Shown here: in pieces, positions 1-64,000 of the stretch
Numbering within the stretch: position 1 is the stretch's first letter
Layout: each line of letters begins with the position of its first letter
Assembly: GCF_013385985.1 (NCBI RefSeq)
Contig: NZ_JACAOY010000006.1
Span: forward strand, 414,581 to 478,580
Direction of reading: 5' to 3'
Source: Pseudomonas sp. B6002
GTDB lineage: Bacteria > Pseudomonadota > Gammaproteobacteria > Pseudomonadales > Pseudomonadaceae
DNA: 64,000 nt
Notes under the pieces: model-generated
What the model saw: the letters and a program-made list of their open reading frames with translations, nothing else
The model's database searches: none
Told to the model about the DNA's origin: nothing
Position numbers and translations under genes: made by a program

Positions 1-1
1 T

Positions 2-1534
2 GTCCTGCGCGAGCAGGCACGCGATCTGGAACCGTACCGCCTCACGGACGGCACCGTGTTTGCGGCGCTCGAACCGCCCATTCCGGGGTTCTATGGCAAA
101 CGGTACCTGCAGTATTTCGACAAACAAGGACCGCGGCTGGTCAATGCCATTGCCCAGGACAATTGGGTGTTGGGGGAGGCCACCGACCTCAGTGCAATGG
201 ACTTGCGTCGTTTAATGATGGAGTTGGAACAGCGCTATTTCAACGAGTACGCCGACGCCTGGGCCAGTGCGCTGGGCCGTATCCGGCTGCGCAGCACCGA
301 TGATCTCAAGCAGGGCAGCGAGCAGTTGTCGAACTTGACCTCGGCGCAGTCCCCGTTGCTGCTGATACTGCAGCAGATTCGTGAAAATACGCGCTTGCTG
401 CCTGGCAACGATCGGTTGGAGGCTTTTGCCCAGGAGGCGAGTGGTGACCTCGGCGCCGTCATACAGTCGGCGAAAAGCAATGCACGGGTCAGCCAGTTGT
501 TCGCGAAGGGGGGCGATGACACTGCGCGGCGTGCCGTACAGCGTCGATTCGAACCTTTGCATCAACTGCTCGACGAGCAACAGAGCCCCGGCAACGAATT
601 GACCCAGGCGCTGCGCCAGCTCGACGCACTGCATTTGCAGCTGACAGCCCTGGACCGCGAGGGGGCACCCGAGCAAGCCGCGTTCCAACTAGCCAAGCGT
701 CGCATGGAGGGGCAGCCGGATGCGTTGAGCCAGGTGCGCAATGTTGCGGCGCGCTTGCCGGTGCCACTCAAGGGGTGGTTCGAAGGTCTTGCCGACGACA
801 ACTGGCGCCATTTGCTTGATGACGCCTATGTGCATGTGAACCAGCGTTATCAGGGAGAGGTGTATGGCCTGTATGCCAAGGCGATTCGGCAGCGCTACCC
901 CTTCAACGCCCATGCGGCCAGCGACGTGGCATTGAGTGATTTTCAGGATTTTTTCAAACCCCGGGGTGTTCTGGCGCGGTTCCACGACACTTACTTGAAG
1001 CCATTTGTCACTGCCGACTCTAGCCGTTACCACTTACGTAGGCTGGAAGGCCGCAGCCTGCCGATGTCTCGCTCGTTGTTGGATCAATTGAGCAAGGCAC
1101 ACACTGTGCGCCGCAGCTTCTTCAGCGAGGATCTGGGAGAGTGGTCGGTTCGTTTCACTCTGGCGTCCTATAGCCTGGACCAGGCGGTCAGTCGCTCGAT
1201 CCTGCGTATCGGTGACCAGCAACTGGAGTACCGTCATGGTCCCATCGTGCCCTTGGCGTTTATTTGGCCGATCGAGGCTGAAAATGGCCGAAGCAGCCTG
1301 GTTCTAGAACGGGGGGCCGAGCAACCGCTGGGTATCGAGAAAAACAGCGGAGCCTGGTCGTTGTTTCGCTTCTTCGATTTGATGCAACGCGAACCTGCTC
1401 ACGGGCGTGACACGCAGATACTCAAGGCCGACCTTGCCGGCTTGCGTGCCAACTACCTGTTGGTCAGCCAGCGTACGCCCAGCCCGTTCCAAATGGACAC
1501 GTGGCGCACTTTCCGCTTGCCGGAGCAGTTATGA
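2..1534 (+). CDS. tssM: T6SS inner-membrane protein TssM (IcmF), C-terminal part
   Basis: The reading frame is open from the left edge (first complete codon at 2), so only the last 510 residues of a roughly 1100-1200 residue protein are visible. TssM spans the inner membrane and, with TssL and TssJ, forms the membrane complex of the type VI secretion system. The visible part is the periplasmic region: an all-helical middle followed by the beta-rich IcmF/VasK C-terminal domain (for example RYPFNAHAASDVALSDFQDF, then GPIVPLAFIWP and WSLFRFFDLM near the end). The cytoplasmic NTPase lies outside the window. The stop overlaps the next start in ATGA, so the three T6SS genes are translationally coupled. 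Followed by a phosphatase and kinase, it matches the gene order of P. aeruginosa HSI-II. Confidence 0.93.
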   Translation, partial: VLREQARDLEPYRLTDGTVFAALEPPIPGFYGKRYLQYFDKQGPRLVNAIAQDNWVLGEATDLSAMDLRRLMMELEQRYFNEYADAWASALGRIRLRSTDDLKQGSEQLSNLTSAQSPLLLILQQIRENTRLLPGNDRLEAFAQEASGDLGAVIQSAKSNARVSQLFAKGGDDTARRAVQRRFEPLHQLLDEQQSPGNELTQALRQLDALHLQLTALDREGAPEQAAFQLAKRRMEGQPDALSQVRNVAARLPVPLKGWFEGLADDNWRHLLDDAYVHVNQRYQGEVYGLYAKAIRQRYPFNAHAASDVALSDFQDFFKPRGVLARFHDTYLKPFVTADSSRYHLRRLEGRSLPMSRSLLDQLSKAHTVRRSFFSEDLGEWSVRFTLASYSLDQAVSRSILRIGDQQLEYRHGPIVPLAFIWPIEAENGRSSLVLERGAEQPLGIEKNSGAWSLFRFFDLMQREPAHGRDTQILKADLAGLRANYLLVSQRTPSPFQMDTWRTFRLPEQL

Positions 1535-2244
1535 GCCTGCTCAAACGTGCCTGGCGCAGTGCTGCACGCAGCGAACAAGGTCAGGGACGGCTGCGCAATG
1601 AGGATGCGTTCCTTGAGAGCCCGCAAACCGGTTGTTGGGCTGTGGCGGATGGAATGGGCGGCCATCGGGCCGGGCATGTCGCCAGCCGGTCGGTGGTCGA
1701 GTGCCTTGCTGCACTGCCGGGCCAGGACAGTTTTGATCAGCGGATCGACGCCGTTCGCCAGTGTTTGCAGCAACTCAGCCGGCGCCTGGGCGCCCAAGGC
1801 GCGCATGAAACCATTGGCAGTACGGTGATTGTCTTGCTGCTGGATGACCACCGTGCTGCGTGCCTTTGGGCGGGGGACAGTCGCTGTTACCTGTGGCGGG
1901 GAAAGCGCCTGTATCAGCTGTCGCGGGACCACTCACGGCTTCGGCAGTTAATGGATGAGCAACACTTGAGCTTAGAGCAGGCCCAGGCCTATCCCGGTGC
2001 CAGGGCGTTGACCCGCGCTGTCGGTGCGCGGCACCTGCTTAATCTGGAAGTGTTGGAGCTCAGCGCCCGACCGGGTGATGTGTTTCTGTTATGCAGCGAT
2101 GGGATTTACGAGGGCCTGAGCCATGCCGAACTCGGCAGCGCGTTAGGGCAAGGCACGCCGCAGCAGGTGGTGGACCAGTTGTTCTCAGCCGCTTCTCGCG
2201 GGACCTGTCGCGATGACCTGACTGCCGTGGTGGTACGCTCATGA
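1531..2244 (+). CDS. stp1: PP2C-family Ser/Thr phosphatase of T6SS (Stp1/PppA type)
   Basis: 237 residues, started at the ATG at 1531 that overlaps the tssM stop; a longer GTG reading from 1501 would run inside tssM and is rejected. Motifs of PP2C metal-dependent phosphatases are in order: RNEDAF near residue 28, VADGMGGH near 43, GDSRCY in the middle, LLCSDGIYEGL and CRDDLTAVVV at the end, giving the Asp ligands for two Mn/Mg ions. In T6SS loci this enzyme removes phosphate added by the partner kinase (threonine phosphorylation control of secretion). The kinase gene follows with another ATGA overlap. Stp1 and Stk1 are the names in the P. aeruginosa HSI-II cluster; I use them by synteny and motif. 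Confidence 0.9.
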   Translation: MSLLKRAWRSAARSEQGQGRLRNEDAFLESPQTGCWAVADGMGGHRAGHVASRSVVECLAALPGQDSFDQRIDAVRQCLQQLSRRLGAQGAHETIGSTVIVLLLDDHRAACLWAGDSRCYLWRGKRLYQLSRDHSRLRQLMDEQHLSLEQAQAYPGARALTRAVGARHLLNLEVLELSARPGDVFLLCSDGIYEGLSHAELGSALGQGTPQQVVDQLFSAASRGTCRDDLTAVVVRS

Positions 2245-3071
2245 AACGGCCGGAGCTGCTGGCGGGGCGTTATCGTCTGGAACGCTTATTGGGTTCCGGC
2301 GGAATGGGGGTGGTGTACCGTGCGCGCGATCTGTTGCATGAACAGTTTGGCGAGCCGGATTCAACGTTGGCGCTCAAGGTGTTGGGCGAGCACCTTTCCC
2401 AGGCGCCTGATGCATCTGCGTTGCTCTACAGTGAGTTTGCCCTGACGCGCAGGTTGCTGCACCCCCATGTCGTACGGGTGTTGTCGTTTGACGTCGACAC
2501 CCACAATCACACGGCGTTTTTTACTATGGAGTTGATGCACGGGATCACCCTTGAGCAACTGCTGAAGGAATGCTCAAGCGGCCTGCCCTGGCAAGCCTTG
2601 CAACCGATCGCGGTGCAATTGCTTGAGGCGCTGGCCTATGTACATCGACAAGGTGTGCTCCATGGCGATGTGAAACCGGTGAATATCATGATGGGCGAAC
2701 AAGGCGTGCGCTTGTTCGACTTTGGCCTCGGCCATTGCCAGGCTCAGATTGAGGCGGGGTTGCCGTGCTTGAGCCGCGAGCGCATCAACGCCTGTACCCC
2801 GGCCTACGCCGCCCCGGAGTTGCTGGCCGGCAATGCCTTGACGGCCAGCGCCGACCTGTATGGCGTCGCCTGTGTACTGTTCGAGCTGGCCCATGGCAAA
2901 CGTCTGGGTGGGCGCCGCCCGACCGAGCGACTGCCGAGGCCCTGGCAATTACCCAGGCATTGTTGGACCGCGTTGCGTTCGGCGTTGGCCCTGGACCCCG
3001 AGCGGCGAACCCTCAGTGTGGCGGAACTGGGGGAGGCCATGGCGGGGTCGGGGCGACGCTGGTTCAGGTAG
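2241..3071 (+). CDS. stk1: Ser/Thr protein kinase of T6SS (Stk1/PpkA type, short form)
   Basis: 276 residues made of a single Hanks-type kinase domain: glycine loop GSGGMGVVYRARD near residue 18, catalytic loop HGDVKPVNIMM near 141, DFGLGH near 161 and APELLAGN near 193. The usual HRD is HGD, so it is a non-RD kinase. It has no transmembrane helix or C-terminal sensor domain, unlike the long PpkA of HSI-I, and so looks cytosolic. It follows the phosphatase with a 4-base overlap and is the last gene of the T6SS operon. Its tail overlaps the convergent small gene at 3064 by 8 bases. Confidence 0.9.
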   Translation: MKRPELLAGRYRLERLLGSGGMGVVYRARDLLHEQFGEPDSTLALKVLGEHLSQAPDASALLYSEFALTRRLLHPHVVRVLSFDVDTHNHTAFFTMELMHGITLEQLLKECSSGLPWQALQPIAVQLLEALAYVHRQGVLHGDVKPVNIMMGEQGVRLFDFGLGHCQAQIEAGLPCLSRERINACTPAYAAPELLAGNALTASADLYGVACVLFELAHGKRLGGRRPTERLPRPWQLPRHCWTALRSALALDPERRTLSVAELGEAMAGSGRRWFR

Positions 3072-3402
3072 CGGGCAGGTCATGCAATTGGCAGTACTCG
3101 GCCCAACTCAAACCGGCCATCTGGGCGACTTCCTTGTGCACTTCAAGGCGCTGGGATTCGAAGGCGTGCGGCGATTCTGCGGTGAGCTTGAGGGTCAGTT
3201 CCCAAGCGAACAACCCCTGGCTCTCGGCTTCAGCTTCAAAGGCTTCATGCAAGCGTTCGGCACGGTACTGCGCCAGGGTTTCGCCTTTGGCCTGGGCGGC
3301 CAAGGGGTTCAGTGAATCCAGTTCGTTGGCAACGTCTGGGTGCTCTATCAAGAATCTGTCGAGGGCCAGTTGGTGATTATCGCCGGGTTGGGACAAGGGC
3401 AT
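3064..3402 (-). CDS. Small conserved protein, possibly DUF6388 family
   Basis: 112 residues from the ATG at 3402; a TTG at 3432 would add ten residues but has no ribosome site, and the ATG has only a GGAG placed very close, so the start is uncertain. The protein is acidic and helical, with a conserved-looking core (NPLAAQAKG, YRAERLHEAFEAEAE, FAWELTLKL, ESQRLEVHKEVAQMAG). I recall this pattern from small Pseudomonas proteins called DUF6388, but cannot confirm it here. No signal peptide, membrane segment or catalytic motif is visible. It is convergent with the T6SS kinase and is not obviously part of that system. Confidence 0.7.
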   Translation of the reverse strand: MPLSQPGDNHQLALDRFLIEHPDVANELDSLNPLAAQAKGETLAQYRAERLHEAFEAEAESQGLFAWELTLKLTAESPHAFESQRLEVHKEVAQMAGLSWAEYCQLHDLPAT

Positions 3403-3664
3403 GCTCCAGGTTGTGTGAAGGGCATCATTCAATGGCTGGATGATGCCGATTAAGGCTAGCCCACGGATAGCCCCGAATCACGAAATACAAAGAGTGGCAG
3501 TGCTTCGGCTGCCTCGTGTGCAAGCAAAAGAAGCACTGAATACTGAAAAAATGCCTGCAGTGCGGCAAAAGCCTTTCGCTCCCGGTGCCAGGACGTGTAG
3601 CGTTACCCAGGATTTACGGGGGGATGCCTCAAGAGGCACAGAGCGATGGGCAGAGGGATGGGTC

Positions 3665-5737
3665 ATGGCGAAAACGCTGTTCAAACTGTTCCTGACTCAG
3701 CGCCTGGCGGCCTTGGCCAGCACGGAGTCGCTGCGCGCTATCCGTGAAGGGCTGCTGTGGATCTTGCCTTGCCTGTTGGTATCGGCGGGTTTTCTGATCC
3801 TGTCCGAGTGCGCCAAGGTGCTGGGGTTTGACCCGCAGGTGGTGGGGTTCCTGGCTGGGTTGCACAACCAGATCAGCTCGGTGATTCCGCTGCTGGTAGC
3901 GGCTTCGATTGGCTACATGCTCGCGATTCAATACCGCTTGCCGCAGTTACCGGTCGCCTTTCTGTGCCTGGCCCATGTGGTGGTCGCCACCTTTGTATTG
4001 CGTGAATACCCCCGGGCCTCGGCCACCTTTGTATTGTTTATTGCGATTGCCTCGCCGCTGATCAACGTGCCAGCGGTTGCCTGGTTGCACCGCTTTCGCT
4101 GGACCCGCCTGGTCAACGAGGACCTGGTGGGGCACAACTTGCGAGGCACCATCAACATGGTGGTGCCGGGTGCGATCACCGCGCTGTGCCTGGTGATGGT
4201 GTTGTCGTTGCTGCTGCAGATTCCGTATGTGGCACAACTGCAGGGGCCACAGGTACTCGATGCGCTGCAAGCGCCCTATGGCAGTGGTTTGTTCGTGACC
4301 CTGATGAACTCGCTGCTGTGGTTTTTCGGCATCCACGGCGTGTATGCCATGCAGCCGTTGTTCGATGTGCTGGACCAGGCCGTGGTGCTTAATGGTGCCT
4401 CGTTGGCGGCGGGTGAGCCGATCAAATACCTGCTCAACAGTGGCTTGCTCGGGTGTTTCGCGTTTATCGGCGGCTCGGGCGGTGCGTTGTGCCTGTTGCT
4501 GGCGATCCTGCTGTTTTCAAAGAGCCAGTCCATGCGACTGATGGCGATGGCCAGTCTGCCGCTATCGTTATTCAACGTCAGCGAGGTGCTGCTGTTTGGC
4601 TTGCCGATCATCCTCAACCCGCGGTTATTCATCCCGTTTCTGCTGGTGCCGGCGATCAACGCCATGCTGGCGCTGACGGTGGTTCAGCTGGGCTGGGTAT
4701 CGCCTGCGGTGGCGAGTGTGCCGTTCACCGCGCCGGTGCTGCTCAACGCGTATTTGAGTACCCATGGCGACCTGGCTGCCGTGGTGTTGCAAGTGGCGCT
4801 TTTGGGGGTGGGCACCTTGGTCTACGCACCTTACGTCAGGGCGATTCACCGCCAATCCACTGAAGGCGGCACGGTGTACCTCAAGTCCCTGGACATGACC
4901 TTTCGCGGTCTCGAAGAGAAAGGTCGCCTGCTGGAAATGGACCCGGTGCTGGCGTCCCACAAGACCCTGGCCCGTCAAGCGATGGAACTGAGCCGCATCC
5001 AGCAGATCAGCGACTACGAGTTCTATCTCGAATTCCAACCCCAGGTCTCCACGCGCACGGGCTTGTGCACCGGCTGCGAAGCCTTGATGCGCGCCCGTGA
5101 CAGCCAGGGCACGGTGCATTCGCCCTGGGAGTTCCTGCAATGGTTGGCTCAGGCACGGTTGATGCCCGACGTGGATGTGTGGGTAGCGTCCCAGGCCGTG
5201 CGCCAATATCAGAAGTGGCAGAAAATCGGCTTCGCCCTGCCGATGACCATCAATATTTCCAGCGCCACCCTGACGGACGCCGCCTATGGGGATCGCCTGG
5301 TGGAAATCCTCACCCAGGCCCATGGTCAGGTGTCGGTGGAAATCACCGAAGACGCGCTGGTCAGTGACATCCAGGTCACGCGCCGGACCATCCAGAAGCT
5401 GCAGGCGATTGGCGCCAAGGTGTATATCGACGACTTTGGTACGGGGTTCTCCGCCTTGAGCTATTTGCACCAGTTTCCGGTGGACTTCATCAAGATCGAC
5501 CGCAGCTTTGTGGTGGCCCAGCACGACCCCAAGGGCGCCCAGGTACTCACCGGCATGCTGCGTTTCTGTGAGGCGCTGAACCTGGGGGTGGTGGTCGAGG
5601 GGGTGGAGACAGCCGAGCAGTTGGCGTTCCTCAATACCGGCACCGAACTGTTTATCCAGGGCTGGTATTTCAGCAAGGCACTGCCCGGCGATCAGTTGCA
5701 GGGTTTCGTGCGCGCGCGTGCGGCGGCGCAGGTCTAG
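3665..5737 (+). CDS. Membrane protein: PTS EIIC-like domain fused to EAL c-di-GMP phosphodiesterase
   Basis: 690 residues from the ATG at 3665, which has GAGGGA about 6 bases upstream; the frame continues open to 3440, but the extra N-terminus looks non-coding. Residues about 20-400 hold roughly ten hydrophobic segments resembling a phosphotransferase EIIC sugar permease of the lactose/cellobiose type. Residues about 448-690 are an EAL domain with all catalytic signatures: CEALMRA at 471-477, TINIS, VEITEDAL, YIDDFGTGFSALSYL, FIKIDRSF and VVVEGVE. It should therefore hydrolyse cyclic di-GMP. No GGDEF, EIIA or EIIB is present. A likely reading is a membrane sensor that couples a small molecule, perhaps a sugar, to c-di-GMP breakdown; the ligand is unknown. 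Confidence 0.88.
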   Translation: MAKTLFKLFLTQRLAALASTESLRAIREGLLWILPCLLVSAGFLILSECAKVLGFDPQVVGFLAGLHNQISSVIPLLVAASIGYMLAIQYRLPQLPVAFLCLAHVVVATFVLREYPRASATFVLFIAIASPLINVPAVAWLHRFRWTRLVNEDLVGHNLRGTINMVVPGAITALCLVMVLSLLLQIPYVAQLQGPQVLDALQAPYGSGLFVTLMNSLLWFFGIHGVYAMQPLFDVLDQAVVLNGASLAAGEPIKYLLNSGLLGCFAFIGGSGGALCLLLAILLFSKSQSMRLMAMASLPLSLFNVSEVLLFGLPIILNPRLFIPFLLVPAINAMLALTVVQLGWVSPAVASVPFTAPVLLNAYLSTHGDLAAVVLQVALLGVGTLVYAPYVRAIHRQSTEGGTVYLKSLDMTFRGLEEKGRLLEMDPVLASHKTLARQAMELSRIQQISDYEFYLEFQPQVSTRTGLCTGCEALMRARDSQGTVHSPWEFLQWLAQARLMPDVDVWVASQAVRQYQKWQKIGFALPMTINISSATLTDAAYGDRLVEILTQAHGQVSVEITEDALVSDIQVTRRTIQKLQAIGAKVYIDDFGTGFSALSYLHQFPVDFIKIDRSFVVAQHDPKGAQVLTGMLRFCEALNLGVVVEGVETAEQLAFLNTGTELFIQGWYFSKALPGDQLQGFVRARAAAQV

Positions 5738-6582
5738 GCCTGGGCCGCCGCGTAGTCACGCTGGGTTTGTTCGATCTCTTCGACCAACCCGTCGATGCGT
5801 GCCAGGCGTGCGCGGTTGTCGTGGTCCCAGGGGTGAAAGCCCGGTTTGAAGTAGTGCAGCCACGGCCGCAGCATGCGCGGGAACACGCCTTTGGGGCCAT
5901 ACAGGAACTTGAGCATGCGCCAGAAGCCCTTCAGAAACCCGACCGATTTGCGGTCGGCAATCAGCAGGCGCACGTGAAAGTCGAACACCACCAGCCAGAA
6001 GAACACCGTGGTGGTCAGCATGGTGCCGGTGCGCAGCAGATAGCGCTTTGGCCCGGGCGCAATCACCGTGTTCCACACATCGAAGGCCACGGCTTTGTGT
6101 TCGGTTTCTTCGAGGGCATGCCAGTACCACATCTGCTGGTAACCCTTGAGTGAATCGCCGAAGCGCGACGGGTCGCTGAGCAGGATTTCCGCGAGCATCG
6201 CTGTGTAGTGCTCAAGGGCGATGGTCACCGCCAGGTTGAACGACGGCGGCAAGTGTTTTTTCTGCAGGTCGAGGATGAACTTGAGGCGCCGGTCCAGGGT
6301 GTGCGCCGGCAGGCCTGCCGCTTGCAGCAGGTCGTTGTAGGCCACGTGTTCGCGGCTGTGCATGGCCTCCTGGCCGATGAAACCCTGAATCTCTTTTTTC
6401 AATTGCGGCTCGTCAATGCGCTGGCGGTAGTGGCGCACGCTGTCCATGAAAAACAGCTCGCCCTGGGGAAACAGCAGTGACAAGGCGTTGAAGAAGTGCG
6501 TGATGAACGGGCCCTGTTCGTGCCAGTTCTTGATGCGCTCGGCGGGCAAGGCAAAACGAATATCGCGACGGATCGGCAGCAT
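5734..6582 (-). CDS. PF10118-type predicted metal-dependent hydrolase
   Basis: 282 residues, helical. It resembles the predicted metal-dependent hydrolases of Pfam PF10118: FIGQEAMHSREHVAYND near residue 88 and WHALEETEHKAVAFDVW near 174 supply the Glu/His ligands of a ferritin-like di-metal fold, and one hydrophobic segment (LTTTVFFWLVVFDFHV) could touch the membrane. The reaction is not known for this family. It is the third gene of a minus-strand unit with the SDR (15 bases upstream) and the flavin monooxygenase, beside alkB, so a role in long-chain or hydrocarbon metabolism is plausible. Its stop overlaps the end of the convergent EAL gene by 4 bases. Confidence 0.82.
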   Translation of the reverse strand: MLPIRRDIRFALPAERIKNWHEQGPFITHFFNALSLLFPQGELFFMDSVRHYRQRIDEPQLKKEIQGFIGQEAMHSREHVAYNDLLQAAGLPAHTLDRRLKFILDLQKKHLPPSFNLAVTIALEHYTAMLAEILLSDPSRFGDSLKGYQQMWYWHALEETEHKAVAFDVWNTVIAPGPKRYLLRTGTMLTTTVFFWLVVFDFHVRLLIADRKSVGFLKGFWRMLKFLYGPKGVFPRMLRPWLHYFKPGFHPWDHDNRARLARIDGLVEEIEQTQRDYAAAQA

Positions 6583-6597
6583 GGTGCGTGCTCCTGT

Positions 6598-7488
6598 TCA
6601 GAGACGGGTTTCGTCGTTGGTTTCAAACACCGGCGTGCGTTGTTTGGGGGCCATGCGCTTGCTGGCGAACACCACCAGGGCTTGATACGCAGCGGGCAGG
6701 CAACGGGCGAGCAAGTCGAGGAAATAGGCATCGCGGCCGATCAACACGCGGCGCTTGTTTTTGCGCACGCCTTGCAGGATGACCTTGGCAGCCTGGTCAG
6801 CATCGGTGATGAATAGCTTTTCGAAGTCGGCGCGGGCCTGTTGCTCGCTGTGGATCAGAAAGCCGGTCATGTTTGCGTCGATGCGGCTGCTGCGGCAGAT
6901 GTCGGTACGGATGCCGCCCGGGTGTACACAGGTGGCCGAGACGCCGCTGCGTAGCAGGTCGAGTTCCTGGCGCAGGGATTCGGTGAACCCGCGCACGGCA
7001 AACTTGGTGGCGTTGTAGCCGCTCATGCCTGGTTGGGCAAACAGCCCGAATACGCTGGAGGTGTTGACCACATGGCCATCGCCGCTGGCTTTAAGGTAGG
7101 GCAGGAACGCCTTGGTGCCATGCACCACGCCCCAGAAGTTGATGCCGACGATCCATTCGAGGTCGGCGTAATCCACACCCTCCACGGTACTCGACAGCGC
7201 CACGCCGGCATTGTTGAAGATCAGGTTGACGCGGCCGTGGTCGGCCACGCAGCGGGCGGCCCACGCTTCCATGGCCTGGCGGTCGGATACATCCAGCACC
7301 TGGGTGGTGATGGTGACGGGCGACAGCGTCGAGGTCTTGATCAAGTCGAGCGTCTGCTCCAGCCCCTGGCTGTTCTTGTCGGCCAGGGCCAGGTGGCAAC
7401 CTTCGCGCGCCAGGGCCAATGCCAGGGCGCGGCCCATGCCGGACGCCGCACCGGTAATCGCCGCCACGCGGCCGTTGAATGACTTCAT
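6598..7488 (-). CDS. SDR-family NAD(P)-dependent oxidoreductase
   Basis: 296 residues from the ATG at 7488, whose ATGA overlaps the stop of the upstream monooxygenase; a longer reading to 7626 would lie inside that gene. It is a classical short-chain dehydrogenase: nucleotide motif TGAASGMG at 12-19, NNAGV, and the catalytic serine with YNATK in the SSVFG...YNATK block. The C-terminal 60 residues (GVRKNKRRVLIGRDAYFLD) are an extension common in SDRs next to Baeyer-Villiger monooxygenases. It probably oxidises a secondary alcohol to the ketone used by the neighbouring enzyme, or reduces the reverse; this is inferred from context. Confidence 0.9.
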   Translation of the reverse strand: MKSFNGRVAAITGAASGMGRALALALAREGCHLALADKNSQGLEQTLDLIKTSTLSPVTITTQVLDVSDRQAMEAWAARCVADHGRVNLIFNNAGVALSSTVEGVDYADLEWIVGINFWGVVHGTKAFLPYLKASGDGHVVNTSSVFGLFAQPGMSGYNATKFAVRGFTESLRQELDLLRSGVSATCVHPGGIRTDICRSSRIDANMTGFLIHSEQQARADFEKLFITDADQAAKVILQGVRKNKRRVLIGRDAYFLDLLARCLPAAYQALVVFASKRMAPKQRTPVFETNDETRL

Positions 7489-9023
7489 GACAGGCTGCCT
7501 TCTGTGGTGGAGTGGGGCGCCGGGGCAGGGCGTGGGGCTGGGCTGGTGGGCAGCAGGTCTGCCACATAGTCCTTGAGCGCGAACTGCCGGGTGACCTGTT
7601 TGAAGCGCCAGGTGGAGCCGGGCCACAAGGTGGTGTTCTTGCCGGTGCGCGGGTCGAGGTACCAGCTCTGGCAGCCACCGGTGTTCCAGATGGTGCGCTT
7701 GAGTTTGTCTTGCAGTTGCTGGTTGTAAGCCAGCTCAACGGCCGGTTTTACATCCACGGTGGCGATGCGGTGCCGCTGCATCTGCTGCAGTGCATCCAGG
7801 ATGTAGGTGACCTGGGCTTCGATCATCAGGATCATCGAGTTGTGCCCAAGGCCCGTGTTGGGGCCGACGATCAGGAACAGGTTCGGGTACCCCGGCACCG
7901 TGGTGCCTTTATAGGCATGGGCACCGTCGTGCCAGGTGTCCATCAGGTCGATGCCGTCGCGCCCGATGATGCAGTCCCGGGGCAGTGGGTCAGTGGCCTG
8001 GAAGCCGGTGCCGAAGATCAGGCAATCGGCCGGGTGCTTGATGCCATCGGCGGTAATCACGCCATCGGCTTCGATGCGCAGCACCTTGTCGGTCACCACC
8101 TCCACATTGCTGCGCGAGAGGGCCGGGTAATAGTCGTTGGAGATCAGCACGCGCTTGCAACCGATGGTGTAGTCCGGCGTCAGGGTCTTGCGCAGGGAAG
8201 GGCGGGCCACCTGTTTATGCAGATGACGTTGGGCAATCTTCTGCACCATTTTCATCAGGCGCGGGTGCAGGGCAAAGCCCACCACACGGCCTTCCAACGC
8301 CCAATAGAAAGCGCCGCGTACCAGGCGCTGGGTGAAGGGCAGGTGCTTGAAGGCCCAGCGTTCAAAGGGCGAAATCGGCCGGTCGGGCTTGGGCATGATC
8401 CACGGCGGCGTGCGCTGGAACAGGTCCAGGTGGGCCACCTGCGGTGCAATCTGCGGCACGAATTGAATGGCGCTGGCGCCGGTGCCGATCACCGCCACGC
8501 GTTTGCCTTTCAATGAATAGTCATGGTCCCACTGTTGGGAGTGGAAGCGCTTGCCTTTGAAGCTGTCGAGCCCCGGGATGTCCGGCAGTGCCGGGCGCGA
8601 CAGCCCGCCCATGCCCGACACCAGCACCCGCGCACTCACCTGGCGACCATTGCTGAAGGTCAGTTGCCAGCGCTGTTGCACCTCATCGAACACCGCACGC
8701 TGCAAGCCCATGCCGAAGCGCAGGAAGGGCGCCAGCTCAAAACGCGTCGCGCATTGCTCAAGGTAGGTGCGGATCTCCGCCTGCGGCGCGAATTGCCGCG
8801 TCCAGTTTGGGTTGGGCGCAAACGAAAATGAATACACGTGGGATTGCACGTCGCAGGCACAGCCCGGGTAGTGGTTGTCCCGCCAGGTGCCGCCGAGGCT
8901 GTCCGCCTGCTCGGCAATGAAGAAGTCGGTGAGGCCGGCTTCCTTGAGCTTGATCGCCATGCACAGGCCGGCAAAGCCTGAGCCGATGATGGCGATGTCG
9001 ATTGAATCACTGTGGGCATTCAT
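7485..9023 (-). CDS. Flavin-containing / Baeyer-Villiger-type monooxygenase
   Basis: 512 residues from the ATG at 9023, with AAGGA 7 bases upstream; the frame extends to 9089 without support. FAD-binding GSGFAG lies at 14-19 and a second, NADPH-binding GTGASA near 180-185. Between them is the type I Baeyer-Villiger fingerprint F-x-G-x3-H-x3-W at F155, G157, H161 and W165. Such enzymes insert oxygen next to a ketone, giving an ester or lactone. It is first in an operon with an SDR and a putative hydrolase and diverges from an alpha/beta hydrolase next to alkB. That set (alcohol dehydrogenase, ketone monooxygenase, esterase) would suit subterminal oxidation of alkanes or ketones, but the substrate cannot be read from sequence. 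Confidence 0.9.
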   Translation of the reverse strand: MNAHSDSIDIAIIGSGFAGLCMAIKLKEAGLTDFFIAEQADSLGGTWRDNHYPGCACDVQSHVYSFSFAPNPNWTRQFAPQAEIRTYLEQCATRFELAPFLRFGMGLQRAVFDEVQQRWQLTFSNGRQVSARVLVSGMGGLSRPALPDIPGLDSFKGKRFHSQQWDHDYSLKGKRVAVIGTGASAIQFVPQIAPQVAHLDLFQRTPPWIMPKPDRPISPFERWAFKHLPFTQRLVRGAFYWALEGRVVGFALHPRLMKMVQKIAQRHLHKQVARPSLRKTLTPDYTIGCKRVLISNDYYPALSRSNVEVVTDKVLRIEADGVITADGIKHPADCLIFGTGFQATDPLPRDCIIGRDGIDLMDTWHDGAHAYKGTTVPGYPNLFLIVGPNTGLGHNSMILMIEAQVTYILDALQQMQRHRIATVDVKPAVELAYNQQLQDKLKRTIWNTGGCQSWYLDPRTGKNTTLWPGSTWRFKQVTRQFALKDYVADLLPTSPAPRPAPAPHSTTEGSLS

Positions 9024-9300
9024 AGGCTGTCCTTCGTGGGCATCAGATGTGCTCCTGTTTTTTGTTTTGTCTTTTAGATAGAACACCATTGCAAAGGAAA
9101 ATTGAATTATTTATTTTAAAAAAGATTTTAAATAATCTACCTGAAAATATCGCCTACGCTAGGACCTTGTTCCGCATGTGCGACTTGTCCGACGGACGAG
9201 CACGGTATGCATGAAGTTTAGGTCCAGGGTGTGGACGATGGCTGAGGCCTTGATCAATACCGGTCAGGTCGCCAGCAGCAGGGAAGCAGAGGACCGAGCT

Positions 9301-10299
9301 ATGGCTGTTGAATGGGTTATTGCTGCGGCTGTGTTGATAGGCGCGAGCGCCGTGTTGTGGGGCTTCAGTGCCTGGATGACACGGCGTATCGAAGCGGCTG
9401 TTGCAATCAACGGGCGTTTCGTCGAGGTCGATGGCGAGCGCTTTCATTATGTAGAAGAGGGCAAGGGCCCGCCGCTGGTGATGATTCACGGGCTGATGGG
9501 CAGCAGTCGCAACCTGACGTATGCCTTGTCAGGTCAATTGCGTGAGCACTTTCGGGTGATCACGCTGGATCGTCCGGGCTCCGGCTATTCCACCCGGCAC
9601 GCCAGCACGGCGGCAGACCTGCCCGCCCAGGCCCGGCAAATTGCGGCGTTTATCAAGACCCTGGACCTGGATAAGCCGCTGGTACTCGGGCATTCCCTCG
9701 GCGGCGCGATTTCCCTGGCGCTGGCCCTTGATCATCCGCATGCCGTGTCCGGGTTGATTTTGGTGGCACCGCTGACTCACCCCCAACGCATGCTGCCGCT
9801 GGTGTTCCTGTCGCTGGCGATACGCCCGGCCTGGTTGCGGCGCTGGATGTCCCACACCTTGACCATGCCCATCGGGCTGCTGACCAAAGGATCAGTGGTT
9901 AAAGGCGTGTTCGCTCCCGATGCTGCACCTCCCGACTTTGCCACCCGTGGCGGTGGGCTGCTCGGTATGCGTCCCGACAACTTTTATGCCGCCTCCACCG
10001 AGATCAACCAGGTCAACGACCACCTGCCCGACATGGTCAAGCGCTACCCGCAACTGACCCTGCCGATCGGGCTGATCTATGGCGCCAAAGACCGCGTGCT
10101 GGACTTCCAGAAGCACGGCCAAGCCCTGGCCAGCAAGGTGCCGGGGTTGAAGCTGCAGGTGGTGGAAGGGCGCGGGCACATGCTGCCGATCACCGCCACA
10201 GAGCGCGTAGCCGCGCTGGTGGAGCAGGTGGCCAAGCGTGTTCGACCGCCTGAAAGCGCCACGGTGTTGCACCCGCCATTTGCCTTGGCGAGTAAATAA
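9301..10299 (+). CDS. Alpha/beta hydrolase with N-terminal membrane anchor
   Basis: 332 residues from the ATG at 9301, which has AGAGGA 7 bases upstream; the open frame back to 9178 is probably leader. A single hydrophobic helix (residues about 4-24) is followed by the hydrolase domain: oxyanion-hole HGLMGS near 63, nucleophile elbow GHSLGG at 130-135 (Ser132), YGAKDRVLD giving the acid, and GRGHMLPIT giving the catalytic His. Probably an inner-membrane-anchored esterase or lipase-like enzyme. It lies 300 bases before alkB on the same strand and diverges from the Baeyer-Villiger operon, so ester cleavage after ketone oxidation is a reasonable but untested role. Confidence 0.88.
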   Translation: MAVEWVIAAAVLIGASAVLWGFSAWMTRRIEAAVAINGRFVEVDGERFHYVEEGKGPPLVMIHGLMGSSRNLTYALSGQLREHFRVITLDRPGSGYSTRHASTAADLPAQARQIAAFIKTLDLDKPLVLGHSLGGAISLALALDHPHAVSGLILVAPLTHPQRMLPLVFLSLAIRPAWLRRWMSHTLTMPIGLLTKGSVVKGVFAPDAAPPDFATRGGGLLGMRPDNFYAASTEINQVNDHLPDMVKRYPQLTLPIGLIYGAKDRVLDFQKHGQALASKVPGLKLQVVEGRGHMLPITATERVAALVEQVAKRVRPPESATVLHPPFALASK

Positions 10300-10616
10300 T
10301 TTTGTTGTCCGGTTCGCGGTTCAACGGCGTCGATGCCTGCTTTAGACACCTGACCAAACGGCTGAAAAAGAGACTGCTCGGTCACGTAAAAAAGGCTCCG
10401 AAAAACTAGTTGACGACCTAACGATTCCGCGCTATTTATTTAAAAAATTATTTCAATGTCTTATTTGAAACAATTTTTGAAATGCCTAAGAGCGAATAAA
10501 ATAATGAAAAAAACGTCTTTTATCGCATGGTTGATTTCTCGGGGCAGTCAGCGCTCCGTGTACCTGTTTACCGCTCACATTCGTTCCCTGCCAGCCCGCT
10601 GCGTACGGTGGCTGCC
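10300..10616 (+). promoter_or_regulatory. AT-rich alkB upstream region with TTTCAA-N7-TTTGAA element
   Basis: This 317-base gap holds no convincing gene. From about 10,430 it becomes strongly AT-rich. TTTCAA at 10451-10456, seven bases, and TTTGAAA at 10464-10470 form an imperfect inverted repeat, and a further TTTGAAA lies at 10476-10482. The same element with the same spacing occurs before fadE (15534-15552). It is a candidate operator or promoter-proximal element; no regulator gene for alkB is in the window. Confidence 0.45.
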
Positions 10617-11897
10617 ATGAACCAGACCCTGGCTGCACCGCACGTCTGGACCGACGGCAAACGTCACCTCTGGTGGCTTGGCATCATGCCCCTGGCAACT
10701 CCATTACTTTCCGGCTCCCTGGCGATTACCACGGGTGTACAGCAATTGTGGTGGGTCGGCGTATTGGTGATCTTCGGCTTGATCCCCTTGATCGACGGCC
10801 TGCTGGGCGAAGACGTCAGCAACCCGCCCGAGTCCGCCGTCAGCAACCTCGAATCCCAACGCTACTACCGCTGGATCGTCTACACCGGTGTGCTGTTCGT
10901 TATCTCTTCGGTGGTGATTACCGGTTGGTTGGCGGCAGGGGGCATCGACTGGATCATCAACGGCGGCCTGCTGCACGCCACGGCTGCGCTTGATCCTTCC
11001 AGCTGGCTGGCGAAAACCGCCGCGTTCATCACCGCCCGCACCGAATTGCACGGCGAAATCAGCTGGTTTACCTACCTGGGCATGGCGATGTCCACCGGAG
11101 CAGCCACCGGGATTGCCATCAACACCGCCCATGAGCTGGGGCACAAGCCCAACCCCTTGGAGGTATTCCTGGCCAAGGTCACCCTGGCGCCTACGTTCTA
11201 CGGGCACTTCTACACCGAACATAACCGCGGTCACCATGTACGCGTCGCCACGCCGGAAGACCCTGCCAGCTCGCGCCTGGGTGAAAGCTTCTGGGCCTTC
11301 CTGCCACGCTCGGTATGGTTCAGCGCACGCTCGGCCTGGAACCTGGAGCGCGAACGCCTGCGCAAACTCGGCCTGCCGGCCCTGCACTGGAAAAACGCCG
11401 TACTCAGCGCCTGGATGTACAGCGTGGTGTTGTGGGGCGCGATGATCATGTGGCTAGGGGCGGCGGTGATTCCGTTCCTGATCATCCAGGGCATCTACGG
11501 TTTCTCGCTGCTGGAAGTGGTCAACTATGTCGAGCACTACGGTCTCAAACGCCAGAAGTTGCCCAACGGTCGTTATGAACGTTGCTCGCCACGGCACTCC
11601 TGGAACAGCAACCGTATTGTCACCAATATCTTCCTGTTCCAACTGCAGCGGCACTCTGATCACCATGCCAACCCGACACGTAGTTATCAGTCGCTGCGCC
11701 ACTTTGATGAGTCGCCGCAACTGCCGTATGGCTATGCGAGCATGATTGTCTGGGCCTATGTGCCGTACTTGTGGCGGCGTCGCATGGACCATCGGGTACT
11801 GAATCACTATGCCGGGGATATCACCCTGACCAATCTTCAGCCGTCACAACGTCTGAAGTACCTGGAGAAATACGGCAACAGCGCCAGGCCGTTCTGA
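10617..11897 (+). CDS. alkB: Alkane 1-monooxygenase AlkB
   Basis: 426 residues from the ATG at 10617; an in-frame ATG at 10527 would add 30 residues and neither has a strong ribosome site. Integral membrane di-iron enzyme that hydroxylates the terminal carbon of n-alkanes using electrons from rubredoxin. All histidine boxes are present: HELGHK at 172-177, EHNRGHHVRVATPED starting at 201, NYVEHYG with His307, and LQRHSDHHA with His346, 349 and 350. Hydrophobic segments near 20-90 and 270-300 fit the six-helix topology. It sits between an anchored hydrolase and praB genes. No rubredoxin or rubredoxin reductase is encoded in the window, so these must come from elsewhere. Confidence 0.96.
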   Translation: MNQTLAAPHVWTDGKRHLWWLGIMPLATPLLSGSLAITTGVQQLWWVGVLVIFGLIPLIDGLLGEDVSNPPESAVSNLESQRYYRWIVYTGVLFVISSVVITGWLAAGGIDWIINGGLLHATAALDPSSWLAKTAAFITARTELHGEISWFTYLGMAMSTGAATGIAINTAHELGHKPNPLEVFLAKVTLAPTFYGHFYTEHNRGHHVRVATPEDPASSRLGESFWAFLPRSVWFSARSAWNLERERLRKLGLPALHWKNAVLSAWMYSVVLWGAMIMWLGAAVIPFLIIQGIYGFSLLEVVNYVEHYGLKRQKLPNGRYERCSPRHSWNSNRIVTNIFLFQLQRHSDHHANPTRSYQSLRHFDESPQLPYGYASMIVWAYVPYLWRRRMDHRVLNHYAGDITLTNLQPSQRLKYLEKYGNSARPF

Positions 11898-12030
11898 TGT
11901 GAATTGAAAAGTTATGGGCGTACTCGGGGTCTGTGTATCGCGCAGGTCTCTTACGCCCAAGGTTTACCGGTTTCGTGGCAAGCAAGTTGTTTGACCCTAC
12001 AACAATAATTTCAAGGGAAGGACGTACACC

Positions 12031-12525
12031 ATGCAAAACCCTGCCAAGTTCACCACGCACATTGTATTGGCCGCCCTGGGCCTGATCGTTTACCACCAGG
12101 CCCAGGCTGCCCGTATCGAACCGGCCGGCAGTGCCTTCACGGCCCAAGGGCCGATCAGCTTTTCCAAGGGCGCCCTGATCAGCGCCGACTGCACCATCAA
12201 GGTGGCCGGCAAAGTGGCGGCCGATGGCTCATCGGTCAATGTCGACAAAGTTGAATTCGACGGTGGCCTCAAGTGCAGCCGGGTCGAAGCCACCAACTTG
12301 CCGTGGATATTAGTTGCCAAAGATACCAAGAGCGGTTCCATGTCGAAGATCAGCGTAGATGTTCACGCCTTCGGCCTGGGCGGCAAGTGCGGTCCTTCTA
12401 CCGCTGACGGTACGTGGGATAACGCCACCGGAAAGTTGGAAGCCGCCAATGTACCGATTGGCGAAGACTGCAAGATCAAGACGGTGTCGATCAAGATGCC
12501 GCCTAACTTCAAAGTTGTCGAATAA
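12031..12525 (+). CDS. Exported PraA/PraB-family protein (copy 1)
   Basis: 164 residues with a signal peptide (hydrophobic HIVLAALGLIVY, cleavage likely after QAQA near 26). The mature part starts RIEPAGSAFTAQGPISFSKG, the arrangement of PraB, an extracellular protein of P. aeruginosa reported to stimulate alkane oxidation. Four cysteines (in ADCTI, LKCSR, GKCGP, EDCKI) fall where the two downstream paralogues also have cysteines, which suggests two disulfides. It is the most divergent of the three and may be a PraA-type subunit. A good AAGGGAAGGA ribosome site precedes the start. Position directly after alkB supports a hydrocarbon role. Confidence 0.82.
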   Translation: MQNPAKFTTHIVLAALGLIVYHQAQAARIEPAGSAFTAQGPISFSKGALISADCTIKVAGKVAADGSSVNVDKVEFDGGLKCSRVEATNLPWILVAKDTKSGSMSKISVDVHAFGLGGKCGPSTADGTWDNATGKLEAANVPIGEDCKIKTVSIKMPPNFKVVE

Positions 12526-12623
12526 GACTGTCCGACTGTTGTAAGCGGTAATTGAATTGAGATTTGGCTGGAAAGGGAAGTTCTGCAGTTTCACCGTGAC
12601 CTCTCGATCATGGCCATTACCCC

Positions 12624-12642
12624 TGGCGAAATGAATTCGCCA
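12624..12642 (+). promoter_or_regulatory. Hairpin just upstream of praB ribosome site
   Basis: TGGCGAA and TTCGCCA arms with a 5-base loop lie 10 bases before the GAGGA ribosome site of the next gene. It could stabilise the mRNA or affect translation; no T-run follows, so it is not a classical terminator. Confidence 0.35.
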
Positions 12643-12661
12643 TAATATGTGAGGAAAAACA

Positions 12662-13186
12662 ATGAAAAGCTTCAAGACCCTCGTTTGTGTAACCTCTTTT
12701 GCTCTGTGCTTTGGCGCAGCATCGATGGCCAGTGCGGCGTCTTTCAGCCCTATTGGTGCAGCTATCAGCGCTAACGGCAGCATCACCGTGAAGTCGCCGT
12801 CATCGTTCCAGCAGCCCGTGACTTGCAACATCCTCTTCCAAGGTGTTGTTAACTCCGATGGCACCGCCAACATCAACAGCGCGACCGTTTCGGGCTCCAA
12901 CAGCCTGTGCGCACTGCCTAAGATGACTAACCTGCCTTGGAAACTGAGCGCCACTTCCACCACCACCGGTACCGTGACTAACGTCGGCTACACCATTGCT
13001 GGTGCACCGCCGATCATCCCGGCCACCAACTGCGGCCCGACCACCATCACTGTGGGCCTGGCTTCCGTAGCCGGTACTCCAGCGCCAGGCACTACCACGA
13101 TATCTGCCACTAACCAGACGCTGGCCGGCAGCTGCACCGTGGTTTCGCTGAGCGTTGCTGCTCCAGGCGCTGTTGTTATTCCGTAA
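12662..13186 (+). CDS. praB: Alkane oxidation protein activator PraB (copy 2)
   Basis: 174 residues. Signal peptide residues 1-25 (LVCVTSFALCFGAASMASAA) and a mature domain FSPIGAAISANGSITVKSPS that matches the PraB family. Cysteines in VTCNI, SLCAL, TNCGP and GSCTV are conserved with the neighbours. PraB is secreted and surface-associated; in P. aeruginosa it is linked to growth on hexadecane. GAGGA stands 6 bases before the ATG. This is the best PraB match of the three and its codon use is the most GC-rich. Confidence 0.88.
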   Translation: MKSFKTLVCVTSFALCFGAASMASAASFSPIGAAISANGSITVKSPSSFQQPVTCNILFQGVVNSDGTANINSATVSGSNSLCALPKMTNLPWKLSATSTTTGTVTNVGYTIAGAPPIIPATNCGPTTITVGLASVAGTPAPGTTTISATNQTLAGSCTVVSLSVAAPGAVVIP

Positions 13187-13228
13187 TAGTCGTACTCCGT
13201 AACAAGGGTTGATCACCCCGTTGTAAGG

Positions 13229-13252
13229 CAGGCGCCTCGCGAGAGGCGCCTG
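13229..13252 (+). terminator. Strong hairpin between praB copies
   Basis: Perfect 10-base stem CAGGCGCCTC / GAGGCGCCTG with a GCGA tetraloop, 42 bases after praB copy 2. It lacks a clear T-run, so it may attenuate or protect the upstream message rather than fully terminate. Confidence 0.5.
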
Positions 13253-13314
13253 TTCAGGGATGACGAGCCAAAGGAGTTGGCCGACAACGCTTCACCAGGC
13301 AGGTGAGGAATACG

Positions 13315-13830
13315 ATGAAAAGTTTGAAAACTCTTTTGATGGCAGGGGCATTAACGTTGTGCGCAAGTGCAACTTCAATCGCCAGTGCTGGTACGTTCTC
13401 TCCGTATAACATGCCATTCACCACCGTCGGTGGCACGATTACACTGAAGTCGCCCTCAACGTTCGGAGCCGCATTAACGTGCGCTATCCAGCTTACGGGG
13501 CATATTGCCCATGATGGCCTCGTGGCTTATTACAGCAGTGCGACAATAACTGGCACCAATGCACTCTGCAGTTTGTACAAAATGAATGATATGCCCATGG
13601 TATTGACGTCTATCACTGGCAGCGCCGGGACACTTTCTAATGTAAGTTTTACGGTGGTTGGGGCGCCTCCGATTATACCGGCGACGCACTGTAGCGCCGC
13701 GACTATTTCTGTCTCCGTGTTTAATGACGCCGGTGGTTTAACCAGTGTGGCGAACAATCAAGTATTGCCGGGTAGTTGCACAGTGCTCTCAATGCGCGTT
13801 GCCGCGCCAGGGGTTGGAGTGACGCCCTGA
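13315..13830 (+). CDS. PraB-family exported protein (copy 3, AT-richer)
   Basis: 171 residues from the ATG at 13315 (GAGGA 5 bases upstream); a GTG at 13303 is unlikely. Signal peptide ends near ATSIASA, followed by GTFSPYNMPFTTVGGTITLK, so it is a paralogue of the preceding gene, with the same four cysteines (LTCAI, ALCSL, THCSA, GSCTV) and the same GAPPIIPAT segment. Its codons are visibly richer in A and T than copy 2, so it is either an older relaxed duplicate or an incoming copy. Function presumed as for PraB. Confidence 0.82.
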   Translation: MKSLKTLLMAGALTLCASATSIASAGTFSPYNMPFTTVGGTITLKSPSTFGAALTCAIQLTGHIAHDGLVAYYSSATITGTNALCSLYKMNDMPMVLTSITGSAGTLSNVSFTVVGAPPIIPATHCSAATISVSVFNDAGGLTSVANNQVLPGSCTVLSMRVAAPGVGVTP

Positions 13831-13899
13831 GTAACGTCTTTTAATTCGTTGAATCCTGTATTACACGCGCCTTTTGATAGGCGCACGAGGCAGCAAGAC

Positions 13900-13919
13900 G
13901 AGCCCGCCAGAGCGGGCTC
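13900..13919 (+). terminator. Hairpin after praB copy 3
   Basis: GAGCCCGC / GCGGGCTC stem with a 4-base loop, followed by AGTTTGATA. It lies between praB copy 3 and the porin gene, and probably limits read-through. Confidence 0.5.
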
Positions 13920-13945
13920 AGTTTGATAACAATAAGGAGTGCCGT

Positions 13946-15388
13946 GTGAATAATAAAAAACAACAAGTACAGGCTGTATTGGGGCTGGCAATACTGGGGG
14001 GGCTGATGATCGCAGCGCCGGTATACGCCGGTGGCTTCGCTACGCCAACCTACGGCGCGCAAGGTTGGGGCCGAGCGTTTGGCGGCGGCTCGCTGTTCAA
14101 GGATGACCCTTCGGCTGCGTACAACAACCCGGCGGCCATGGCGTTTATCGACCACACCGTGGTGGAACAAACCGTCGACTACGCTCGCGTCAAGATTAAG
14201 TACAAAGGCGATGCCTATGACTACAAGGGCGATCCGACGTCTTCCTCGGTGATCGATCCCAATACAGGTATTCCCACGTCTACCCCACGCACCGGCAATG
14301 GTGGCCAGGCAGGGTTCACCGCGTGGCTGCCAACCGGTTTTGCGGTCATTCCCCTCAATGAACGTTTCGTCCTTGGCTTGAGTGCTGTCGTACCCCAAGG
14401 CATGAAAAGTACCTGGGATCCTGAATGGAAGGGCCGCGACTTTGCAGTCGACACCAAGATTGAGACGGTCGGCGTGACGGGGTCGTTGTCGTTCAAGGTC
14501 AACGATGAGTTCTCTATCGGTGGTGGCGCCATTGTTCAGCACAGTAGTGGCTTCGTTAGCCAGAACGTCGACTTGCTGGCGGCTGCCGCGCTATCACCGG
14601 GCCTGGGAGGCGCGGCGTTCCCCTCTGGTGTCGGGCACGCACTGATGCGGGTCAAGGTCGATAACACGTCGGTCGGCTGGTTTGCGGGCGTGGTCTGGAA
14701 ACCGACGCTGAAAGACACAGTTGGCCTGAACTATCACGCCAAGATCAAGAACAAGATGGATGGCAAATACAATATCTACGCGGATGAAGGCTCCAGAAGC
14801 CTGATGACCGATATCAACCCGATTTTCGGCAAAACCCTGGTCGCGCAAGCCTATCCTGGCCTCAACCTGTACCCGGACGGCGCCAACGCATCCACGCAAC
14901 TGGACATTCCGGCCAATGCGGCGATTGACTGGGTACACGTGTTCGATGATCGCTTGACGTTGGGCGCCAGCGCGATGTGGACGCAGTGGTCTTCCTTCAA
15001 AGACCTTACGCTGAAGTCCGACGGCAGCACCATCGTTTCCATTCCGTACAAATATCGCAACGTCTGGATGCTCTCGTTGGGCGGTGATTACAAGCTGACC
15101 AACGACTGGACGGTGCGAGCAGGGGTGGCCAACGACCAGACGCCGACCCGTAACTCGACACGTGACCCGCGCATCCCGGACGGCGACCGCTGGTTCGCCT
15201 CCCTGGGCTTGAGTTATGCCGTGCGAGCGGTGCCTGGGTTGACGCTGGATGGCGCCTACTCAAGGCAGTTCGTGCAGGAGGTCAAGCTGAAGACACAAAA
15301 CGTCGATCGCCTCGGGGGGGCTCGGCTGGACGGCAAAGTCGACAGCAAGGGTGAGGTCGTCAGCCTGTCAGCCTCTTATGCGTTCTGA
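13946..15388 (+). CDS. FadL/OmpP1-family outer-membrane hydrocarbon or fatty-acid porin
   Basis: 480 residues from a GTG at 13946 with AAGGAG 6 bases upstream; frames further upstream lack support. A signal peptide ends at PVYA near residue 29, and the mature protein begins GGFATPTYGAQGWGRAFGGG, typical of the FadL family where the N-terminus plugs the barrel. NNPAAMAF and repeated alternating hydrophobic strands to a terminal aromatic (ASYAF) mark an outer-membrane beta barrel. FadL-type channels bring long-chain fatty acids and hydrocarbons across the outer membrane. It lies between praB and the beta-oxidation operon, so uptake of the AlkB substrate is likely. Confidence 0.9.
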   Translation: MNNKKQQVQAVLGLAILGGLMIAAPVYAGGFATPTYGAQGWGRAFGGGSLFKDDPSAAYNNPAAMAFIDHTVVEQTVDYARVKIKYKGDAYDYKGDPTSSSVIDPNTGIPTSTPRTGNGGQAGFTAWLPTGFAVIPLNERFVLGLSAVVPQGMKSTWDPEWKGRDFAVDTKIETVGVTGSLSFKVNDEFSIGGGAIVQHSSGFVSQNVDLLAAAALSPGLGGAAFPSGVGHALMRVKVDNTSVGWFAGVVWKPTLKDTVGLNYHAKIKNKMDGKYNIYADEGSRSLMTDINPIFGKTLVAQAYPGLNLYPDGANASTQLDIPANAAIDWVHVFDDRLTLGASAMWTQWSSFKDLTLKSDGSTIVSIPYKYRNVWMLSLGGDYKLTNDWTVRAGVANDQTPTRNSTRDPRIPDGDRWFASLGLSYAVRAVPGLTLDGAYSRQFVQEVKLKTQNVDRLGGARLDGKVDSKGEVVSLSASYAF

Positions 15389-15421
15389 TGGCTGCGTAAC
15401 GGTTCGTTAAACCGCCAGCAT

Positions 15422-15453
15422 GGGAGAGTGGCAAGCGCATCTTGCTGCTCTCC
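15422..15453 (+). terminator. Possible terminator after the FadL-type porin
   Basis: GGAGAG and CTCTCC arms enclose a second stem GCAAG / CTTGC, giving one long interrupted hairpin 34 bases after the porin stop. There is no clean T-run, so termination is only probable. Confidence 0.4.
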
Positions 15454-15533
15454 TGGCACTTTCCTGCTTCAGTTCACGGTGTTCGCTGACCCTGGTCGGC
15501 GCATTATTTTTTTGTTTTTTGATTAAATAAAAA

Positions 15534-15552
15534 TTTCAAAACAAAATTTGAA
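15534..15552 (+). promoter_or_regulatory. TTTCAA-N7-TTTGAA element before fadE
   Basis: Lies in a markedly AT-rich stretch 96 bases before the fadE start. Sequence and spacing are the same as at 10451-10469 before alkB (ATTTCAA, seven bases, TTTGAA). Candidate shared operator of the alkane and beta-oxidation units. Confidence 0.45.
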
Positions 15553-15647
15553 TTTAGCTTTCCAAGTTTGTAGTGTGGCTTTACGTCGCAGCGCATTTCG
15601 ATCTGCCTGCGCATTGGCCGTACCCTGAATCGAGTAGAGGTATCCCC

Positions 15648-18173
15648 ATGGTTATCTGGTTATTGGTGGGTTTCGCAGCCGCGATTGCCCTGGCGTATCG
15701 ACAAGCTGCCGCCACCCTGTGGCTGGGCGCTGGCCTGATCTGGCTGGCGGTGGGCTATCTGTTCAATGTGATTGCCACCCTCGGCATCACTGTTACTGCG
15801 GTGCTGGTCATCGCACCGGCCTTGTTGATGGCCATCAAGCCCTTGCGCCGTGCGTTGTTGACGAGCAGGGCGCTCGGCCTGTTTCGCACCATCATGCCGG
15901 CGATGTCCGACACTGAACGCGCGGCCATCGAATCCGGCACCGTGTGGTGGGACGCCGAGCTGTTCAGCGGCAAGCCCGACTGGCAGCGTTTGCTCCAGGC
16001 CGCACCGGCCAGCCTCAGCGCCGAAGAGCAAGCCTTCCTCGACAATGAAGTGGAAACCCTGTGCGACATCGCCAACGACTGGGAAACCACCCAAGTCTGG
16101 CAGGACATGTCGCCCGAAGGCTGGCAATACACCAAGGACGCCGGCTTCCTCGGCATGATCATTCCCAAGCAATACGGCGGCAAAGGCTTCTCCCACTACG
16201 CACATTCGCAAGTGGTGATGAAGCTGTCGACGCGCTGCTCGGCGGCGGCGATTTCGGTGATGGTGCCCAACTCCCTGGGCCCGGCCGAGTTGCTGTTGCA
16301 TTACGGCACCGATGCCCAGCGTAACTACTACTTGCCGCGCCTGGCCCGGGGTGAAGACATCCCATGCTTTGCGTTGACCAGCCCGTATGCCGGCTCCGAT
16401 GCGGGCGCGATCCCGGACCTGGGCATCGTCTGCAAAGGCACCCATGAGGGCGAAGAAGTGCTGGGCTTCAAGGTGACCTGGGACAAGCGCTACATCACCC
16501 TCGGCCCGATTGCCACCGTGCTCGGTCTGGCCTTCCGTGCCGAAGACCCGGACGGTTTGCTTGGCGCACCCGGTTCGCTTGGCATCACCTGCGCGCTGAT
16601 TCCAACGTCCCATCCGGGCGTCAACAGCGGCCGTCGCCATTGGCCACTCAACGCGGTGTTCCAGAACGGCCCGACCACCGGCAAGGATGTGTTCATTCCG
16701 TTGGAATGGGTGATCGGCGGCCGCGAACAGGTGGGGAATGGCTGGCGCATGCTGATGGAATGCCTGGCGGCAGGCCGTGCGATTTCCCTGCCATCGGCCA
16801 ACGTCGGCCTGGGCAAGGTGGCGGTACGCGGGACCACGGCCTACGCAGCGATGCGCAAGCAGTTCGGCCTGCCCATCGGCAAGTTCGAAGGGGTACAGGC
16901 GCCGCTGGCGCGCATGGCCGGGCACTTGTATGCCTGCGATGCGGTGCGCAAGGTGTCGGTGGCGTCCCTCGATGCCGGTGAAAAACCGTCGGTGATCTCG
17001 GCGATCGCCAAGTACCACGTCACGGAACGCGCGCGCATCATCGTCAATGACGGCATGGACATCGTTGCCGGCAAAGGCATTTGCATGGGGCCCAACAACT
17101 TCCTGGCCCGTGCCTATCAGCAAAGCCCCATCGCGATCACGGTGGAGGGCGCAAACATCATGACCCGCTGCCTGATCATCTTTGGCCAGGGCCTGATTCG
17201 CTGCCATCCCTATGTGTTCCGCGAAATGGAAGCGGCGCGTAACCCGGATCGGCGCAAGGCGCTGGAAGCCTTCGACAGCGCGATGTTCGGCCACGTGAGC
17301 TTTGTGCTGGCCAATACCGTCCGCGCTGCGGTGCATTCGCTGACCGGTGGGCGGCTGATTTCGGCGCCGGCCAAGACCGACCCGGCGCTGGCGTCCTACT
17401 ACCGTCAGGCCAATCGGCTGTCGGTGGTACTGGCGTTGATCTCGGACGTGTCCATGGGCGTGCTGGGTGGTGCCCTCAAGCGCAAGGAAAGTATCACCGG
17501 GCGGCTGGGGGATATTCTGTCGCAGCTGTACATAGTGTCCTGCGTGCTCAAGCGCTTTGAAGATGACGGCCGGCCCCAGGCCGACCTGCCGCTGGTGCAC
17601 TGGTCGGCCCAGGATGCGCTGTTGCGTGCCCATGAAGCCTTGGCCGAAGTGCTCGACAACTACCCTTCGAAAGCCGCAGCAGCGGTGGTGCGCGGCTTGA
17701 GCTTCCCACTGGGCATTCCACTGCGCAAACCGTCGGACCGCTTGCTGGCCCAGGTGGCGGACGTGGTGCAGACCCCGGGCGAGACCCGCGACCGCCTGCT
17801 GGCCAATTCCTACATCCCGCGTCCGGAAATCGACAAGCTGGCTTACGGCGAACTGGGTTTCCGCCTGTTGCCGCAGGTGGAGCTGATCGACGCGCGCCTC
17901 AAGCCTGCCGTGAAGCAGGGCTTGATCGAGCCTATGCCGATTTCCGCCACCGCGTTTACCACCTGGCGCGTCAAGGCGCGGGCGCTGGACTTGATCAGCG
18001 ACGACGAAGACGCCTTGCTGGGGCGCTACGTGGAGTACGCCGACCATGGCATCCAGGTCGATGACTTCCCGCAGGATTTCGGTTTGCTGGAAGCGTTGCA
18101 GCAACGCAAGCAAGCCTTGGAACCGGCGGTGAAACGTCGCAACAGCCAGAGCGAAAATGCCTCGGTCAATTGA
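15648..18173 (+). CDS. fadE: FadE-type acyl-CoA dehydrogenase
   Basis: 841 residues from the ATG at 15648 (AGAGG 7 bases upstream), close to the 814 residues of E. coli FadE. Two hydrophobic segments in residues 1-65 anchor it, then the acyl-CoA dehydrogenase domain runs from about 100 (NDWETTQVWQDMSPEGW, YGGKGFSHYAHSQVV, FALTSPYAGSDAGA). The FadE-specific C-terminal domain follows from about 500. It performs the first, FAD-dependent oxidation of beta-oxidation. It opens a unit with the reductase, dehydratase, thiolase and CoA ligase below. A palindromic repeat separates it from the next gene. Confidence 0.94.
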   Translation: MVIWLLVGFAAAIALAYRQAAATLWLGAGLIWLAVGYLFNVIATLGITVTAVLVIAPALLMAIKPLRRALLTSRALGLFRTIMPAMSDTERAAIESGTVWWDAELFSGKPDWQRLLQAAPASLSAEEQAFLDNEVETLCDIANDWETTQVWQDMSPEGWQYTKDAGFLGMIIPKQYGGKGFSHYAHSQVVMKLSTRCSAAAISVMVPNSLGPAELLLHYGTDAQRNYYLPRLARGEDIPCFALTSPYAGSDAGAIPDLGIVCKGTHEGEEVLGFKVTWDKRYITLGPIATVLGLAFRAEDPDGLLGAPGSLGITCALIPTSHPGVNSGRRHWPLNAVFQNGPTTGKDVFIPLEWVIGGREQVGNGWRMLMECLAAGRAISLPSANVGLGKVAVRGTTAYAAMRKQFGLPIGKFEGVQAPLARMAGHLYACDAVRKVSVASLDAGEKPSVISAIAKYHVTERARIIVNDGMDIVAGKGICMGPNNFLARAYQQSPIAITVEGANIMTRCLIIFGQGLIRCHPYVFREMEAARNPDRRKALEAFDSAMFGHVSFVLANTVRAAVHSLTGGRLISAPAKTDPALASYYRQANRLSVVLALISDVSMGVLGGALKRKESITGRLGDILSQLYIVSCVLKRFEDDGRPQADLPLVHWSAQDALLRAHEALAEVLDNYPSKAAAAVVRGLSFPLGIPLRKPSDRLLAQVADVVQTPGETRDRLLANSYIPRPEIDKLAYGELGFRLLPQVELIDARLKPAVKQGLIEPMPISATAFTTWRVKARALDLISDDEDALLGRYVEYADHGIQVDDFPQDFGLLEALQQRKQALEPAVKRRNSQSENASVN

Positions 18174-18196
18174 GTGGTACTGAATGAACACGGTCA

Positions 18197-18300
18197 CTGT
18201 GGGAGCTGGCTTGTCGGATCGCCGCACCGCTGCGATGCAGACAACTCGGTGTGTCAGTCACACCCAGGTGATGCTTTCGCAGGCAAGCCAGCTCCCACAG
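18197..18300. repeat. REP-type inverted repeat (GGAGCTGGCTTG family)
   Basis: CTGTGGGAGCTGGCTTG at 18197-18213 is matched by its reverse complement at 18284-18300. It lies between fadE and fabG. Same family as copies at 23637, 51821, 56772 and 63794. Confidence 0.8.
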
Positions 18301-18346
18301 GGGACCGGGTTTACATGGTCAGCATGCGTTGTGAGTGAATGTCTTT

Positions 18347-19690
18347 ATGAGTGACAGCTACCTTTCCTTCGTCAATTCCCCCTGGGGCCGACGCCTGGCC
18401 CAGGCCGTCGGCCTGCCGCAACCGCTGCCGCTGCAGCGCCATCGCGGCGGCCAGCAAGGGTTGGTCAACCCGGTGATCATCGCCGGGGCAGGGCGCCTGG
18501 TGGATCAGGTGCAACAGGTGTTCAAGGCCACCGATACCGTGGCCGCTACCCCGGCGACTTTGAAGGCGCCGTCCACGGTCAAGGTGCAGGGCGCCGTGTT
18601 CGATGCCAGTGGCGTCACCGATTTGCAGCAACTCGACGAGCTCTACGTGTTCTTCCACGCCAACGCCAAGCGCATTGGTCACCATGGCCGTGTGGTGGTG
18701 CTCGGCACGGCGCCGGAGCAGTGCAAGGATTTGCCCCAAGCCATCGCACAGCGCGCCCTGGAAGGCTTGGTGCGGTCGCTGGCCAAGGAGCTGCGCCGGG
18801 CGATCACCGTGCAATTGATCTACGCGGCGCCGGGCGCCGAAGCGGCGCTGGACAGCAGCCTGCGCTTCTTCCTGTCGCGCCGCTCGGCCTACGTGTCCGG
18901 GCAAGTGGTGCGCCTGGAAAAAGCCGTTGACGGCAACAGCGCGATCAACTGGGATAAACCCTTTGTCGGTCGCCGTGCCTTGGTCACCGGCGCGTCCCGT
19001 GGCATCGGTCTGGCCATCGCCCAGGTGCTGGCGCGTGATGGCGCCCACGTCGTGTGCGTGGACGTGCCCCAAGCCCAAGAGGCCTTGCAGCAGGCGGCCA
19101 GCAGTGTCGGCGGTTCGGCGTTGCCGCTGGACATCACCGCCGCCGACGCGGCTTCGCTGCTGCAAGCCCATGTAAGCCAATACGGCGCGTTTGACGTGGT
19201 GGTGCACAACGCGGGCATCACCCGTGACAAGACCATCGCCAAAATGACCGAAGCGGCCTGGCGCAGCGTGCTGGCGGTGAACCTGGAAGCGCCGCTGCAG
19301 TTGAGCAACGCCTTGCTGGACAGCCAGGGGCTGAACCCGGGTGGGCGCATCGTGTGCGTGTCGTCGATTTCCGGTATCGCCGGCAACCTGGGGCAAAGCA
19401 ACTACGCCACCTCCAAGGCCGGCGTGATTGGCCTGGTGCAAGGCCTGGCGCCAAAGGCGGCCGCGCAGCAGGTGACGGTCAACGCGGTGGCGCCCGGGTT
19501 CATCGAGACCCAGATGACCGCGAAGATCCCGCTGATGATCCGCGAAGCGGGGCGGCGCATGAACTCGCTGTCCCAAGGCGGCCAGCCGATCGACGTGGCC
19601 GAGACCATCGCCTGGTTGGCGCACCCGGCGTCCGGCGGGGTCAATGGTCAAGTCGTACGCGTGTGCGGCCAAAGCCTGCTGGGAGCCTGA
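18347..19690 (+). CDS. fabG: Long FabG-type 3-oxoacyl-ACP/CoA reductase
   Basis: 447 residues from the ATG at 18347; a GTG 12 bases upstream is an alternative. This is the two-domain high-molecular-weight FabG form. Residues about 1-205 are a degenerate flavodoxin-like Rossmann fold, and about 210-447 the active SDR: TGASRGIG near 216, HNAGITRDKTI, and SSISGIAG...YATSK with the catalytic Ser, Tyr and Lys. Ordinary FabG is about 245 residues. Long FabGs reduce 3-oxoacyl-CoA as well as ACP substrates. Here it stands with a MaoC dehydratase, a thiolase and a CoA ligase, so it acts on CoA intermediates in beta-oxidation (as 3-hydroxyacyl-CoA dehydrogenase) or in its reversal. Confidence 0.88.
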   Translation: MSDSYLSFVNSPWGRRLAQAVGLPQPLPLQRHRGGQQGLVNPVIIAGAGRLVDQVQQVFKATDTVAATPATLKAPSTVKVQGAVFDASGVTDLQQLDELYVFFHANAKRIGHHGRVVVLGTAPEQCKDLPQAIAQRALEGLVRSLAKELRRAITVQLIYAAPGAEAALDSSLRFFLSRRSAYVSGQVVRLEKAVDGNSAINWDKPFVGRRALVTGASRGIGLAIAQVLARDGAHVVCVDVPQAQEALQQAASSVGGSALPLDITAADAASLLQAHVSQYGAFDVVVHNAGITRDKTIAKMTEAAWRSVLAVNLEAPLQLSNALLDSQGLNPGGRIVCVSSISGIAGNLGQSNYATSKAGVIGLVQGLAPKAAAQQVTVNAVAPGFIETQMTAKIPLMIREAGRRMNSLSQGGQPIDVAETIAWLAHPASGGVNGQVVRVCGQSLLGA

Positions 19691-19693
19691 GCC

Positions 19694-20584
19694 ATGGACT
19701 ACGTGACCCAGATCATCGACCCACCGCCGTCGCGCACACGCCTGCTGCTCGATGGCGTACGCGCCCTGCGCAAGCCCAAGCTCGACGGCGCACCGGTGTT
19801 GCCCAGGGAACGCCTGGTGCGTTCGGCGGTGGAGCTGTCGGCCAGCGGGATAGCGGCCTATGGCCGCGCCTGCGGGTTTCGCCGCGAGCAGGGCGTGCCG
19901 TTGTCCTATCCCCATGTGCTGGCGTTCCCGCTGCACCTGATGTTGCTCACTCGCCCGAGCTTCCCGTACCCGGCCAGCGGCATGGTGCACCTGGCCAATC
20001 GTATCCGGCAGCATCAGCGTTTGCACGAAGGCCAGGCGCTGCGCCTGGAGGTGTATTGCGAGCGTTGGATTGCCCATCCGAAGGGCCAGGCATTAAGCAT
20101 CGCCACCCGTGCCTACGGCGCCGACGCCCTGGTGTGGGAAAGCGACAGCCTGTACCTGCGCCGAGACGTCAAGGCGCCGGTCGGCGAGCCGTGGGACGAC
20201 GTGTTGCCGTTGCAGGAGGAGGGCTTGTTGCGCACCCAGCGTTGGGTGCTGCCCGCCGACCTGGGCCGGCGCTTTGCCAAGGTGTCGGGGGATTTCAACC
20301 CGATCCATACCTCGGTGATCGGCGCGAAAATCTTCGGTTTTCGCCGCGCCATTGCTCATGGCATGTGGACCCTGGGCCGCGCACTCGCCGCCCAGCAACC
20401 CCCCGGAGGGCTGGAGCAGGCCGAGGCCCATTGTGACTTCAAGCTGCCGATCTTCCTGCCCGGCCAGGTCGCGCTCTGGAGCCGCCCTGTGACGAGCCCG
20501 CGCCGTGAGTTCGAAGTGCGCAATTTTGCCGGCGACAAACCCCATATGCGCGGCCTCTTTATCTGGAATGAGACCTGTCGATGA
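19694..20584 (+). CDS. MaoC-family (R)-hydratase/dehydratase
   Basis: 296 residues starting 3 bases after fabG. The N-terminal half is a degenerate hot-dog domain; the C-terminal half has the hydratase 2 motif FAKVSGDFNPIH near residue 196, with the catalytic Asp and His, followed by RRAIAHGMW. It hydrates trans-2-enoyl-CoA or dehydrates 3-hydroxyacyl-CoA. The stop overlaps the thiolase start in ATGA. With the long FabG it makes a pair specific for the (R)-3-hydroxyacyl-CoA isomer, different from the FadB (S)-route. Confidence 0.88.
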   Translation: MDYVTQIIDPPPSRTRLLLDGVRALRKPKLDGAPVLPRERLVRSAVELSASGIAAYGRACGFRREQGVPLSYPHVLAFPLHLMLLTRPSFPYPASGMVHLANRIRQHQRLHEGQALRLEVYCERWIAHPKGQALSIATRAYGADALVWESDSLYLRRDVKAPVGEPWDDVLPLQEEGLLRTQRWVLPADLGRRFAKVSGDFNPIHTSVIGAKIFGFRRAIAHGMWTLGRALAAQQPPGGLEQAEAHCDFKLPIFLPGQVALWSRPVTSPRREFEVRNFAGDKPHMRGLFIWNETCR

Positions 20585-21879
20585 GTGACTACAGCTTCAA
20601 CCCGGCCCCGGTGCGTCGCGTTGCGATTATCGGCGGCAACCGTATTCCCTTTGCCCGCTCCAACACGGTGTATGCCCACGACAGCAACCAGGACCTGCTG
20701 GTGGCGGCCTTGCAAGGCCTGGTCGACCGCTACAACCTGCACGGCCAACGCCTGGGGGAGTTTGCCGCCGGTGCGGTGATCAAGCACTCGCGGGATTTCA
20801 ACCTGGCGCGTGAATCGCTGCTGTCGACCACCTTATCCCCCGACACGCCCGCCTACGATGTGCAGCAAGCTTGCGGCACGGGCCTGGAAGCCGCGTTGCT
20901 GGTGGCCAATAAAATCGCCCTGGGCCAGATCGACGTGGGTATCGCCGGCGGTTCCGACACCACCTCCGATGCACCCATCGGCATCAATGAATCCCTGCGC
21001 CATACGCTGCTGTCGGCCAACCGTGCCAAGGGCATGGGCGACAAGCTGAAGGCACTGTTGAAGGTGCGTCCGGGGATGTTTTTCAAACCCTTGCTGCCGC
21101 GCAACGGTGAGCCGCGTACCGGCCTGTCCATGGGCGAGCACTGCGAAGAAATGGCCAAGCGCTGGCAGATCAAGCGGCTGGCCCAGGACGAACTGACCCT
21201 CACCAGCCACCAACGCCTGGCAGCGGCCTACGCCCGGGGCTTCTTTGATGACCTGATCAGCCCCCATCGCGGCCTGGCCCGTGACAACAACTTGCGTGCC
21301 GACGCCAGCCTGGAAAAGCTCGCGGGCTTGTCCCCGGCCTATGACCGGCAGAACGGCACGCTCACCGCGGGCAACTCCACGCCGCTGACCGATGGCGCGT
21401 CGGTGGTGCTGCTGGCCAGCGAAGAATGGGCGGCCGAGAACGGCTGGCCGGTGCTGGCCTACCTGCGCACGGGCGAAACGGCGGCAGTGAACTTCGTCGA
21501 CGGCACCGAAGGCCTGTTGATGGCCCCGGCCTACGCGGTGCCGCGCATGCTCAAGCGCGAAGGCCTGAGCTTTGCGGACTTTGATTTCTTCGAGATCCAC
21601 GAAGCGTTTGCCGCGCAGGTGCTGTGCACGCTCAAGGCCTGGGAAGACGCCGATTATTGCCGGGAGCGTCTAGGCTTGGACGCACCCCTGGGCGCTATCG
21701 AGCGCAGCAAGATGAACGTCAACGGTGGCTCGCTCGGTTGCGGCCATCCCTTTGCTGCCACCGGTGGCCGGCAATTGGCCGCCTTGGCCAAGACCATCCA
21801 CGAGAACGGCGGTGGACGCGGCCTGATTTCGATTTGCGCGGCAGGCGGATTGGGCATTACTGCCATCGTCGAAAAGTAG
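20581..21879 (+). CDS. Acetyl-CoA C-acyltransferase (FadI-like thiolase)
   Basis: 432 residues, ATGA-coupled to the MaoC gene. All thiolase signatures are present: nucleophile Cys98 in QQACGTG, EIHEAFAAQ, NVNGGSLGCGHPFAATGGR and CAAGGLG. It cleaves 3-oxoacyl-CoA to acetyl-CoA and a shortened acyl-CoA, or runs in the condensing direction. Length above 430 fits FadI-like long thiolases rather than the 390-residue AtoB/PhaA type. It completes the beta-oxidation cycle with FadE, MaoC and FabG. Confidence 0.92.
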   Translation: MSDYSFNPAPVRRVAIIGGNRIPFARSNTVYAHDSNQDLLVAALQGLVDRYNLHGQRLGEFAAGAVIKHSRDFNLARESLLSTTLSPDTPAYDVQQACGTGLEAALLVANKIALGQIDVGIAGGSDTTSDAPIGINESLRHTLLSANRAKGMGDKLKALLKVRPGMFFKPLLPRNGEPRTGLSMGEHCEEMAKRWQIKRLAQDELTLTSHQRLAAAYARGFFDDLISPHRGLARDNNLRADASLEKLAGLSPAYDRQNGTLTAGNSTPLTDGASVVLLASEEWAAENGWPVLAYLRTGETAAVNFVDGTEGLLMAPAYAVPRMLKREGLSFADFDFFEIHEAFAAQVLCTLKAWEDADYCRERLGLDAPLGAIERSKMNVNGGSLGCGHPFAATGGRQLAALAKTIHENGGGRGLISICAAGGLGITAIVEK

Positions 21880-21910
21880 CTCTATCAAAAACAACAACAA
21901 GGAGACTGCC

Positions 21911-23614
21911 ATGAACGCTGTAAGCCTGGAACAAACCGAACGGATCTGGTTGAACGCTTACTTGCCGGGCGTTCCGGCCGACATTGATGCCGGTATCGAG
22001 GACTACCCGTCGTTGCGCGAGGTGTTCCTGGAGCACCTGGAAAAGTTTCGCGAGCGGGTGGCCTACGTCAGCATCGGCACCGAAATGACCTACGCCGACT
22101 GGAAAGTGCAGGGCGTTGCCTTTGCTGCCTGGCTGCAGGGCCAGGGGGTGAAGAAGGGCGACCGCGTGGCACTGATGATGCCTAACTGCTTGCAGTACCC
22201 GATCTGCTTGTTGGGCACGATCATGGCGGGTGCGGTGGTGGTCAACGTCAACCCGTTGTACACCGCCCATGAGCTCAAGCATTTGCTCAAGGACAGCGGC
22301 GCCGAAACGGTGGTGATTTTCGAGAACTTCGCGCACACCTTGGAAAAAGTCGTGGCCGGCAGCAGCGTCAAACGCGTGGTGGTGGCGGCCATCGGCGACC
22401 TGCTGGGCACTTTCAAAGGGGCGGCGATGAACTTCATCCTGCGCCGGGTGCAAAAGCAGGTGCCGGCCTTCAACCTGCGTGGTTCGGTGCGCTTCAATCA
22501 GGTGCTGAAAGAAGGGCGGGCGCTCAACCATTTTCCGGTGGCCATGGCCCTGGATGACCTGGCTTTCCTGCAATACACCGGCGGCACCACCGGCGATGCC
22601 AAGGGGGTGATGCTCAGCCACCGCAACATCATCGCCAACCTGCTGCAAGCCAAGGCCTGGGTCGGTGACCAGTTGGACCAGGACCAGCAGGAAACCAACG
22701 TCACCTTGCTGCCGCTGTACCACATCTTTTCCCTGACGGTGAACTGCCTGATGTTCATGTGCCTGGGTGGGCGCAACATCCTCATCGCCAACCCGCGGGA
22801 TGTGAAGCGCGTGCAGATGATCCTGCGCAAGGAACGTTTCAACGGCATTGCCGGGGTCAACACGCTGTTTAACGGTTTGCTGGAAAACAAAGAGTTTTGT
22901 GCGCGGGACTTTTCGGCGCTGCGCATGGTGATCGCGGGCGGCATGGCCACCCATACGGCGGTGGCCAAGCGTTGGAAGGAAGTCACCGGGTTGCCGATCA
23001 TCGAAGGCTACGGCCTCACCGAGTGCTCGCCGGTGGTGAGTATCAGCCCGATCAACATTGCGCGCATGCGCGAGATGGAATTCACCGGAAGCATTGGCGT
23101 GCCCTTGCCGTCGACCTGGGTGCGCTTTGTGCGCGAAGACGGCGAACTGGCCGAGATTGGCGAGCAGGGCGAGCTGCAAGTGCGTGGCCCACAGGTCATG
23201 CAGGGCTACTGGAAACGCCCGGAAGCCACTGCCGAGGTGCTGGATGCCGAGGGCTGGTTGTCCACGGGTGATATCGGGGTGATGGACGAGCGCGGTTTTA
23301 TCCGCCTGGTCGACCGCAAGAAGGACATGATCCTGGTCTCGGGTTTCAACGTGTACCCCAACGAGATCGAAGACGTGGTCGCGATGCACCCGGGGGTGGG
23401 TGAAGTGGCGGCGATTGGCGTGGAAGATGCGGTGACCGGCGAGAAGGTCAAGATCATCGTGGTGCGCAAGGACCCGAACCTGACCCAGGAACAAATCCTC
23501 GCCCACTGCCGGGAATACCTGACGGGGTACAAGATGCCCAAATACGTTGAGTTCCGCACCACCGAACTGCCCAAGACCACCGTGGGCAAAGTCCTGCGCC
23601 GCGCGTTGCGCTGA
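21911..23614 (+). CDS. fadD: Long-chain fatty-acid-CoA ligase (FadD family)
   Basis: 567 residues; AAGGAGA precedes the ATG, 31 bases after the thiolase. AMP-binding motif YTGGTTGDAKGVMLSH near 218, EGYGLTECSP near 364, and the fatty-acyl-CoA synthetase motif DRKKDMILVSGFNVYPNEIE near 470. It activates fatty acids to acyl-CoA at the inner membrane. P. fluorescens-group genomes usually also carry a fadD1-fadD2 pair, so this is probably an additional, pathway-specific ligase for acids made by AlkB oxidation. A perfect palindromic repeat terminates the unit. Confidence 0.92.
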   Translation: MNAVSLEQTERIWLNAYLPGVPADIDAGIEDYPSLREVFLEHLEKFRERVAYVSIGTEMTYADWKVQGVAFAAWLQGQGVKKGDRVALMMPNCLQYPICLLGTIMAGAVVVNVNPLYTAHELKHLLKDSGAETVVIFENFAHTLEKVVAGSSVKRVVVAAIGDLLGTFKGAAMNFILRRVQKQVPAFNLRGSVRFNQVLKEGRALNHFPVAMALDDLAFLQYTGGTTGDAKGVMLSHRNIIANLLQAKAWVGDQLDQDQQETNVTLLPLYHIFSLTVNCLMFMCLGGRNILIANPRDVKRVQMILRKERFNGIAGVNTLFNGLLENKEFCARDFSALRMVIAGGMATHTAVAKRWKEVTGLPIIEGYGLTECSPVVSISPINIARMREMEFTGSIGVPLPSTWVRFVREDGELAEIGEQGELQVRGPQVMQGYWKRPEATAEVLDAEGWLSTGDIGVMDERGFIRLVDRKKDMILVSGFNVYPNEIEDVVAMHPGVGEVAAIGVEDAVTGEKVKIIVVRKDPNLTQEQILAHCREYLTGYKMPKYVEFRTTELPKTTVGKVLRRALR

Positions 23615-23636
23615 TTTTAAAATGTAGGTGATCCAA

Positions 23637-23709
23637 CTGTGGGAGCTGGCTTGCCTGCGATAGCGGTGTATCAGTTATACCGCCATCGCAGGCAAGCCAG
23701 CTCCCACAG
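23637..23709. repeat. REP inverted repeat acting as bidirectional terminator
   Basis: 25-base perfect arms CTGTGGGAGCTGGCTTGCC.. and complement, with a further GCGGT/ACCGC inner stem. It lies between the convergent fadD and Gfo/Idh/MocA genes and can terminate both. Confidence 0.85.
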
Positions 23710-23726
23710 AGGTTTTGTGGTGAGTT

Positions 23727-24842
23727 TTAGAGTGAGTTCACGTTGACCCAGCGCTCTTCTTTGGCGGCGACACGAATCGCCGTCGCCAGCCGCTCCACTG
23801 CCCACGCCGCTTCAAAATCAGTGCCATCCGCGCCTTGCCCCGCCAGCGCCATGATCAACTCCTGCACCTCCAGCGTCTTCAACTCGTTGTAGCCCAACTG
23901 ATGGCCCGCCGCCGGGCTGAACGCCGCGTAGCCGGGTAGGGCCGGGCCGGCGAGCAGGCGCTGGAAACCGTCTTGGCCGACGCGGCACAGGCGCAGTTCA
24001 TTCAAGCGTTCCTGGTCGAACGCCAAGGTACCCAGGGTGCCGCTGATCTCGAAACTCAGGTGGTTCTTGTAGCCGTGCTTGAGCCAACTGCTGCTCACCG
24101 TGCCACGTGCGCCATTGGCGAAGCGCAGCAGCGCGTGCACGTGATCGTCCACGGCGATGGCTTTGTGTTCGCTGCTGCCTTTGGTAGCCGGGCGGCGGGC
24201 ATGCACGGTCTGGGTATCGGCACACACGCTCACCACATCCCCGACCAAATAACGGGCCATCGACAGCAAATGGCTGCCCAGGTCCGCGAGGGCGCCACCG
24301 GCATGCTCCACTTCACAGCGCCACGACCAAGGGGACGCGGGGTCGGCCATGAAGTCTTCGCTGAACTCGCCCTGGAAGCTGATGATCTCACCCAGTTCGC
24401 CTCGGGCAATCATCTGCTTGGCCAGCAGGATCATCGGGTTGTGCTGATAGTTGTAGCCCACCCGCGTCACCACCCCGGCCGCACTGGCGGCGCGGCGCAT
24501 GGCATCGGCCTGTTCCAGGCTGACGGCCAGGGGTTTTTCGCAATACACCGCCTTGCCCGCCGCAATCGCGGCCATGGCCATGGGGTAGTGCAAGTGGTTG
24601 GGCGTGGTGATGGCGACGACGTCGACGTTGGGGTCGTTGACCAGGGCTTGCCAGTCGCCATGGGCCTGGGCAAACCCCCAGGCCGTGGCGCAGCGCTGGG
24701 CACGCTCGGTGTCGGCATCGGCCAGGGCGGCCAGCTTGAGGGTTACCGGCAGTTCGAACACCGCCCGGGCGTTGTTGAACGCCAACGCATGGGCGCGGCC
24801 CATGAAGCCTGTACCGATCAGGCCGATTCCGAGTTCACGCAT
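23727..24842 (-). CDS. Gfo/Idh/MocA-family oxidoreductase
   Basis: 371 residues from the ATG at 24842 with AAAGGA 9 bases upstream. N-terminal NAD-binding GLIGTGFMGRAHA near residue 6, VAITTPNHLHYPMA, then the family motif CEKPLAVS near 92; the C-terminal substrate domain contains DLGSHLLSMARYL. Members oxidise or epimerise sugars, inositols and amino sugars. It is monocistronic. Its promoter carries two GGAA-N6-TTCC-type sites, the pattern reported for the IolR repressor of inositol catabolism in Sinorhizobium, so an inositol-type substrate is the best guess. Confidence 0.9.
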   Translation of the reverse strand: MRELGIGLIGTGFMGRAHALAFNNARAVFELPVTLKLAALADADTERAQRCATAWGFAQAHGDWQALVNDPNVDVVAITTPNHLHYPMAMAAIAAGKAVYCEKPLAVSLEQADAMRRAASAAGVVTRVGYNYQHNPMILLAKQMIARGELGEIISFQGEFSEDFMADPASPWSWRCEVEHAGGALADLGSHLLSMARYLVGDVVSVCADTQTVHARRPATKGSSEHKAIAVDDHVHALLRFANGARGTVSSSWLKHGYKNHLSFEISGTLGTLAFDQERLNELRLCRVGQDGFQRLLAGPALPGYAAFSPAAGHQLGYNELKTLEVQELIMALAGQGADGTDFEAAWAVERLATAIRVAAKEERWVNVNSL

Positions 24843-24885
24843 AGCCGAGGTCCTTTGAATTATTGTTTTCAAGAGTGCTATTAAT

Positions 24886-24928
24886 GGAATAAAAATTCCC
24901 GTAATTCAATAGATGGAATAAAAATTCA
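24886..24928 (-). promoter_or_regulatory. Tandem IolR/RpiR-like operators
   Basis: GGAATAAAAATTCC (24886-24899) is a palindrome with GGAA-N6-TTCC form, and GGAATAAAAATTCA (24915-24928) repeats it with one mismatch, 29 bases away. Both lie 44-86 bases upstream of the Gfo/Idh/MocA start. The remainder of the gap to 25133 shows no gene. Confidence 0.6.
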
Positions 24929-25133
24929 TTTGTGTGCACTGATCAGCCTGACGAATGCCGCTATATTCAGCTGCGGAGGAAACGCCATCAGTTAACAAAA
25001 GATAACGTAGCGCCGATTGTCAGACGATTCCAAAGCCCGATAGGATGGCCGCAGCTTCCTCCAGGCGCTCTAGGTTGCAGGTTTCACGGCCCAGGAAGGC
25101 AGGCAATAACAATAATAAATGGGAGAAAGGTCT

Positions 25134-26189
25134 ATGAGTGAGCCTGTCATGGGTTGGGTTGTTTGCCGCCCACGCGCCGCACGCAGGGTTGCGTTGCTGG
25201 CCACAGCGCTCTCGCTGTTTGGAGCCGTCGCGTTGCCGACCGCCGTCCAGGCCGCCAGCGATACCCCCGCCGCAACTGTGTTTGCGATTGAATCCCCCAA
25301 GGCCGCCAAGGGCCTGATGATCGACGTGGTCCACGCAGGCAAGCGCCTGGTGGCGGTCGGTGATCGCGGGCATATCCTCTATTCCGATGACCAGGGCGCT
25401 ACCTGGACTCAAGCCAAGGTGCCCACCCGCCAACTGCTCACCGCCGTGTTCTTTGTCGATGACAAACAAGGCTGGGCTGTGGGCCATGATGCGCAAATCC
25501 TTGCCAGCACCGACGGCGGCGCCACCTGGACCCAGCAATACCAAGACCTCAAGCGCGAAGCCCCCTTACTCGATATCTGGTTCAACGACGCCAGCCACGG
25601 CCTGGCGGTCGGTGCCTACGGCGCGTTGATCGAAACCACCGACGGCGGCAAAACCTGGGAAGACGTCAGCGACCGCCTCGACAACGAAGACCAGTTCCAC
25701 CTCAACGCCATCGCTCACATCAAGGACGCCGGCCTGTTCATCGTGGGCGAGCAGGGCAGCATGTTCCGCTCCCGCGACGACGGCCAGACCTGGGAAAAAC
25801 TCGAAGGCCCCTACGAGGGCTCGTTGTTTGGCGTGATCGGCACGGCGCAAGCGCAAACCCTGTTGGCTTATGGCTTGCGCGGCAACTTGTACCGTTCCAC
25901 GGATTTCGGCAGCACCTGGGAGCAGGTTGAACTGAACGCGGCGCGGGGAGCGCTGGAGTTTGGCTTGTCGGGCGCCACGTTGTTGGATGACGGCGCCATT
26001 GTTGTCGTCGGCAACGGTGGCAGTGTGGTGGTCAGCCATGACGACGGGGTGACGTTCAGCGTGTTCAACCGGCCGGACCGCATTTCGCTGTCGTCCGTCA
26101 CGGCGGCAGGCAATGGCAACCTGATTCTGGCCGGGCAGGGTGGCGTTCGCGTGGCCACGCCGACCGGCGCCGAACCGACAAAACAATAA
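25134..26189 (+). CDS. YCF48/BNR-like beta-propeller periplasmic protein
   Basis: 351 residues; GGGAGAAAGG precedes the ATG. A long signal region (hydrophobic LLATALSLFGAVALP, cleavage after VQA near 42) leads to repeated propeller blades with Asp-box-like GATW/GKTW/GQTW motifs (DDQGATWTQ, DGGATWTQQ, DGGKTWEDV, DDGQTWEKL, DFGSTWEQV). It resembles YCF48/Hcf136, the photosystem II stability factor, whose bacterial homologues often stand next to MMPL-type permeases. The RND permease starts 15 bases downstream, so the two probably form one envelope transport complex. Confidence 0.85.
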   Translation: MSEPVMGWVVCRPRAARRVALLATALSLFGAVALPTAVQAASDTPAATVFAIESPKAAKGLMIDVVHAGKRLVAVGDRGHILYSDDQGATWTQAKVPTRQLLTAVFFVDDKQGWAVGHDAQILASTDGGATWTQQYQDLKREAPLLDIWFNDASHGLAVGAYGALIETTDGGKTWEDVSDRLDNEDQFHLNAIAHIKDAGLFIVGEQGSMFRSRDDGQTWEKLEGPYEGSLFGVIGTAQAQTLLAYGLRGNLYRSTDFGSTWEQVELNAARGALEFGLSGATLLDDGAIVVVGNGGSVVVSHDDGVTFSVFNRPDRISLSSVTAAGNGNLILAGQGGVRVATPTGAEPTKQ

Positions 26190-26204
26190 GAAGGCGGGGA
26201 AAGA

Positions 26205-28580
26205 ATGAGCAGTCATCACAACGATAAAGCGACCTTTCTTGAGCGCCTGATCTTCAACAACCGCCCGGCAGTGATCGTGATCTGCCTGCTGGTGAGTATT
26301 TTTCTGTTCTGGCAGGCGACGTTGATTCGCCCGTCCACCAGCTTTGAAAAGATGATCCCCCTCAAGCACCCCTTCATCGAGAAGATGATGGAGCACCGCA
26401 ATGACCTGGCGAACCTGGGCAACACGGTGCGCATCTCGGTGGAGGCCAAGGACGGTGACATCTTCACCAAGGAATACATGGAGACCCTGCGTCAGATCAA
26501 CGACGAGGTGTTCTACATCAACGGCGTCGACCGCTCGGGCCTCAAGTCGCTGTGGAGCCCCAGCGTGCGCTGGACCGAAGTGACCGAAGAAGGCTTTGCG
26601 GGCGGTGAAGTGATCCCGCAAAGCTACAACGGCTCGCCGGAAAGCCTCGACCAGCTGCGCAACAACGTGCTCAAGTCCGGCCAGGTCGGACGCCTGGTGT
26701 CCAACGACTTCAAGTCGAGCATCGTCGATATCCCGCTGCTGGAGTCCTACCCGGACCCACAGGACCAGGGCAAGTTGCTCGCCCTGGACTACCGCAAGTT
26801 CTCCCACGAACTGGAAGACAAGATCCGCGACAAGTTCGAAGCGCAGAACCCCAACGTCAAGATCCACATCGTCGGTTTCGCCAAGAAGGTCGGCGACCTG
26901 ATCGATGGCCTGGTGATGGTGGTGATGTTCTTCGGCGTCGCGTTTGTCATCACCCTGATCCTGCTGCTGTGGTTCACCAACTGCCTGCGCAGCACCGTCG
27001 CGGTGTTGAGCACCACGCTGGTGGCGGTGATCTGGCAACTGGGGTTGATGCACTTCTTCGGTTTCGGCCTTGATCCGTATTCGATGCTGGTGCCGTTCCT
27101 GATCTTCGCCATTGGTATTTCCCACGGCGTGCAGAAGATCAACGGCATTGCTTTGCAATCCAGTGAAGCCGACAACGCGCTGACAGCGGCGCGACGCACA
27201 TTCCGCCAGCTGTTCCTGCCCGGCATGATCGCGATTCTCGCCGACGCGGTGGGCTTCATCACGCTGCTGATCATCGATATCGGCGTGATCCGTGAACTGG
27301 CCATCGGCGCCTCCATCGGTGTGGCGGTGATTGTGTTCACCAACCTGATCCTGCTGCCGGTGGCGATTTCCTACGTGGGCATCAGCAAGCGCGCCATCGC
27401 CAAGAGCAAAAAGGACGCCAACCGCGAACACTCGTTCTGGCGCCTGCTGTCGAACTTTGCCAGCCCCAAAGTCGCGCCGATCTCCATTGCCCTGGCCGTG
27501 GTCGCCTTTGGCGGCGGCCTCTGGTACAGCCAGAACCTCAAGATCGGCGACCTCGACCAAGGCGCGCCGGAACTGCGCCCGGACTCGCGCTACAACAAGG
27601 ACAACAACTTCATCATCAGCAACTACTCCACCAGCTCCGACGTGCTGGTGGTGATGGTCAAGACCAAGGCTGAAGGCTGCTCACGCTATGAGGCCATGGC
27701 GCCCATCGACCAGTTGATGTGGAAGATGCAGAACACCGAGGGCGTGCAGTCGGCCATCTCGCTGGTCACCGTGTCCAAGCAGATGATCAAGGGCATGAAC
27801 GAGGGCAACCTGAAATGGGAGACCCTGTCGCGTAACCCGGATGTATTGAACAACTCCATCGCCCGGGCTGACGGCCTGTACAACAACAATTGTTCGCTGG
27901 CGCCGGTGCTGGTGTTCCTCAACGACCACAAGGCCGAAACCCTCGACCGCGCGGTGCATGCGGTGCAGGACTTCGCCAAGGAAAACAACAAGGATGGCCT
28001 GGAATTCATCCTGGCGGCGGGCAATGCCGGGATCGAAGCCGCCACCAACGAGGTGATCAAGGAGTCGGAACTGACCATCCTGATCCTGGTGTACCTGTGC
28101 GTGGCCACCATGTGCATGATCACCTTCCGTTCCTGGGCGGCCACCCTGTGCATCGTGTTGCCGCTGGTGCTGACCTCGGTGCTGGGCAACGCGCTGATGG
28201 CGTTCATGGGCATCGGCGTCAAGGTCGCAACCTTGCCGGTGGTGGCCCTGGGCGTGGGGATTGGCGTGGACTACGGCATCTACATCTACAGCCGCCTGGA
28301 AAGCTTCCTGCGTGCCGGTCTGCCACTGCAAGAGGCGTACTACCAGACGCTCAAGTCCACCGGTAAAGCCGTGCTGTTCACCGGCCTGTGCCTGGCGATC
28401 GGCGTGTGCACCTGGATCTTCTCGGCCATCAAGTTCCAGGCCGACATGGGCCTGATGCTGACCTTCATGTTGCTGTGGAACATGTTCGGTGCGCTGTGGC
28501 TGCTGCCGGCGCTGGCGCGGTTCCTGATCAAGCCGGAGAAGTTGGCGGGGCAGAAGGGCAATTCACTCTTCGCGCACTGA
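26205..28580 (+). CDS. MMPL/RND-family inner-membrane transporter
   Basis: 791 residues. TM1 near 24-44, a large periplasmic loop, a block of five helices near 230-395, TM near 425, a second loop and a second five-helix block near 625-770, with the IFAIGISHG and GVGIGVDYGIYIYSR motifs in the equivalent helices. This is the size and symmetry of MMPL-type RND permeases, smaller than AcrB. No membrane-fusion protein or TolC gene is adjacent. Its partner is the upstream propeller protein. Substrate unknown; lipids or hydrophobic compounds are typical for the family. Confidence 0.88.
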   Translation: MSSHHNDKATFLERLIFNNRPAVIVICLLVSIFLFWQATLIRPSTSFEKMIPLKHPFIEKMMEHRNDLANLGNTVRISVEAKDGDIFTKEYMETLRQINDEVFYINGVDRSGLKSLWSPSVRWTEVTEEGFAGGEVIPQSYNGSPESLDQLRNNVLKSGQVGRLVSNDFKSSIVDIPLLESYPDPQDQGKLLALDYRKFSHELEDKIRDKFEAQNPNVKIHIVGFAKKVGDLIDGLVMVVMFFGVAFVITLILLLWFTNCLRSTVAVLSTTLVAVIWQLGLMHFFGFGLDPYSMLVPFLIFAIGISHGVQKINGIALQSSEADNALTAARRTFRQLFLPGMIAILADAVGFITLLIIDIGVIRELAIGASIGVAVIVFTNLILLPVAISYVGISKRAIAKSKKDANREHSFWRLLSNFASPKVAPISIALAVVAFGGGLWYSQNLKIGDLDQGAPELRPDSRYNKDNNFIISNYSTSSDVLVVMVKTKAEGCSRYEAMAPIDQLMWKMQNTEGVQSAISLVTVSKQMIKGMNEGNLKWETLSRNPDVLNNSIARADGLYNNNCSLAPVLVFLNDHKAETLDRAVHAVQDFAKENNKDGLEFILAAGNAGIEAATNEVIKESELTILILVYLCVATMCMITFRSWAATLCIVLPLVLTSVLGNALMAFMGIGVKVATLPVVALGVGIGVDYGIYIYSRLESFLRAGLPLQEAYYQTLKSTGKAVLFTGLCLAIGVCTWIFSAIKFQADMGLMLTFMLLWNMFGALWLLPALARFLIKPEKLAGQKGNSLFAH

Positions 28581-28659
28581 TCGATTTAGACCATTGCCGC
28601 AAGGCACGGCGGGGGAATTGACCTATCATGTGTCTTTTCCCCCGCAGTGATTTCACATC

Positions 28660-28956
28660 ATGACCGACGCAACACCAGACCTGAGCAAAGCCCTCAACGA
28701 CAGCGACATGCTGATCATCAACGGGCTGCACGCCTTCGACTTCACGTTTGACCAGCATCTGCTGATCGAAAGCATGGATGGCCGGGAACTCAAGCGTTGG
28801 AAGTTCAGTCCAGAACAACTCAATGCCGCCACCTTTGACGACAGCTTGCAGAGCTGGCTTTTGAACAACGAAGACGGTGAACACCGTCTAGTCTGTTTGA
28901 GCGCGATCAAGGGCGACAATAACAACGACGAGGACGAAGCGGATGATGATGCGTAA
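28660..28956 (+). CDS. Small acidic protein, possibly DUF5629 family
   Basis: 98 residues, beginning MTDATPDLSKALNDSDMLII and ending in an acidic tail NNNDEDEADDD. The core (LHAFDFTFD, ESMDGRELKRWKFS, LNAATFDDSLQSW) looks like a small Pseudomonas family that I recall as DUF5629; not confirmed. No signal peptide or catalytic motif. Its last 14 bases overlap the start of the lactonase gene, so the two are co-translated. Confidence 0.72.
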   Translation: MTDATPDLSKALNDSDMLIINGLHAFDFTFDQHLLIESMDGRELKRWKFSPEQLNAATFDDSLQSWLLNNEDGEHRLVCLSAIKGDNNNDEDEADDDA

Positions 28957-30118
28957 ATTCTGGCCCCTGCTGATGGCGGGCAGTGTCGGTGCCATGTCGG
29001 TGCAAGCCGCCCCGGCGGATACCTACGAATTGCTGGTAGGCAGCTACACCGCCGGTACCAGCGAAGGGATCTACCGCCTGCAATTCGACAGCCGTACCGG
29101 GCAGTTCAGCGGCAAGCCGGTACTGGCGGCCAAGGCGGCCAACCCGTCGTGGCTGACGATCTCCAAAGACCAGAAGCACCTGTATGTGGTCAACGAGAAC
29201 GGCCCGGGCCAGAAAGACCCGGTGGGACGTGTCAGCAGCTACAGCATCGACCCGCAGAACCATCAGCTCACCCTGATCAACCAGGTGCAGAGCCTGGGCA
29301 ATGAGCCCACGCACTCCAGCGTAGCCGCCGATGGCCGCTACCTGTTCGTCGCCAACTATTCGGTACTGGAAGACCCGGGCGGCAGCCTGGCGATCCTGCC
29401 GCTGGACGCCAATGGCAAGCTGTCGGCGCCGGTGCAGTTGAGCGGGCACCCGGCCAGCCGCGTGAACCCTGAGCGCCAGGCGTCCAACCATGTGCACTCG
29501 GTGGTGTCTTCGCCAGACGGCAAGTACGTGTTTGTGCAGGACCTGGGTGCAGACAAGGTGTTTGCCTACCGTTACGACCCCAAGGCCAACCATGAACTGC
29601 CGCTGACCCCGGCCAACCCGGCCGCGGTGCAACTGCCCCCGGGCAGCGGCCCTCGGCACCTGTTGTTCAGCGCCGACGGCAAGCATGCCTGGCTGACCAC
29701 CGAGATGAGCGCGCAAGTCGCAGTGTTCGATTACAACGACGGCAAGCTCAGCCAGACCCAACTGGTGGACTTCGCCGCTGACCAACCAGTGTCCGACAAG
29801 GCCGGCGCCGCGTTGCATGCGTCCAGTGACGGCAAGTTCCTCTACGTGAGCAACCGTGGCACCGCCAACCAGATGCTGGTGTTCAGCATCGATCCGGCCA
29901 CCGCGCACCTCAAGGAGCTGCAGCGCCGCTCCGTGGAAGGCGACCACCCGCGCGAATTCAGCCTGGACCCGAGCGGCAAGTTTTTGCTGATCGCCAACCA
30001 GAAAAGTAACGAAATCGTGGTGGTCGAACGCGATCCCAAGACCGGTCTGCTCGGCAAAACCGTGCAAAAACTGGCCATCGATGCGCCCAGCGACCTCAAG
30101 TTCCTGGTGCGTCAGTAA
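28943..30118 (+). CDS. Lactonase-family beta-propeller protein, exported
   Basis: 391 residues from the first of three consecutive ATG codons (28943), with GAGGA 8 bases upstream. Signal peptide residues 1-25 ending VQAA, then seven propeller repeats (YELLVGSYT, HLYVVNENG, YLFVANYS, YVFVQDLGADKV, GSGPRHLLFSADGKHAW, FLYVSNRG, FSLDPSGKFLLIANQKSN). This is the 6-phosphogluconolactonase (Pgl/YbhE) superfamily; the signal peptide means it acts in the periplasm, so its natural substrate is probably a sugar lactone such as gluconolactone rather than the phosphorylated form. Confidence 0.86.
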   Translation: MMMRKFWPLLMAGSVGAMSVQAAPADTYELLVGSYTAGTSEGIYRLQFDSRTGQFSGKPVLAAKAANPSWLTISKDQKHLYVVNENGPGQKDPVGRVSSYSIDPQNHQLTLINQVQSLGNEPTHSSVAADGRYLFVANYSVLEDPGGSLAILPLDANGKLSAPVQLSGHPASRVNPERQASNHVHSVVSSPDGKYVFVQDLGADKVFAYRYDPKANHELPLTPANPAAVQLPPGSGPRHLLFSADGKHAWLTTEMSAQVAVFDYNDGKLSQTQLVDFAADQPVSDKAGAALHASSDGKFLYVSNRGTANQMLVFSIDPATAHLKELQRRSVEGDHPREFSLDPSGKFLLIANQKSNEIVVVERDPKTGLLGKTVQKLAIDAPSDLKFLVRQ

Positions 30119-30123
30119 GCCGC

Positions 30124-30144
30124 AGGCCCCGTATTGCGGGGCCT
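30124..30144 (+). terminator. Terminator of the lactonase unit
   Basis: AGGCCCCG / CGGGGCCT stem with a 5-base loop 5 bases after the lactonase stop, followed by GACCCTTTCT. Confidence 0.65.
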
Positions 30145-30152
30145 GACCCTTT

Positions 30153-30171
30153 CTATTAATTCCATTAATAG
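30153..30171 (+). promoter_or_regulatory. Palindromic operator candidate
   Basis: CTATTAAT-TCC-ATTAATAG, a perfect 8-3-8 inverted repeat, 104 bases upstream of the small exported protein at 30275. Its symmetry suggests a dimeric repressor site; the regulator is not identified. Confidence 0.4.
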
Positions 30172-30274
30172 CGGCTACTGTTTCAAAGCATTTCTAAGGT
30201 TTAACCCTCGGGCGTAAGTTTGGTTCCAAGGCCTTCACCGGCCACTCAACCAGACGAACACAAGGGTTACCGAC

Positions 30275-30454
30275 ATGAATTTGAATCTCTTCTCGATCAT
30301 CGCCGCTTCCGCCGTTTCCGCCACTGTGGCCCTGCCTGCCGCCGCCAGCGTGGAAGTCACCGGCAAAAAATCCAGCACCAGCGCCTACACCCAGAAATAC
30401 CTGCAACAGAGCGCCAACTTCTACGCGGCCCTGGATCACAAGACCCAGCAGTGA
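30275..30454 (+). CDS. Tiny exported protein (59 aa), unknown function
   Basis: 59 residues with AAGGG 7 bases before the ATG. Residues 1-24 (MNLNLFSIIAASAVSATVAL, then PAAA) form a convincing signal peptide, leaving a mature peptide of about 35 residues: SVEVTGKKSSTSAYTQKYLQ and a short tail FYAALDHKTQQ. The mature part is helical and hydrophilic with no cysteines. It stands alone between a terminator and a palindromic repeat, with its own candidate operator. I do not recognise a family; small periplasmic proteins of this kind are common in Pseudomonas but mostly uncharacterised. Confidence 0.7.
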   Translation: MNLNLFSIIAASAVSATVALPAAASVEVTGKKSSTSAYTQKYLQQSANFYAALDHKTQQ

Positions 30455-30496
30455 GCTGATGTGCCTGCTGAGGGCGATGGTTGTCTTTGAGGCCCT

Positions 30497-30564
30497 ATCG
30501 CCGGCAAGCCGGCTCCTACAGTGTTGTGCGCATCGCCTAATGTAGGAGCCCGCTTGCGGGCGAT
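30497..30564. repeat. REP inverted repeat (GGAGCCGGCTTG family)
   Basis: ATCGCCGGCAAGCCGGCTCC at 30497-30516 runs on to CTACA, and an imperfect complement ends at 30564. It lies between the convergent small gene and GST gene. Confidence 0.75.
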
Positions 30565-30580
30565 GAAGACGACGCGGTAT

Positions 30581-31174
30581 TCAAGGTTTCGCCATTACCG
30601 CCATGAACAATGGCGACGCCAGAAAGCGCTCAAGCCAAACCTGTAACCGCTTATACGAAGTTCCGGCAAACCACACTCGATCCACATGGGCATACTGACG
30701 CACGAAGGGCGCCAGTGCAGCATCCGCCAGGGTCAGGTGGTTGGCCACCAGGTAATCCCGCTCAGCCAGCAAACTCTCCAGCTTCTGCAGGAACACCTCG
30801 CCCCCGGCCCGATAATGTTCCATCGGCTGCTCGGGGTAGCGCTCGGCGTACTTGTATCGATTCAAGTAATACTTGAAGTCCTGGTCGTTTTCGGCGATCA
30901 ACGCCAATATCGCCGGGTCGCCTTGCAACAACCAGTTATCCGGGTCGTTCTGGGCCAAGGCCCACTGCATGATCTCCAAGCTTTCTTCGATCACTCGCCC
31001 GTCAACGCTCAACACCGGCACCGTGCCCTTGGGCGACAACGCCAGCATCTCGGCGGGCTTGGCCTTGAGGCTCACCTCGACAATACGCACTGGCACGCCC
31101 GAGTAACGCAACGCCAGCCGCGCGCGCATCGCATAGGGGCAGCGCCGGAACGAATACAGCAGCGCTTCGCTCAC
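30581..31174 (-). CDS. Glutathione S-transferase family protein
   Basis: 197 residues. N-terminal thioredoxin-like domain with FRRCPYAMRARLAL near residue 9 (Cys12 at the active site), PKGTVPVL and EESLEIMQWA, which is the glutathione-contacting ESxxI motif; then an all-helical C-terminal domain with FVRQYAHVD. Cys at the active site points to an omega or beta-like reductase activity rather than classical conjugation. The start overlaps the sbcC stop by 4 bases, so it is the last gene of the sbcDC operon. Confidence 0.88.
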   Translation of the reverse strand: MSEALLYSFRRCPYAMRARLALRYSGVPVRIVEVSLKAKPAEMLALSPKGTVPVLSVDGRVIEESLEIMQWALAQNDPDNWLLQGDPAILALIAENDQDFKYYLNRYKYAERYPEQPMEHYRAGGEVFLQKLESLLAERDYLVANHLTLADAALAPFVRQYAHVDRVWFAGTSYKRLQVWLERFLASPLFMAVMAKP

Positions 31175-34100
31175 TTGACCTCCAGGGTGCTCAAGCCATT
31201 GCCTTGGCGCTTGACCTGGATCTGCACCGGGATGCGCTCGTGCATTTCCTGCACGTGGGAAATCACTGCGACCTTGCGGCCCTGGGCCTGCAAGCCGTCC
31301 AGCGCATCCATCGCCAGTTGCAGCGATTCCGGATCCAGGCTGCCAAAACCTTCATCGATAAACAGCGACTCGATCTTCAACGTGCTCGACGCCATCGACG
31401 CCAGGCCCAGGGCCAGCGCCAGGGACACCAGGAAGGTTTCACCGCCGGACAACGAGTGCACCGAGCGCAGTTCATCGCCCATCTCTGTGTCCATCACCAA
31501 CAAACCGAGCATGCTGCCGCCGCGCTTGAGGCGGTAGCGCCGCACCAGCTGGCGCAGTTGTACGTTGGCGTGGTGCACCAGCAGGTCGAGGTTGTAGGCC
31601 TGGGCGATCTTGCGGAACGTATCGCCGGTGGCAGAACCGATCAACGCGTTCAGGCGTGCCCAGCGCTGCCACTCGTCGTAGGCCTGGGTGATCTGTTCGG
31701 CGAAGGCCTGGTTGGCATCCTGGCGGCGCTGGTCTTCGGATTGGCGCGCGCGCAACTCGGCGCAGTGTTTTTCGCTGTCGGCCAACTGCTGGTTGAGGCT
31801 GGCCAGGGCGCTGTCCAATGCCTCGGCGTCGAGGTTGCCATTGTGCTGGGCCTGATGCTGAGCCAGCAGATGCTCGCGCTCTTGCAGCAGGACCTTGGCC
31901 TGCTCGACGGCTTTTTCGCTGTGTTGCAGTTGCTGGCGCAACTGGCTGACTTGGGTGTCGTCGTAGGCCAGCAAGCGGTCCAGGCCGGCGTCGTCGAGTT
32001 CCGGGTGTAGGGCACGCCACTCGCCGAGGCGACTGGAGAGGGTCTGTTGTTCGGCTTGCAAAGCCTGCTCACGCTCCTGCTGGGCCTTGAGGTCGGCCGC
32101 CAGTTGGATCAGTGCGTTGTGGATCTCTTGCAGCTGTTTACTGGCATCGGTTTCGCTCTGGCGTGAGCCGGTGACGGCCTCATCCAACAGGTGTTGCCAC
32201 TGTTCGGCGCTGGTATGTTCGCCGAGCAATGCGCCGAGCGTGGCCTGGGCTGCCTGATGCTGGGCCGCCAGGTCATTGACCTGTTGAACCAGCACATCGC
32301 GTTGTTGCTGGCGATGCTGTTGGTGGGTCTGTTCTTTCTCGATGACCTGCTGGCGTTCTTGCCGCTCGGCCAGCTCGTCGCGTTGGTGGCCCAGCTGTTC
32401 AAGGCGCTGGCTGACCTGCTGATCCAGCTGCATGAAGGTGGCGGCCGGCTCGGTGCGCAAGCCTTCCAGGGTGTGCGCAGGCAGCAGGCTGGCGAAGGCG
32501 CTCAGTTCCTCGTCGAGACGTTCGCGGTCGTTGGCCAACTCGCGTTGCTGATCCACCAGCAATTGGCGCGCCTGTTGGCTGGCTTCCTGGGCGGCTTGCA
32601 CTTGTTGCTGCAGGCGCCCGGCGTTTTGTTGCAGGTTGAGCAGGGCGCCTTGGCGCTGTTCGTCCTGGGTGATGCTCTGGGTCAGTTGGCCCAGTTGCTG
32701 GTCCAGCCAGGCGCTGCGTTTGGCCGCGCCCTGGTCGAACAAGGCCGCAGACAACGGGTGCGCCTCCAGGCTTGGCTTGAGGGCTTGCTGTTGCGTCGCC
32801 AGCTGTTCCTGTTGTTGCAGGTATTCCTTTTGCTGGGCGATCAGGCCGCCCACTTCACCGCGCAGCTCGGTGAGTTTTTCCTTGAGGGTGTCGACGGCTT
32901 TCTGTGCCGAGGCCTCTTCGTTTTCGTCATGCCGACCGAGGCTTTGCAACAGGGCTTCGGGCTGGTGGTACGGGTGCTCGTGGCTGCCACACACCGGGCA
33001 CGGCTGGTCGTCCTGCAGCTGCTCGCGCAACTCTTCGACGCTGGCGCTGCGCGCCAGGCGCTGGCGTTCCAGCAGCTGTTTGGTCACGCTCAGTGTTTGT
33101 TCGGCAACGGTCAATTCGGCTTTGGTTTGCAGGCCGGTCTGGTTCAGTTGCTCGCGCTGCTGTTGGGCATCGGTGAGTTTTTGCGTCAGCGTGGCGCCTT
33201 GCTGGTCCAGCTGTTGCTGGCTGTCCCACAGGCGCGTCAGGTCTTCGAAGGCGCGTTGCTGCTTGCGATTGTCCTGCAACAGGCTGGCGAGCAATTGGAT
33301 CTGCTCGGCCACCGCATGGGGTTCAGCGCCAGCTTCCTGATACAGCAGGTCCAGGGCTTCGCGTTGCGCGGTGAACTGCTCGGCGGCGCGGGTGGCGCGT
33401 TCTTCCAGTTGCGGCAGTTCGGCGTGGCCTTTGTTCAGGCGATTGCCGATCAACATCAGCTGTTGCAGGCGGTCGCGGTAAGCCGTCCAGGCATCGCTCA
33501 AGGGCGCGAATTCGGCACTGCGCTCTAGCTCAGTCGCCAGGCGTTGCAGGCGTTCTGCGACCTGGTTCTGTTTGTCCAGCAGGCCATTGAGCTGTGTCAG
33601 GCCTTCGGTGCAGGCGTTTTCCTGCTGCTGTTTTTCTTCGGAGCGCTTGGCTAATTCGGTGGTTAAGCGGGTGAGGGTGCTTTGCTCTTCAAATGCCTGG
33701 CGCAGCAAAGGCCCTGCATCGGTCTGGCTTTGCAGGGCTGCGGCCAAGGCAGTTTGCGCGTTGGCTTGTTGTTGCTGGGCCTGTTCCTGTGCGGTATGCA
33801 GTTCAGCTTGTTGCTGGATGTGCGATTGAATCTGCACAGCCAACGGGGCGAGTAAGCCGCCGAGTTCGGCTTGGCGCGCAAACTGATGGCGTTGCGGCGC
33901 CAACTGCTCCAGGCGGTTCAGGTCTTCGCGTTGCTGGCCCTGGTTCTCCCATTCGGCTTGCGCGCGTTGCAGTTGTTCGGTGGCGGCCAGCTGGCGTTCC
34001 TGCCAGTCGCGCAATTCCTTGAGCCAGGTGTGTTGAAGCTCCAGCTGTTTGAACTGGGCTTGCTGGGTTTTGAGCTGCTGCTGCGCGGCGTCAAACTGCT

Positions 34101-34809
34101 GGTCCAGTTCAGCGCGTGCTTCGGGCGCCAGGGGAACCACGCCAACCGCCTGGTCCTGCAACTGCTTGTGTACGTCACGGGCCTCTTTAGCCTTGTCGAA
34201 GGCACGCCGGCCGAGCTGGGTGTAAAGCGCGGTGTCGGTGAGCTTCTCCAGCAGTTCGCTGCGCTCGTTGTCGTTGGCCTTGAGGAAGGCACTGAACTCG
34301 CTTTGCGCCAGCAACACCGCACGGGTGAATTGCTCGAAATTCAGCCCCAGGGCCAGTTCCAGTTGGGTCTTGTATTCGGTTTTCTGACTGGCCAGCAGTT
34401 GCTCGCTGTCCAGGTCGATCAGGCTCTGGCGGCTGTTCTGCAACTTGCCACTGGCCTTGTCACGGGCGCGGTTGGCCTCCCAGCGTGCGCGGTAGCGCGT
34501 GCCGCTGACACCGACAAAATCCACCTCGGCGTACCCGCCGCCGGTGCCGCGACGCAGCAACGTACGTGGGTCACCGATGGAAATATCGCTGTCGGCATCC
34601 GGCATTTTCGCCTGGCCGGTATCGCCCAGGCGCGGCACGGCGCCGAACAACGCCAGGCACAGGGCATCCAGCAAGGTACTTTTACCGGCACCGGTCGGCC
34701 CGGTAATCGCGAACAACCCAGCACTGGCCAGGGGCTCGGCGGTGAAATCGATCTCGAACGGGCCGGCCAGGGAGGCCAGGTTCTTCAGGCGGATGGCGAG
34801 GATCTTCAT
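31171..34809 (-). CDS. sbcC: Exonuclease subunit SbcC (SMC-like ATPase)
   Basis: 1212 residues. Walker A GPTGAGKSTLLDAL near 37, long glutamine-rich coiled coils on each side of the zinc hook CPVC at 604-607, ABC signature SLSGGETFLVSLAL and Walker B SLFIDEGFGSLD near the C-terminus. With SbcD it forms the bacterial Mre11-Rad50 complex that opens DNA hairpins and degrades blocked ends, relevant in a genome full of palindromic repeats. Overlaps sbcD by 4 bases upstream and the GST gene downstream. The glutamine-rich coiled coil yields long meaningless frames on the other strand. Confidence 0.95.
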   Translation of the reverse strand: MKILAIRLKNLASLAGPFEIDFTAEPLASAGLFAITGPTGAGKSTLLDALCLALFGAVPRLGDTGQAKMPDADSDISIGDPRTLLRRGTGGGYAEVDFVGVSGTRYRARWEANRARDKASGKLQNSRQSLIDLDSEQLLASQKTEYKTQLELALGLNFEQFTRAVLLAQSEFSAFLKANDNERSELLEKLTDTALYTQLGRRAFDKAKEARDVHKQLQDQAVGVVPLAPEARAELDQQFDAAQQQLKTQQAQFKQLELQHTWLKELRDWQERQLAATEQLQRAQAEWENQGQQREDLNRLEQLAPQRHQFARQAELGGLLAPLAVQIQSHIQQQAELHTAQEQAQQQQANAQTALAAALQSQTDAGPLLRQAFEEQSTLTRLTTELAKRSEEKQQQENACTEGLTQLNGLLDKQNQVAERLQRLATELERSAEFAPLSDAWTAYRDRLQQLMLIGNRLNKGHAELPQLEERATRAAEQFTAQREALDLLYQEAGAEPHAVAEQIQLLASLLQDNRKQQRAFEDLTRLWDSQQQLDQQGATLTQKLTDAQQQREQLNQTGLQTKAELTVAEQTLSVTKQLLERQRLARSASVEELREQLQDDQPCPVCGSHEHPYHQPEALLQSLGRHDENEEASAQKAVDTLKEKLTELRGEVGGLIAQQKEYLQQQEQLATQQQALKPSLEAHPLSAALFDQGAAKRSAWLDQQLGQLTQSITQDEQRQGALLNLQQNAGRLQQQVQAAQEASQQARQLLVDQQRELANDRERLDEELSAFASLLPAHTLEGLRTEPAATFMQLDQQVSQRLEQLGHQRDELAERQERQQVIEKEQTHQQHRQQQRDVLVQQVNDLAAQHQAAQATLGALLGEHTSAEQWQHLLDEAVTGSRQSETDASKQLQEIHNALIQLAADLKAQQEREQALQAEQQTLSSRLGEWRALHPELDDAGLDRLLAYDDTQVSQLRQQLQHSEKAVEQAKVLLQEREHLLAQHQAQHNGNLDAEALDSALASLNQQLADSEKHCAELRARQSEDQRRQDANQAFAEQITQAYDEWQRWARLNALIGSATGDTFRKIAQAYNLDLLVHHANVQLRQLVRRYRLKRGGSMLGLLVMDTEMGDELRSVHSLSGGETFLVSLALALGLASMASSTLKIESLFIDEGFGSLDPESLQLAMDALDGLQAQGRKVAVISHVQEMHERIPVQIQVKRQGNGLSTLEVK

Positions 34810-36047
34810 GGCTGTTCGCCCTCCTGTTGCACTTCCTGGAGCAGCACGGCGAAGTCCTTCAAGGTCTGTTCGTCCACTTCGCTGCCATAGCTGTCCTGCC
34901 AGGCACGGCTGAACAGTTCCTGGGGCGTGAGCTGGTCAAGTTCGACCAGGCGATCTTCGCCTTCCTCCTCACGGCTGCCTTTGCCCGCGTACTCGGCCGC
35001 GATGCGCACCAGGCGCACCGCCTTGCCTTGCAGGGCGGTCTCGATCTGCTGGCGCAGGTCGGGTTGCGGCTCGTCGAGGCGCACACGCACTTCCAGCCAG
35101 GGGTGACGTTGGGTTTCGGCGAGCAGGTCGATGTCCGGCAACTCGGCAAGCTGCGCGAGAATCTCCGCCAGGGGCGCGGCTTCCAGGCGTTGCAGGTCGA
35201 CCGAGCGCGGGATCAGGATCGGTTCGACACCCACCAGGGCTTGGCCCTGGAACGTCACGTCGAGAATCTGGTGCTTGTAGCCGATTTCGGAAAAAGACAG
35301 CGGGATTGGCGAGCCGCTGTAGCGAATGCGCTCTTCGCCGTTGACCTTTTGCGGCTTGTGCAAATGGCCGAGGGCAACGTACGCCACGCTTCTGTCGAAC
35401 AGCTTGGCGGGCAGCGCTTCGGCATTACCGATAATCAGGCTGCGCTCGGAGTCTTCCGATACCGACCCACCGGCCATGTGCGCATGGCTGATGGCAATCA
35501 GCGCCTGGCCTTTCTTGCGCTTGGCGTTGGCGGCGGCGATCAGCCATTCATGCACCTGGCCGATACCCTGCAGGTAGTCGTCACCCAGCTGAGCGCCGGT
35601 GACTTCCGCCGGGCGCAAAAAGGGCAGCGCCAGGCACCAGGCGGCGATCTTGCCCTTGGCATCCGGCAGGGGGATCAGCAGGCGCTCGGCATCCAGTTGG
35701 CCGTCGTCCAGCCACAACACACGGCCCAGCGCGTGGGTGCGCAGGCGGCGCATCAGCGGCGCGGGCAGTTCAATACGGGAGCCGGAATCGTGGTTGCCGG
35801 CAATCATCACGATGGTCAGCTTGGGGTTCTGTTCGTGGGCGCTGATGATGAAGTCATACAGGCGCTCCTGGGCCTTGAGCGGCGGGTTGACCGTGTCGAA
35901 GATATCGCCGGCGATCAGCAGCGCATCCGGCAGCTGGGCCTTGAGCTGGCCCAGCAGCCATTCGAGAAAACAGGCGTGTTCGAAGTCGCGTTCCTGGCCG
36001 TGAAGATTTTGGCCCAGGTGCCAGTCGGAGGTGTGAAACAGACGCAA
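34806..36047 (-). CDS. sbcD: Exonuclease subunit SbcD (Mre11-like nuclease)
   Basis: 413 residues from a TTG at 36047; this start is favoured because GGAG sits 6 bases upstream and the family begins directly with the phosphoesterase motif, here MRLFHTSDWHLGQ. Further metal motifs are GDIFDTVNPP near 47, GNHDSGSR near 84, ISHAHMAG and ALGHLHKPQ, giving a complete Mn-dependent nuclease. The C-terminal region is the capping and SbcC-binding part. First gene of the sbcD-sbcC-GST unit. Confidence 0.94.
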   Translation of the reverse strand: MRLFHTSDWHLGQNLHGQERDFEHACFLEWLLGQLKAQLPDALLIAGDIFDTVNPPLKAQERLYDFIISAHEQNPKLTIVMIAGNHDSGSRIELPAPLMRRLRTHALGRVLWLDDGQLDAERLLIPLPDAKGKIAAWCLALPFLRPAEVTGAQLGDDYLQGIGQVHEWLIAAANAKRKKGQALIAISHAHMAGGSVSEDSERSLIIGNAEALPAKLFDRSVAYVALGHLHKPQKVNGEERIRYSGSPIPLSFSEIGYKHQILDVTFQGQALVGVEPILIPRSVDLQRLEAAPLAEILAQLAELPDIDLLAETQRHPWLEVRVRLDEPQPDLRQQIETALQGKAVRLVRIAAEYAGKGSREEEGEDRLVELDQLTPQELFSRAWQDSYGSEVDEQTLKDFAVLLQEVQQEGEQP

Positions 36048-36115
36048 GGCGAACTCCGTGGAATAGATGAAAAGGAGGGGAGTTTACCCGTAAAAGCACC
36101 GCAGCTGCTCACCCC

Positions 36116-36207
36116 CTGTAGGAGCTGGCTTGCCGGCGATGGCGGTGTGTCAGCCAACAAATGTGTTGACTGATACACCGTCATCGCCGGCAAGCCGGCT
36201 CCTACAG
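36116..36207. repeat. REP inverted repeat between sbcD and batD
   Basis: CTGTAGGAGCTGGCTTGCCG from 36116 is matched by CGGCAAGCCGGCTCCTACAG ending 36207, with a second inner inverted segment (CGGTGTGTCAG / CTGATACACCG). GGAGC(T/C)GGCTTGCCGGCGAT subtype. Confidence 0.8.
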
Positions 36208-36219
36208 GAGGGCGGCGAA

Positions 36220-37860
36220 TTATTTGGGGTACAGCGGCGGCAAGCTGGTGGTGTCGGTGGCCGGGTCTGCTTCGCGTTCGGCCATAGGGATGGCTTTTAC
36301 CGCACGCCACAGCTCTTCGCCTAGCCAGTACTGGCCGCTTTCGCTGTACAGCGCGCCGTTCAACCCATCCAGCGCATCCGACAGCGGCACAAACCGCGCC
36401 GCCATGTCGGCCAGGGTTTCCGGTTGCTGGCGGGCCCAGGCATCCAGGGCTTGGCGTGTCGCCTGAGGGTCGTTGGCCTGGGTGGCGCGTTTGAGGTCGT
36501 CGAGCAGCGTGCGTGGGCTCGGGCCGGTCTGTGCAGCACGTTGCACGGCCGGTTGCCGACGTGCACGCCACCACAGGCCAAAACCCAGCAGCGTGGTGCA
36601 GGCCAGGATCAACGTGCTCAGTTGCCACAGCCACAGGCGCTCATCGTCCGGCGCGGTGATCACGGTGGGCGTGGCTGGGGTGTCCACCACCAGACTCGGG
36701 TTGGTGGCCACTTGCAACGTGCGGGCGGGCAGGGTGGTGCGTTCGAGATGGTCTTCGTGGGTGTTCCACCACACCACCTCCACGGCCGGCAGTTCAACTG
36801 CGCCCGCCCGGGTCGGCACCAGGGCTTCGCGGTCTTCGCGGCTGCCGATCAGGCCACGGTCGTTGTTCTGGTTACCGAGCACCGGCTGGTCCGGGTAGCG
36901 GCGCAGGCCATTGATGTCGCTGCTGGGCAGGGCCGGCAACTGCGCACTGGAAAGCCCCTCGGCCTTGACGGTGAGGCTGCGGGTCAGCGAATCGCCGACC
37001 TGCACATGCTCAGGCTCCGGGTTCCAGCCTTCGGTGAGGTTCAAGCTGCGGGCCGGCAGCCAGGGCGCGTCGGCCGGGTACAGGGCGGGCTTGGGCTTGA
37101 CCGTCAGCGCGAGCTCGGCAGAACTCACGTGGATCAGCTTGCCCGGCTTGGTGCCTTGCAGCGTGTTCTCCTGGGGTGGGCGCGACTCCACCAGCGTTGC
37201 GCTGAACGTCTGCGCCGGAATCACCAGGGCCCCGCTGTGTTGCGGGTAGATCGCGTAGCGGGTTTCGATCACGCCGTGGCGGATGCTGTTGATGACTTTT
37301 TCGTAGGTGCGTGACTCACCCAATTGTTCGATACGTGCGTCGGGGATCTGCAGCGGCGTGAGGCTGCTGTCGTCATACAGCGACACCGAGTGGTACACGC
37401 GCACGGTCAGCAGCGCCTGGGCTTGCACGTACACCGTGTTCTGGTCGAGGTTGGCTTCGATAAACACCGGGGCCAGTTCGGCGGCGGTGTCCTGGCTGGT
37501 GGTTTCTACCACTTGCAGGGTGATGGGTTGGGTCTTGAGTTCGCCGACTTGCAGCGGCGGGATGACCACGCTGCCGTTTTCCTTGGGCAGCAGGGTGATG
37601 ATCCAGCGCGTGGTCGCGTGGTTGTCGCCGCCCAGGGTGGTGAGCTGGTTGATCTGGCGCGTGCCACTGACTTCGAACTGCGCGTCCAGGGGCGTCAGGT
37701 CCGGCTTGCCGAACTGGGTCACGTCGCTGGATTCCACCGTCAGCTCCACCGTTTCCCCGGAATTGAGGCGGCTGCGGTCGACGCTGGCGACCAGGTTCGC
37801 CGCCTGGGCGTGGCCTGCCGTTAACGCGAGCAGAAGCAGAAGGGTGGGGCGGCGGATCAT
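36220..37860 (-). CDS. batD: BatD-like aerotolerance protein
   Basis: 546 residues from the ATG at 37860, ATGA-coupled to the upstream gene. A signal peptide (LLLLLALTAGHAQA) precedes tandem Ig-like domains (ASVDRSRLNSGETVELTVES and later NLTEGWNPEPEHVQVGDSL). A single transmembrane helix near 430-450 (LWQLSTLILACTTLLGFGLW) leads to a cytoplasmic tail. BatD anchors the Bat complex in the inner membrane; in Bacteroides and Leptospira these proteins were linked to oxygen or oxidative-stress tolerance, though the mechanism is unsettled. Last gene of the MoxR-Bat operon; same order as PA3075 in P. aeruginosa as I recall. Confidence 0.88.
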   Translation of the reverse strand: MIRRPTLLLLLALTAGHAQAANLVASVDRSRLNSGETVELTVESSDVTQFGKPDLTPLDAQFEVSGTRQINQLTTLGGDNHATTRWIITLLPKENGSVVIPPLQVGELKTQPITLQVVETTSQDTAAELAPVFIEANLDQNTVYVQAQALLTVRVYHSVSLYDDSSLTPLQIPDARIEQLGESRTYEKVINSIRHGVIETRYAIYPQHSGALVIPAQTFSATLVESRPPQENTLQGTKPGKLIHVSSAELALTVKPKPALYPADAPWLPARSLNLTEGWNPEPEHVQVGDSLTRSLTVKAEGLSSAQLPALPSSDINGLRRYPDQPVLGNQNNDRGLIGSREDREALVPTRAGAVELPAVEVVWWNTHEDHLERTTLPARTLQVATNPSLVVDTPATPTVITAPDDERLWLWQLSTLILACTTLLGFGLWWRARRQPAVQRAAQTGPSPRTLLDDLKRATQANDPQATRQALDAWARQQPETLADMAARFVPLSDALDGLNGALYSESGQYWLGEELWRAVKAIPMAEREADPATDTTSLPPLYPK

Positions 37861-39596
37861 CGAGTCTTGTCCTGATGTTGTTGCTGTTCGTACCAGAATT
37901 TGCGGCGCAGCAGTTCGCCAGGGTTGTCCGGGATCTCCCGCAGCCATTGCTCCAGGGCCTGGCGGTGTTCGCCGTCGATGCTGGCATCGGCAGGGCGCAG
38001 GGGCGGAGTGGTGGTTTGCTCGTCGCCCAACTCGCTGCCGGGTACTTCGTTACCGCCTGCTTGCGGTGTGGCGCCGGTCTGGGTATCGCCAGCCTGTGCG
38101 TCGTCCTGGCCCTGTGACGACTGTTCGGCGCCAGTGGCACTTTGCCCGGTCGCGCCCGGTTGCGCAGTTTGGCCGGGTTGGGTGGTTTCGTCATCCTCGT
38201 TTTTTGCAGGCTTGGGCGGCTCGGGTTGCGCCTGTTCCTGCAACAGGGTTTCCACCAGCGCCTTGTTTTTCAGGGCCGGTTGCAGGTCGGGCTGGGCTTC
38301 CAGGGCTTGCTCGTAAGCATCGATGGCCGCCTCCAGTTCACCGGCCTTGGCCAGGGCATTACCCCGATTGTAGTGGGAATAGGCGTCGTTGCCCTCGGCA
38401 AAGCGTTTGATCGCCTCGGCGTAGTTGCCCGCTTCGTACAGCGCCACGCCTTGCCACTGCGGGTCCTGGAAGTGCTCGGCCGCTTCGGCGGGGCGTTTTT
38501 GCTTGAGCAGGTACTGGCCTTGCTGGTCGGGGCGCAGCCACAGGTCTTGCAGCTCAAAGGCATAGCTGGGCTGCGGCGCGCCGAGCAGCAGCAACGGCAG
38601 GCAGAACAACCAGCCCCGGCGCCCGGCGCAGGCGGCCAGCAGCAACAGTGGCAGCAGCAGCCAATAGCCTTGGTCGGCCCAGGTGTCCAGGTGCAACAAC
38701 TGGCCGTCATTGCGCAGGCTTTGCGGGCCGTCGAGCAGGCCCAGTTGGCGCAGGTCTTTGTCGTCCAGGCGCGCGGCTCGGTAGCGGCCGCCCATCTCAC
38801 TGGCGAAAGCCTTGAGGGTCGGGCTGTCGAGGCGTGGCACCAGGATTGCGCCTTGTTCGTCCTTGAGGAACTCGCCGCTTTCCTGGGTCACCGGCGTGCC
38901 TTCGCGGCTGCCGATGCCGAGGATCGACAGGCTCGGCGACTGGCCACTTTGCAGCAGCAGGCGAATGCCCTGGCGTTCCTGTTTGGACAGTGATGAGCCG
39001 ACCAGCAACAAGCGCCCCTGGCCGAGGCCGCCTTGTTTGAGCAGGCCCAAAGCCTTTTCAACCGCCAGGTCGGCGCGATGGCCAGGCTGCGGCATGATCG
39101 AGGGGCGCAGGGCTTCGAGCAGGTTGCGGCTGGTGGCCAGGTCGTCCGACAGCGGCACCAACGTGTGGGCGCTGCCGGCGTACACCACAATCGCCGTGGG
39201 GGCGTTGTCCCGCGCCTGCAACAAGTCATACAGCTTGCGCCGTGCTTGCTCCAGGCGGTTGGGCGGGCTGTCGGTGGCGAGCATTTCCGGGGTCAGTTCC
39301 AGCAACACCACCAACGGGTCGGAAGGTTTCTGGCTGGACTGCTCCACCCGTTGCCAACTGGGCCCCAGCAGCGCCAGCACGGCCAGCAGCCAGGCAATGC
39401 CCAGTATCACCCACGGCGATTTGCTTTCGCGGCCGTTGCCGCCACTGAGCAATACCGCGTGAAAGGCTGGTGGCAGGATCATCTGCCAGCGCCCGGCGCG
39501 TTTCTGCCGGTGCCACAGTTGCCACAGCAACCAGCCGAGCAAGGGCAGCAGCAACAGCCACCAGGGACGGAACAGGTGCGGCCACAGGTCGATCAT
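37857..39596 (-). CDS. batB: BatB/BatC fusion: von Willebrand A domain plus TPR
   Basis: 579 residues from the ATG at 39596, which overlaps the batA stop. Two hydrophobic segments at the N-terminus, then a VWA domain from about 80, another helix near 305-325, a TPR region (AAEHFQDPQWQGVALYEAGN, YNRGNALAKAGELEAAIDAY), and a long Gln/Thr/Gly/Pro-rich tail that ends in a short conserved helix (EQWLREIPDNPGELLRRKFW). The metal site is degenerate: where BatA has DVSGSM, this protein has ELTPEM, so MIDAS metal binding is doubtful. It combines the roles of BatB and BatC of other bacteria. Confidence 0.88.
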   Translation of the reverse strand: MIDLWPHLFRPWWLLLLPLLGWLLWQLWHRQKRAGRWQMILPPAFHAVLLSGGNGRESKSPWVILGIAWLLAVLALLGPSWQRVEQSSQKPSDPLVVLLELTPEMLATDSPPNRLEQARRKLYDLLQARDNAPTAIVVYAGSAHTLVPLSDDLATSRNLLEALRPSIMPQPGHRADLAVEKALGLLKQGGLGQGRLLLVGSSLSKQERQGIRLLLQSGQSPSLSILGIGSREGTPVTQESGEFLKDEQGAILVPRLDSPTLKAFASEMGGRYRAARLDDKDLRQLGLLDGPQSLRNDGQLLHLDTWADQGYWLLLPLLLLAACAGRRGWLFCLPLLLLGAPQPSYAFELQDLWLRPDQQGQYLLKQKRPAEAAEHFQDPQWQGVALYEAGNYAEAIKRFAEGNDAYSHYNRGNALAKAGELEAAIDAYEQALEAQPDLQPALKNKALVETLLQEQAQPEPPKPAKNEDDETTQPGQTAQPGATGQSATGAEQSSQGQDDAQAGDTQTGATPQAGGNEVPGSELGDEQTTTPPLRPADASIDGEHRQALEQWLREIPDNPGELLRRKFWYEQQQHQDKTR

Positions 39597-40681
39597 CGAC
39601 GCCTCCGCAAGCGCAGGCGTTTGAGGCGTTGGCGCCATTCAGGGTGCTGTTGCAGAAAGTGGCCCTTGCTCGAGAGTTTGTTGAACAGCCGTTGCAGCGC
39701 GTTGTTCGGCCAGCGCTCCTGGATCACCAGCAGCATGCTCAGCACCAGCGCCAGCGCCAGTGGTGCGCTGTACAGCGCCTGGGCCGGGCGGGCCTGGGTG
39801 GGTTGCTGGGCCACGGGTTCGAGCTTGTCGAGGGTTTCCTTGATCTGCTGCAGTTCTTCGCCGTCACGGGCACGGAAGTAATGCCCGCCCGTGGCGTCGG
39901 CAATGGCCTTCAAGGCGGGTTCGTCGAGGTCCAGGCTCGGGTTCACACCGAGGATGCCCAATGAGCCGGTTTGCTCGGGGTCGGCGCCGATGCCGATCGG
40001 GTAGATTTTCACGCCTTCTTCAGCGGCCAGGCGGGCGGCGGTCAGCGGGTCGATCTGCCCGGCATTGTTGGCGCCGTCGGTGACCAGGATCAGCACGCGG
40101 CTCTGCGCCGGGCGTTGGCGCAGACGCTTCAGGGCCAGGCCGATAGCATCGCCGATAGCCGTGTTCTTGCCGGCGATGCCGATGCGCGCTTCGTCCAGCC
40201 AGGCGCGCACGGTGCGGCGGTCGAAGGTCAGCGGGGCTTGCAGGTAAGCCTGGCTGCCAAACAGGATCAGGCCTACGCGGTCACCTTCGCGCTCTTCGAG
40301 GAAGTCGCCCAGCAAGTGTTTGACCAGCGACAGGCGGCTCACATCGTCGTCCTGCCAGTGCATGTCGGGAAAGTCCATGGAGCCGGACACGTCCACCGCC
40401 ACCAGCAAGTCGCGACCGCTGGCGGCAATCGGCAGCGGTTCGCCGAGCCATTCCGGGCGCGCGGCGGCGGTCAACAGCAGCAGCCACAGCACCACAAACG
40501 GCGCCTGTTGGCGCCAGCCCGGCAGGTTCACGCGGGCGCGGCGGCGGGCCAGGCCTTCAAGGTCGCTGAGGTAGCTGACTTTCAGCGCCGGCTCGCCGCT
40601 GTCGGCCACCGGCAGCACGAGGCGCATCAACCACGGCAAGGGCAACAGGACGAAGATCCACGGCCAGGCGAACTCAAACAT
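39593..40681 (-). CDS. batA: BatA-like VWA-domain protein
   Basis: 362 residues. Two N-terminal hydrophobic segments (residues 5-25 and 60-72), then a VWA domain with an intact MIDAS: D97-x-S99-x-S101 in DVSGSM, TAIGDAIG and VTDGANN. One C-terminal helix (ALYSAPLALALVLSMLLVI) re-enters the membrane. Paired with BatB, it is thought to form an inner-membrane assembly displayed on the periplasmic or cytoplasmic face, working with the MoxR ATPase. Start overlaps the DUF4381 gene by 8 bases. Confidence 0.9.
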   Translation of the reverse strand: MFEFAWPWIFVLLPLPWLMRLVLPVADSGEPALKVSYLSDLEGLARRRARVNLPGWRQQAPFVVLWLLLLTAAARPEWLGEPLPIAASGRDLLVAVDVSGSMDFPDMHWQDDDVSRLSLVKHLLGDFLEEREGDRVGLILFGSQAYLQAPLTFDRRTVRAWLDEARIGIAGKNTAIGDAIGLALKRLRQRPAQSRVLILVTDGANNAGQIDPLTAARLAAEEGVKIYPIGIGADPEQTGSLGILGVNPSLDLDEPALKAIADATGGHYFRARDGEELQQIKETLDKLEPVAQQPTQARPAQALYSAPLALALVLSMLLVIQERWPNNALQRLFNKLSSKGHFLQQHPEWRQRLKRLRLRRRR

Positions 40682-41168
40682 GTTTGCGAATCCAGGTGTC
40701 GACGGCCTGGGTGAGGCCGGCGATGGCCTTGTCGTCCAGCTTGCATTCGGGTTTGTAGGCGCCTTCCACCAGCACCATCCAGCGCGTCAGGCCCGCCGCC
40801 GGGCAGCGGTTGTCGAGGAAGGCCAGCCATTTGCGCCCGTTGAGGGTATGGCTCTGGCTGTAAGGGTAGTCATTGCGACACAAGCGCTTGAGCAGGCCGT
40901 TGAGTTGCTGCAGCCAGGCGCCGGCAGGCGCTCCGTCGTAAGGCTTGGGCATCAGCGCCAGTTCCGCGAGGGCGGCGATGCGCAACGGGTCCAGGGGCTG
41001 TTCGGCGCGGGCCACCGGGCGCCGGGACGGCAGGAAGCGGCGCAGCGACCACGCACCCCAGCCCAACAGCGGGATCAACAGCAGCAACAGCCACCAGCCC
41101 GGCGCAGGCGGCCAGAAGCCGATGGCGGGCGGCGCGATCAGCGGTTGCAGTTGGTCGAGACTGCTCAT
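40674..41168 (-). CDS. DUF4381 domain membrane protein of the MoxR operon
   Basis: 164 residues. One transmembrane helix near 25-45 (PGWWLLLLLIPLLGWGAWSL) with a cytoplasmic domain after it (LNGLLKRLCRNDYPYSQSHT and WLAFLDNRC). Short proteins of this DUF4381 type almost always sit between DUF58 and BatA genes. Function unknown. Overlaps the upstream gene by 4 bases and batA by 8, so translation is coupled. Confidence 0.85.
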   Translation of the reverse strand: MSSLDQLQPLIAPPAIGFWPPAPGWWLLLLLIPLLGWGAWSLRRFLPSRRPVARAEQPLDPLRIAALAELALMPKPYDGAPAGAWLQQLNGLLKRLCRNDYPYSQSHTLNGRKWLAFLDNRCPAAGLTRWMVLVEGAYKPECKLDDKAIAGLTQAVDTWIRKHV

Positions 41169-42102
41169 TGCTTTTTAACCGGGCGTTGCGGGTTGAGGTA
41201 TTCGCGCAGCTGCTCGACCATTTCGCTCTGGGTGCTCAAGGGCATCAGCAGGATCCGCAGTTTCTGCGCGAGCAGTTCCCAGCGGGCAATGCGTGCTTCG
41301 GCCTGGGCCTTGTAGGCCTGGCGCAAATCGAAGTTCAGCGTGTCCAGTTCCAGCTGTGCGCCTCTTTCTGCGAAACGCAGCAGCCCGGCGGCGGGGAGGG
41401 CGTGGTCCAGCGGGTCGGAGATCGGCAGCAGCAACAGGTCGCAATGCCGTGACAAAAGACTCAGCTGTTGCTCGGCACCCTCGGTGAGGGCGCGTTCATC
41501 ACAGATCACAATCACCAGGCTGCCCGGGCGCAGCACTTCGCGGCCACGGCGCAGGGCCATGCCCAGCGCATCGGCTTCGGGGCGGCTCTCGGTGTTCAAG
41601 CTCTGGTTGACGCGCACCAGGCGGTTGAGCAGTTGCAGCAGGCTTTGCTTGCTGCGCCGGGGTTTGATTTCGTAGTGCTCGCTGTCGCCGAACACCAGCC
41701 CGCCGACGCGGTCGTTGTGCCCCAGGGCTGCCCAGCCGATCAGGCTGGCGGCCTGCGCGGCCAGCACTGATTTGAACATCTGCCCGGAGCCGAAAAACAG
41801 CCGGCAGCTTTGTTCCACCATGATGAAGATCGGTCGTTCGCGTTCTTCGTGGAACAGTTTGGTGTGCGGCTCCTGGGTGCGTGCGGTGACGCGCCAGTCG
41901 ATGGTGCGCACGTCGTCCCCGGCCTGGTAGACCCGCACCTGGTCAAAGTCGACACCGCGCCCGCGCAGCTTGGAGTGGTGCAGACCGATCAACGGGCTGC
42001 GCTGGCTCGGGGTGGAAAACAGCTGTACTTCGCGCACGCGATGGCGCATCTCGATCAATTCGCTGAGGGTGACGCGGATACCATCGCTTGCGTTCATGGG
42101 GT

Positions 42103-42106
<4 letters not shown>
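41165..42106 (-). CDS. DUF58 domain-containing protein (VWA-like)
   Basis: 313 residues. Conserved DUF58 segments are easy to see: HSKLRGRGVDFDQVRVYQAG near 45, DDVRTIDWRVTARTQEPHTK and VIVICDERAL. It is a soluble protein with a VWA-like fold that interacts with MoxR ATPases. It follows moxR with a 4-base overlap. Confidence 0.9.
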
Positions 42107-43062
<956 letters not shown>

Positions 43063-43216
43063 CGATGACGGTTCCTGGAGAGATGAGCCCGGGTGTCGAT
43101 CAAAAACACCGGGCCTGGGAGGCTTACTTTAATGCATCGAAGGGGGTGGCGACTAACGGCGCGCGGAGTATTTTTAGGAAAACTTGTAGGAATATTGTGT
43201 GGGCGCCCGCAATTGC

Positions 43217-43348
43217 TGTAGTGAGCGGGCTTGCCCCGCGCCGGGCGTGCCGCGATCCAAAATCCCACACCCCGGTCTCCCTGAAACACCGCAACGCCCC
43301 GATTGGGGCGGCTTCGCCACCCGGCGCGGGGCAAGCCCGCTCACTACA
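43217..43348. repeat. Long inverted repeat with perfect 29-base arms
   Basis: TGTAGTGAGCGGGCTTGCCC starts the left arm (43217-43245); the right arm (43320-43348) is its exact complement, with a loop of 74 bases. It is a different repeat family (AGTGAGCGGGCTTGCCCCGC) from the GGAGCTGGCTTG ones. It lies upstream of moxR and downstream of the next gene. Confidence 0.85.
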
Positions 43349-43363
43349 GGCAATGGGGCCGCG

Positions 43364-43717
43364 TCAGGTGCGAATGTAGGTGCCGGTGCCCTTGAGGATG
43401 TTTTGCAGGGTTTCTTCCACTTCGGCCAGGTCCGAGGCAGCGGTGGCGTGGGTGATCTCCAACTGGTCCTTGCCGCCCAGTGCGTCGGCATCGCCGGCTG
43501 CCAGTTCTACCAACAGGGTCGTGGCGCTCAGTGTGATCTTCAGCCCGTCCAGGGTCGACGGCTCGTAGTCCCAGGTCAGCTCCACTTCTTCTTCGTCCGG
43601 GTAACGGCTCAGCATGAACATCTCGCCGTTCTTGCCGTGACAGCAGAGCATGGCCATGTTGTCTTCTTCGTCGTCGCACGGGGTGGCCATCAGAGCGTCG
43701 GTTTTCAGTTGCAGCAT
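43364..43717 (-). CDS. Small conserved acidic protein, unknown function
   Basis: 117 residues from the ATG at 43717, with AGGA 5 bases upstream; a TTG two codons earlier is less likely. The sequence (PCDDEEDNMAMLCCHGKNGE, LSRYPDEEEVELTWDYEPST) is acidic with a mixed alpha/beta pattern and paired cysteines, and has no signal peptide. It occupies the position between gdhB and moxR that PA3069 holds in P. aeruginosa, as I recall, so it is a conserved Pseudomonas gene without known role. Confidence 0.75.
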   Translation of the reverse strand: MLQLKTDALMATPCDDEEDNMAMLCCHGKNGEMFMLSRYPDEEEVELTWDYEPSTLDGLKITLSATTLLVELAAGDADALGGKDQLEITHATAASDLAEVEETLQNILKGTGTYIRT

Positions 43718-44197
43718 GGGCAATCCTGTCTGGGATAAGGCGTAATGCGAGCAATTGTGCCACTGGCGCGAATTTTGTGCTGCATCCTGTGTCAGACCTC
43801 TGGCATGACCTTAAGGTAGCTATCAGTCATTTTCGGTACTCGTGGCCGTGAAAGACACCCGTTTTTTCACCGCAAAGTCAGGGTTGCAAGAGTCGCAACT
43901 CCAAGCCTGCGTACCGATGTCCGAATATGTCGCAGCGTCGCAAGCAGCTGTCTTCCTACACTCGTTAAGCTGCGCAATGGATGTGCACGTGCCTGGCGCC
44001 TGACCTGCCCGTCGTACCGTCACCCGGCAAGGTGTGCATCTTATGGAAGTTGTATGTGACCTCATTGTCTTGTCCAGCTTCACCCACCTGTCACTCCGAT
44101 TCGCTATGGTTAACCTGCGAACAGAGCTGACGGTCTCCCCGCAAGGGGATAACACGCGACGCTTCCATCAATAACAAGCCCAAGCGGAGTACCACAG
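43718..44197 (+). other. 480-base intergenic region upstream of gdhB
   Basis: No gene supported. A minus-strand frame at 43823-44155 has poor codon use and no ribosome site. The region becomes AT-mixed and probably carries the gdhB promoter and a long leader; near its end CTCCCCGCAAGGGGATAA forms a small CCCC/GGGG hairpin at about 44133-44149. Confidence 0.5.
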
Positions 44198-47100
44198 ATG
44201 GCGTTCTTCACCGCAGCCAGCAAGGCCGACTTCCAGCATCAACTGCAAGCGGCACTGGCGCAGCACATCAGTGAACAGGCACTGCCACAAGTGGCGCTGT
44301 TCGCTGAACAATTCTTCGGCATCATTTCCCTCGACGAACTGACCCAACGTCGCCTTTCCGACCTGGCCGGTTGCACCCTCTCTGCGTGGCGCCTGCTTGA
44401 GCGCTTTGATCACACCCAACCGCAAGTGCGGGTCTACAACCCCGATTACGAACGTCATGGCTGGCAGTCGACCCACACCGCGGTCGAAGTACTGCACCAT
44501 GACCTGCCATTTTTGGTGGACTCGGTACGCACCGAGCTGAACCGCCGTGGCTACAGCATCCACACCCTGCAAACCACCGTGCTCAGCGTGCGCCGTGGCG
44601 CCAAGGGCGAGTTGCTGGAAATCCTGCCAAAAGGCACCCAGGGCGAAGGCATCCAGCAAGAATCGCTGATGTACCTGGAGATCGACCGCTGCGCCAACGC
44701 CGCCGAACTGAACGTGCTGAGCAAAGAGCTTGAGCAGGTACTGGGCGAAGTGCGCGTGGCCGTGGCCGATTTCGAACCGATGAAAGCCAAGGTCCAGGAC
44801 CTGCTGGCTGGCATTGATGCCAGCCAGTTCGCCATCGACGGCGAAGAAAAAGCCGAGATCAAGAGCTTCCTGGAATGGCTGGTGGGCAACCACTTCACCT
44901 TCCTCGGCTATGAAGAGTTTGTGGTACGTGACGAGGCGGATGGCGGTCATATCGAATATGACGCCGGTTCGTTCCTCGGCCTGACCAAGTTGCTGCGTGC
45001 CGGCCTCACCGCCGAAGACACCCGCATCGAAGACTACGCCGTGGCCTACCTGCGTGAACCGACCGTGCTGTCGTTCGCCAAGGCTGCACACCCAAGCCGC
45101 GTACACCGCCCGGCGTATCCGGACTACGTGTCGATCCGTGAGATCAGCGCCGACGGCAAGGTCATCAAGGAACACCGTTTCATGGGCCTGTACACCTCGT
45201 CGGTGTACGGCGAAAGCGTGCGAGTGATCCCGTACATCCGTCGCAAGGTTGCGGAAATCGAGCGCCGCTCGGGCTTCCAGGCCAAGGCTCACCTGGGCAA
45301 GGAACTGGCGCAGGTGGTTGAAGTACTGCCACGTGACGACCTGTTCCAGACCCCGGTCGACGAGCTGTTCAGCACCGTGATGTCCATCGTGCAGATCCAG
45401 GAGCGCAACAAGATCCGCGTGTTCCTGCGCAAAGACCCGTACGGCCGTTTCTGCTACTGCCTGGCCTACGTGCCGCGTGACATCTACTCCACCGAAGTGC
45501 GCCAGAAGATCCAGCAAGTGCTGATGGATCGCCTGAAAGCCTCGGACTGCGAGTTCTGGACTTTCTTCTCCGAGTCCGTGCTGGCCCGTGTACAACTGAT
45601 TCTGCGGGTCGACCCGAAGAACCGCCTGGACATCGACCCGCTGCAACTGGAAAAAGAAGTGGTGCAGGCCTGCCGCAGCTGGCAGGACGACTACTCCAGC
45701 CTGGTGGTGGAAAGCTTCGGCGAAGCCCAGGGCACCAACGTGCTGGCCGACTTCCCGAAAGGCTTCCCGGCCGGTTATCGCGAGCGTTTCGCGGCGCATT
45801 CGGCCGTGGTCGACATGCAGCACCTCAACAGCCTGACCGAAGCCAACCCGCTGGTGATGAGCTTCTACCAGCCACTGGGCCAGGTCTCCGGCCAGCGCGA
45901 GCTGCATTGCAAGCTCTACCACGCCGACACCCCGCTGGCCCTGTCCGACGTGCTGCCGATCCTGGAAAACCTCGGCCTGCGCGTGCTGGGTGAATTCCCG
46001 TATCGCCTGCGTCACGCCAATGGCCGTGAGTTCTGGATCCATGACTTCGCGTTCATCGCCGCTGAAGGCGTGAACCTGGATATCCAGCAACTCAACGACA
46101 CCCTGCAGGACGCGTTCGTGCACATCGTGCATGGCGACGCCGAGAACGATGCGTTCAACCGCCTGGTACTCACCGCTGGCCTGCCGTGGCGCGACGTGGC
46201 CCTGCTGCGTGCCTACGCCCGTTACCTCAAGCAGATCCGCCTGGGCTTCGACCTGGGTTACATCGCCAGCACCTTGAACAACCACACCGACATCGCCCGC
46301 GAGTTGACCCGGTTGTTCAAGACCCGTTTCTACCTGGCGCGCAAGCTCACCAGCGAAGACCTGGAAGACAAGCAGCAGCGCCTGGAGCAAGCGATCCTCA
46401 CCGCCCTGGACGATGTTCAGGTGCTCAACGAAGACCGCATCCTGCGTCGCTACCTGGACCTGATCAAGGCCACCCTGCGTACCAACTTCTACCAGACCGA
46501 CGCCAACGGCCAGAACAAGTCGTACTTCAGCTTCAAGTTCGACCCGCGTGCCATTCCCGAGCTGCCAAAACCAGTGCCGAAGTTTGAAATCTTCGTGTAC
46601 TCGCCGCGCGTTGAAGGTGTGCACCTGCGTTTCGGCAACGTGGCCCGTGGCGGCCTGCGCTGGTCCGACCGTGAAGAAGACTTCCGTACCGAAGTGCTCG
46701 GCCTGGTAAAAGCTCAGCAAGTGAAGAACTCGGTCATCGTGCCAGTGGGTGCGAAGGGCGGCTTCCTGCCGCGTCGCCTGCCACTGGGCGGCAGCCGGGA
46801 TGAGATCGCGGCCGAGGGCATCGCCTGCTACCGCATCTTCATCTCTGGCCTGTTGGACATCACCGACAACCTGAAAGACGGCGCCCTGGTGCCACCGGCC
46901 AACGTCGTGCGTCATGACGACGATGACCCGTACCTGGTCGTCGCGGCGGACAAGGGCACCGCGACCTTCTCCGACATCGCCAACGGCATTGCCATCGACT
47001 ACGGCTTCTGGCTGGGTGATGCATTCGCGTCCGGTGGTTCGGCCGGTTACGACCACAAGAAAATGGGCATCACCGCCAAGGGCGCGTGGGTCGGCGTGCA

Positions 47101-49057
47101 GCGTCACTTCCGTGAGCGCGGCATCAACGTGCAGGAAGACAGCATCACCGTGGTGGGCGTCGGCGACATGGCCGGTGACGTGTTCGGTAACGGCCTGTTG
47201 ATGTCCGACAGGCTGCAACTGGTCGCGGCCTTCAACCACTTGCACATCTTCATCGACCCGAACCCGAACCCGGCCACCAGCTTCGTCGAGCGCCAGCGCA
47301 TGTTCGAGCTGCCGCGTTCGGCCTGGACCGACTACGACACCAGCATCATGTCCGAAGGCGGCGGTATCTTCTCGCGCAGCGCGAAGAGCATTGCCATCTC
47401 GCCACAGATGAAAGAGCGCTTCGACATCTCCGCCGACAAGCTGACCCCGACCGAACTGCTGAACGCCTTGCTCAAGGCGCCGGTAGACCTGTTGTGGAAC
47501 GGCGGCATCGGCACCTACGTCAAGGCCAGCAGCGAAAGCCACGCCGACGTGGGCGACAAGGCCAACGACGCCCTGCGCGTCAACGGCAACGAGCTGCGCT
47601 GCAAGGTGGTGGGCGAGGGCGGTAACCTCGGCATGACCCAACTGGGTCGTGTGGAATTCGGCCTCAATGGCGGCGGTTCCAACACCGACTTCATCGACAA
47701 CGCCGGTGGTGTGGACTGCTCCGACCACGAAGTGAACATCAAGATCCTGCTCAACGAAGTGGTGCAGGCCGGCGACATGACCGACAAGCAACGCAACCAG
47801 TTGCTGGCGAGCATGACCGACGAAGTCGGCAGCCTGGTGTTGGGCAACAACTACAAGCAGACCCAGGCCCTGTCCCTGGCCGCGCGCCGTGCCTACGAAC
47901 GTGCCGCCGAATACAAGCGCCTGATGAGCGATCTGGAAGGCCGTGGCAAGCTGGACCGCGCCATCGAGTACCTGCCGACCGAGGAGCAGCTCACCGAGCG
48001 CGCCGCGACCGGCAAGGGCCTGACCCGTCCGGAACTGTCGGTGCTGATCTCGTACAGCAAGATCGACCTCAAGGAAGCCCTGCTCAAGTCGCTGGTGCCG
48101 GATGACGACTACCTGACCCGTGACATGGAGACCGCGTTCCCACCGAGCCTGGTCGCCAAGTTCGGCGAGGCCATGCGTCGTCACCGTCTGAAGCGCGAGA
48201 TCGTCAGCACCCAGATCGCCAACGACCTGGTCAACCACATGGGCATCACCTTCGTTCAACGGCTCAAAGAGTCGACCGGCATGAGCCCGGCGAACGTGGC
48301 GGGCGCCTATGTGATCGTGCGTGACATCTTCCACCTCCCGCACTGGTTCCGTCAGATCGAAGCCCTGGACCACCAGGTTTCCGCTGACGTGCAACTGGAG
48401 CTGATGGACGAGCTGATGCGCCTGGGCCGTCGTGCTACGCGCTGGTTCCTGCGCAGCCGTCGCAACGAGCAGGACGCTGGTCGTGACACCGCGCACTTCG
48501 GTCCGCACCTGGCGGCGTTGGGCCTCAAGCTTGACGAACTGCTGGAGGGCCCGACCCGCGAAGGCTGGCAGAACCGCTACGGCAAGTACACCGAAGCCGG
48601 TGTGCCTGAGCTGTTGGCGCGCATGGTTGCAGGTACGACTCACCTGTACACCTTGTTGCCGATCATCGAAGCCGCGGACGTGACCGGGCATGACGCCGCC
48701 GAAGTGGCCAAGGCCTACTTCGCCGTCGGCAGCGCCCTGGACTTGCCATGGTACCTGCAGCAGATCAGCGATCTGCCAGTGGCCAACAACTGGCAGGCCC
48801 AGGCCCGCGAAGCCTTCCGCGACGACGTGGACTGGCAGCAACGGGCGATCACTATCTCTGTTCTGCAAATGGCCGACGCGCCACAAGACATGGAAGCCCG
48901 CGTGGCCCTGTGGCTTGAGCAGCACAAAGACATGGCCGATCGTTGGGTGGCGATGATGGTTGAAATTCGTGCTGCGGTTGGCACGGACTACGCCATGTAC
49001 GCGGTGGCTAACCGTGAGTTGCTGGACCTGGCGTTGAGCGGTCAGTCAGTGCTTTAA
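44198..49057 (+). CDS. gdhB: NAD-specific glutamate dehydrogenase, large (180 kDa) class
   Basis: 1619 residues, the size of the GDH180 class first described from Streptomyces and P. aeruginosa (GdhB). It deaminates glutamate to 2-oxoglutarate with NAD+, the exit step of arginine and glutamate catabolism. The long N-terminal half holds ACT-like regulatory segments; the catalytic region lies in the middle (HLRFGNVARGGLRWSDREED, VIVPVGAKGGFLP with the substrate lysine, VVAADKGTATFSDIAN) and the Rossmann part follows (VVGVGDMAGDVFGNG, GEGGNLGMTQLGRVEFGLNG). Monocistronic with a strong terminator. Adjacent to the MoxR block as in P. aeruginosa. Confidence 0.97.
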   Translation: MAFFTAASKADFQHQLQAALAQHISEQALPQVALFAEQFFGIISLDELTQRRLSDLAGCTLSAWRLLERFDHTQPQVRVYNPDYERHGWQSTHTAVEVLHHDLPFLVDSVRTELNRRGYSIHTLQTTVLSVRRGAKGELLEILPKGTQGEGIQQESLMYLEIDRCANAAELNVLSKELEQVLGEVRVAVADFEPMKAKVQDLLAGIDASQFAIDGEEKAEIKSFLEWLVGNHFTFLGYEEFVVRDEADGGHIEYDAGSFLGLTKLLRAGLTAEDTRIEDYAVAYLREPTVLSFAKAAHPSRVHRPAYPDYVSIREISADGKVIKEHRFMGLYTSSVYGESVRVIPYIRRKVAEIERRSGFQAKAHLGKELAQVVEVLPRDDLFQTPVDELFSTVMSIVQIQERNKIRVFLRKDPYGRFCYCLAYVPRDIYSTEVRQKIQQVLMDRLKASDCEFWTFFSESVLARVQLILRVDPKNRLDIDPLQLEKEVVQACRSWQDDYSSLVVESFGEAQGTNVLADFPKGFPAGYRERFAAHSAVVDMQHLNSLTEANPLVMSFYQPLGQVSGQRELHCKLYHADTPLALSDVLPILENLGLRVLGEFPYRLRHANGREFWIHDFAFIAAEGVNLDIQQLNDTLQDAFVHIVHGDAENDAFNRLVLTAGLPWRDVALLRAYARYLKQIRLGFDLGYIASTLNNHTDIARELTRLFKTRFYLARKLTSEDLEDKQQRLEQAILTALDDVQVLNEDRILRRYLDLIKATLRTNFYQTDANGQNKSYFSFKFDPRAIPELPKPVPKFEIFVYSPRVEGVHLRFGNVARGGLRWSDREEDFRTEVLGLVKAQQVKNSVIVPVGAKGGFLPRRLPLGGSRDEIAAEGIACYRIFISGLLDITDNLKDGALVPPANVVRHDDDDPYLVVAADKGTATFSDIANGIAIDYGFWLGDAFASGGSAGYDHKKMGITAKGAWVGVQRHFRERGINVQEDSITVVGVGDMAGDVFGNGLLMSDRLQLVAAFNHLHIFIDPNPNPATSFVERQRMFELPRSAWTDYDTSIMSEGGGIFSRSAKSIAISPQMKERFDISADKLTPTELLNALLKAPVDLLWNGGIGTYVKASSESHADVGDKANDALRVNGNELRCKVVGEGGNLGMTQLGRVEFGLNGGGSNTDFIDNAGGVDCSDHEVNIKILLNEVVQAGDMTDKQRNQLLASMTDEVGSLVLGNNYKQTQALSLAARRAYERAAEYKRLMSDLEGRGKLDRAIEYLPTEEQLTERAATGKGLTRPELSVLISYSKIDLKEALLKSLVPDDDYLTRDMETAFPPSLVAKFGEAMRRHRLKREIVSTQIANDLVNHMGITFVQRLKESTGMSPANVAGAYVIVRDIFHLPHWFRQIEALDHQVSADVQLELMDELMRLGRRATRWFLRSRRNEQDAGRDTAHFGPHLAALGLKLDELLEGPTREGWQNRYGKYTEAGVPELLARMVAGTTHLYTLLPIIEAADVTGHDAAEVAKAYFAVGSALDLPWYLQQISDLPVANNWQAQAREAFRDDVDWQQRAITISVLQMADAPQDMEARVALWLEQHKDMADRWVAMMVEIRAAVGTDYAMYAVANRELLDLALSGQSVL

Positions 49058-49073
49058 AGCCTGGCTCTGCGTT

Positions 49074-49109
49074 AAAAAATCCCCGCATTCAACAATGCGG
49101 GGATTTTTT
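49074..49109 (+). terminator. Bidirectional rho-independent terminator after gdhB
   Basis: AAAAAATCCCCGCATT / AATGCGGGGATTTTTT with a 4-base loop. T-runs on both strands, so it also serves the convergent Sel1-repeat gene. Confidence 0.93.
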
Positions 49110-49144
49110 ATGGGCGGCCTATCCGTCGAAGCGACGCACTGTGA

Positions 49145-50173
49145 TCAGTACGGCGCCCCTACGATGATCAGACGCTCCATTGACTTGAATAGCGATGGGA
49201 TGATTCTTTTCAGGTCGTGATCAATGCGTTCGGCGCCTGCAAACTGCGTTGGGTTCATTTGATGCCGGATTGCGTCGAGGTCCTGTGCCAGTACTTCAGC
49301 CTGTGCGTCACTAGCCAGTTTAGGCATGACGAAATTCAGAGTGGCATAAGCACGAGCGAGATCCTTTTCAAGCCCGTATGTACGTGCGGCTGTCGCGTGC
49401 CTTCGCGGAAAGTTAGATGTTCCTTTGCCACTGCGTGGCAGGTGCGCCAACGCATACCCATACTCCAGGAGTGCGTCGATCTGACCCAACTGCGCTAGCT
49501 GGATCAGCCTATGTTGCTTCTCTTTGACGTCAGCAGTGGAATCGGAGGGGAACACTCGGTCAGCCAATGCAAGCATATCGTTGCCATCTGCCGCTTTTTG
49601 CAAAAGCTCTTCAATGAGCGCGCTACGTTCTACGCTATTGGGAACCAGGTCCGGCGTCTTGCGGTAGGCTACGGCGAGCAGGAATTGGGCGTGGTGGTGG
49701 TTCTTGGCTACGGCCATGCTCAACCATTTCACCTCATCAGTGAGTTTGAAAAGAAGCACCATGGCTTCAGCGTCGCCAGCAAGTGCTGCGGGCGTCAGCA
49801 GTTCATTCGCTTTTTTCAGGGAGGCAGCGTCGCCCAGCCTCATCAGTGCCGGGACATGGTTTTGAGCGGCTGCCAACCAGAGCCATTTTCGCGTTGCTTC
49901 AGACGCTCTGCGAAAACCGCCATCGCGACTGCTCACACAGGTTGCCAGTGCGTACTGCGCCTCTGCGTTACCCTGTGCTGCTGCGACCGTCAGTGGGAGT
50001 TCGGCTTGCGCGTAATTCTCAAGAGAAAACAACTCAAACCCTGTTTTGGTGGCCGTGGTGTTCAGGTGGTCGAGTGCTGCTTGGGTGGCGGCGGCGGTCT
50101 GTGTGTTCTCTTCACTGTCCAGTTTTGTGAGCAGTGCGAACAGCGCTGGCAGTGTTTGAGTATCCATGTTCAT
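49145..50173 (-). CDS. Sel1/TPR-like repeat protein
   Basis: 342 residues from the ATG at 50173 (ACAGG 7 bases upstream); an ATG at 50188 overlaps the preceding remnant and is less likely. Helical repeats of Sel1 type are visible: LPLTVAAAQGNAEAQYALAT, KWLWLAAAQNHVPALMRLGD, PAALAGDAEAMVLL, WLSMAVAKNHHHAQFLLAVA. No signal peptide. Codon use is AT-richer and less biased than in flanking genes, suggesting acquisition. Sel1-repeat proteins mediate protein contacts; some are immunity proteins of T6SS lipase effectors (for example those of PldB). Immediately upstream is a fragment of a second coding frame, so it may be the surviving partner of a lost gene pair. Confidence 0.78.
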   Translation of the reverse strand: MNMDTQTLPALFALLTKLDSEENTQTAAATQAALDHLNTTATKTGFELFSLENYAQAELPLTVAAAQGNAEAQYALATCVSSRDGGFRRASEATRKWLWLAAAQNHVPALMRLGDAASLKKANELLTPAALAGDAEAMVLLFKLTDEVKWLSMAVAKNHHHAQFLLAVAYRKTPDLVPNSVERSALIEELLQKAADGNDMLALADRVFPSDSTADVKEKQHRLIQLAQLGQIDALLEYGYALAHLPRSGKGTSNFPRRHATAARTYGLEKDLARAYATLNFVMPKLASDAQAEVLAQDLDAIRHQMNPTQFAGAERIDHDLKRIIPSLFKSMERLIIVGAPY

Positions 50174-50177
50174 GTTT

Positions 50178-50321
50178 TTACCTGTCATTGAGCACTTGAG
50201 TTGTGCCAGAACAGGTTACGGTCGCGGTTAGAGCCATAGTCGGTACATAACTAGGGTGAGCGGCACCAGGCGCCGGTTTGTTATTGCGCCCGGTGCAGGT
50301 CGCACCCAACGTGCGGGTTGG
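50178..50321 (-). pseudogene. 3' remnant of an unknown gene upstream of the Sel1 gene
   Basis: A 47-codon open stretch begins just after a TGA at 50322-50324 and ends TAA at 50178-50180, only 4 bases before the Sel1 start. It encodes TRTLGATCTGRNNKPAPG, then AAHPSYVPTMALTATVTCSG and a short tail. The Cys pair, the Pro/Gly-rich turn and the close spacing look like the real C-terminus of a protein whose body is gone; no start codon or ribosome site supports independent expression. I do not recognise the family. Confidence 0.4.
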
Positions 50322-50363
50322 TCACGCGGCCGTTTTAGGTGGCGCTGCAGGTGACAGCCGCCG

Positions 50364-51050
50364 TCAGTTGAGCTTGAGTAGCCGGGTTTCCAAATGATCC
50401 AGGTGCTCCGTCATCAAGGCCACGGCGGCCGTCACATCTCGCTGTTCCACGGCGTCGACAATGGCCATATGGTCCTGCCATGCGCAGTAGGTGCAGGCGT
50501 GCGCTTCGTACTGGGCGATGATCAGCGAGGTTAGCGGTACCAGGCTGTTGAGAAACTGCGCAAGGGGGGCATTGCGTGCCATCGCCGCCAATTGCAGGTG
50601 AAATTCGCCGGACAAACGAATCGCCGGGCCACGCTGGTCGCGCTCTATACACTCGCGCTCACGGGTGATCAGCTCGCGCAGCTGGCGCACCTGGGTCGGT
50701 GTGGCGTGCACGCAAGCCAATTGCACCACGGTAATTTCGGTCAGGCGTCGGGCTTCGAGGATCTGCCGCGTTTGCTGGGCATCTGGAGCGGCCACTTGGG
50801 CGCGCTGGTTGGGGCGCAGGATGATCACTTGCTGATGGGAAAGCTTGGCCAACACGCGGCGAATCACGCTGCGACTCACTCCGAAGATTTCGCCCAGGCC
50901 TTCTTCTGTAAAACGGCTGGCTGGCGCAATACGTTGCTCGAGAATGGCGTCGAACAGGCGTGGGTAGATGTCGTCCACCGAAGGTTTTTTACCCGCGACC
51001 AGGCGCAGGGTCGGGAGAGTAGGTTCGTAGTGCAAGGCGTGAGCGGTCAT
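50364..51050 (-). CDS. GntR-family regulator with FCD domain (second of a tandem pair)
   Basis: 228 residues; TAGGAG 7 bases before the ATG. Winged helix in the first half (FTEEGLGEIFGVSRSVIRRV, LAKLSHQQVIILRPNQRAQV), then an FCD ligand domain with the metal-binding histidines in SGEFHLQLA, WQDHMAIVDAV and MTEHLDHL. FCD regulators sense small carboxylic acids or related ligands. It starts 16 bases after the end of the first GntR gene, so both are one transcript next to a dicarboxylate carrier. Confidence 0.88.
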   Translation of the reverse strand: MTAHALHYEPTLPTLRLVAGKKPSVDDIYPRLFDAILEQRIAPASRFTEEGLGEIFGVSRSVIRRVLAKLSHQQVIILRPNQRAQVAAPDAQQTRQILEARRLTEITVVQLACVHATPTQVRQLRELITRERECIERDQRGPAIRLSGEFHLQLAAMARNAPLAQFLNSLVPLTSLIIAQYEAHACTYCAWQDHMAIVDAVEQRDVTAAVALMTEHLDHLETRLLKLN

Positions 51051-51066
51051 GGCCAGTCTCCTAAAG

Positions 51067-51768
51067 TCAGCTGCCCAGGTGGTCGTCCGGGATGTTCAAG
51101 CGAATGCCCATGCGCAGGCCTTCCTGGAGGATGTGCCGACGCATCTCGGCGCTGGCCAGGGCGCTGTTCTTGTTACGAATGGCGCGCACCACGGCTTCGT
51201 TTTCCTGCAAGCGTTCCGCCAGATGTTCAGGGGAGTTACGCAGCACTTGGGCGCTTTGCTTGAGCGCGTTGCTGGTCTGTTGCACCACGTTCTGGAAGAT
51301 CGGGTTGGAGGTGAGAGCGAACAGTTCTTCGTGAAAGCCGATATAGGCATTCATGCCGGCTTCGGCGTCTTCGGCGTCAAGGGCTTCGCGCATGTCCATG
51401 AGGGTGAGGCGCAGTTGGCCGACTTCCTTGCTGCTGATGGACTGGGCCACCAGGCCGACGATGAAGGGCTCGAGGGTGTAGCGCAGTTGCAGGATGTCTT
51501 CGAGGCTCGCGTCGGCGACGGCGTCACTCGATTGCGGCTCGTTGACGCTGGTTTCCAGCACCACCACGCCTTTGCCTGGCATGGAGCGCACCAGGCCGAG
51601 GGTTTCCAGCACGATCACGGCTTCGCGCAGGCTCGGACGGCTGATGCCCATCTGTTCGGCCAGTTCGCGCTGGCCGGGCAGCATTTCACCCCGGCGCCAC
51701 TGGCCACGCGCCAAGGCGGCGCGCAGTTTTTCTACCACTGAATTGACGACGGTTGAGGTGCTGATCAC
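51067..51768 (-). CDS. GntR/FadR-family regulator with FCD domain (first of a tandem pair)
   Basis: 233 residues from a GTG at 51768 with a strong GGAGAGG site 5 bases upstream. Helix-turn-helix LPGQRELAEQMGISRPSLRE near 30 and MPGKGVVVLE complete the winged domain; the FCD domain has the ligand residues in NAYIGFHEELF and EMRRHILQEGL. Resembles LldR/PdhR-like regulators of organic-acid uptake. It lies downstream of the dctA gene; the dctA upstream region has GGTCTGACC, the kind of site these proteins bind, so it is the likely regulator. Confidence 0.88.
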   Translation of the reverse strand: MISTSTVVNSVVEKLRAALARGQWRRGEMLPGQRELAEQMGISRPSLREAVIVLETLGLVRSMPGKGVVVLETSVNEPQSSDAVADASLEDILQLRYTLEPFIVGLVAQSISSKEVGQLRLTLMDMREALDAEDAEAGMNAYIGFHEELFALTSNPIFQNVVQQTSNALKQSAQVLRNSPEHLAERLQENEAVVRAIRNKNSALASAEMRRHILQEGLRMGIRLNIPDDHLGS

Positions 51769-51820
51769 GTCTACCTCTCCTTGATGTTGCGAATACGATT
51801 GTCAAATTGGCGACGGTCAA

Positions 51821-51928
51821 AATGTGGGAGCTGGCTTGCCTGCGATGACTGACTGTCAGCCAGCATCTCTGTTGCTGACCCACCGCTATCGCAGCGATGC
51901 GGCGACCCGACAAGCCAGCTCCCACATT
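51821..51928. repeat. REP inverted repeat between dctA and gntR
   Basis: AATGTGGGAGCTGGCTTG at 51821-51838 and exact complement at 51911-51928; inner parts are less conserved. Confidence 0.8.
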
Positions 51929-51954
51929 AGATTTATGCAGCGGTTGAGAGCGGG

Positions 51955-53265
51955 TCAGAACTCTTGGTGGGCCGGCAGTACCGGCTTCTTGGCCTGGAAG
52001 GCATAGCCTTGCTGGCCGTCGAGCACCTTGTTGGCCCGCTGGATATCGATGTCTTTTTCCCAGCGCGCGATAGCCACGGTCGCCACGCAGTTACCGATCA
52101 GGTTAGTCAGCGCACGACCAATGCCCATGAACCAATCCACCGCCAGCACCAGCACCAGGCCCACCACCGGAATCGCCGGGATCGCCGTGAGCGTCGCCGC
52201 CAGAATCACCAGTGCCGAACCGGGAATGCCGTGGGCCCCTTTGGAGGTGATCAGCGACACCAGCAGGATGGTCAGCAAATCGGTCATCGACAGCGGCGTG
52301 CCGGTGGCGTTGGCAATGAACACAATGGCCAGGGTCAGGTAGATGGAGAACCCGTCAAGGTTGAACGAGTAGCCCGTCGGAATCACCAGGCCCACGGTGG
52401 AGCTGCCGATGCCCAGGTGTTCGAGTTTACGCATGATCTGTGGCAGCACAGCGTCGGAGGAGGCGGTGCCCATCACGATCAGCAGTTCTTCGCGCAGGTA
52501 CTTGAGCAGCGGCAACATACGCAGGCCCGACAAGCGCATCACCAGGCCCAGGATCAGCCCGACAAAGGCAAAGCAGGTCAGGTAGAACAGGCCCACCAGA
52601 CTGCCCAGGTGCTGCAGGGAATCCAGGCCGTAAGTGCTGGTGGTGAAGGCGATCGCACCGAACACGCCAATCGGCGCCAGGCGCACGATCATGCCCATGA
52701 TGCGGAAGATGATGTGGCTCAGTTCGTTGATCAGGCGCGAAATGCCCGACGCCGCTTCGCCCACCAGGTTCAGCGCGCTGCCGAACAGTACCGAGAACAA
52801 CAGCACTTGCAGCACATTGTTGTCGGCGAAGGCACCGATCACCGAATTGGGGATCAGGTCCATCAGGAACTGGCTGGTGCCGCGGATGTGCTGGCCCTTG
52901 TCGGCCAGTTCATTGAGGCCGGCGGACGACAGCTGCTCCAGGTGGATATTGGCGCCTTGGCCGATGCCGGTGCTGAACGCCATCACCAGGCCGATCACCA
53001 GGGCAACGGTAGTGAGCACTTCAAAGTAGATCACCGACTTGAGGCCGATACGCCCGACCTTTTTCAGGTCGCCGGCGCCGGAAATACCGCTGACCACCAC
53101 GCAGAACACAATCAGGCCGATCAGCATTTTGATCAGCTTGATAAAGCCGTCACCCAGGGGTTTGAGTTGCGAGGAGAATTCGGGAAGGGCCAGGCCGCAG
53201 ACTATGCCGAGTATCAGGCCAATCACGACTTGCAGGAAAATCGAACGCGAGCACCATCTGAGCAT
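51955..53265 (-). CDS. dctA: DctA-family C4-dicarboxylate/cation symporter
   Basis: 436 residues, membrane protein of the glutamate/dicarboxylate (DAACS) family. Signatures: the serine-rich re-entrant loop VMGTASSDAVLP near 277, PTGYSFNLDGFSIYLTLA near 309 and SKGAHGIPGSALVIL near 346. It imports succinate, malate or fumarate with cations. DctA is usually activated by DctB/DctD; here two GntR regulators lie downstream instead, so this may be a paralogue with a different substrate preference or control. REP repeat follows the gene. Confidence 0.9.
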   Translation of the reverse strand: MLRWCSRSIFLQVVIGLILGIVCGLALPEFSSQLKPLGDGFIKLIKMLIGLIVFCVVVSGISGAGDLKKVGRIGLKSVIYFEVLTTVALVIGLVMAFSTGIGQGANIHLEQLSSAGLNELADKGQHIRGTSQFLMDLIPNSVIGAFADNNVLQVLLFSVLFGSALNLVGEAASGISRLINELSHIIFRIMGMIVRLAPIGVFGAIAFTTSTYGLDSLQHLGSLVGLFYLTCFAFVGLILGLVMRLSGLRMLPLLKYLREELLIVMGTASSDAVLPQIMRKLEHLGIGSSTVGLVIPTGYSFNLDGFSIYLTLAIVFIANATGTPLSMTDLLTILLVSLITSKGAHGIPGSALVILAATLTAIPAIPVVGLVLVLAVDWFMGIGRALTNLIGNCVATVAIARWEKDIDIQRANKVLDGQQGYAFQAKKPVLPAHQEF

Positions 53266-53390
53266 GGGAGGGATCTCTATTCGGTGCCCTGGTGGTTCCA
53301 GGGCTTAATTGTTGTGGTCATACCGGTAAGTCCAGTGCGGGGCCAGTCTACGCCGGGTTTTTTTGAAATCACAAGTAAATATTCAGGGGT

Positions 53391-53419
53391 TGACCGGTCC
53401 CGGTCTGACCAGTTGGTCG
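53391..53419 (-). promoter_or_regulatory. GntR/FCD-type operator cluster upstream of dctA
   Basis: GGTC-T-GACC at 53402-53410 is a perfect palindrome, flanked by GACCGGTC (53392-53399) and GACCAGTTGGTC (53407-53418), so a dense set of GGTC/GACC half sites. LldR/PdhR-type proteins bind TGGTnnnACCA. On the minus strand TTGTGA and TAGACT 18 bases apart, nearer dctA, could be the -35 and -10. Confidence 0.5.
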
Positions 53420-53497
53420 GTGAGGGCGATGCTTGAGCGGTTGGCGGGCTCAAATTTTTTTCGCTTATCATCCACGGCTAAGTCGATGAGGTGATGG

Positions 53498-54127
53498 ATG
53501 GACAAACCAGGGCTGACAACGGACGAAAACGGGCGCACCCATTGCACCTGGCGCACGGCGGCACCGCAGTACCCGCAGTATCACGACCACGAGTGGGGCG
53601 TGCCGGTCGGGGATGACACCTTGTTGTACGAGAAGATCTGCCTGGAAGGTTTTCAGGCGGGCATGGCGTGGATCACCATCCTGCGCAAGCGCGAGCAGTT
53701 CCGGGCGGCGTTCGACGGGTTTGATTTTCGCCGGGTGGCGCAGTACGGCGAGGCGGATATCGAACGTTTGATGAGCGACCCCGGCATCGTGCGCAATCGG
53801 GCGAAGATCGTGTCCACCATCAACAATGCGCGGCGGGCGTGTGAGCTGGTGGACGAAACGGGTTCGTTGGCGCGCTGGTTGTGGGCGTTCGAGCCCGCCG
53901 AGGAAGAGCGCCCGGCCGTGGTGGACATGGCTTATTGGACGACGAACCCAACCTCACCGGCCTCGGTGCGCCTCTCCAAGGCCTTGAAGAAACGCGGTTG
54001 GACCTATGTGGGCCCGACCACGATGTATGCGCTGATGCAGGCGATGGGCATGGTCAATGACCACCTCGAAGGCTGCGCTTGCCGGCCACAGATCGAAGCA
54101 CTGCGCCATCAATTCAAACGCCCCTGA
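53498..54127 (+). CDS. tag: DNA-3-methyladenine glycosylase I
   Basis: 209 residues, GAGGTG 6 bases before the ATG. Typical Tag features: CTWRTAAPQYPQYHDHEWGV near 17-36, EKICLEGFQAGMAWITILRK near 47, and the C-terminal zinc ligands in NDHLEGCACR. It excises 3-methyladenine from alkylated DNA. Slightly longer than the 187 residues of E. coli Tag because of a N-terminal extension. Monocistronic. Confidence 0.94.
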   Translation: MDKPGLTTDENGRTHCTWRTAAPQYPQYHDHEWGVPVGDDTLLYEKICLEGFQAGMAWITILRKREQFRAAFDGFDFRRVAQYGEADIERLMSDPGIVRNRAKIVSTINNARRACELVDETGSLARWLWAFEPAEEERPAVVDMAYWTTNPTSPASVRLSKALKKRGWTYVGPTTMYALMQAMGMVNDHLEGCACRPQIEALRHQFKRP

Positions 54128-54142
54128 CAGCCCACGCTCAAA

Positions 54143-54230
54143 CCTGTAGGAGCCCGGCTTGCCGGCGATGGCGGCCTGGGTATCACTGCATCACTTGAGG
54201 CCCGATCGCTGGCAAGCCGGCTCCTACAGG
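54143..54230. repeat. REP inverted repeat between tag and the cupin gene
   Basis: CCTGTAGGAGCCCGGCTTGC at 54143 pairs with GCAAGCCGGCTCCTACAGG ending 54230. It probably terminates both convergent genes. Confidence 0.8.
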
Positions 54231-54236
54231 TCGGAG

Positions 54237-54638
54237 TCATTGCTTCAATGGAGTGAGCACCTCGGCCTTGTCATCCAGCACCATCACCACCAGCAACTTC
54301 GCCGGTTGTGTCTGGCTGGCGTTGCTCGATTCAAAGTGCCGGGAACCGGCCGGTTCGTAGAAGGTTTCGCCGACCTGGTAGGTTTTTGCCGGCTCATCAT
54401 TCACCCGTGAAGTGATCGCGCCTTGCAGCACGTACGCCACGGCGGTGCCGGTATGGCTATGGGGCACGGTGGCCTGGCCGGGGGCGTAGTCGACGGTGAG
54501 CATGATGGTTTTCTTGCCAGGCACGTTGGTCAGGGCGTGCTCTTGCAGGACCTTGATCGATTCCTGGTTGTACACCGGTTCGTGGGCAAAGGCGCTGAGG
54601 GAGGCGAGCATCAGCGTGGCAGCGAGCAGTCGTTTCAT
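54237..54638 (-). CDS. Exported single-domain cupin protein
   Basis: 133 residues with a signal peptide (KRLLAATLMLASLSAFA, residues 2-18). The cupin motifs are present: PHSHTGTAVAYVLQGAI near 60, with metal-binding histidines, and GETFYEPAGSRHFESSNAS near 88. A small periplasmic beta-barrel; members of this type are often called cupin domain-containing proteins without a defined reaction. A REP element follows it, and the MocR gene upstream on the same strand is more than 80 bases away across a gap with no overlap. Confidence 0.85.
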   Translation of the reverse strand: MKRLLAATLMLASLSAFAHEPVYNQESIKVLQEHALTNVPGKKTIMLTVDYAPGQATVPHSHTGTAVAYVLQGAITSRVNDEPAKTYQVGETFYEPAGSRHFESSNASQTQPAKLLVVMVLDDKAEVLTPLKQ

Positions 54639-54723
54639 GATGGGGGTTTCCGCGTAGTTCGAGACCCCTTCACCCTACGCCCGGCCCCGTGCTCGACCAA
54701 TGACCAATCCTGCGGAAAACCGC

Positions 54724-56157
54724 CTAGCCAATCTGCTGCAGGATATCGCGCACCCGGTCCAGCGCCGGGTCGATGTCCAACAGCTCAATGGCGCCGAAGC
54801 CGATGACCAGGCCCGACCGCACCGGCACGTCATGGAAGAACACATCCACCGGGTACAGCCCCACCTCCACCTGCCGCGCCAGTTCCATCAGCAACGGGAT
54901 GTTCACTGGCACCTTGCACAGCGCCGCCATGTGGAAGCCCGCCACCGTCGGCACGGCCTCGAACCACGGCGACAGATCACCCGCCAGACGTTGCAGAATG
55001 CGCTCGCGGCGTCCGGCGTACACCGTGTGACAGCGGCGGATATGCTTGAGCAGGTAGCCTTCGCTGATGAACTTGGCCAGGGCCCACTGGGGTAGGGTGG
55101 AACTGTGCTGGTCGGTCAGTTGCTTGGCCTTGAGCACCGCACCATAAATCGCCGGAGGCAGCACGGCGTAACCCAGGCGCAGCTCCGGCAGCAAGGTTTT
55201 GGAGAAGGTGCCTACATAGGTCACCACGCCTCGCGTGTCTATGCTTTGCAGGGAATCGGTGGGGCGGCCTTCGTAGCGGAACTCGCTGTCGTAGTCGTCT
55301 TCGATGATGATTGCGCCCAGCACGAAGGCGCGGGCCAGCAGCGCCTCGCGCCGCGCCAGGCTCATGGGCATGCCGAGGGGGAACTGATGGGACGGTGTCA
55401 CGTAGATCAGCCGTGTGCCGTCGGGAATCTTGTCCACCTCGATGCCCTGTTCGTCCACCGGGATGCTGGCCACCTGGGCGCCCATCGCCATGAACAACTG
55501 GCGTGCCGGGCTGTAGCCGGGATCTTCCATGGCGACGATGGTGCCCGGCTCCAACACCACGCGGGCGATCAGGTCCAGGGCTTGCTGGGCGCCATTGGTC
55601 ACCACGATGTTATCGGCGCGGCATTTGACCCCGCGAGAAAACGCAATATGCCCGGCAATCGCCTCGCGCAGCGCCGGCAAACCTTCGGGTTGACTGTAGA
55701 AACCGCTGTTCTGAGCGATACGGCGCAAGGCGTCCTGGGTGCAGCGGCGCCATTCATCCTGGGGGAACTGGTTGCGGCTGGTGGCGCCGCCGATAAATTC
55801 GTAGCGCAGCGTGCTGTCACGGGTGGGGTGGCGCATGGGCGAGGGCAGCGCCGCCCATTTGCCCAGGTTGGCGGCGCAGGCCAGGTCGGTGGCGGTTTGC
55901 ACGCGCTCGGCCTGGGGCGCATGGGCATTGACGAACGTGCCCCGGCCGGTCTTGCCCACCAGCAGGCCCTCGTAGGTGAGGGTGGCATAGGTGTCGGAGA
56001 CGGTTTTGCGCGATACCCCTAGCTGTTCGGCCAGCAGGCGGCTGGGCGGTAACTGCGCGCCTGCGGCCAGGCGCCCGGAGCCGATGGCTTCTCGCAGTTG
56101 CTGGTACAACTGTTCGGCCAGGTCCTTGCGGCCGTTGATCACCACGTGCAGTTCCAT
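54724..56157 (-). CDS. MocR/PdxR-type GntR regulator with aminotransferase-like domain
   Basis: 477 residues. N-terminal winged helix (LPPSRLLAEQLGVSRKTVSD near 36) linked to a fold-type I aminotransferase domain: VVTNGAQQALDLIAR near 189, EDDYDSEFRYEGRP near 278 and the PLP lysine in YVGTFSKTLLPELRLGY near 310. MocR proteins bind PLP and control vitamin B6 or amino-acid genes, usually a divergent neighbour. Here the divergent gene is the AhpD-like protein, 154 bases away. Confidence 0.9.
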   Translation of the reverse strand: MELHVVINGRKDLAEQLYQQLREAIGSGRLAAGAQLPPSRLLAEQLGVSRKTVSDTYATLTYEGLLVGKTGRGTFVNAHAPQAERVQTATDLACAANLGKWAALPSPMRHPTRDSTLRYEFIGGATSRNQFPQDEWRRCTQDALRRIAQNSGFYSQPEGLPALREAIAGHIAFSRGVKCRADNIVVTNGAQQALDLIARVVLEPGTIVAMEDPGYSPARQLFMAMGAQVASIPVDEQGIEVDKIPDGTRLIYVTPSHQFPLGMPMSLARREALLARAFVLGAIIIEDDYDSEFRYEGRPTDSLQSIDTRGVVTYVGTFSKTLLPELRLGYAVLPPAIYGAVLKAKQLTDQHSSTLPQWALAKFISEGYLLKHIRRCHTVYAGRRERILQRLAGDLSPWFEAVPTVAGFHMAALCKVPVNIPLLMELARQVEVGLYPVDVFFHDVPVRSGLVIGFGAIELLDIDPALDRVRDILQQIG

Positions 56158-56311
56158 GTTTTATCCTGAGGCGCTGAATCTGCCCCAAGGTTACTCGCTC
56201 GCGTGGCGCCCTCAAAATGGTCTGTCCAGAATCCGCCCGATTGGCTATAGGGCTTGCAGCGCCTGGGCGTTAGGCTGGGCTGTCATCGCACCGGCCGCAC
56301 GAGAACCGCCC

Positions 56312-56755
56312 ATGGAACCCCGCCTGGATTACTACACCGCCTCACCGCAAGCGCTCAAGGGCATGTTGATGCTGGAAGCTGCCACCTTTGGGTTGTCCAT
56401 CGAAAAGCCGTTGCTGGAACTGATCAAGATCCGCGTCTCGCAGCTCAACCACTGCGGGTTTTGTACCGACATGCACTCGATGGCAGCACGGCAGCGGGGG
56501 GAGACGGAGCGACGCCTGTTTGCACTGTGCGTGTGGCGTGACTCGCCGTTTTTCAACGGGCGGGAGAAGGCCGCATTGGCCTGGTGCGAGTCGGTGGCAA
56601 TGCTGCCGACTTCAAGGGTTTCAGATGAGCTCTACACGGCAGTGCGCGCAGAATTCAGTGAGCAGGAACTGGTGGACCTGACCATGGCGGTGTCCAGCAT
56701 CAGCGGCTGGAACCGCCTCGCGGTGAGCTTTCGGCAACAACCGCCAAATCCTTGA
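56312..56755 (+). CDS. Carboxymuconolactone decarboxylase/AhpD-like protein
   Basis: 147 residues from the ATG at 56312; the frame is open much further upstream through the promoter of the divergent gene, which is not coding. The AhpD-type redox motif HCGFCTDMH (C48, C51, H55) is intact, and KAALAWCESVAMLP follows. Such proteins act as peroxidase-like or alkylhydroperoxidase reducing partners. This arrangement with a divergent MocR regulator recurs in pseudomonads. Confidence 0.87.
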   Translation: MEPRLDYYTASPQALKGMLMLEAATFGLSIEKPLLELIKIRVSQLNHCGFCTDMHSMAARQRGETERRLFALCVWRDSPFFNGREKAALAWCESVAMLPTSRVSDELYTAVRAEFSEQELVDLTMAVSSISGWNRLAVSFRQQPPNP

Positions 56756-56771
56756 GTACACCGCCGATCAA

Positions 56772-56935
56772 CAATGTGGGGCTTGCCCACCGCTTTCGCA
56801 GGCAAGCCAGCTCCCACAGGAGGCTGCGTAACGAAGAAGATCCACTGTAGGAGCTGGCTTGCCAGCGATGGCGGTGGGTCAGCTGCAACGCTGTTCACTG
56901 ATGGATCGCTATCGCCAGCAAGCCGGCTCCTACAT
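56772..56935. repeat. Two adjacent REP elements
   Basis: A short element at 56772-56819 (AATGTGGGGCTTGCCC with complement GGCAAGCCAGCTCCCACA) and a full palindrome at 56844-56935 (CTGTAGGAGCTGGCTTGCCA / GCAAGCCGGCTCCTACAT). The two copies belong to the two main subtypes, side by side, between convergent genes. Confidence 0.75.
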
Positions 56936-56958
56936 TGAGGTGGGTGATGCCCGCGGAA

Positions 56959-57726
56959 TCAGGACAGGAAACCACCGTCCACATTCAGTGACACACCCGT
57001 GGTGTAGCTGGACGCATCACTGGCCAGGAACAACACCGCGCCGGCCATTTCGCTGGGGTCGGCCACACGCTTGAGGGGAATCTGCGCCAGGGCCATTTTC
57101 AGGATCGAGTCGTTCTTGACCAGCGCCGAGGCGAACTTGGTGTCGGTCAGGCCAGGTAGCAGGGCGTTGCAACGAATGCCGAACGCGGCGCACTCCTTGG
57201 CGAACACCTTGGTCATGTTGATCACGGCGGCCTTGGTCACCGAGTAGATGCCCTGGAACACACCCGGGGAGATCCCGTTGATCGACGCCACGTTGATGAT
57301 GCTGCCGCCGCCGTTCTCACGCATCAGCTTGCCGGCTTCCACCGACATGAAGAAGTAGCCGCGAATATTCACGTCAACGGTCTTCTGGAAGGCCCCGAGG
57401 TCGGTGTCCAGCACGTTGCAGAACTGTGGGTTGGTGGCCGCATTGTTGACCAGGATATCCAGGCGCCCGAACTGCTCGCGGATACCGGCGAAGACCTGGG
57501 TGATCTGTTCCATTTCACCGATGTGGCAGGCCACGGCGGTGGCTTTGCCGCCGTCGGCAATGATCGCATCGGCCACGTGCTGGCAGCCTTCCAGTTTTCG
57601 GCTGGACACGATCACATGGGCGCCTTGCTGGGCCAGCAACTTGGCGATGGCTTCGCCGATGCCACGGCTGGCGCCGGAAACGAATGCGATCTTGCCGTCG
57701 AGGTCGAACAGGTGGGTCTTGGACAT
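56959..57726 (-). CDS. SDR-family oxidoreductase
   Basis: 255 residues, classic FabG-like SDR: SGASRGIGEA near 14, NNAATNP near 91, NVASINGISPG...YSVTK with catalytic Ser, Tyr and Lys, and the ending TGVSLNVDGGFLS. Standard length. It follows the phosphotransferase gene by 9 bases. In many proteobacteria this SDR-phosphotransferase pair accompanies an acyl-CoA dehydrogenase of the ACAD10/11 type that uses 4-hydroxy fatty acids; no such dehydrogenase is adjacent here. Confidence 0.9.
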   Translation of the reverse strand: MSKTHLFDLDGKIAFVSGASRGIGEAIAKLLAQQGAHVIVSSRKLEGCQHVADAIIADGGKATAVACHIGEMEQITQVFAGIREQFGRLDILVNNAATNPQFCNVLDTDLGAFQKTVDVNIRGYFFMSVEAGKLMRENGGGSIINVASINGISPGVFQGIYSVTKAAVINMTKVFAKECAAFGIRCNALLPGLTDTKFASALVKNDSILKMALAQIPLKRVADPSEMAGAVLFLASDASSYTTGVSLNVDGGFLS

Positions 57727-57735
57727 AGCGGTTCC

Positions 57736-58803
57736 TTAAAGGGACGATTTGCTGATGACGTTCAGGCTCATCTGCTCCAGCAGCTTGTTCATGTGAATGA
57801 ACTGTGCAAAGCGTTTGTCCTGGGTCTGGCCATGGAAGAAGCGGTAGTAGATCTGCTGCACGATGCCGGCCAGGCGGAACAGGCCGTAGGTGTAGTAGAA
57901 GTCGAAATTGTCGATCTCAATGCCTGCGCGTTCGGCGTAATAGTCGACGAACTGGCGACGGGTGAGCATGCCTGGCGCATTGCTCGGTTGGCGGCGCATC
58001 AGTTGCACCGGCGCCGGGTCCGCCGCTTCGATCCAGTAGGCGAGGGTGTTGCCCAGGTCCATCAGCGGATCGCCGAGGGTGGTCAGCTCCCAGTCGAGCA
58101 CGCCGATGATCTGCATCGGGTTGTGCGGGTCGAGGATCACGTTATCGAAGCGGTAGTCGTTGTGCACGATGCTGGAGGTCGGGTGGTCGGCCGGCATCTT
58201 GTCGTTGAGCCACGCGCGTACGGCTTCCCAGCGCGGCGCATCGGGGGTCAGGGCTTTCTCGTAGCGGTCGCTCCAGCCTCGGATCTGACGTTCCACGTAG
58301 CCTTCCGGCTTGCCCAGGTCGGCCAGGCCGCAGGCGGTGTAGTCGACCTGATGCAACTCCACGAACTTGTCGATGAAGCTTTTGCACAGGGCCTCGGTCT
58401 TGGCCGCATCCAGGCCCAGTTCGGCCGGCAGGTCGGAGCGCAGGATGATGCCGTTGACCCGTTCCATCACGTAGAACTCGGCGCCGATCACCGACTCATC
58501 GGTGCAATGCACGTAGGCTTTGGGGCAATACGGGAAGCCGTCCTTGAGCTGATTGAGAATGCGGTATTCGCGGCCCATGTCGTGGGCTGACTTGGCCTTG
58601 TGGCCAAAAGGCGGGCGGCGCAGCACGAATTCCTGGCCCGGGTATTCCAGCAGGTAGGTCAGGTTCGACGCACCGCCGGGGAACTGGCTGATTTTGGGCG
58701 TGCCGCTCAGGCCCGGGATATGGGCCTTGAGGTAGGGATCGATCAGGCTGGCATCAAGTTCTTCGCCTGGGCGAATCTGGGTCGATTGGTCGTTAAGCGC
58801 CAT
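57736..58803 (-). CDS. APH-like phosphotransferase (ACAD10/11 kinase type)
   Basis: 355 residues. An aminoglycoside-phosphotransferase fold: nucleotide region LRRPPFGHKAKSAHDMGREY near 62, catalytic HNDYRFDN near 203, and the metal motif VLDWELTTLGDPLMDLGN near 225. Homologues are the kinase half of human ACAD10/11, which phosphorylates 4-hydroxyacyl-CoA. Neighbouring SDR and general fatty-acid capacity of the window fit that role. Not an antibiotic resistance enzyme by context. Confidence 0.87.
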   Translation of the reverse strand: MALNDQSTQIRPGEELDASLIDPYLKAHIPGLSGTPKISQFPGGASNLTYLLEYPGQEFVLRRPPFGHKAKSAHDMGREYRILNQLKDGFPYCPKAYVHCTDESVIGAEFYVMERVNGIILRSDLPAELGLDAAKTEALCKSFIDKFVELHQVDYTACGLADLGKPEGYVERQIRGWSDRYEKALTPDAPRWEAVRAWLNDKMPADHPTSSIVHNDYRFDNVILDPHNPMQIIGVLDWELTTLGDPLMDLGNTLAYWIEAADPAPVQLMRRQPSNAPGMLTRRQFVDYYAERAGIEIDNFDFYYTYGLFRLAGIVQQIYYRFFHGQTQDKRFAQFIHMNKLLEQMSLNVISKSSL

Positions 58804-58932
58804 GCTTATCCCTTCTGCTTATTCTAAAGGCCTCGGACTATTTCCTAATCTAATGCGCGCAGCCGCCCAGCGACAAGGTCGGGGCGGCTTAATAGGTTAG
58901 CGTGTTGGATGATGATCAGCGTGCCTGATCGG

Positions 58933-59886
58933 TCATTTAGTGGGCGGGGGCAGGGCGACCGGCGTGAGCACCGGGCGGCCGGCGAAGTATTCCACCAGGT
59001 TGTCGGCGACGCGCTGCACGGTGTCATGGGCGGCTTCCGGTGACAGGCCGGCGACGTGGGAGGTGAGCACGGTATTGCTCAGCTTCTTGAGCGCGTCGGG
59101 CACCTTGGGCTCATCGTCGAACACGTCCAGTGCGGCGCCGCCGATCCGGCGCTGCTCCAGTGCCGTCACCAGGTCGGCGGTGACCACCACGCTGCCACGG
59201 CCGATGTTCACCAAGTAGCCGTTGGGCCCCAGTGCGTCAAGGGCGTGGCGATCGATCAGGTGGCGAGTACTGGCCCCGCCGGGCGTGGCCAGGATCAGGA
59301 AGTCCGAAGTACGCGCCAGTTCCACGGCGGTTGCGCAATAGGTGTAGTCCACGTCATCGCGAGGCTGGCGGTTGTGATAACTCACCTCCATGCCGAACCC
59401 GAGGGACGCACGCTTGGCGATCTCCATGCCCACCGCACCCAGCCCGAGGATGCCCAATTGCTTGCCACCCAGAGACGGGCGCATCACCTTGGGCCATTCG
59501 CTGCGGCGCACGGCGGCGTCTGTCTGGGGGATGCCGCGAACCAGCGACAGCAGCAGCGCCATGGCGTGGTCGGCCACCGACGGCGCGTTCACCCCGGCGC
59601 CGTTGGTCACGACAATCCCACGGTTGCTCGCCGCTTGCAGGTCCACGTGCTCATAGCCAGCGCCGATCACGCAGATGATCTCCAGCAGCGGCAAGGCGGC
59701 GATTTCTTCGGCATACAAGCCCAGCGGGCCACGGGTCAGCACCGCCTTGATCTGCCCACCATGGGCCTTGATCGCCTGGGCGCGTTCGGCAGGCGTCGGC
59801 GCCAGAATCACATGAAAGTCATTGCTCTCGATGATTTGCAGGTATTCGTTGATGGTTTCAACCAGGACCAGAACGGTGGTGGACAT
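58933..59886 (-). CDS. D-isomer-specific 2-hydroxyacid dehydrogenase
   Basis: 317 residues. NAD(P)-binding GLGAVGMEIAKR near 150, catalytic Arg in NIGRGSVV, Glu in DVFDDEPKVPD and His in SHVAGLSPEA. It interconverts 2-oxo and D-2-hydroxy acids; the sequence is nearer to glyoxylate/hydroxypyruvate reductases than to lactate or phosphoglycerate dehydrogenases. Monocistronic, separated from the next locus by an AT-rich gap. Confidence 0.9.
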   Translation of the reverse strand: MSTTVLVLVETINEYLQIIESNDFHVILAPTPAERAQAIKAHGGQIKAVLTRGPLGLYAEEIAALPLLEIICVIGAGYEHVDLQAASNRGIVVTNGAGVNAPSVADHAMALLLSLVRGIPQTDAAVRRSEWPKVMRPSLGGKQLGILGLGAVGMEIAKRASLGFGMEVSYHNRQPRDDVDYTYCATAVELARTSDFLILATPGGASTRHLIDRHALDALGPNGYLVNIGRGSVVVTADLVTALEQRRIGGAALDVFDDEPKVPDALKKLSNTVLTSHVAGLSPEAAHDTVQRVADNLVEYFAGRPVLTPVALPPPTK

Positions 59887-60013
59887 CGGAAGGCTCTTCC
59901 TGAAGGGTTTGAGAGGGGCAGTATGCGTGATTTGTAAGACGGAGCGTTTTGTTGGGATAGAAAATTTTCTTCTTTCGTAAGGCCTGTCTGAATTTCAAAA
60001 CCGTCCGTCCAGG

Positions 60014-60403
60014 GTGGGTGTACTGAGCCAGACTTTGTCGACTTTCCCACCTGCAGAGACGACATGGATGCTTGTTCCTGCCACACCCGAAGAGATCGAA
60101 TGGACGCCATACGGTTACAAACACTGCCCCTCAACGCTTGTCCCCTGGAGAACGGTCATCGCCAGTACAGTGGTGGGCCCGGCCAAATACCGGCCCGGCA
60201 TCGCTATTGAAAAGCTGGAACGAGAGGCCTATAAAAATGGAGTGCCCACCACCAACGGAAAACCCTGGAAAGTGATGGAATGCCAGCATTGCATCGGAGC
60301 CAGTCATGGGAAACTCAGCCGCTGGGTGCGAGTAGAACTCAGTGCTGGCGCTATACATGGCCACCCGATTTCTGAACAGGAATTCATGAGGTTAACAAAT
60401 TGA
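60014..60403 (+). CDS. Orphan toxin-like C-terminal domain (headless)
   Basis: The coding frame is open from 59981, just after a TAA, to 60403 (about 140 codons); a GTG at 60014 and an ATG at 60068 are in frame but neither has a convincing ribosome site. The N-terminal part (ETTWMLVPATPEEIEWTPYG) looks like a linker domain seen before toxin tips in polymorphic or pyocin-like proteins. The C-terminal ~75 residues (YRPGIAIEKLEREAYKNGVP, VMECQHCIGASHGKL, WVRVELSAGAIHGHPISEQE) have a conserved-looking His/Trp set suited to a small nuclease or other enzyme. It is visibly AT-richer than its neighbours. The stop is fused to the start of the next gene (TTGA overlap), the usual toxin-immunity layout. 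Family not identified. Confidence 0.6.
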   Translation: MGVLSQTLSTFPPAETTWMLVPATPEEIEWTPYGYKHCPSTLVPWRTVIASTVVGPAKYRPGIAIEKLEREAYKNGVPTTNGKPWKVMECQHCIGASHGKLSRWVRVELSAGAIHGHPISEQEFMRLTN

Positions 60404-60720
60404 TCGCGTTCAACTTTAGCGGTGGCACAGTCACCCATGACGATCTGTCACTGTTGCAGGACATTGCGGTGGCAAAACAAACCGACTTGCTGAAAGAAGA
60501 TATGCTCCAGGTGGAGTTTGCCGGTGGACTACTACTGGATGTGGGTTGGTACCCTGAGTTTGATGCTTCGGGTGGTTTCCGGATAAATGTCATCAAGAAT
60601 TTCGACTGGGATCGTCCGGTCGTGGCATTGACGGCATACGAAACCACAGAGCTTGTAGAACAACTGAACGTTGCGCAGGACGCCATCAATGGCGAACTGC
60701 GCAAGACCTCGGCTTTTTAG
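60400..60720 (+). CDS. Putative immunity protein of the orphan toxin
   Basis: 106 residues from a TTG at 60400 with GAGG 8 bases upstream, overlapping the toxin stop by 4 bases. Small, acidic and AT-rich in codon use: MIAFNFSGGTVTHDDLSLLQ, EFAGGLLLDVGWYPEFD, NFDWDRPVVALTAYETTELV. Single-domain alpha/beta pattern with no signal peptide, so it would act in the cytoplasm. Assigned as immunity only by position and coupling. Convergent with the cysteine hydrolase. Confidence 0.65.
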   Translation: MIAFNFSGGTVTHDDLSLLQDIAVAKQTDLLKEDMLQVEFAGGLLLDVGWYPEFDASGGFRINVIKNFDWDRPVVALTAYETTELVEQLNVAQDAINGELRKTSAF

Positions 60721-60737
60721 TAGGCGGTAGCCACGGC

Positions 60738-61262
60738 CTAACGCCAGACATCCACCGCTTTGACCCGCTTCACAAATGTCCCTGCCAGCGTCGCATTGTG
60801 ATGCTCGATGATCGCCCTGGCGGACAGCGCCGGGGTGTCCATGCAGGTATGGCCATCCTCCGGCAACACCACCGAAAACCCCAGCTCAACCGCCACCCGG
60901 CAAGTGGTGTCGACACAGAACTGCGTTTTCATCCCGACGATCACCAACTCATCGACGTTTGCTGCCGCCAGGCGCTCGGCCAGGTCAGTGCCTGAAAAGC
61001 AGCTGGGGCGGGTTTTGCTGAACAGACAGTCGCGGGCTTCGTCTACCTCAAGGCCCGGCCACAGTTGCCAGAGCGGGCTGCCCGCTTCGATGGGGGAGCC
61101 GGCCGGGCCGGTGTGGCGAGCGACGAAGATCGGTGCGTGGGCGGCGCGGGCGCGTTGAATCAGCAGGTTGATGGTGTCGAGCACGCGCTCCCGTTCGAAG
61201 GGTTTTTCCGGGCCGTCGTACAGGCCGACTTGCATGTCGATGATCAGCAGGGCGTTAGCCAT
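60738..61262 (-). CDS. Isochorismatase-family cysteine hydrolase
   Basis: 174 residues from the ATG at 61262 (AAGGAG 7 bases upstream). Catalytic triad of the family is visible: Asp9 in LIIDMQ, Lys83 in LFSKTRPSCF and Cys116 in MKTQFCVDTT. Such enzymes hydrolyse amides or vinyl ethers; nicotinamidase and N-carbamoylsarcosine amidase are relatives. Substrate unknown. A terminator and a possible leader peptide lie upstream. Confidence 0.9.
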   Translation of the reverse strand: MANALLIIDMQVGLYDGPEKPFERERVLDTINLLIQRARAAHAPIFVARHTGPAGSPIEAGSPLWQLWPGLEVDEARDCLFSKTRPSCFSGTDLAERLAAANVDELVIVGMKTQFCVDTTCRVAVELGFSVVLPEDGHTCMDTPALSARAIIEHHNATLAGTFVKRVKAVDVWR

Positions 61263-61299
61263 GGGGGTGCTCCTTATGTGTGCCAGGTGACGGAGCAAT

Positions 61300-61331
61300 A
61301 AAAAGGCCCCGTCCATTGCTGGCGGGGCCTT
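61300..61331 (-). terminator. Terminator between TetR side and the cysteine hydrolase
   Basis: On the minus strand, AAGGCCCCG / CGGGGCCTT with an 11-base loop followed by a T-run. It lies 38 bases before the hydrolase start and 21 bases after the possible micropeptide, so it either ends the tetR transcript or acts as an attenuator. Confidence 0.8.
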
Positions 61332-61351
61332 GGGGTGATTCCGGGGTGTGT

Positions 61352-61438
61352 CTAGTTCATGCACCCACGGTCACCGCACGACCCGCCAGAAGCGGTCGTG
61401 GTAGTGGTGCGGGTGAGGAACAGCTGGATAAGGTTCAT
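61352..61438 (-). CDS. Possible threonine-rich micropeptide (leader peptide?)
   Basis: 28 codons, MNLIQLFL, then TRTTTTT, ending ASGGSCGDRGCMN. Five consecutive Thr codons after TR recall the E. coli thr leader peptide in form. It starts 22 bases after the tetR stop and is followed by a strong terminator, the layout of an attenuator. The coding sequence itself can fold (ACGACC with GGTCGT). The ribosome site (CAGG, very near the ATG) is weak, so it may not be translated. Confidence 0.4.
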   Translation of the reverse strand: MNLIQLFLTRTTTTTASGGSCGDRGCMN

Positions 61439-61460
61439 GGCCTGATCATGCTGTGGCGGG

Positions 61461-62060
61461 TCAGTGGCTGTCAACGGAGGTGTCCGTTTTCTTCTCGGGC
61501 AGAAGCGTATTTCGGGCGGCGTTGAGGAATTCTTCTGACAAGCCACTGCCTCGAGTCGCACGGGCGAGCACCAACGCGCCGACCATCATTGCGTAATCCG
61601 CCAGCATGGCCTCACGGCGGTCATCCCGCAGTTGGTCGAAGACCTCCAGCGACTGCTCGACGCCGTTGATGAAACTGTGCTGCAAGGCGGTGTCGGCCGG
61701 TTCATGGCACATGTCCGGGGTAAAGGCCGAGATCGGGCAGCCGTCGCCGGGGTTGTCGCGGTGGTGGGTCGAGAAGTACGGGCGCAGGATCGCTTCCCGG
61801 GCGGCCTGGGCGTCAGCGCTGGCGCTGATCTTGTCCTGCCAGCCGAGGTTGGATTGTTCAAATGCCTTTTGGCACGCCTCGGTGGCCAGGGCTTCCTTGG
61901 AGGCAAAGTGCCCGTAGAAACCGCCGTGGGTCAGGCCGGCGGCGGCCATCACGTCCGACAGGCTGATGCCATGCAGCCCGCGCTCACGGAACAGACGTGT
62001 GGCGGCCTCGACGATGATTTCGCGGTTGAGTTCGGCTTGTTTGCGGGAGACGCGAGGCAT
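61461..62060 (-). CDS. TetR/AcrR-family transcriptional regulator
   Basis: 199 residues. Helix-turn-helix near the N-terminus (LFRERGLHGISLSDVMAAAG, LTHGGFYGHFASKEAL) with a helical ligand domain behind. The HTH type (THGGFYGHFASKEAL) is that of NemR-like and similar regulators of detoxification. A 15-base palindrome lies 57 bases upstream. The target genes are not obvious; the divergent permease at 62345 is a candidate. Confidence 0.9.
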   Translation of the reverse strand: MPRVSRKQAELNREIIVEAATRLFRERGLHGISLSDVMAAAGLTHGGFYGHFASKEALATEACQKAFEQSNLGWQDKISASADAQAAREAILRPYFSTHHRDNPGDGCPISAFTPDMCHEPADTALQHSFINGVEQSLEVFDQLRDDRREAMLADYAMMVGALVLARATRGSGLSEEFLNAARNTLLPEKKTDTSVDSH

Positions 62061-62117
62061 GGCGGGGTTCTCGGGAGAAAGGCGGGCACTGCGCTAAAAA
62101 GTACAGGAATGCCCGGC

Positions 62118-62132
62118 AATCTAAAATAGATT
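62118..62132 (-). promoter_or_regulatory. Palindrome in the tetR-permease divergent region
   Basis: AATCTA-AAA-TAGATT, a 6-3-6 perfect inverted repeat between the divergent tetR (start 62060) and permease (start 62345) genes. Likely TetR operator; the rest of the 284-base gap shows no gene. Confidence 0.5.
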
Positions 62133-62344
62133 TGTTGGGGAATGTATTCCCGCAGCGGCGCTGGAGCCAGCGTAAAACGGCGCTTATAGCCACTATCGAG
62201 CGTCTGCACCGCACAACCGTTCCTCAGCTAAGTCTTTGCTTATTCAGGAGAATCCCGGACAATCGCGCCCCTATTATGGTCGGGGCGCTGCCTGTCAGGT
62301 TTTTCTGACTCGTCCCGGCTATGGAAATGCGGAGATCCGACCGG

Positions 62345-63622
62345 ATGAATGATCAGGCCAATAGCGTCGACCAACGTTATGAGACGACACCTGCAACTCT
62401 CACAAGCTGGAGCCGCCAGGACACCACCTGGATGCTCGGCCTGTTCGGCACCGCCATTGGCGCCGGCACCTTGTTCTTGCCCATCAACGCCGGTCTGGGG
62501 GGCTTCTGGCCGCTGCTGATCCTTGCGTTGCTGGCGTTCCCGATGACGTTCTTTGCCCACCGTGGCCTGACCCGTTTCGTCCTGTCCGGCCGTGAAGGCT
62601 CCGACATTACCGACGTGGTCGAAGAACACTTCGGCATCAAGGCTGGCGCGCTGATCACCTTGCTGTACTTCTTTGCGATCTTCCCGATCCTGTTGATCTA
62701 CAGCGTCGCACTGACCAATACCGTCAGCAGCTTCATGGAGCACCAGCTGCACATCATGCCGCCGCCCCGGGCGATCCTGGCGTTTGTGCTGATCCTCGGC
62801 CTGTTGGCCGTGGTGCGTTGCGGCGAGCAGGTGATCGTCAAGGCCATGAGCCTGATGGTGTACCCGTTTATCGTGGCCTTGCTGTTCCTGGCCGTTTACC
62901 TGATCCCTCACTGGACCGGCGGCATCCTCAGCACTGCGAGTGAAGTGCCGGCCCCCTCGGCGCTGCTCAACACCCTGTGGCTGGCCATCCCGGTGATGGT
63001 GTTCTCTTTCAACCATTCGCCGATCATCTCGGCGTTCGCGGTGGACCAGAAGCGCCAGTACGGTGCCCACGCCGATGAGCGCAGCTCGCAGATCCTGTCC
63101 CGCGCCCACCTGTTGATGGTGGTGATGGTGCTGTTCTTCGTGTTCAGCTGCGTGCTGACCCTGTCGCCGGCGCAGTTGGCCGAGGCGAAAGCGCAGAACC
63201 TGTCGATCCTGTCCTACCTGGCCAACCACTTCGACAACCCGACCATCGCCTTCGCCGCGCCTCTGATCGCGTTCGTGGCGATTGCCAAGTCGTTCCTGGG
63301 CCACTACATCGGCGCCAGCGAAGGCCTCAAGGGCCTGGTGGTCAAGACGGGGCGTCGTCCGGCGCCCAAGACGCTGGACCGCATGACCGCAGCCTTCATG
63401 CTGGTGGTGTGCTGGATCGTCGCCACGCTTAACCCGAGCATTCTCGGCATGATCGAGACCCTGGGCGGTCCTGTCATCGCATCGATTCTGTTCCTGATGC
63501 CGATGTATGCCATCCGCAAGGTGCCGGCCATGGCCAAGTACCGTGGGCAGGCGTCCAATGTGTTTGTCACGGCGGTGGGCCTGGTGGCGATTACTGCGCT
63601 GATTTACTCGCTGCTGTCCTGA
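62345..63622 (+). CDS. HAAAP-family serine/threonine permease (SdaC/TdcC-like)
   Basis: 425 residues from the ATG at 62345; GGAG lies 10 bases upstream, and an ATG at 62321 is an alternative. Eleven hydrophobic segments; the start (WMLGLFGTAIGAGTLFLPIN) and GREGSDITDVVEEHFG, NHSPIISAF and IAKSFLGHYIGASEG are typical of SdaC and TdcC. It imports serine or threonine with protons or sodium. No serine deaminase gene is adjacent in the window. Confidence 0.9.
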   Translation: MNDQANSVDQRYETTPATLTSWSRQDTTWMLGLFGTAIGAGTLFLPINAGLGGFWPLLILALLAFPMTFFAHRGLTRFVLSGREGSDITDVVEEHFGIKAGALITLLYFFAIFPILLIYSVALTNTVSSFMEHQLHIMPPPRAILAFVLILGLLAVVRCGEQVIVKAMSLMVYPFIVALLFLAVYLIPHWTGGILSTASEVPAPSALLNTLWLAIPVMVFSFNHSPIISAFAVDQKRQYGAHADERSSQILSRAHLLMVVMVLFFVFSCVLTLSPAQLAEAKAQNLSILSYLANHFDNPTIAFAAPLIAFVAIAKSFLGHYIGASEGLKGLVVKTGRRPAPKTLDRMTAAFMLVVCWIVATLNPSILGMIETLGGPVIASILFLMPMYAIRKVPAMAKYRGQASNVFVTAVGLVAITALIYSLLS

Positions 63623-63642
63623 TTCCAGGCGGCAACGACACA

Positions 63643-63677
63643 GGCCGATTCGCGCATACCGCGAATCGGCCTTTTTT
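63643..63677 (+). terminator. Rho-independent terminator of the permease gene
   Basis: GGCCGATTCGC / GCGAATCGGCC with a 7-base loop then TTTTTT, 20 bases after the stop. Confidence 0.92.
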
Positions 63678-63708
63678 GTGCGCGCAGTATGGGTGTAATC
63701 GATTCAAA

Positions 63709-63820
63709 CTGTGGGAGCGGCGGTGCGGCGATTCGACTTGCTCGCGAAGGCGGCCTGTCAGGCGATTTAGCGTTATTGGATGTACACGGTCCTAATGTGG
63801 GAGCTGGCTTGCCTGCGATG
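63709..63820. repeat. Two solitary REP half-sites
   Basis: CTGTGGGAGCGGCGGTGCGG at 63709-63728 and AATGTGGGAGCTGGCTTGCC at 63794-63813 without matching complements. Degenerate remains of the same repeat family. Confidence 0.6.
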
Positions 63821-64000
63821 ACTTTGGGCTGGGCGCTATAAATTTTTGGTCGGAGTACATATCCGTTGCTGCGGTAACGGCGGCTTAGGGTTCCGCCCTT
63901 ACGGCGGGTCACTTTCGAAAAGCGCGAAAGTAACCAAAGCGCTCTTGCCCCACCACTCGGTGTCTCGCCTAGGCTCGACATGCCCTCACTCCGGCTTGAA
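63821..64000. repeat. Start of a long P. fluorescens-type intergenic repeat
   Basis: The stretch with GGTCGGAGTACATATCCGTT, GGTAACGGCGGCTTAGGG and TTGCCCCACCACTCGGTG, continuing CTCGCCTAGGCTCG, I recognise as a long repeat common in P. fluorescens-group genomes, where it is often mistaken for small genes. It runs to the right edge and joins directly to a REP half-site. Not coding. Confidence 0.65.

Follow-up and report, generated by a model that had tools for sequence, protein, structure and literature searches.

A stand-alone Rhs-type toxin–immunity gene pair, with a predicted RNase toxin, at one chromosomal site in Pseudomonas

Results

The window analysed here, a 64,000-nucleotide stretch from Pseudomonas sp. 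B6002, carries two small coupled genes between a divergent 2-hydroxyacid dehydrogenase gene and an isochorismatase-family gene (Table 1). A first-pass annotation, made from the sequence alone, had described an open frame at 59981–60403 followed by a 106-residue frame at 60400–60720. Both are present on the plus strand, joined by the TTGA overlap it reported, in which the immunity gene's TTG start (60400–60402) interlocks with the toxin gene's TGA stop (60401–60403). The second product is acidic, as claimed (pI 4.18, net charge about −10), and the toxin read from 60068 is opposite in charge, basic with a pI of 8.86. The pair is also AT-richer than its surroundings: GC content is 0.536 in the toxin gene and 0.511 in the immunity gene, against 0.656 in the dehydrogenase gene, 0.634 in the isochorismatase-family gene and 0.615 in the whole window; of 1267 sliding 650-bp stretches across it, 14 reach values this low. 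Like the annotation, we found no delivery domain at the toxin. Nine neighbouring genes scanned with Pfam fall under metabolism, regulation or transport (2-hydroxyacid dehydrogenase, isochorismatase family, TetR, APH-type kinase, short-chain dehydrogenase, permease, GntR/aminotransferase, cupin, methyladenine glycosylase), with no secretion-system or DUF4123 gene among the nine.

Table 1. Features of the cassette and its flanks, in window coordinates
Feature	Position	Strand	Remarks
Leader between divergent dehydrogenase gene and toxin gene	59887–60067	+	Insert starts within the leader, after ~59960 (empty-site comparison)
Conserved block GCAGAGACGACATGG	60053–60067	+	Abuts the toxin ATG; putative weak ribosome-binding site
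Stand-alone Rhs-type C-terminal toxin gene	60068–60403	+	111 aa; homology, AlphaFold2 model, codon-position test, omega
Shine-Dalgarno-like GAGG	60388–60391	+	Ahead of the immunity TTG; alignment of 13 stand-alone loci; putative function
Immunity gene	60400–60720	+	106 aa, acidic; TTG start within the toxin stop overlap
Isochorismatase-family gene	60738–61262		Adjoins the cassette

The toxin gene has a start codon of its own. It had been called headless, a 140-codon frame with no credible start; the frame is indeed open over its full length, but it is longer than the gene, and the coding pattern begins only at an in-frame ATG at 60068 that is kept in 12 of 13 aligned same-locus copies (GTG in the remaining copy, L073). 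Across ten intact copies, the window and nine relatives, variation in 59984–60052 falls about equally on the three codon positions (16/23, 13/22 and 16/22), and from the ATG onward it is biased to the third position (43/111, 35/111 and 84/110). Because of this bias and the conserved ATG, the toxin gene most likely comprises 111 codons. Both the 13-copy alignment and the column counts show conservation increasing at the block that precedes the ATG. Eight bases 5' of the immunity TTG, inside the last codons of the toxin gene, lies a putative ribosome site rich in purines (GAGG in the window, AGGAGG in most relatives); the toxin's own site is only weak. A simple scan of 59850–60800 found no sigma-70-like promoter.

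The toxin is homologous to the end of a type VI secretion system (T6SS) Rhs protein. It matches the C-terminal end of PDB 8qjc_A, recorded as "T6SS-associated Rhs core and toxin domain", over 102 residues (phmmer E 5.6e-31; profile E 1.5e-43). The two share KH, GPAKY, TNGKPWKV, IGAS and IHGHPIS blocks, although in 8qjc the domain ends a 1530-residue Rhs chain whereas in the window it is a separate gene. An AlphaFold2 model (pLDDT 88.7) matches the folds of 8hhj, 9v8i and 5e3e and predicts an RNase with an Ntox50/RNase A-like fold, so that the annotation was probably right to propose an enzymatic toxin. Of the H, W and C residues it had singled out, the first two classes hold up: W12, W27, H19, H97 and H99 are invariant in an alignment of 25 of the toxin matches found, but no Cys is. 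The candidate catalytic residues are H19 and H97, in K18-H19 and H97-x-H99-P100 motifs. Both H19 and the second motif are conserved, with His in place of the Val of the Ntox50 HxVP motif, a structural position read from the ends of the match range only. The Ntox50 profile (PF15542) gives no match, and none of the 25 aligned toxins matches any Pfam family at E ≤ 1. Neither gene has a meaningful match to a named family in Pfam, NCBIfam or PHROGs, which bears out the suggestion of a type not yet named.

The immunity protein is modelled with an alpha/beta fold (pLDDT 90.8) that has no clear match among known folds. Its homologues sit directly 3' of the toxin domain both in Rhs loci and in a Klebsiella plasmid.

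Some relatives of the toxin lie at the ends of long open frames. We searched 399 Pseudomonas genomes drawn evenly across the genus, the window's own included, at E ≤ 0.001. The toxin matches in 29 genomes and the immunity protein in 47, among them all 29 with a toxin match, leaving 18 of 399 with an immunity match and no toxin match. Genomes G071, G183, G305, G108 and G073, with others, are of this last kind and may hold free-standing immunity genes. Eight toxin matches terminate open frames of 1388–1607 codons (G099, G165, G168, G188, G197, G199, G137 and G355). Rhs models were run on five Rhs-linked frames: in all three long ones (G099, G165 and G355) they pick up RHS repeats, DUF6531 and Rhs_assc_core, in the two short ones Rhs_assc_core. 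In the eight pairs, as in the window, an immunity homologue follows directly downstream of the toxin, which is 50–70% identical to the window's. Unlike the window toxin, they carry an Rhs shell (on the three long frames to which models were applied), a DPLGL junction and a linker; junction and linker precede the toxin domain in all 15 Rhs-linked ends compared. The frame upstream of the window toxin contains no YD/RHS repeat shell, Rhs_assc_core or DPxGL junction. VgrG-type and DUF4123 genes stand beside two of five partly scanned Rhs loci (L081 and L082), and no T6SS family was seen in the scanned part of the other three (L074, L075 and L078). At L081 (G137) and L082 (G355) the order is VgrG-type, DUF4123, Rhs, immunity; their toxins form a second sub-branch (GNKH, GGAAKY or GGAARY), and their immunity proteins share only some 40% identity with that of the window.

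A second kind of parent occurs outside Pseudomonas. On Klebsiella michiganensis plasmid p8BG, a 178-aa gene with the annotation S-type pyocin has the toxin domain at its end, at 38% identity and with KH and IHSHP retained; the adjacent gene shares 37% identity with the immunity protein across 75 residues. The pyocin gene differs from the window toxin in its length, its plasmid location and its bacteriocin-type context. The search against polymorphic-toxin C-termini that the annotation called for therefore identifies the toxin as an Rhs C-terminal domain homologue with its immunity gene directly downstream, as in the Rhs parents. Its homologues are not stand-alone proteins free of toxin context: Rhs frames and an S-type pyocin gene end in the domain. 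Homology links the toxin to the variable C-terminal end of Rhs proteins and its partner to the immunity proteins of Rhs parents, as in an Rhs C-terminal toxin module.

The window toxin also differs from other known RNase toxins. Ntox50-type YxiD (B. subtilis 6633) and MafB2-CT (N. meningitidis B16B6) are about 12% identical to the window toxin, which differs from this type in matching no Pfam model, in having HxHP instead of HxVP, and in lacking the middle His. The RNase A-like CdiA-CT of Yersinia kristensenii belongs to another parent, and its immunity protein is described as eight-helix, against the alpha/beta model here. Ribocin (RbcN) of P. aeruginosa resembles the window toxin by description, not by sequence, as a stand-alone RNase; its predicted fold is closest to the Y. 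kristensenii CdiA-CT (PMC13189344). Unlike the window toxin, it carries a signal peptide and targets the ribosomes of the host, and the available text of that paper describes neither an Rhs relation nor an immunity gene.

The stand-alone pairs occupy one chromosomal site. Counting four twice-seen records once, we found 15 distinct copies (the window, L061–L069, L072, L073, L086, G261 and G059), all next to the dehydrogenase gene and followed further on by the isochorismatase-family gene or a transporter. At some sites the isochorismatase-family gene is missing beside the cassette site or the dehydrogenase gene. Outside this site we saw no intact stand-alone copy; broken toxin pieces occur there in four genomes, about 800 bases past an Rhs core end in two (L026 in G053, L029 in G122), where they resemble displaced toxin ends, and with neither Rhs core nor dehydrogenase within 1500 bases in the others (G337 and G214). 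In G034 a toxin piece lies directly behind an Rhs core end, and an Rhs-linked toxin in G363 has an internal stop. In the toxin tree, 11 stand-alone copies (excluding L072, L073, G059 and G261) form one clade apart from 13 Rhs-linked toxins (support 98/94; together in 98% of bootstrap trees).

The distribution around this site fits best with a single old insertion followed by many losses; exchange through the conserved flanks is a less favoured alternative. The dehydrogenase is found in 123 of 399 genomes at E ≤ 1e-150. Among the best 30 dehydrogenase loci the cassette is present in 4 and absent in 26, and in 20 of those 26 the isochorismatase-family gene comes directly next. On a 41-row dehydrogenase tree, with four duplicate records and the second locus of one genome left out, the presence of the cassette takes 9 changes, at least 3 of them forced by well-supported branches, against a shuffled mean of 12.5. 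Locus L118 (G176) lacks the cassette and groups as sister to the cassette-bearing L073 (100/99). The left flank of L118, upstream of the dehydrogenase gene, matches cassette-bearing relatives up to almost the same position, where it meets the end of the isochorismatase-family gene, as after a cassette loss.

Both genes bear the mark of purifying selection. For ten intact stand-alone toxins (without L069, L072, L073, G059 and G261), IQ-TREE gives an omega of 0.117, and fixing omega at 1 is worse by 156 log units (−1768.4 vs −1924.1). Comparable values are 0.092 for the immunity gene, 0.075 for Rhs-linked toxins and 0.150 for Rhs-linked immunity genes; of the flanking genes, the isochorismatase-family gene (0.082) evolves faster than the dehydrogenase gene (0.034). 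Pairwise toxin dN/dS has a median of 0.098 over 45 pairs, with one pair up to 0.889. Between the window and its close relative L069 the ratio is 0.15 for each gene, on few changes (5 and 2 nonsynonymous). The toxin is intact in 11 of 15 stand-alone copies and broken in four: L072 and L073 are frameshifted, L069 lacks 19 codons in frame, and G059 retains a remnant that contains a stop. All 15 copies have an open immunity frame. Measurable selection thus appears to have kept the toxin in working shape in most copies seen.

Discussion

We consider it probable that the locus encodes a translationally coupled, Rhs-derived RNase toxin–immunity pair. Homology to Rhs ends, one clade at one site, and selection are observed, and RNase activity and binding between the partners are predicted. 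The pair would have detached once from a type VI secretion Rhs effector and inserted between the dehydrogenase and isochorismatase-family genes early in its host group, which we take to be a Pseudomonas fluorescens-type clade, part of which would have kept it since. The toxin is predicted to be a small Ntox50/RNase A-like RNase that would cleave cytoplasmic RNA, whether tRNA or other; fold and motifs suggest His19 as the general base and His97, together with His99, as the acid. Its acidic partner is predicted to inhibit it by lying over the basic active site. The weak toxin start, the stronger antidote ribosome site and the TTGA overlap may together keep the antidote in excess.

This probability attaches to identity and biochemical mechanism; the four alternatives compete mainly over role. 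Because the toxin has no delivery part and is nevertheless under purifying selection, its present role is most likely intracellular, perhaps as an addiction or toxin–antitoxin-like module whose antidote may additionally protect against neighbours' Rhs effectors. The locus has features of type II toxin–antitoxin systems: two small coupled genes, a stand-alone toxin with its own start, and maintenance by selection. Tentatively, we picture a domesticated Rhs toxin that lost its shell once, gained its own start and was long kept in the clade as a resident toxin–antidote module (addiction, stress or anti-phage), representing a new unnamed RNase family with an immunity fold that has no clear match.

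The immunity gene might instead be what selection retains, as a shield against rival Pseudomonas Rhs effectors with the same toxin type, the toxin being a decaying passenger. That account is possible but less likely than not. An orphan Rhs immunity protein confers protection in Serratia, according to the available text of PMC10539506; the immunity frame is never broken here while four toxins are, and 18 genomes match the immunity protein alone. An active toxin would, however, itself force retention of its antidote, and toxin-first loss is expected under shield and addiction alike, so open immunity genes beside broken toxins do not by themselves separate the two. Eleven intact toxin frames, ten of them at an omega far from neutral, speak against a passenger. 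A toxin under purifying selection could also be a cargo effector, carried non-covalently by a T6SS component (Hcp, VgrG) or exported by another route to attack neighbours, and small T6SS cargo effectors lacking delivery domains exist; with no secretion-system gene among nine scanned neighbours and no DUF4123 gene, unlike the parents at L081 and L082, we think this unlikely.

That the cassette is a decaying remnant with a present function in no lineage seems more improbable still: the four broken toxins, the loss in L118 beside its sister L073, and unusual changes in some intact copies (L063 and L066) would suit it, but neutrality is worse by 156 log units and codon periodicity begins at a conserved ATG. 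The first-pass annotation proposed a spare cassette, a displaced pair able to recombine into a parent Rhs gene and switch its toxin. Its core, a polymorphic-toxin C-terminal domain with an immunity gene and without the large parent, stands; the recombining role we regard as very unlikely. Orphan C-terminal toxin–immunity modules are already known (PMC10539506, PMC3482391); the available text of these papers reports that they accumulate at Rhs and CdiA loci (PMC10539506) and that recombination with stand-alone cassettes occurs (PMC3482391), and the broken pieces past Rhs core ends in G053 and G122 would agree. The own genome (G000, loci L094–L099) also offers five full and one partial Rhs_assc_core matches, with open frames up to 1621 codons. 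None of these frames ends in a window-type toxin, since the genome has only one toxin match, and comparing cassette DNA with 3.1–3.2 kb around each of the six core places yielded no match over 15 bases (best E 0.2). Moreover, the cassette locus lacks core end, DPLGL junction and linker, it lies among metabolic genes, and the cassette stems from a single origin at a single site.

The usual view of orphan toxin cassettes is that they are spare parts or debris near a parent gene. The window cassette stems from a single clade, keeps to a fixed place on the chromosome, has a start codon of its own and shows measurable purifying selection on its toxin, which makes possible a direct test of whether interbacterial weapons become resident toxin–antitoxin systems. 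Among open-licence papers we found no description of an orphan pair kept as a resident single-copy module. What surprised us most is the working shape of the toxin in most copies seen: it is related to an injected toxin and has no delivery part, and its upkeep suggests a new intracellular role. The domain ends both T6SS Rhs proteins and a bacteriocin-type gene on a plasmid, and it has no named profile in the three family databases, so that a group of Rhs proteins carries a probable RNase at its end that goes unlabelled. At locus L102 (~3138–4518), on a Klebsiella michiganensis plasmid, the toxin homologue is interrupted: an IS5 transposase gene separates the S-type pyocin gene from a leftover toxin piece, and the immunity-like gene is still open.
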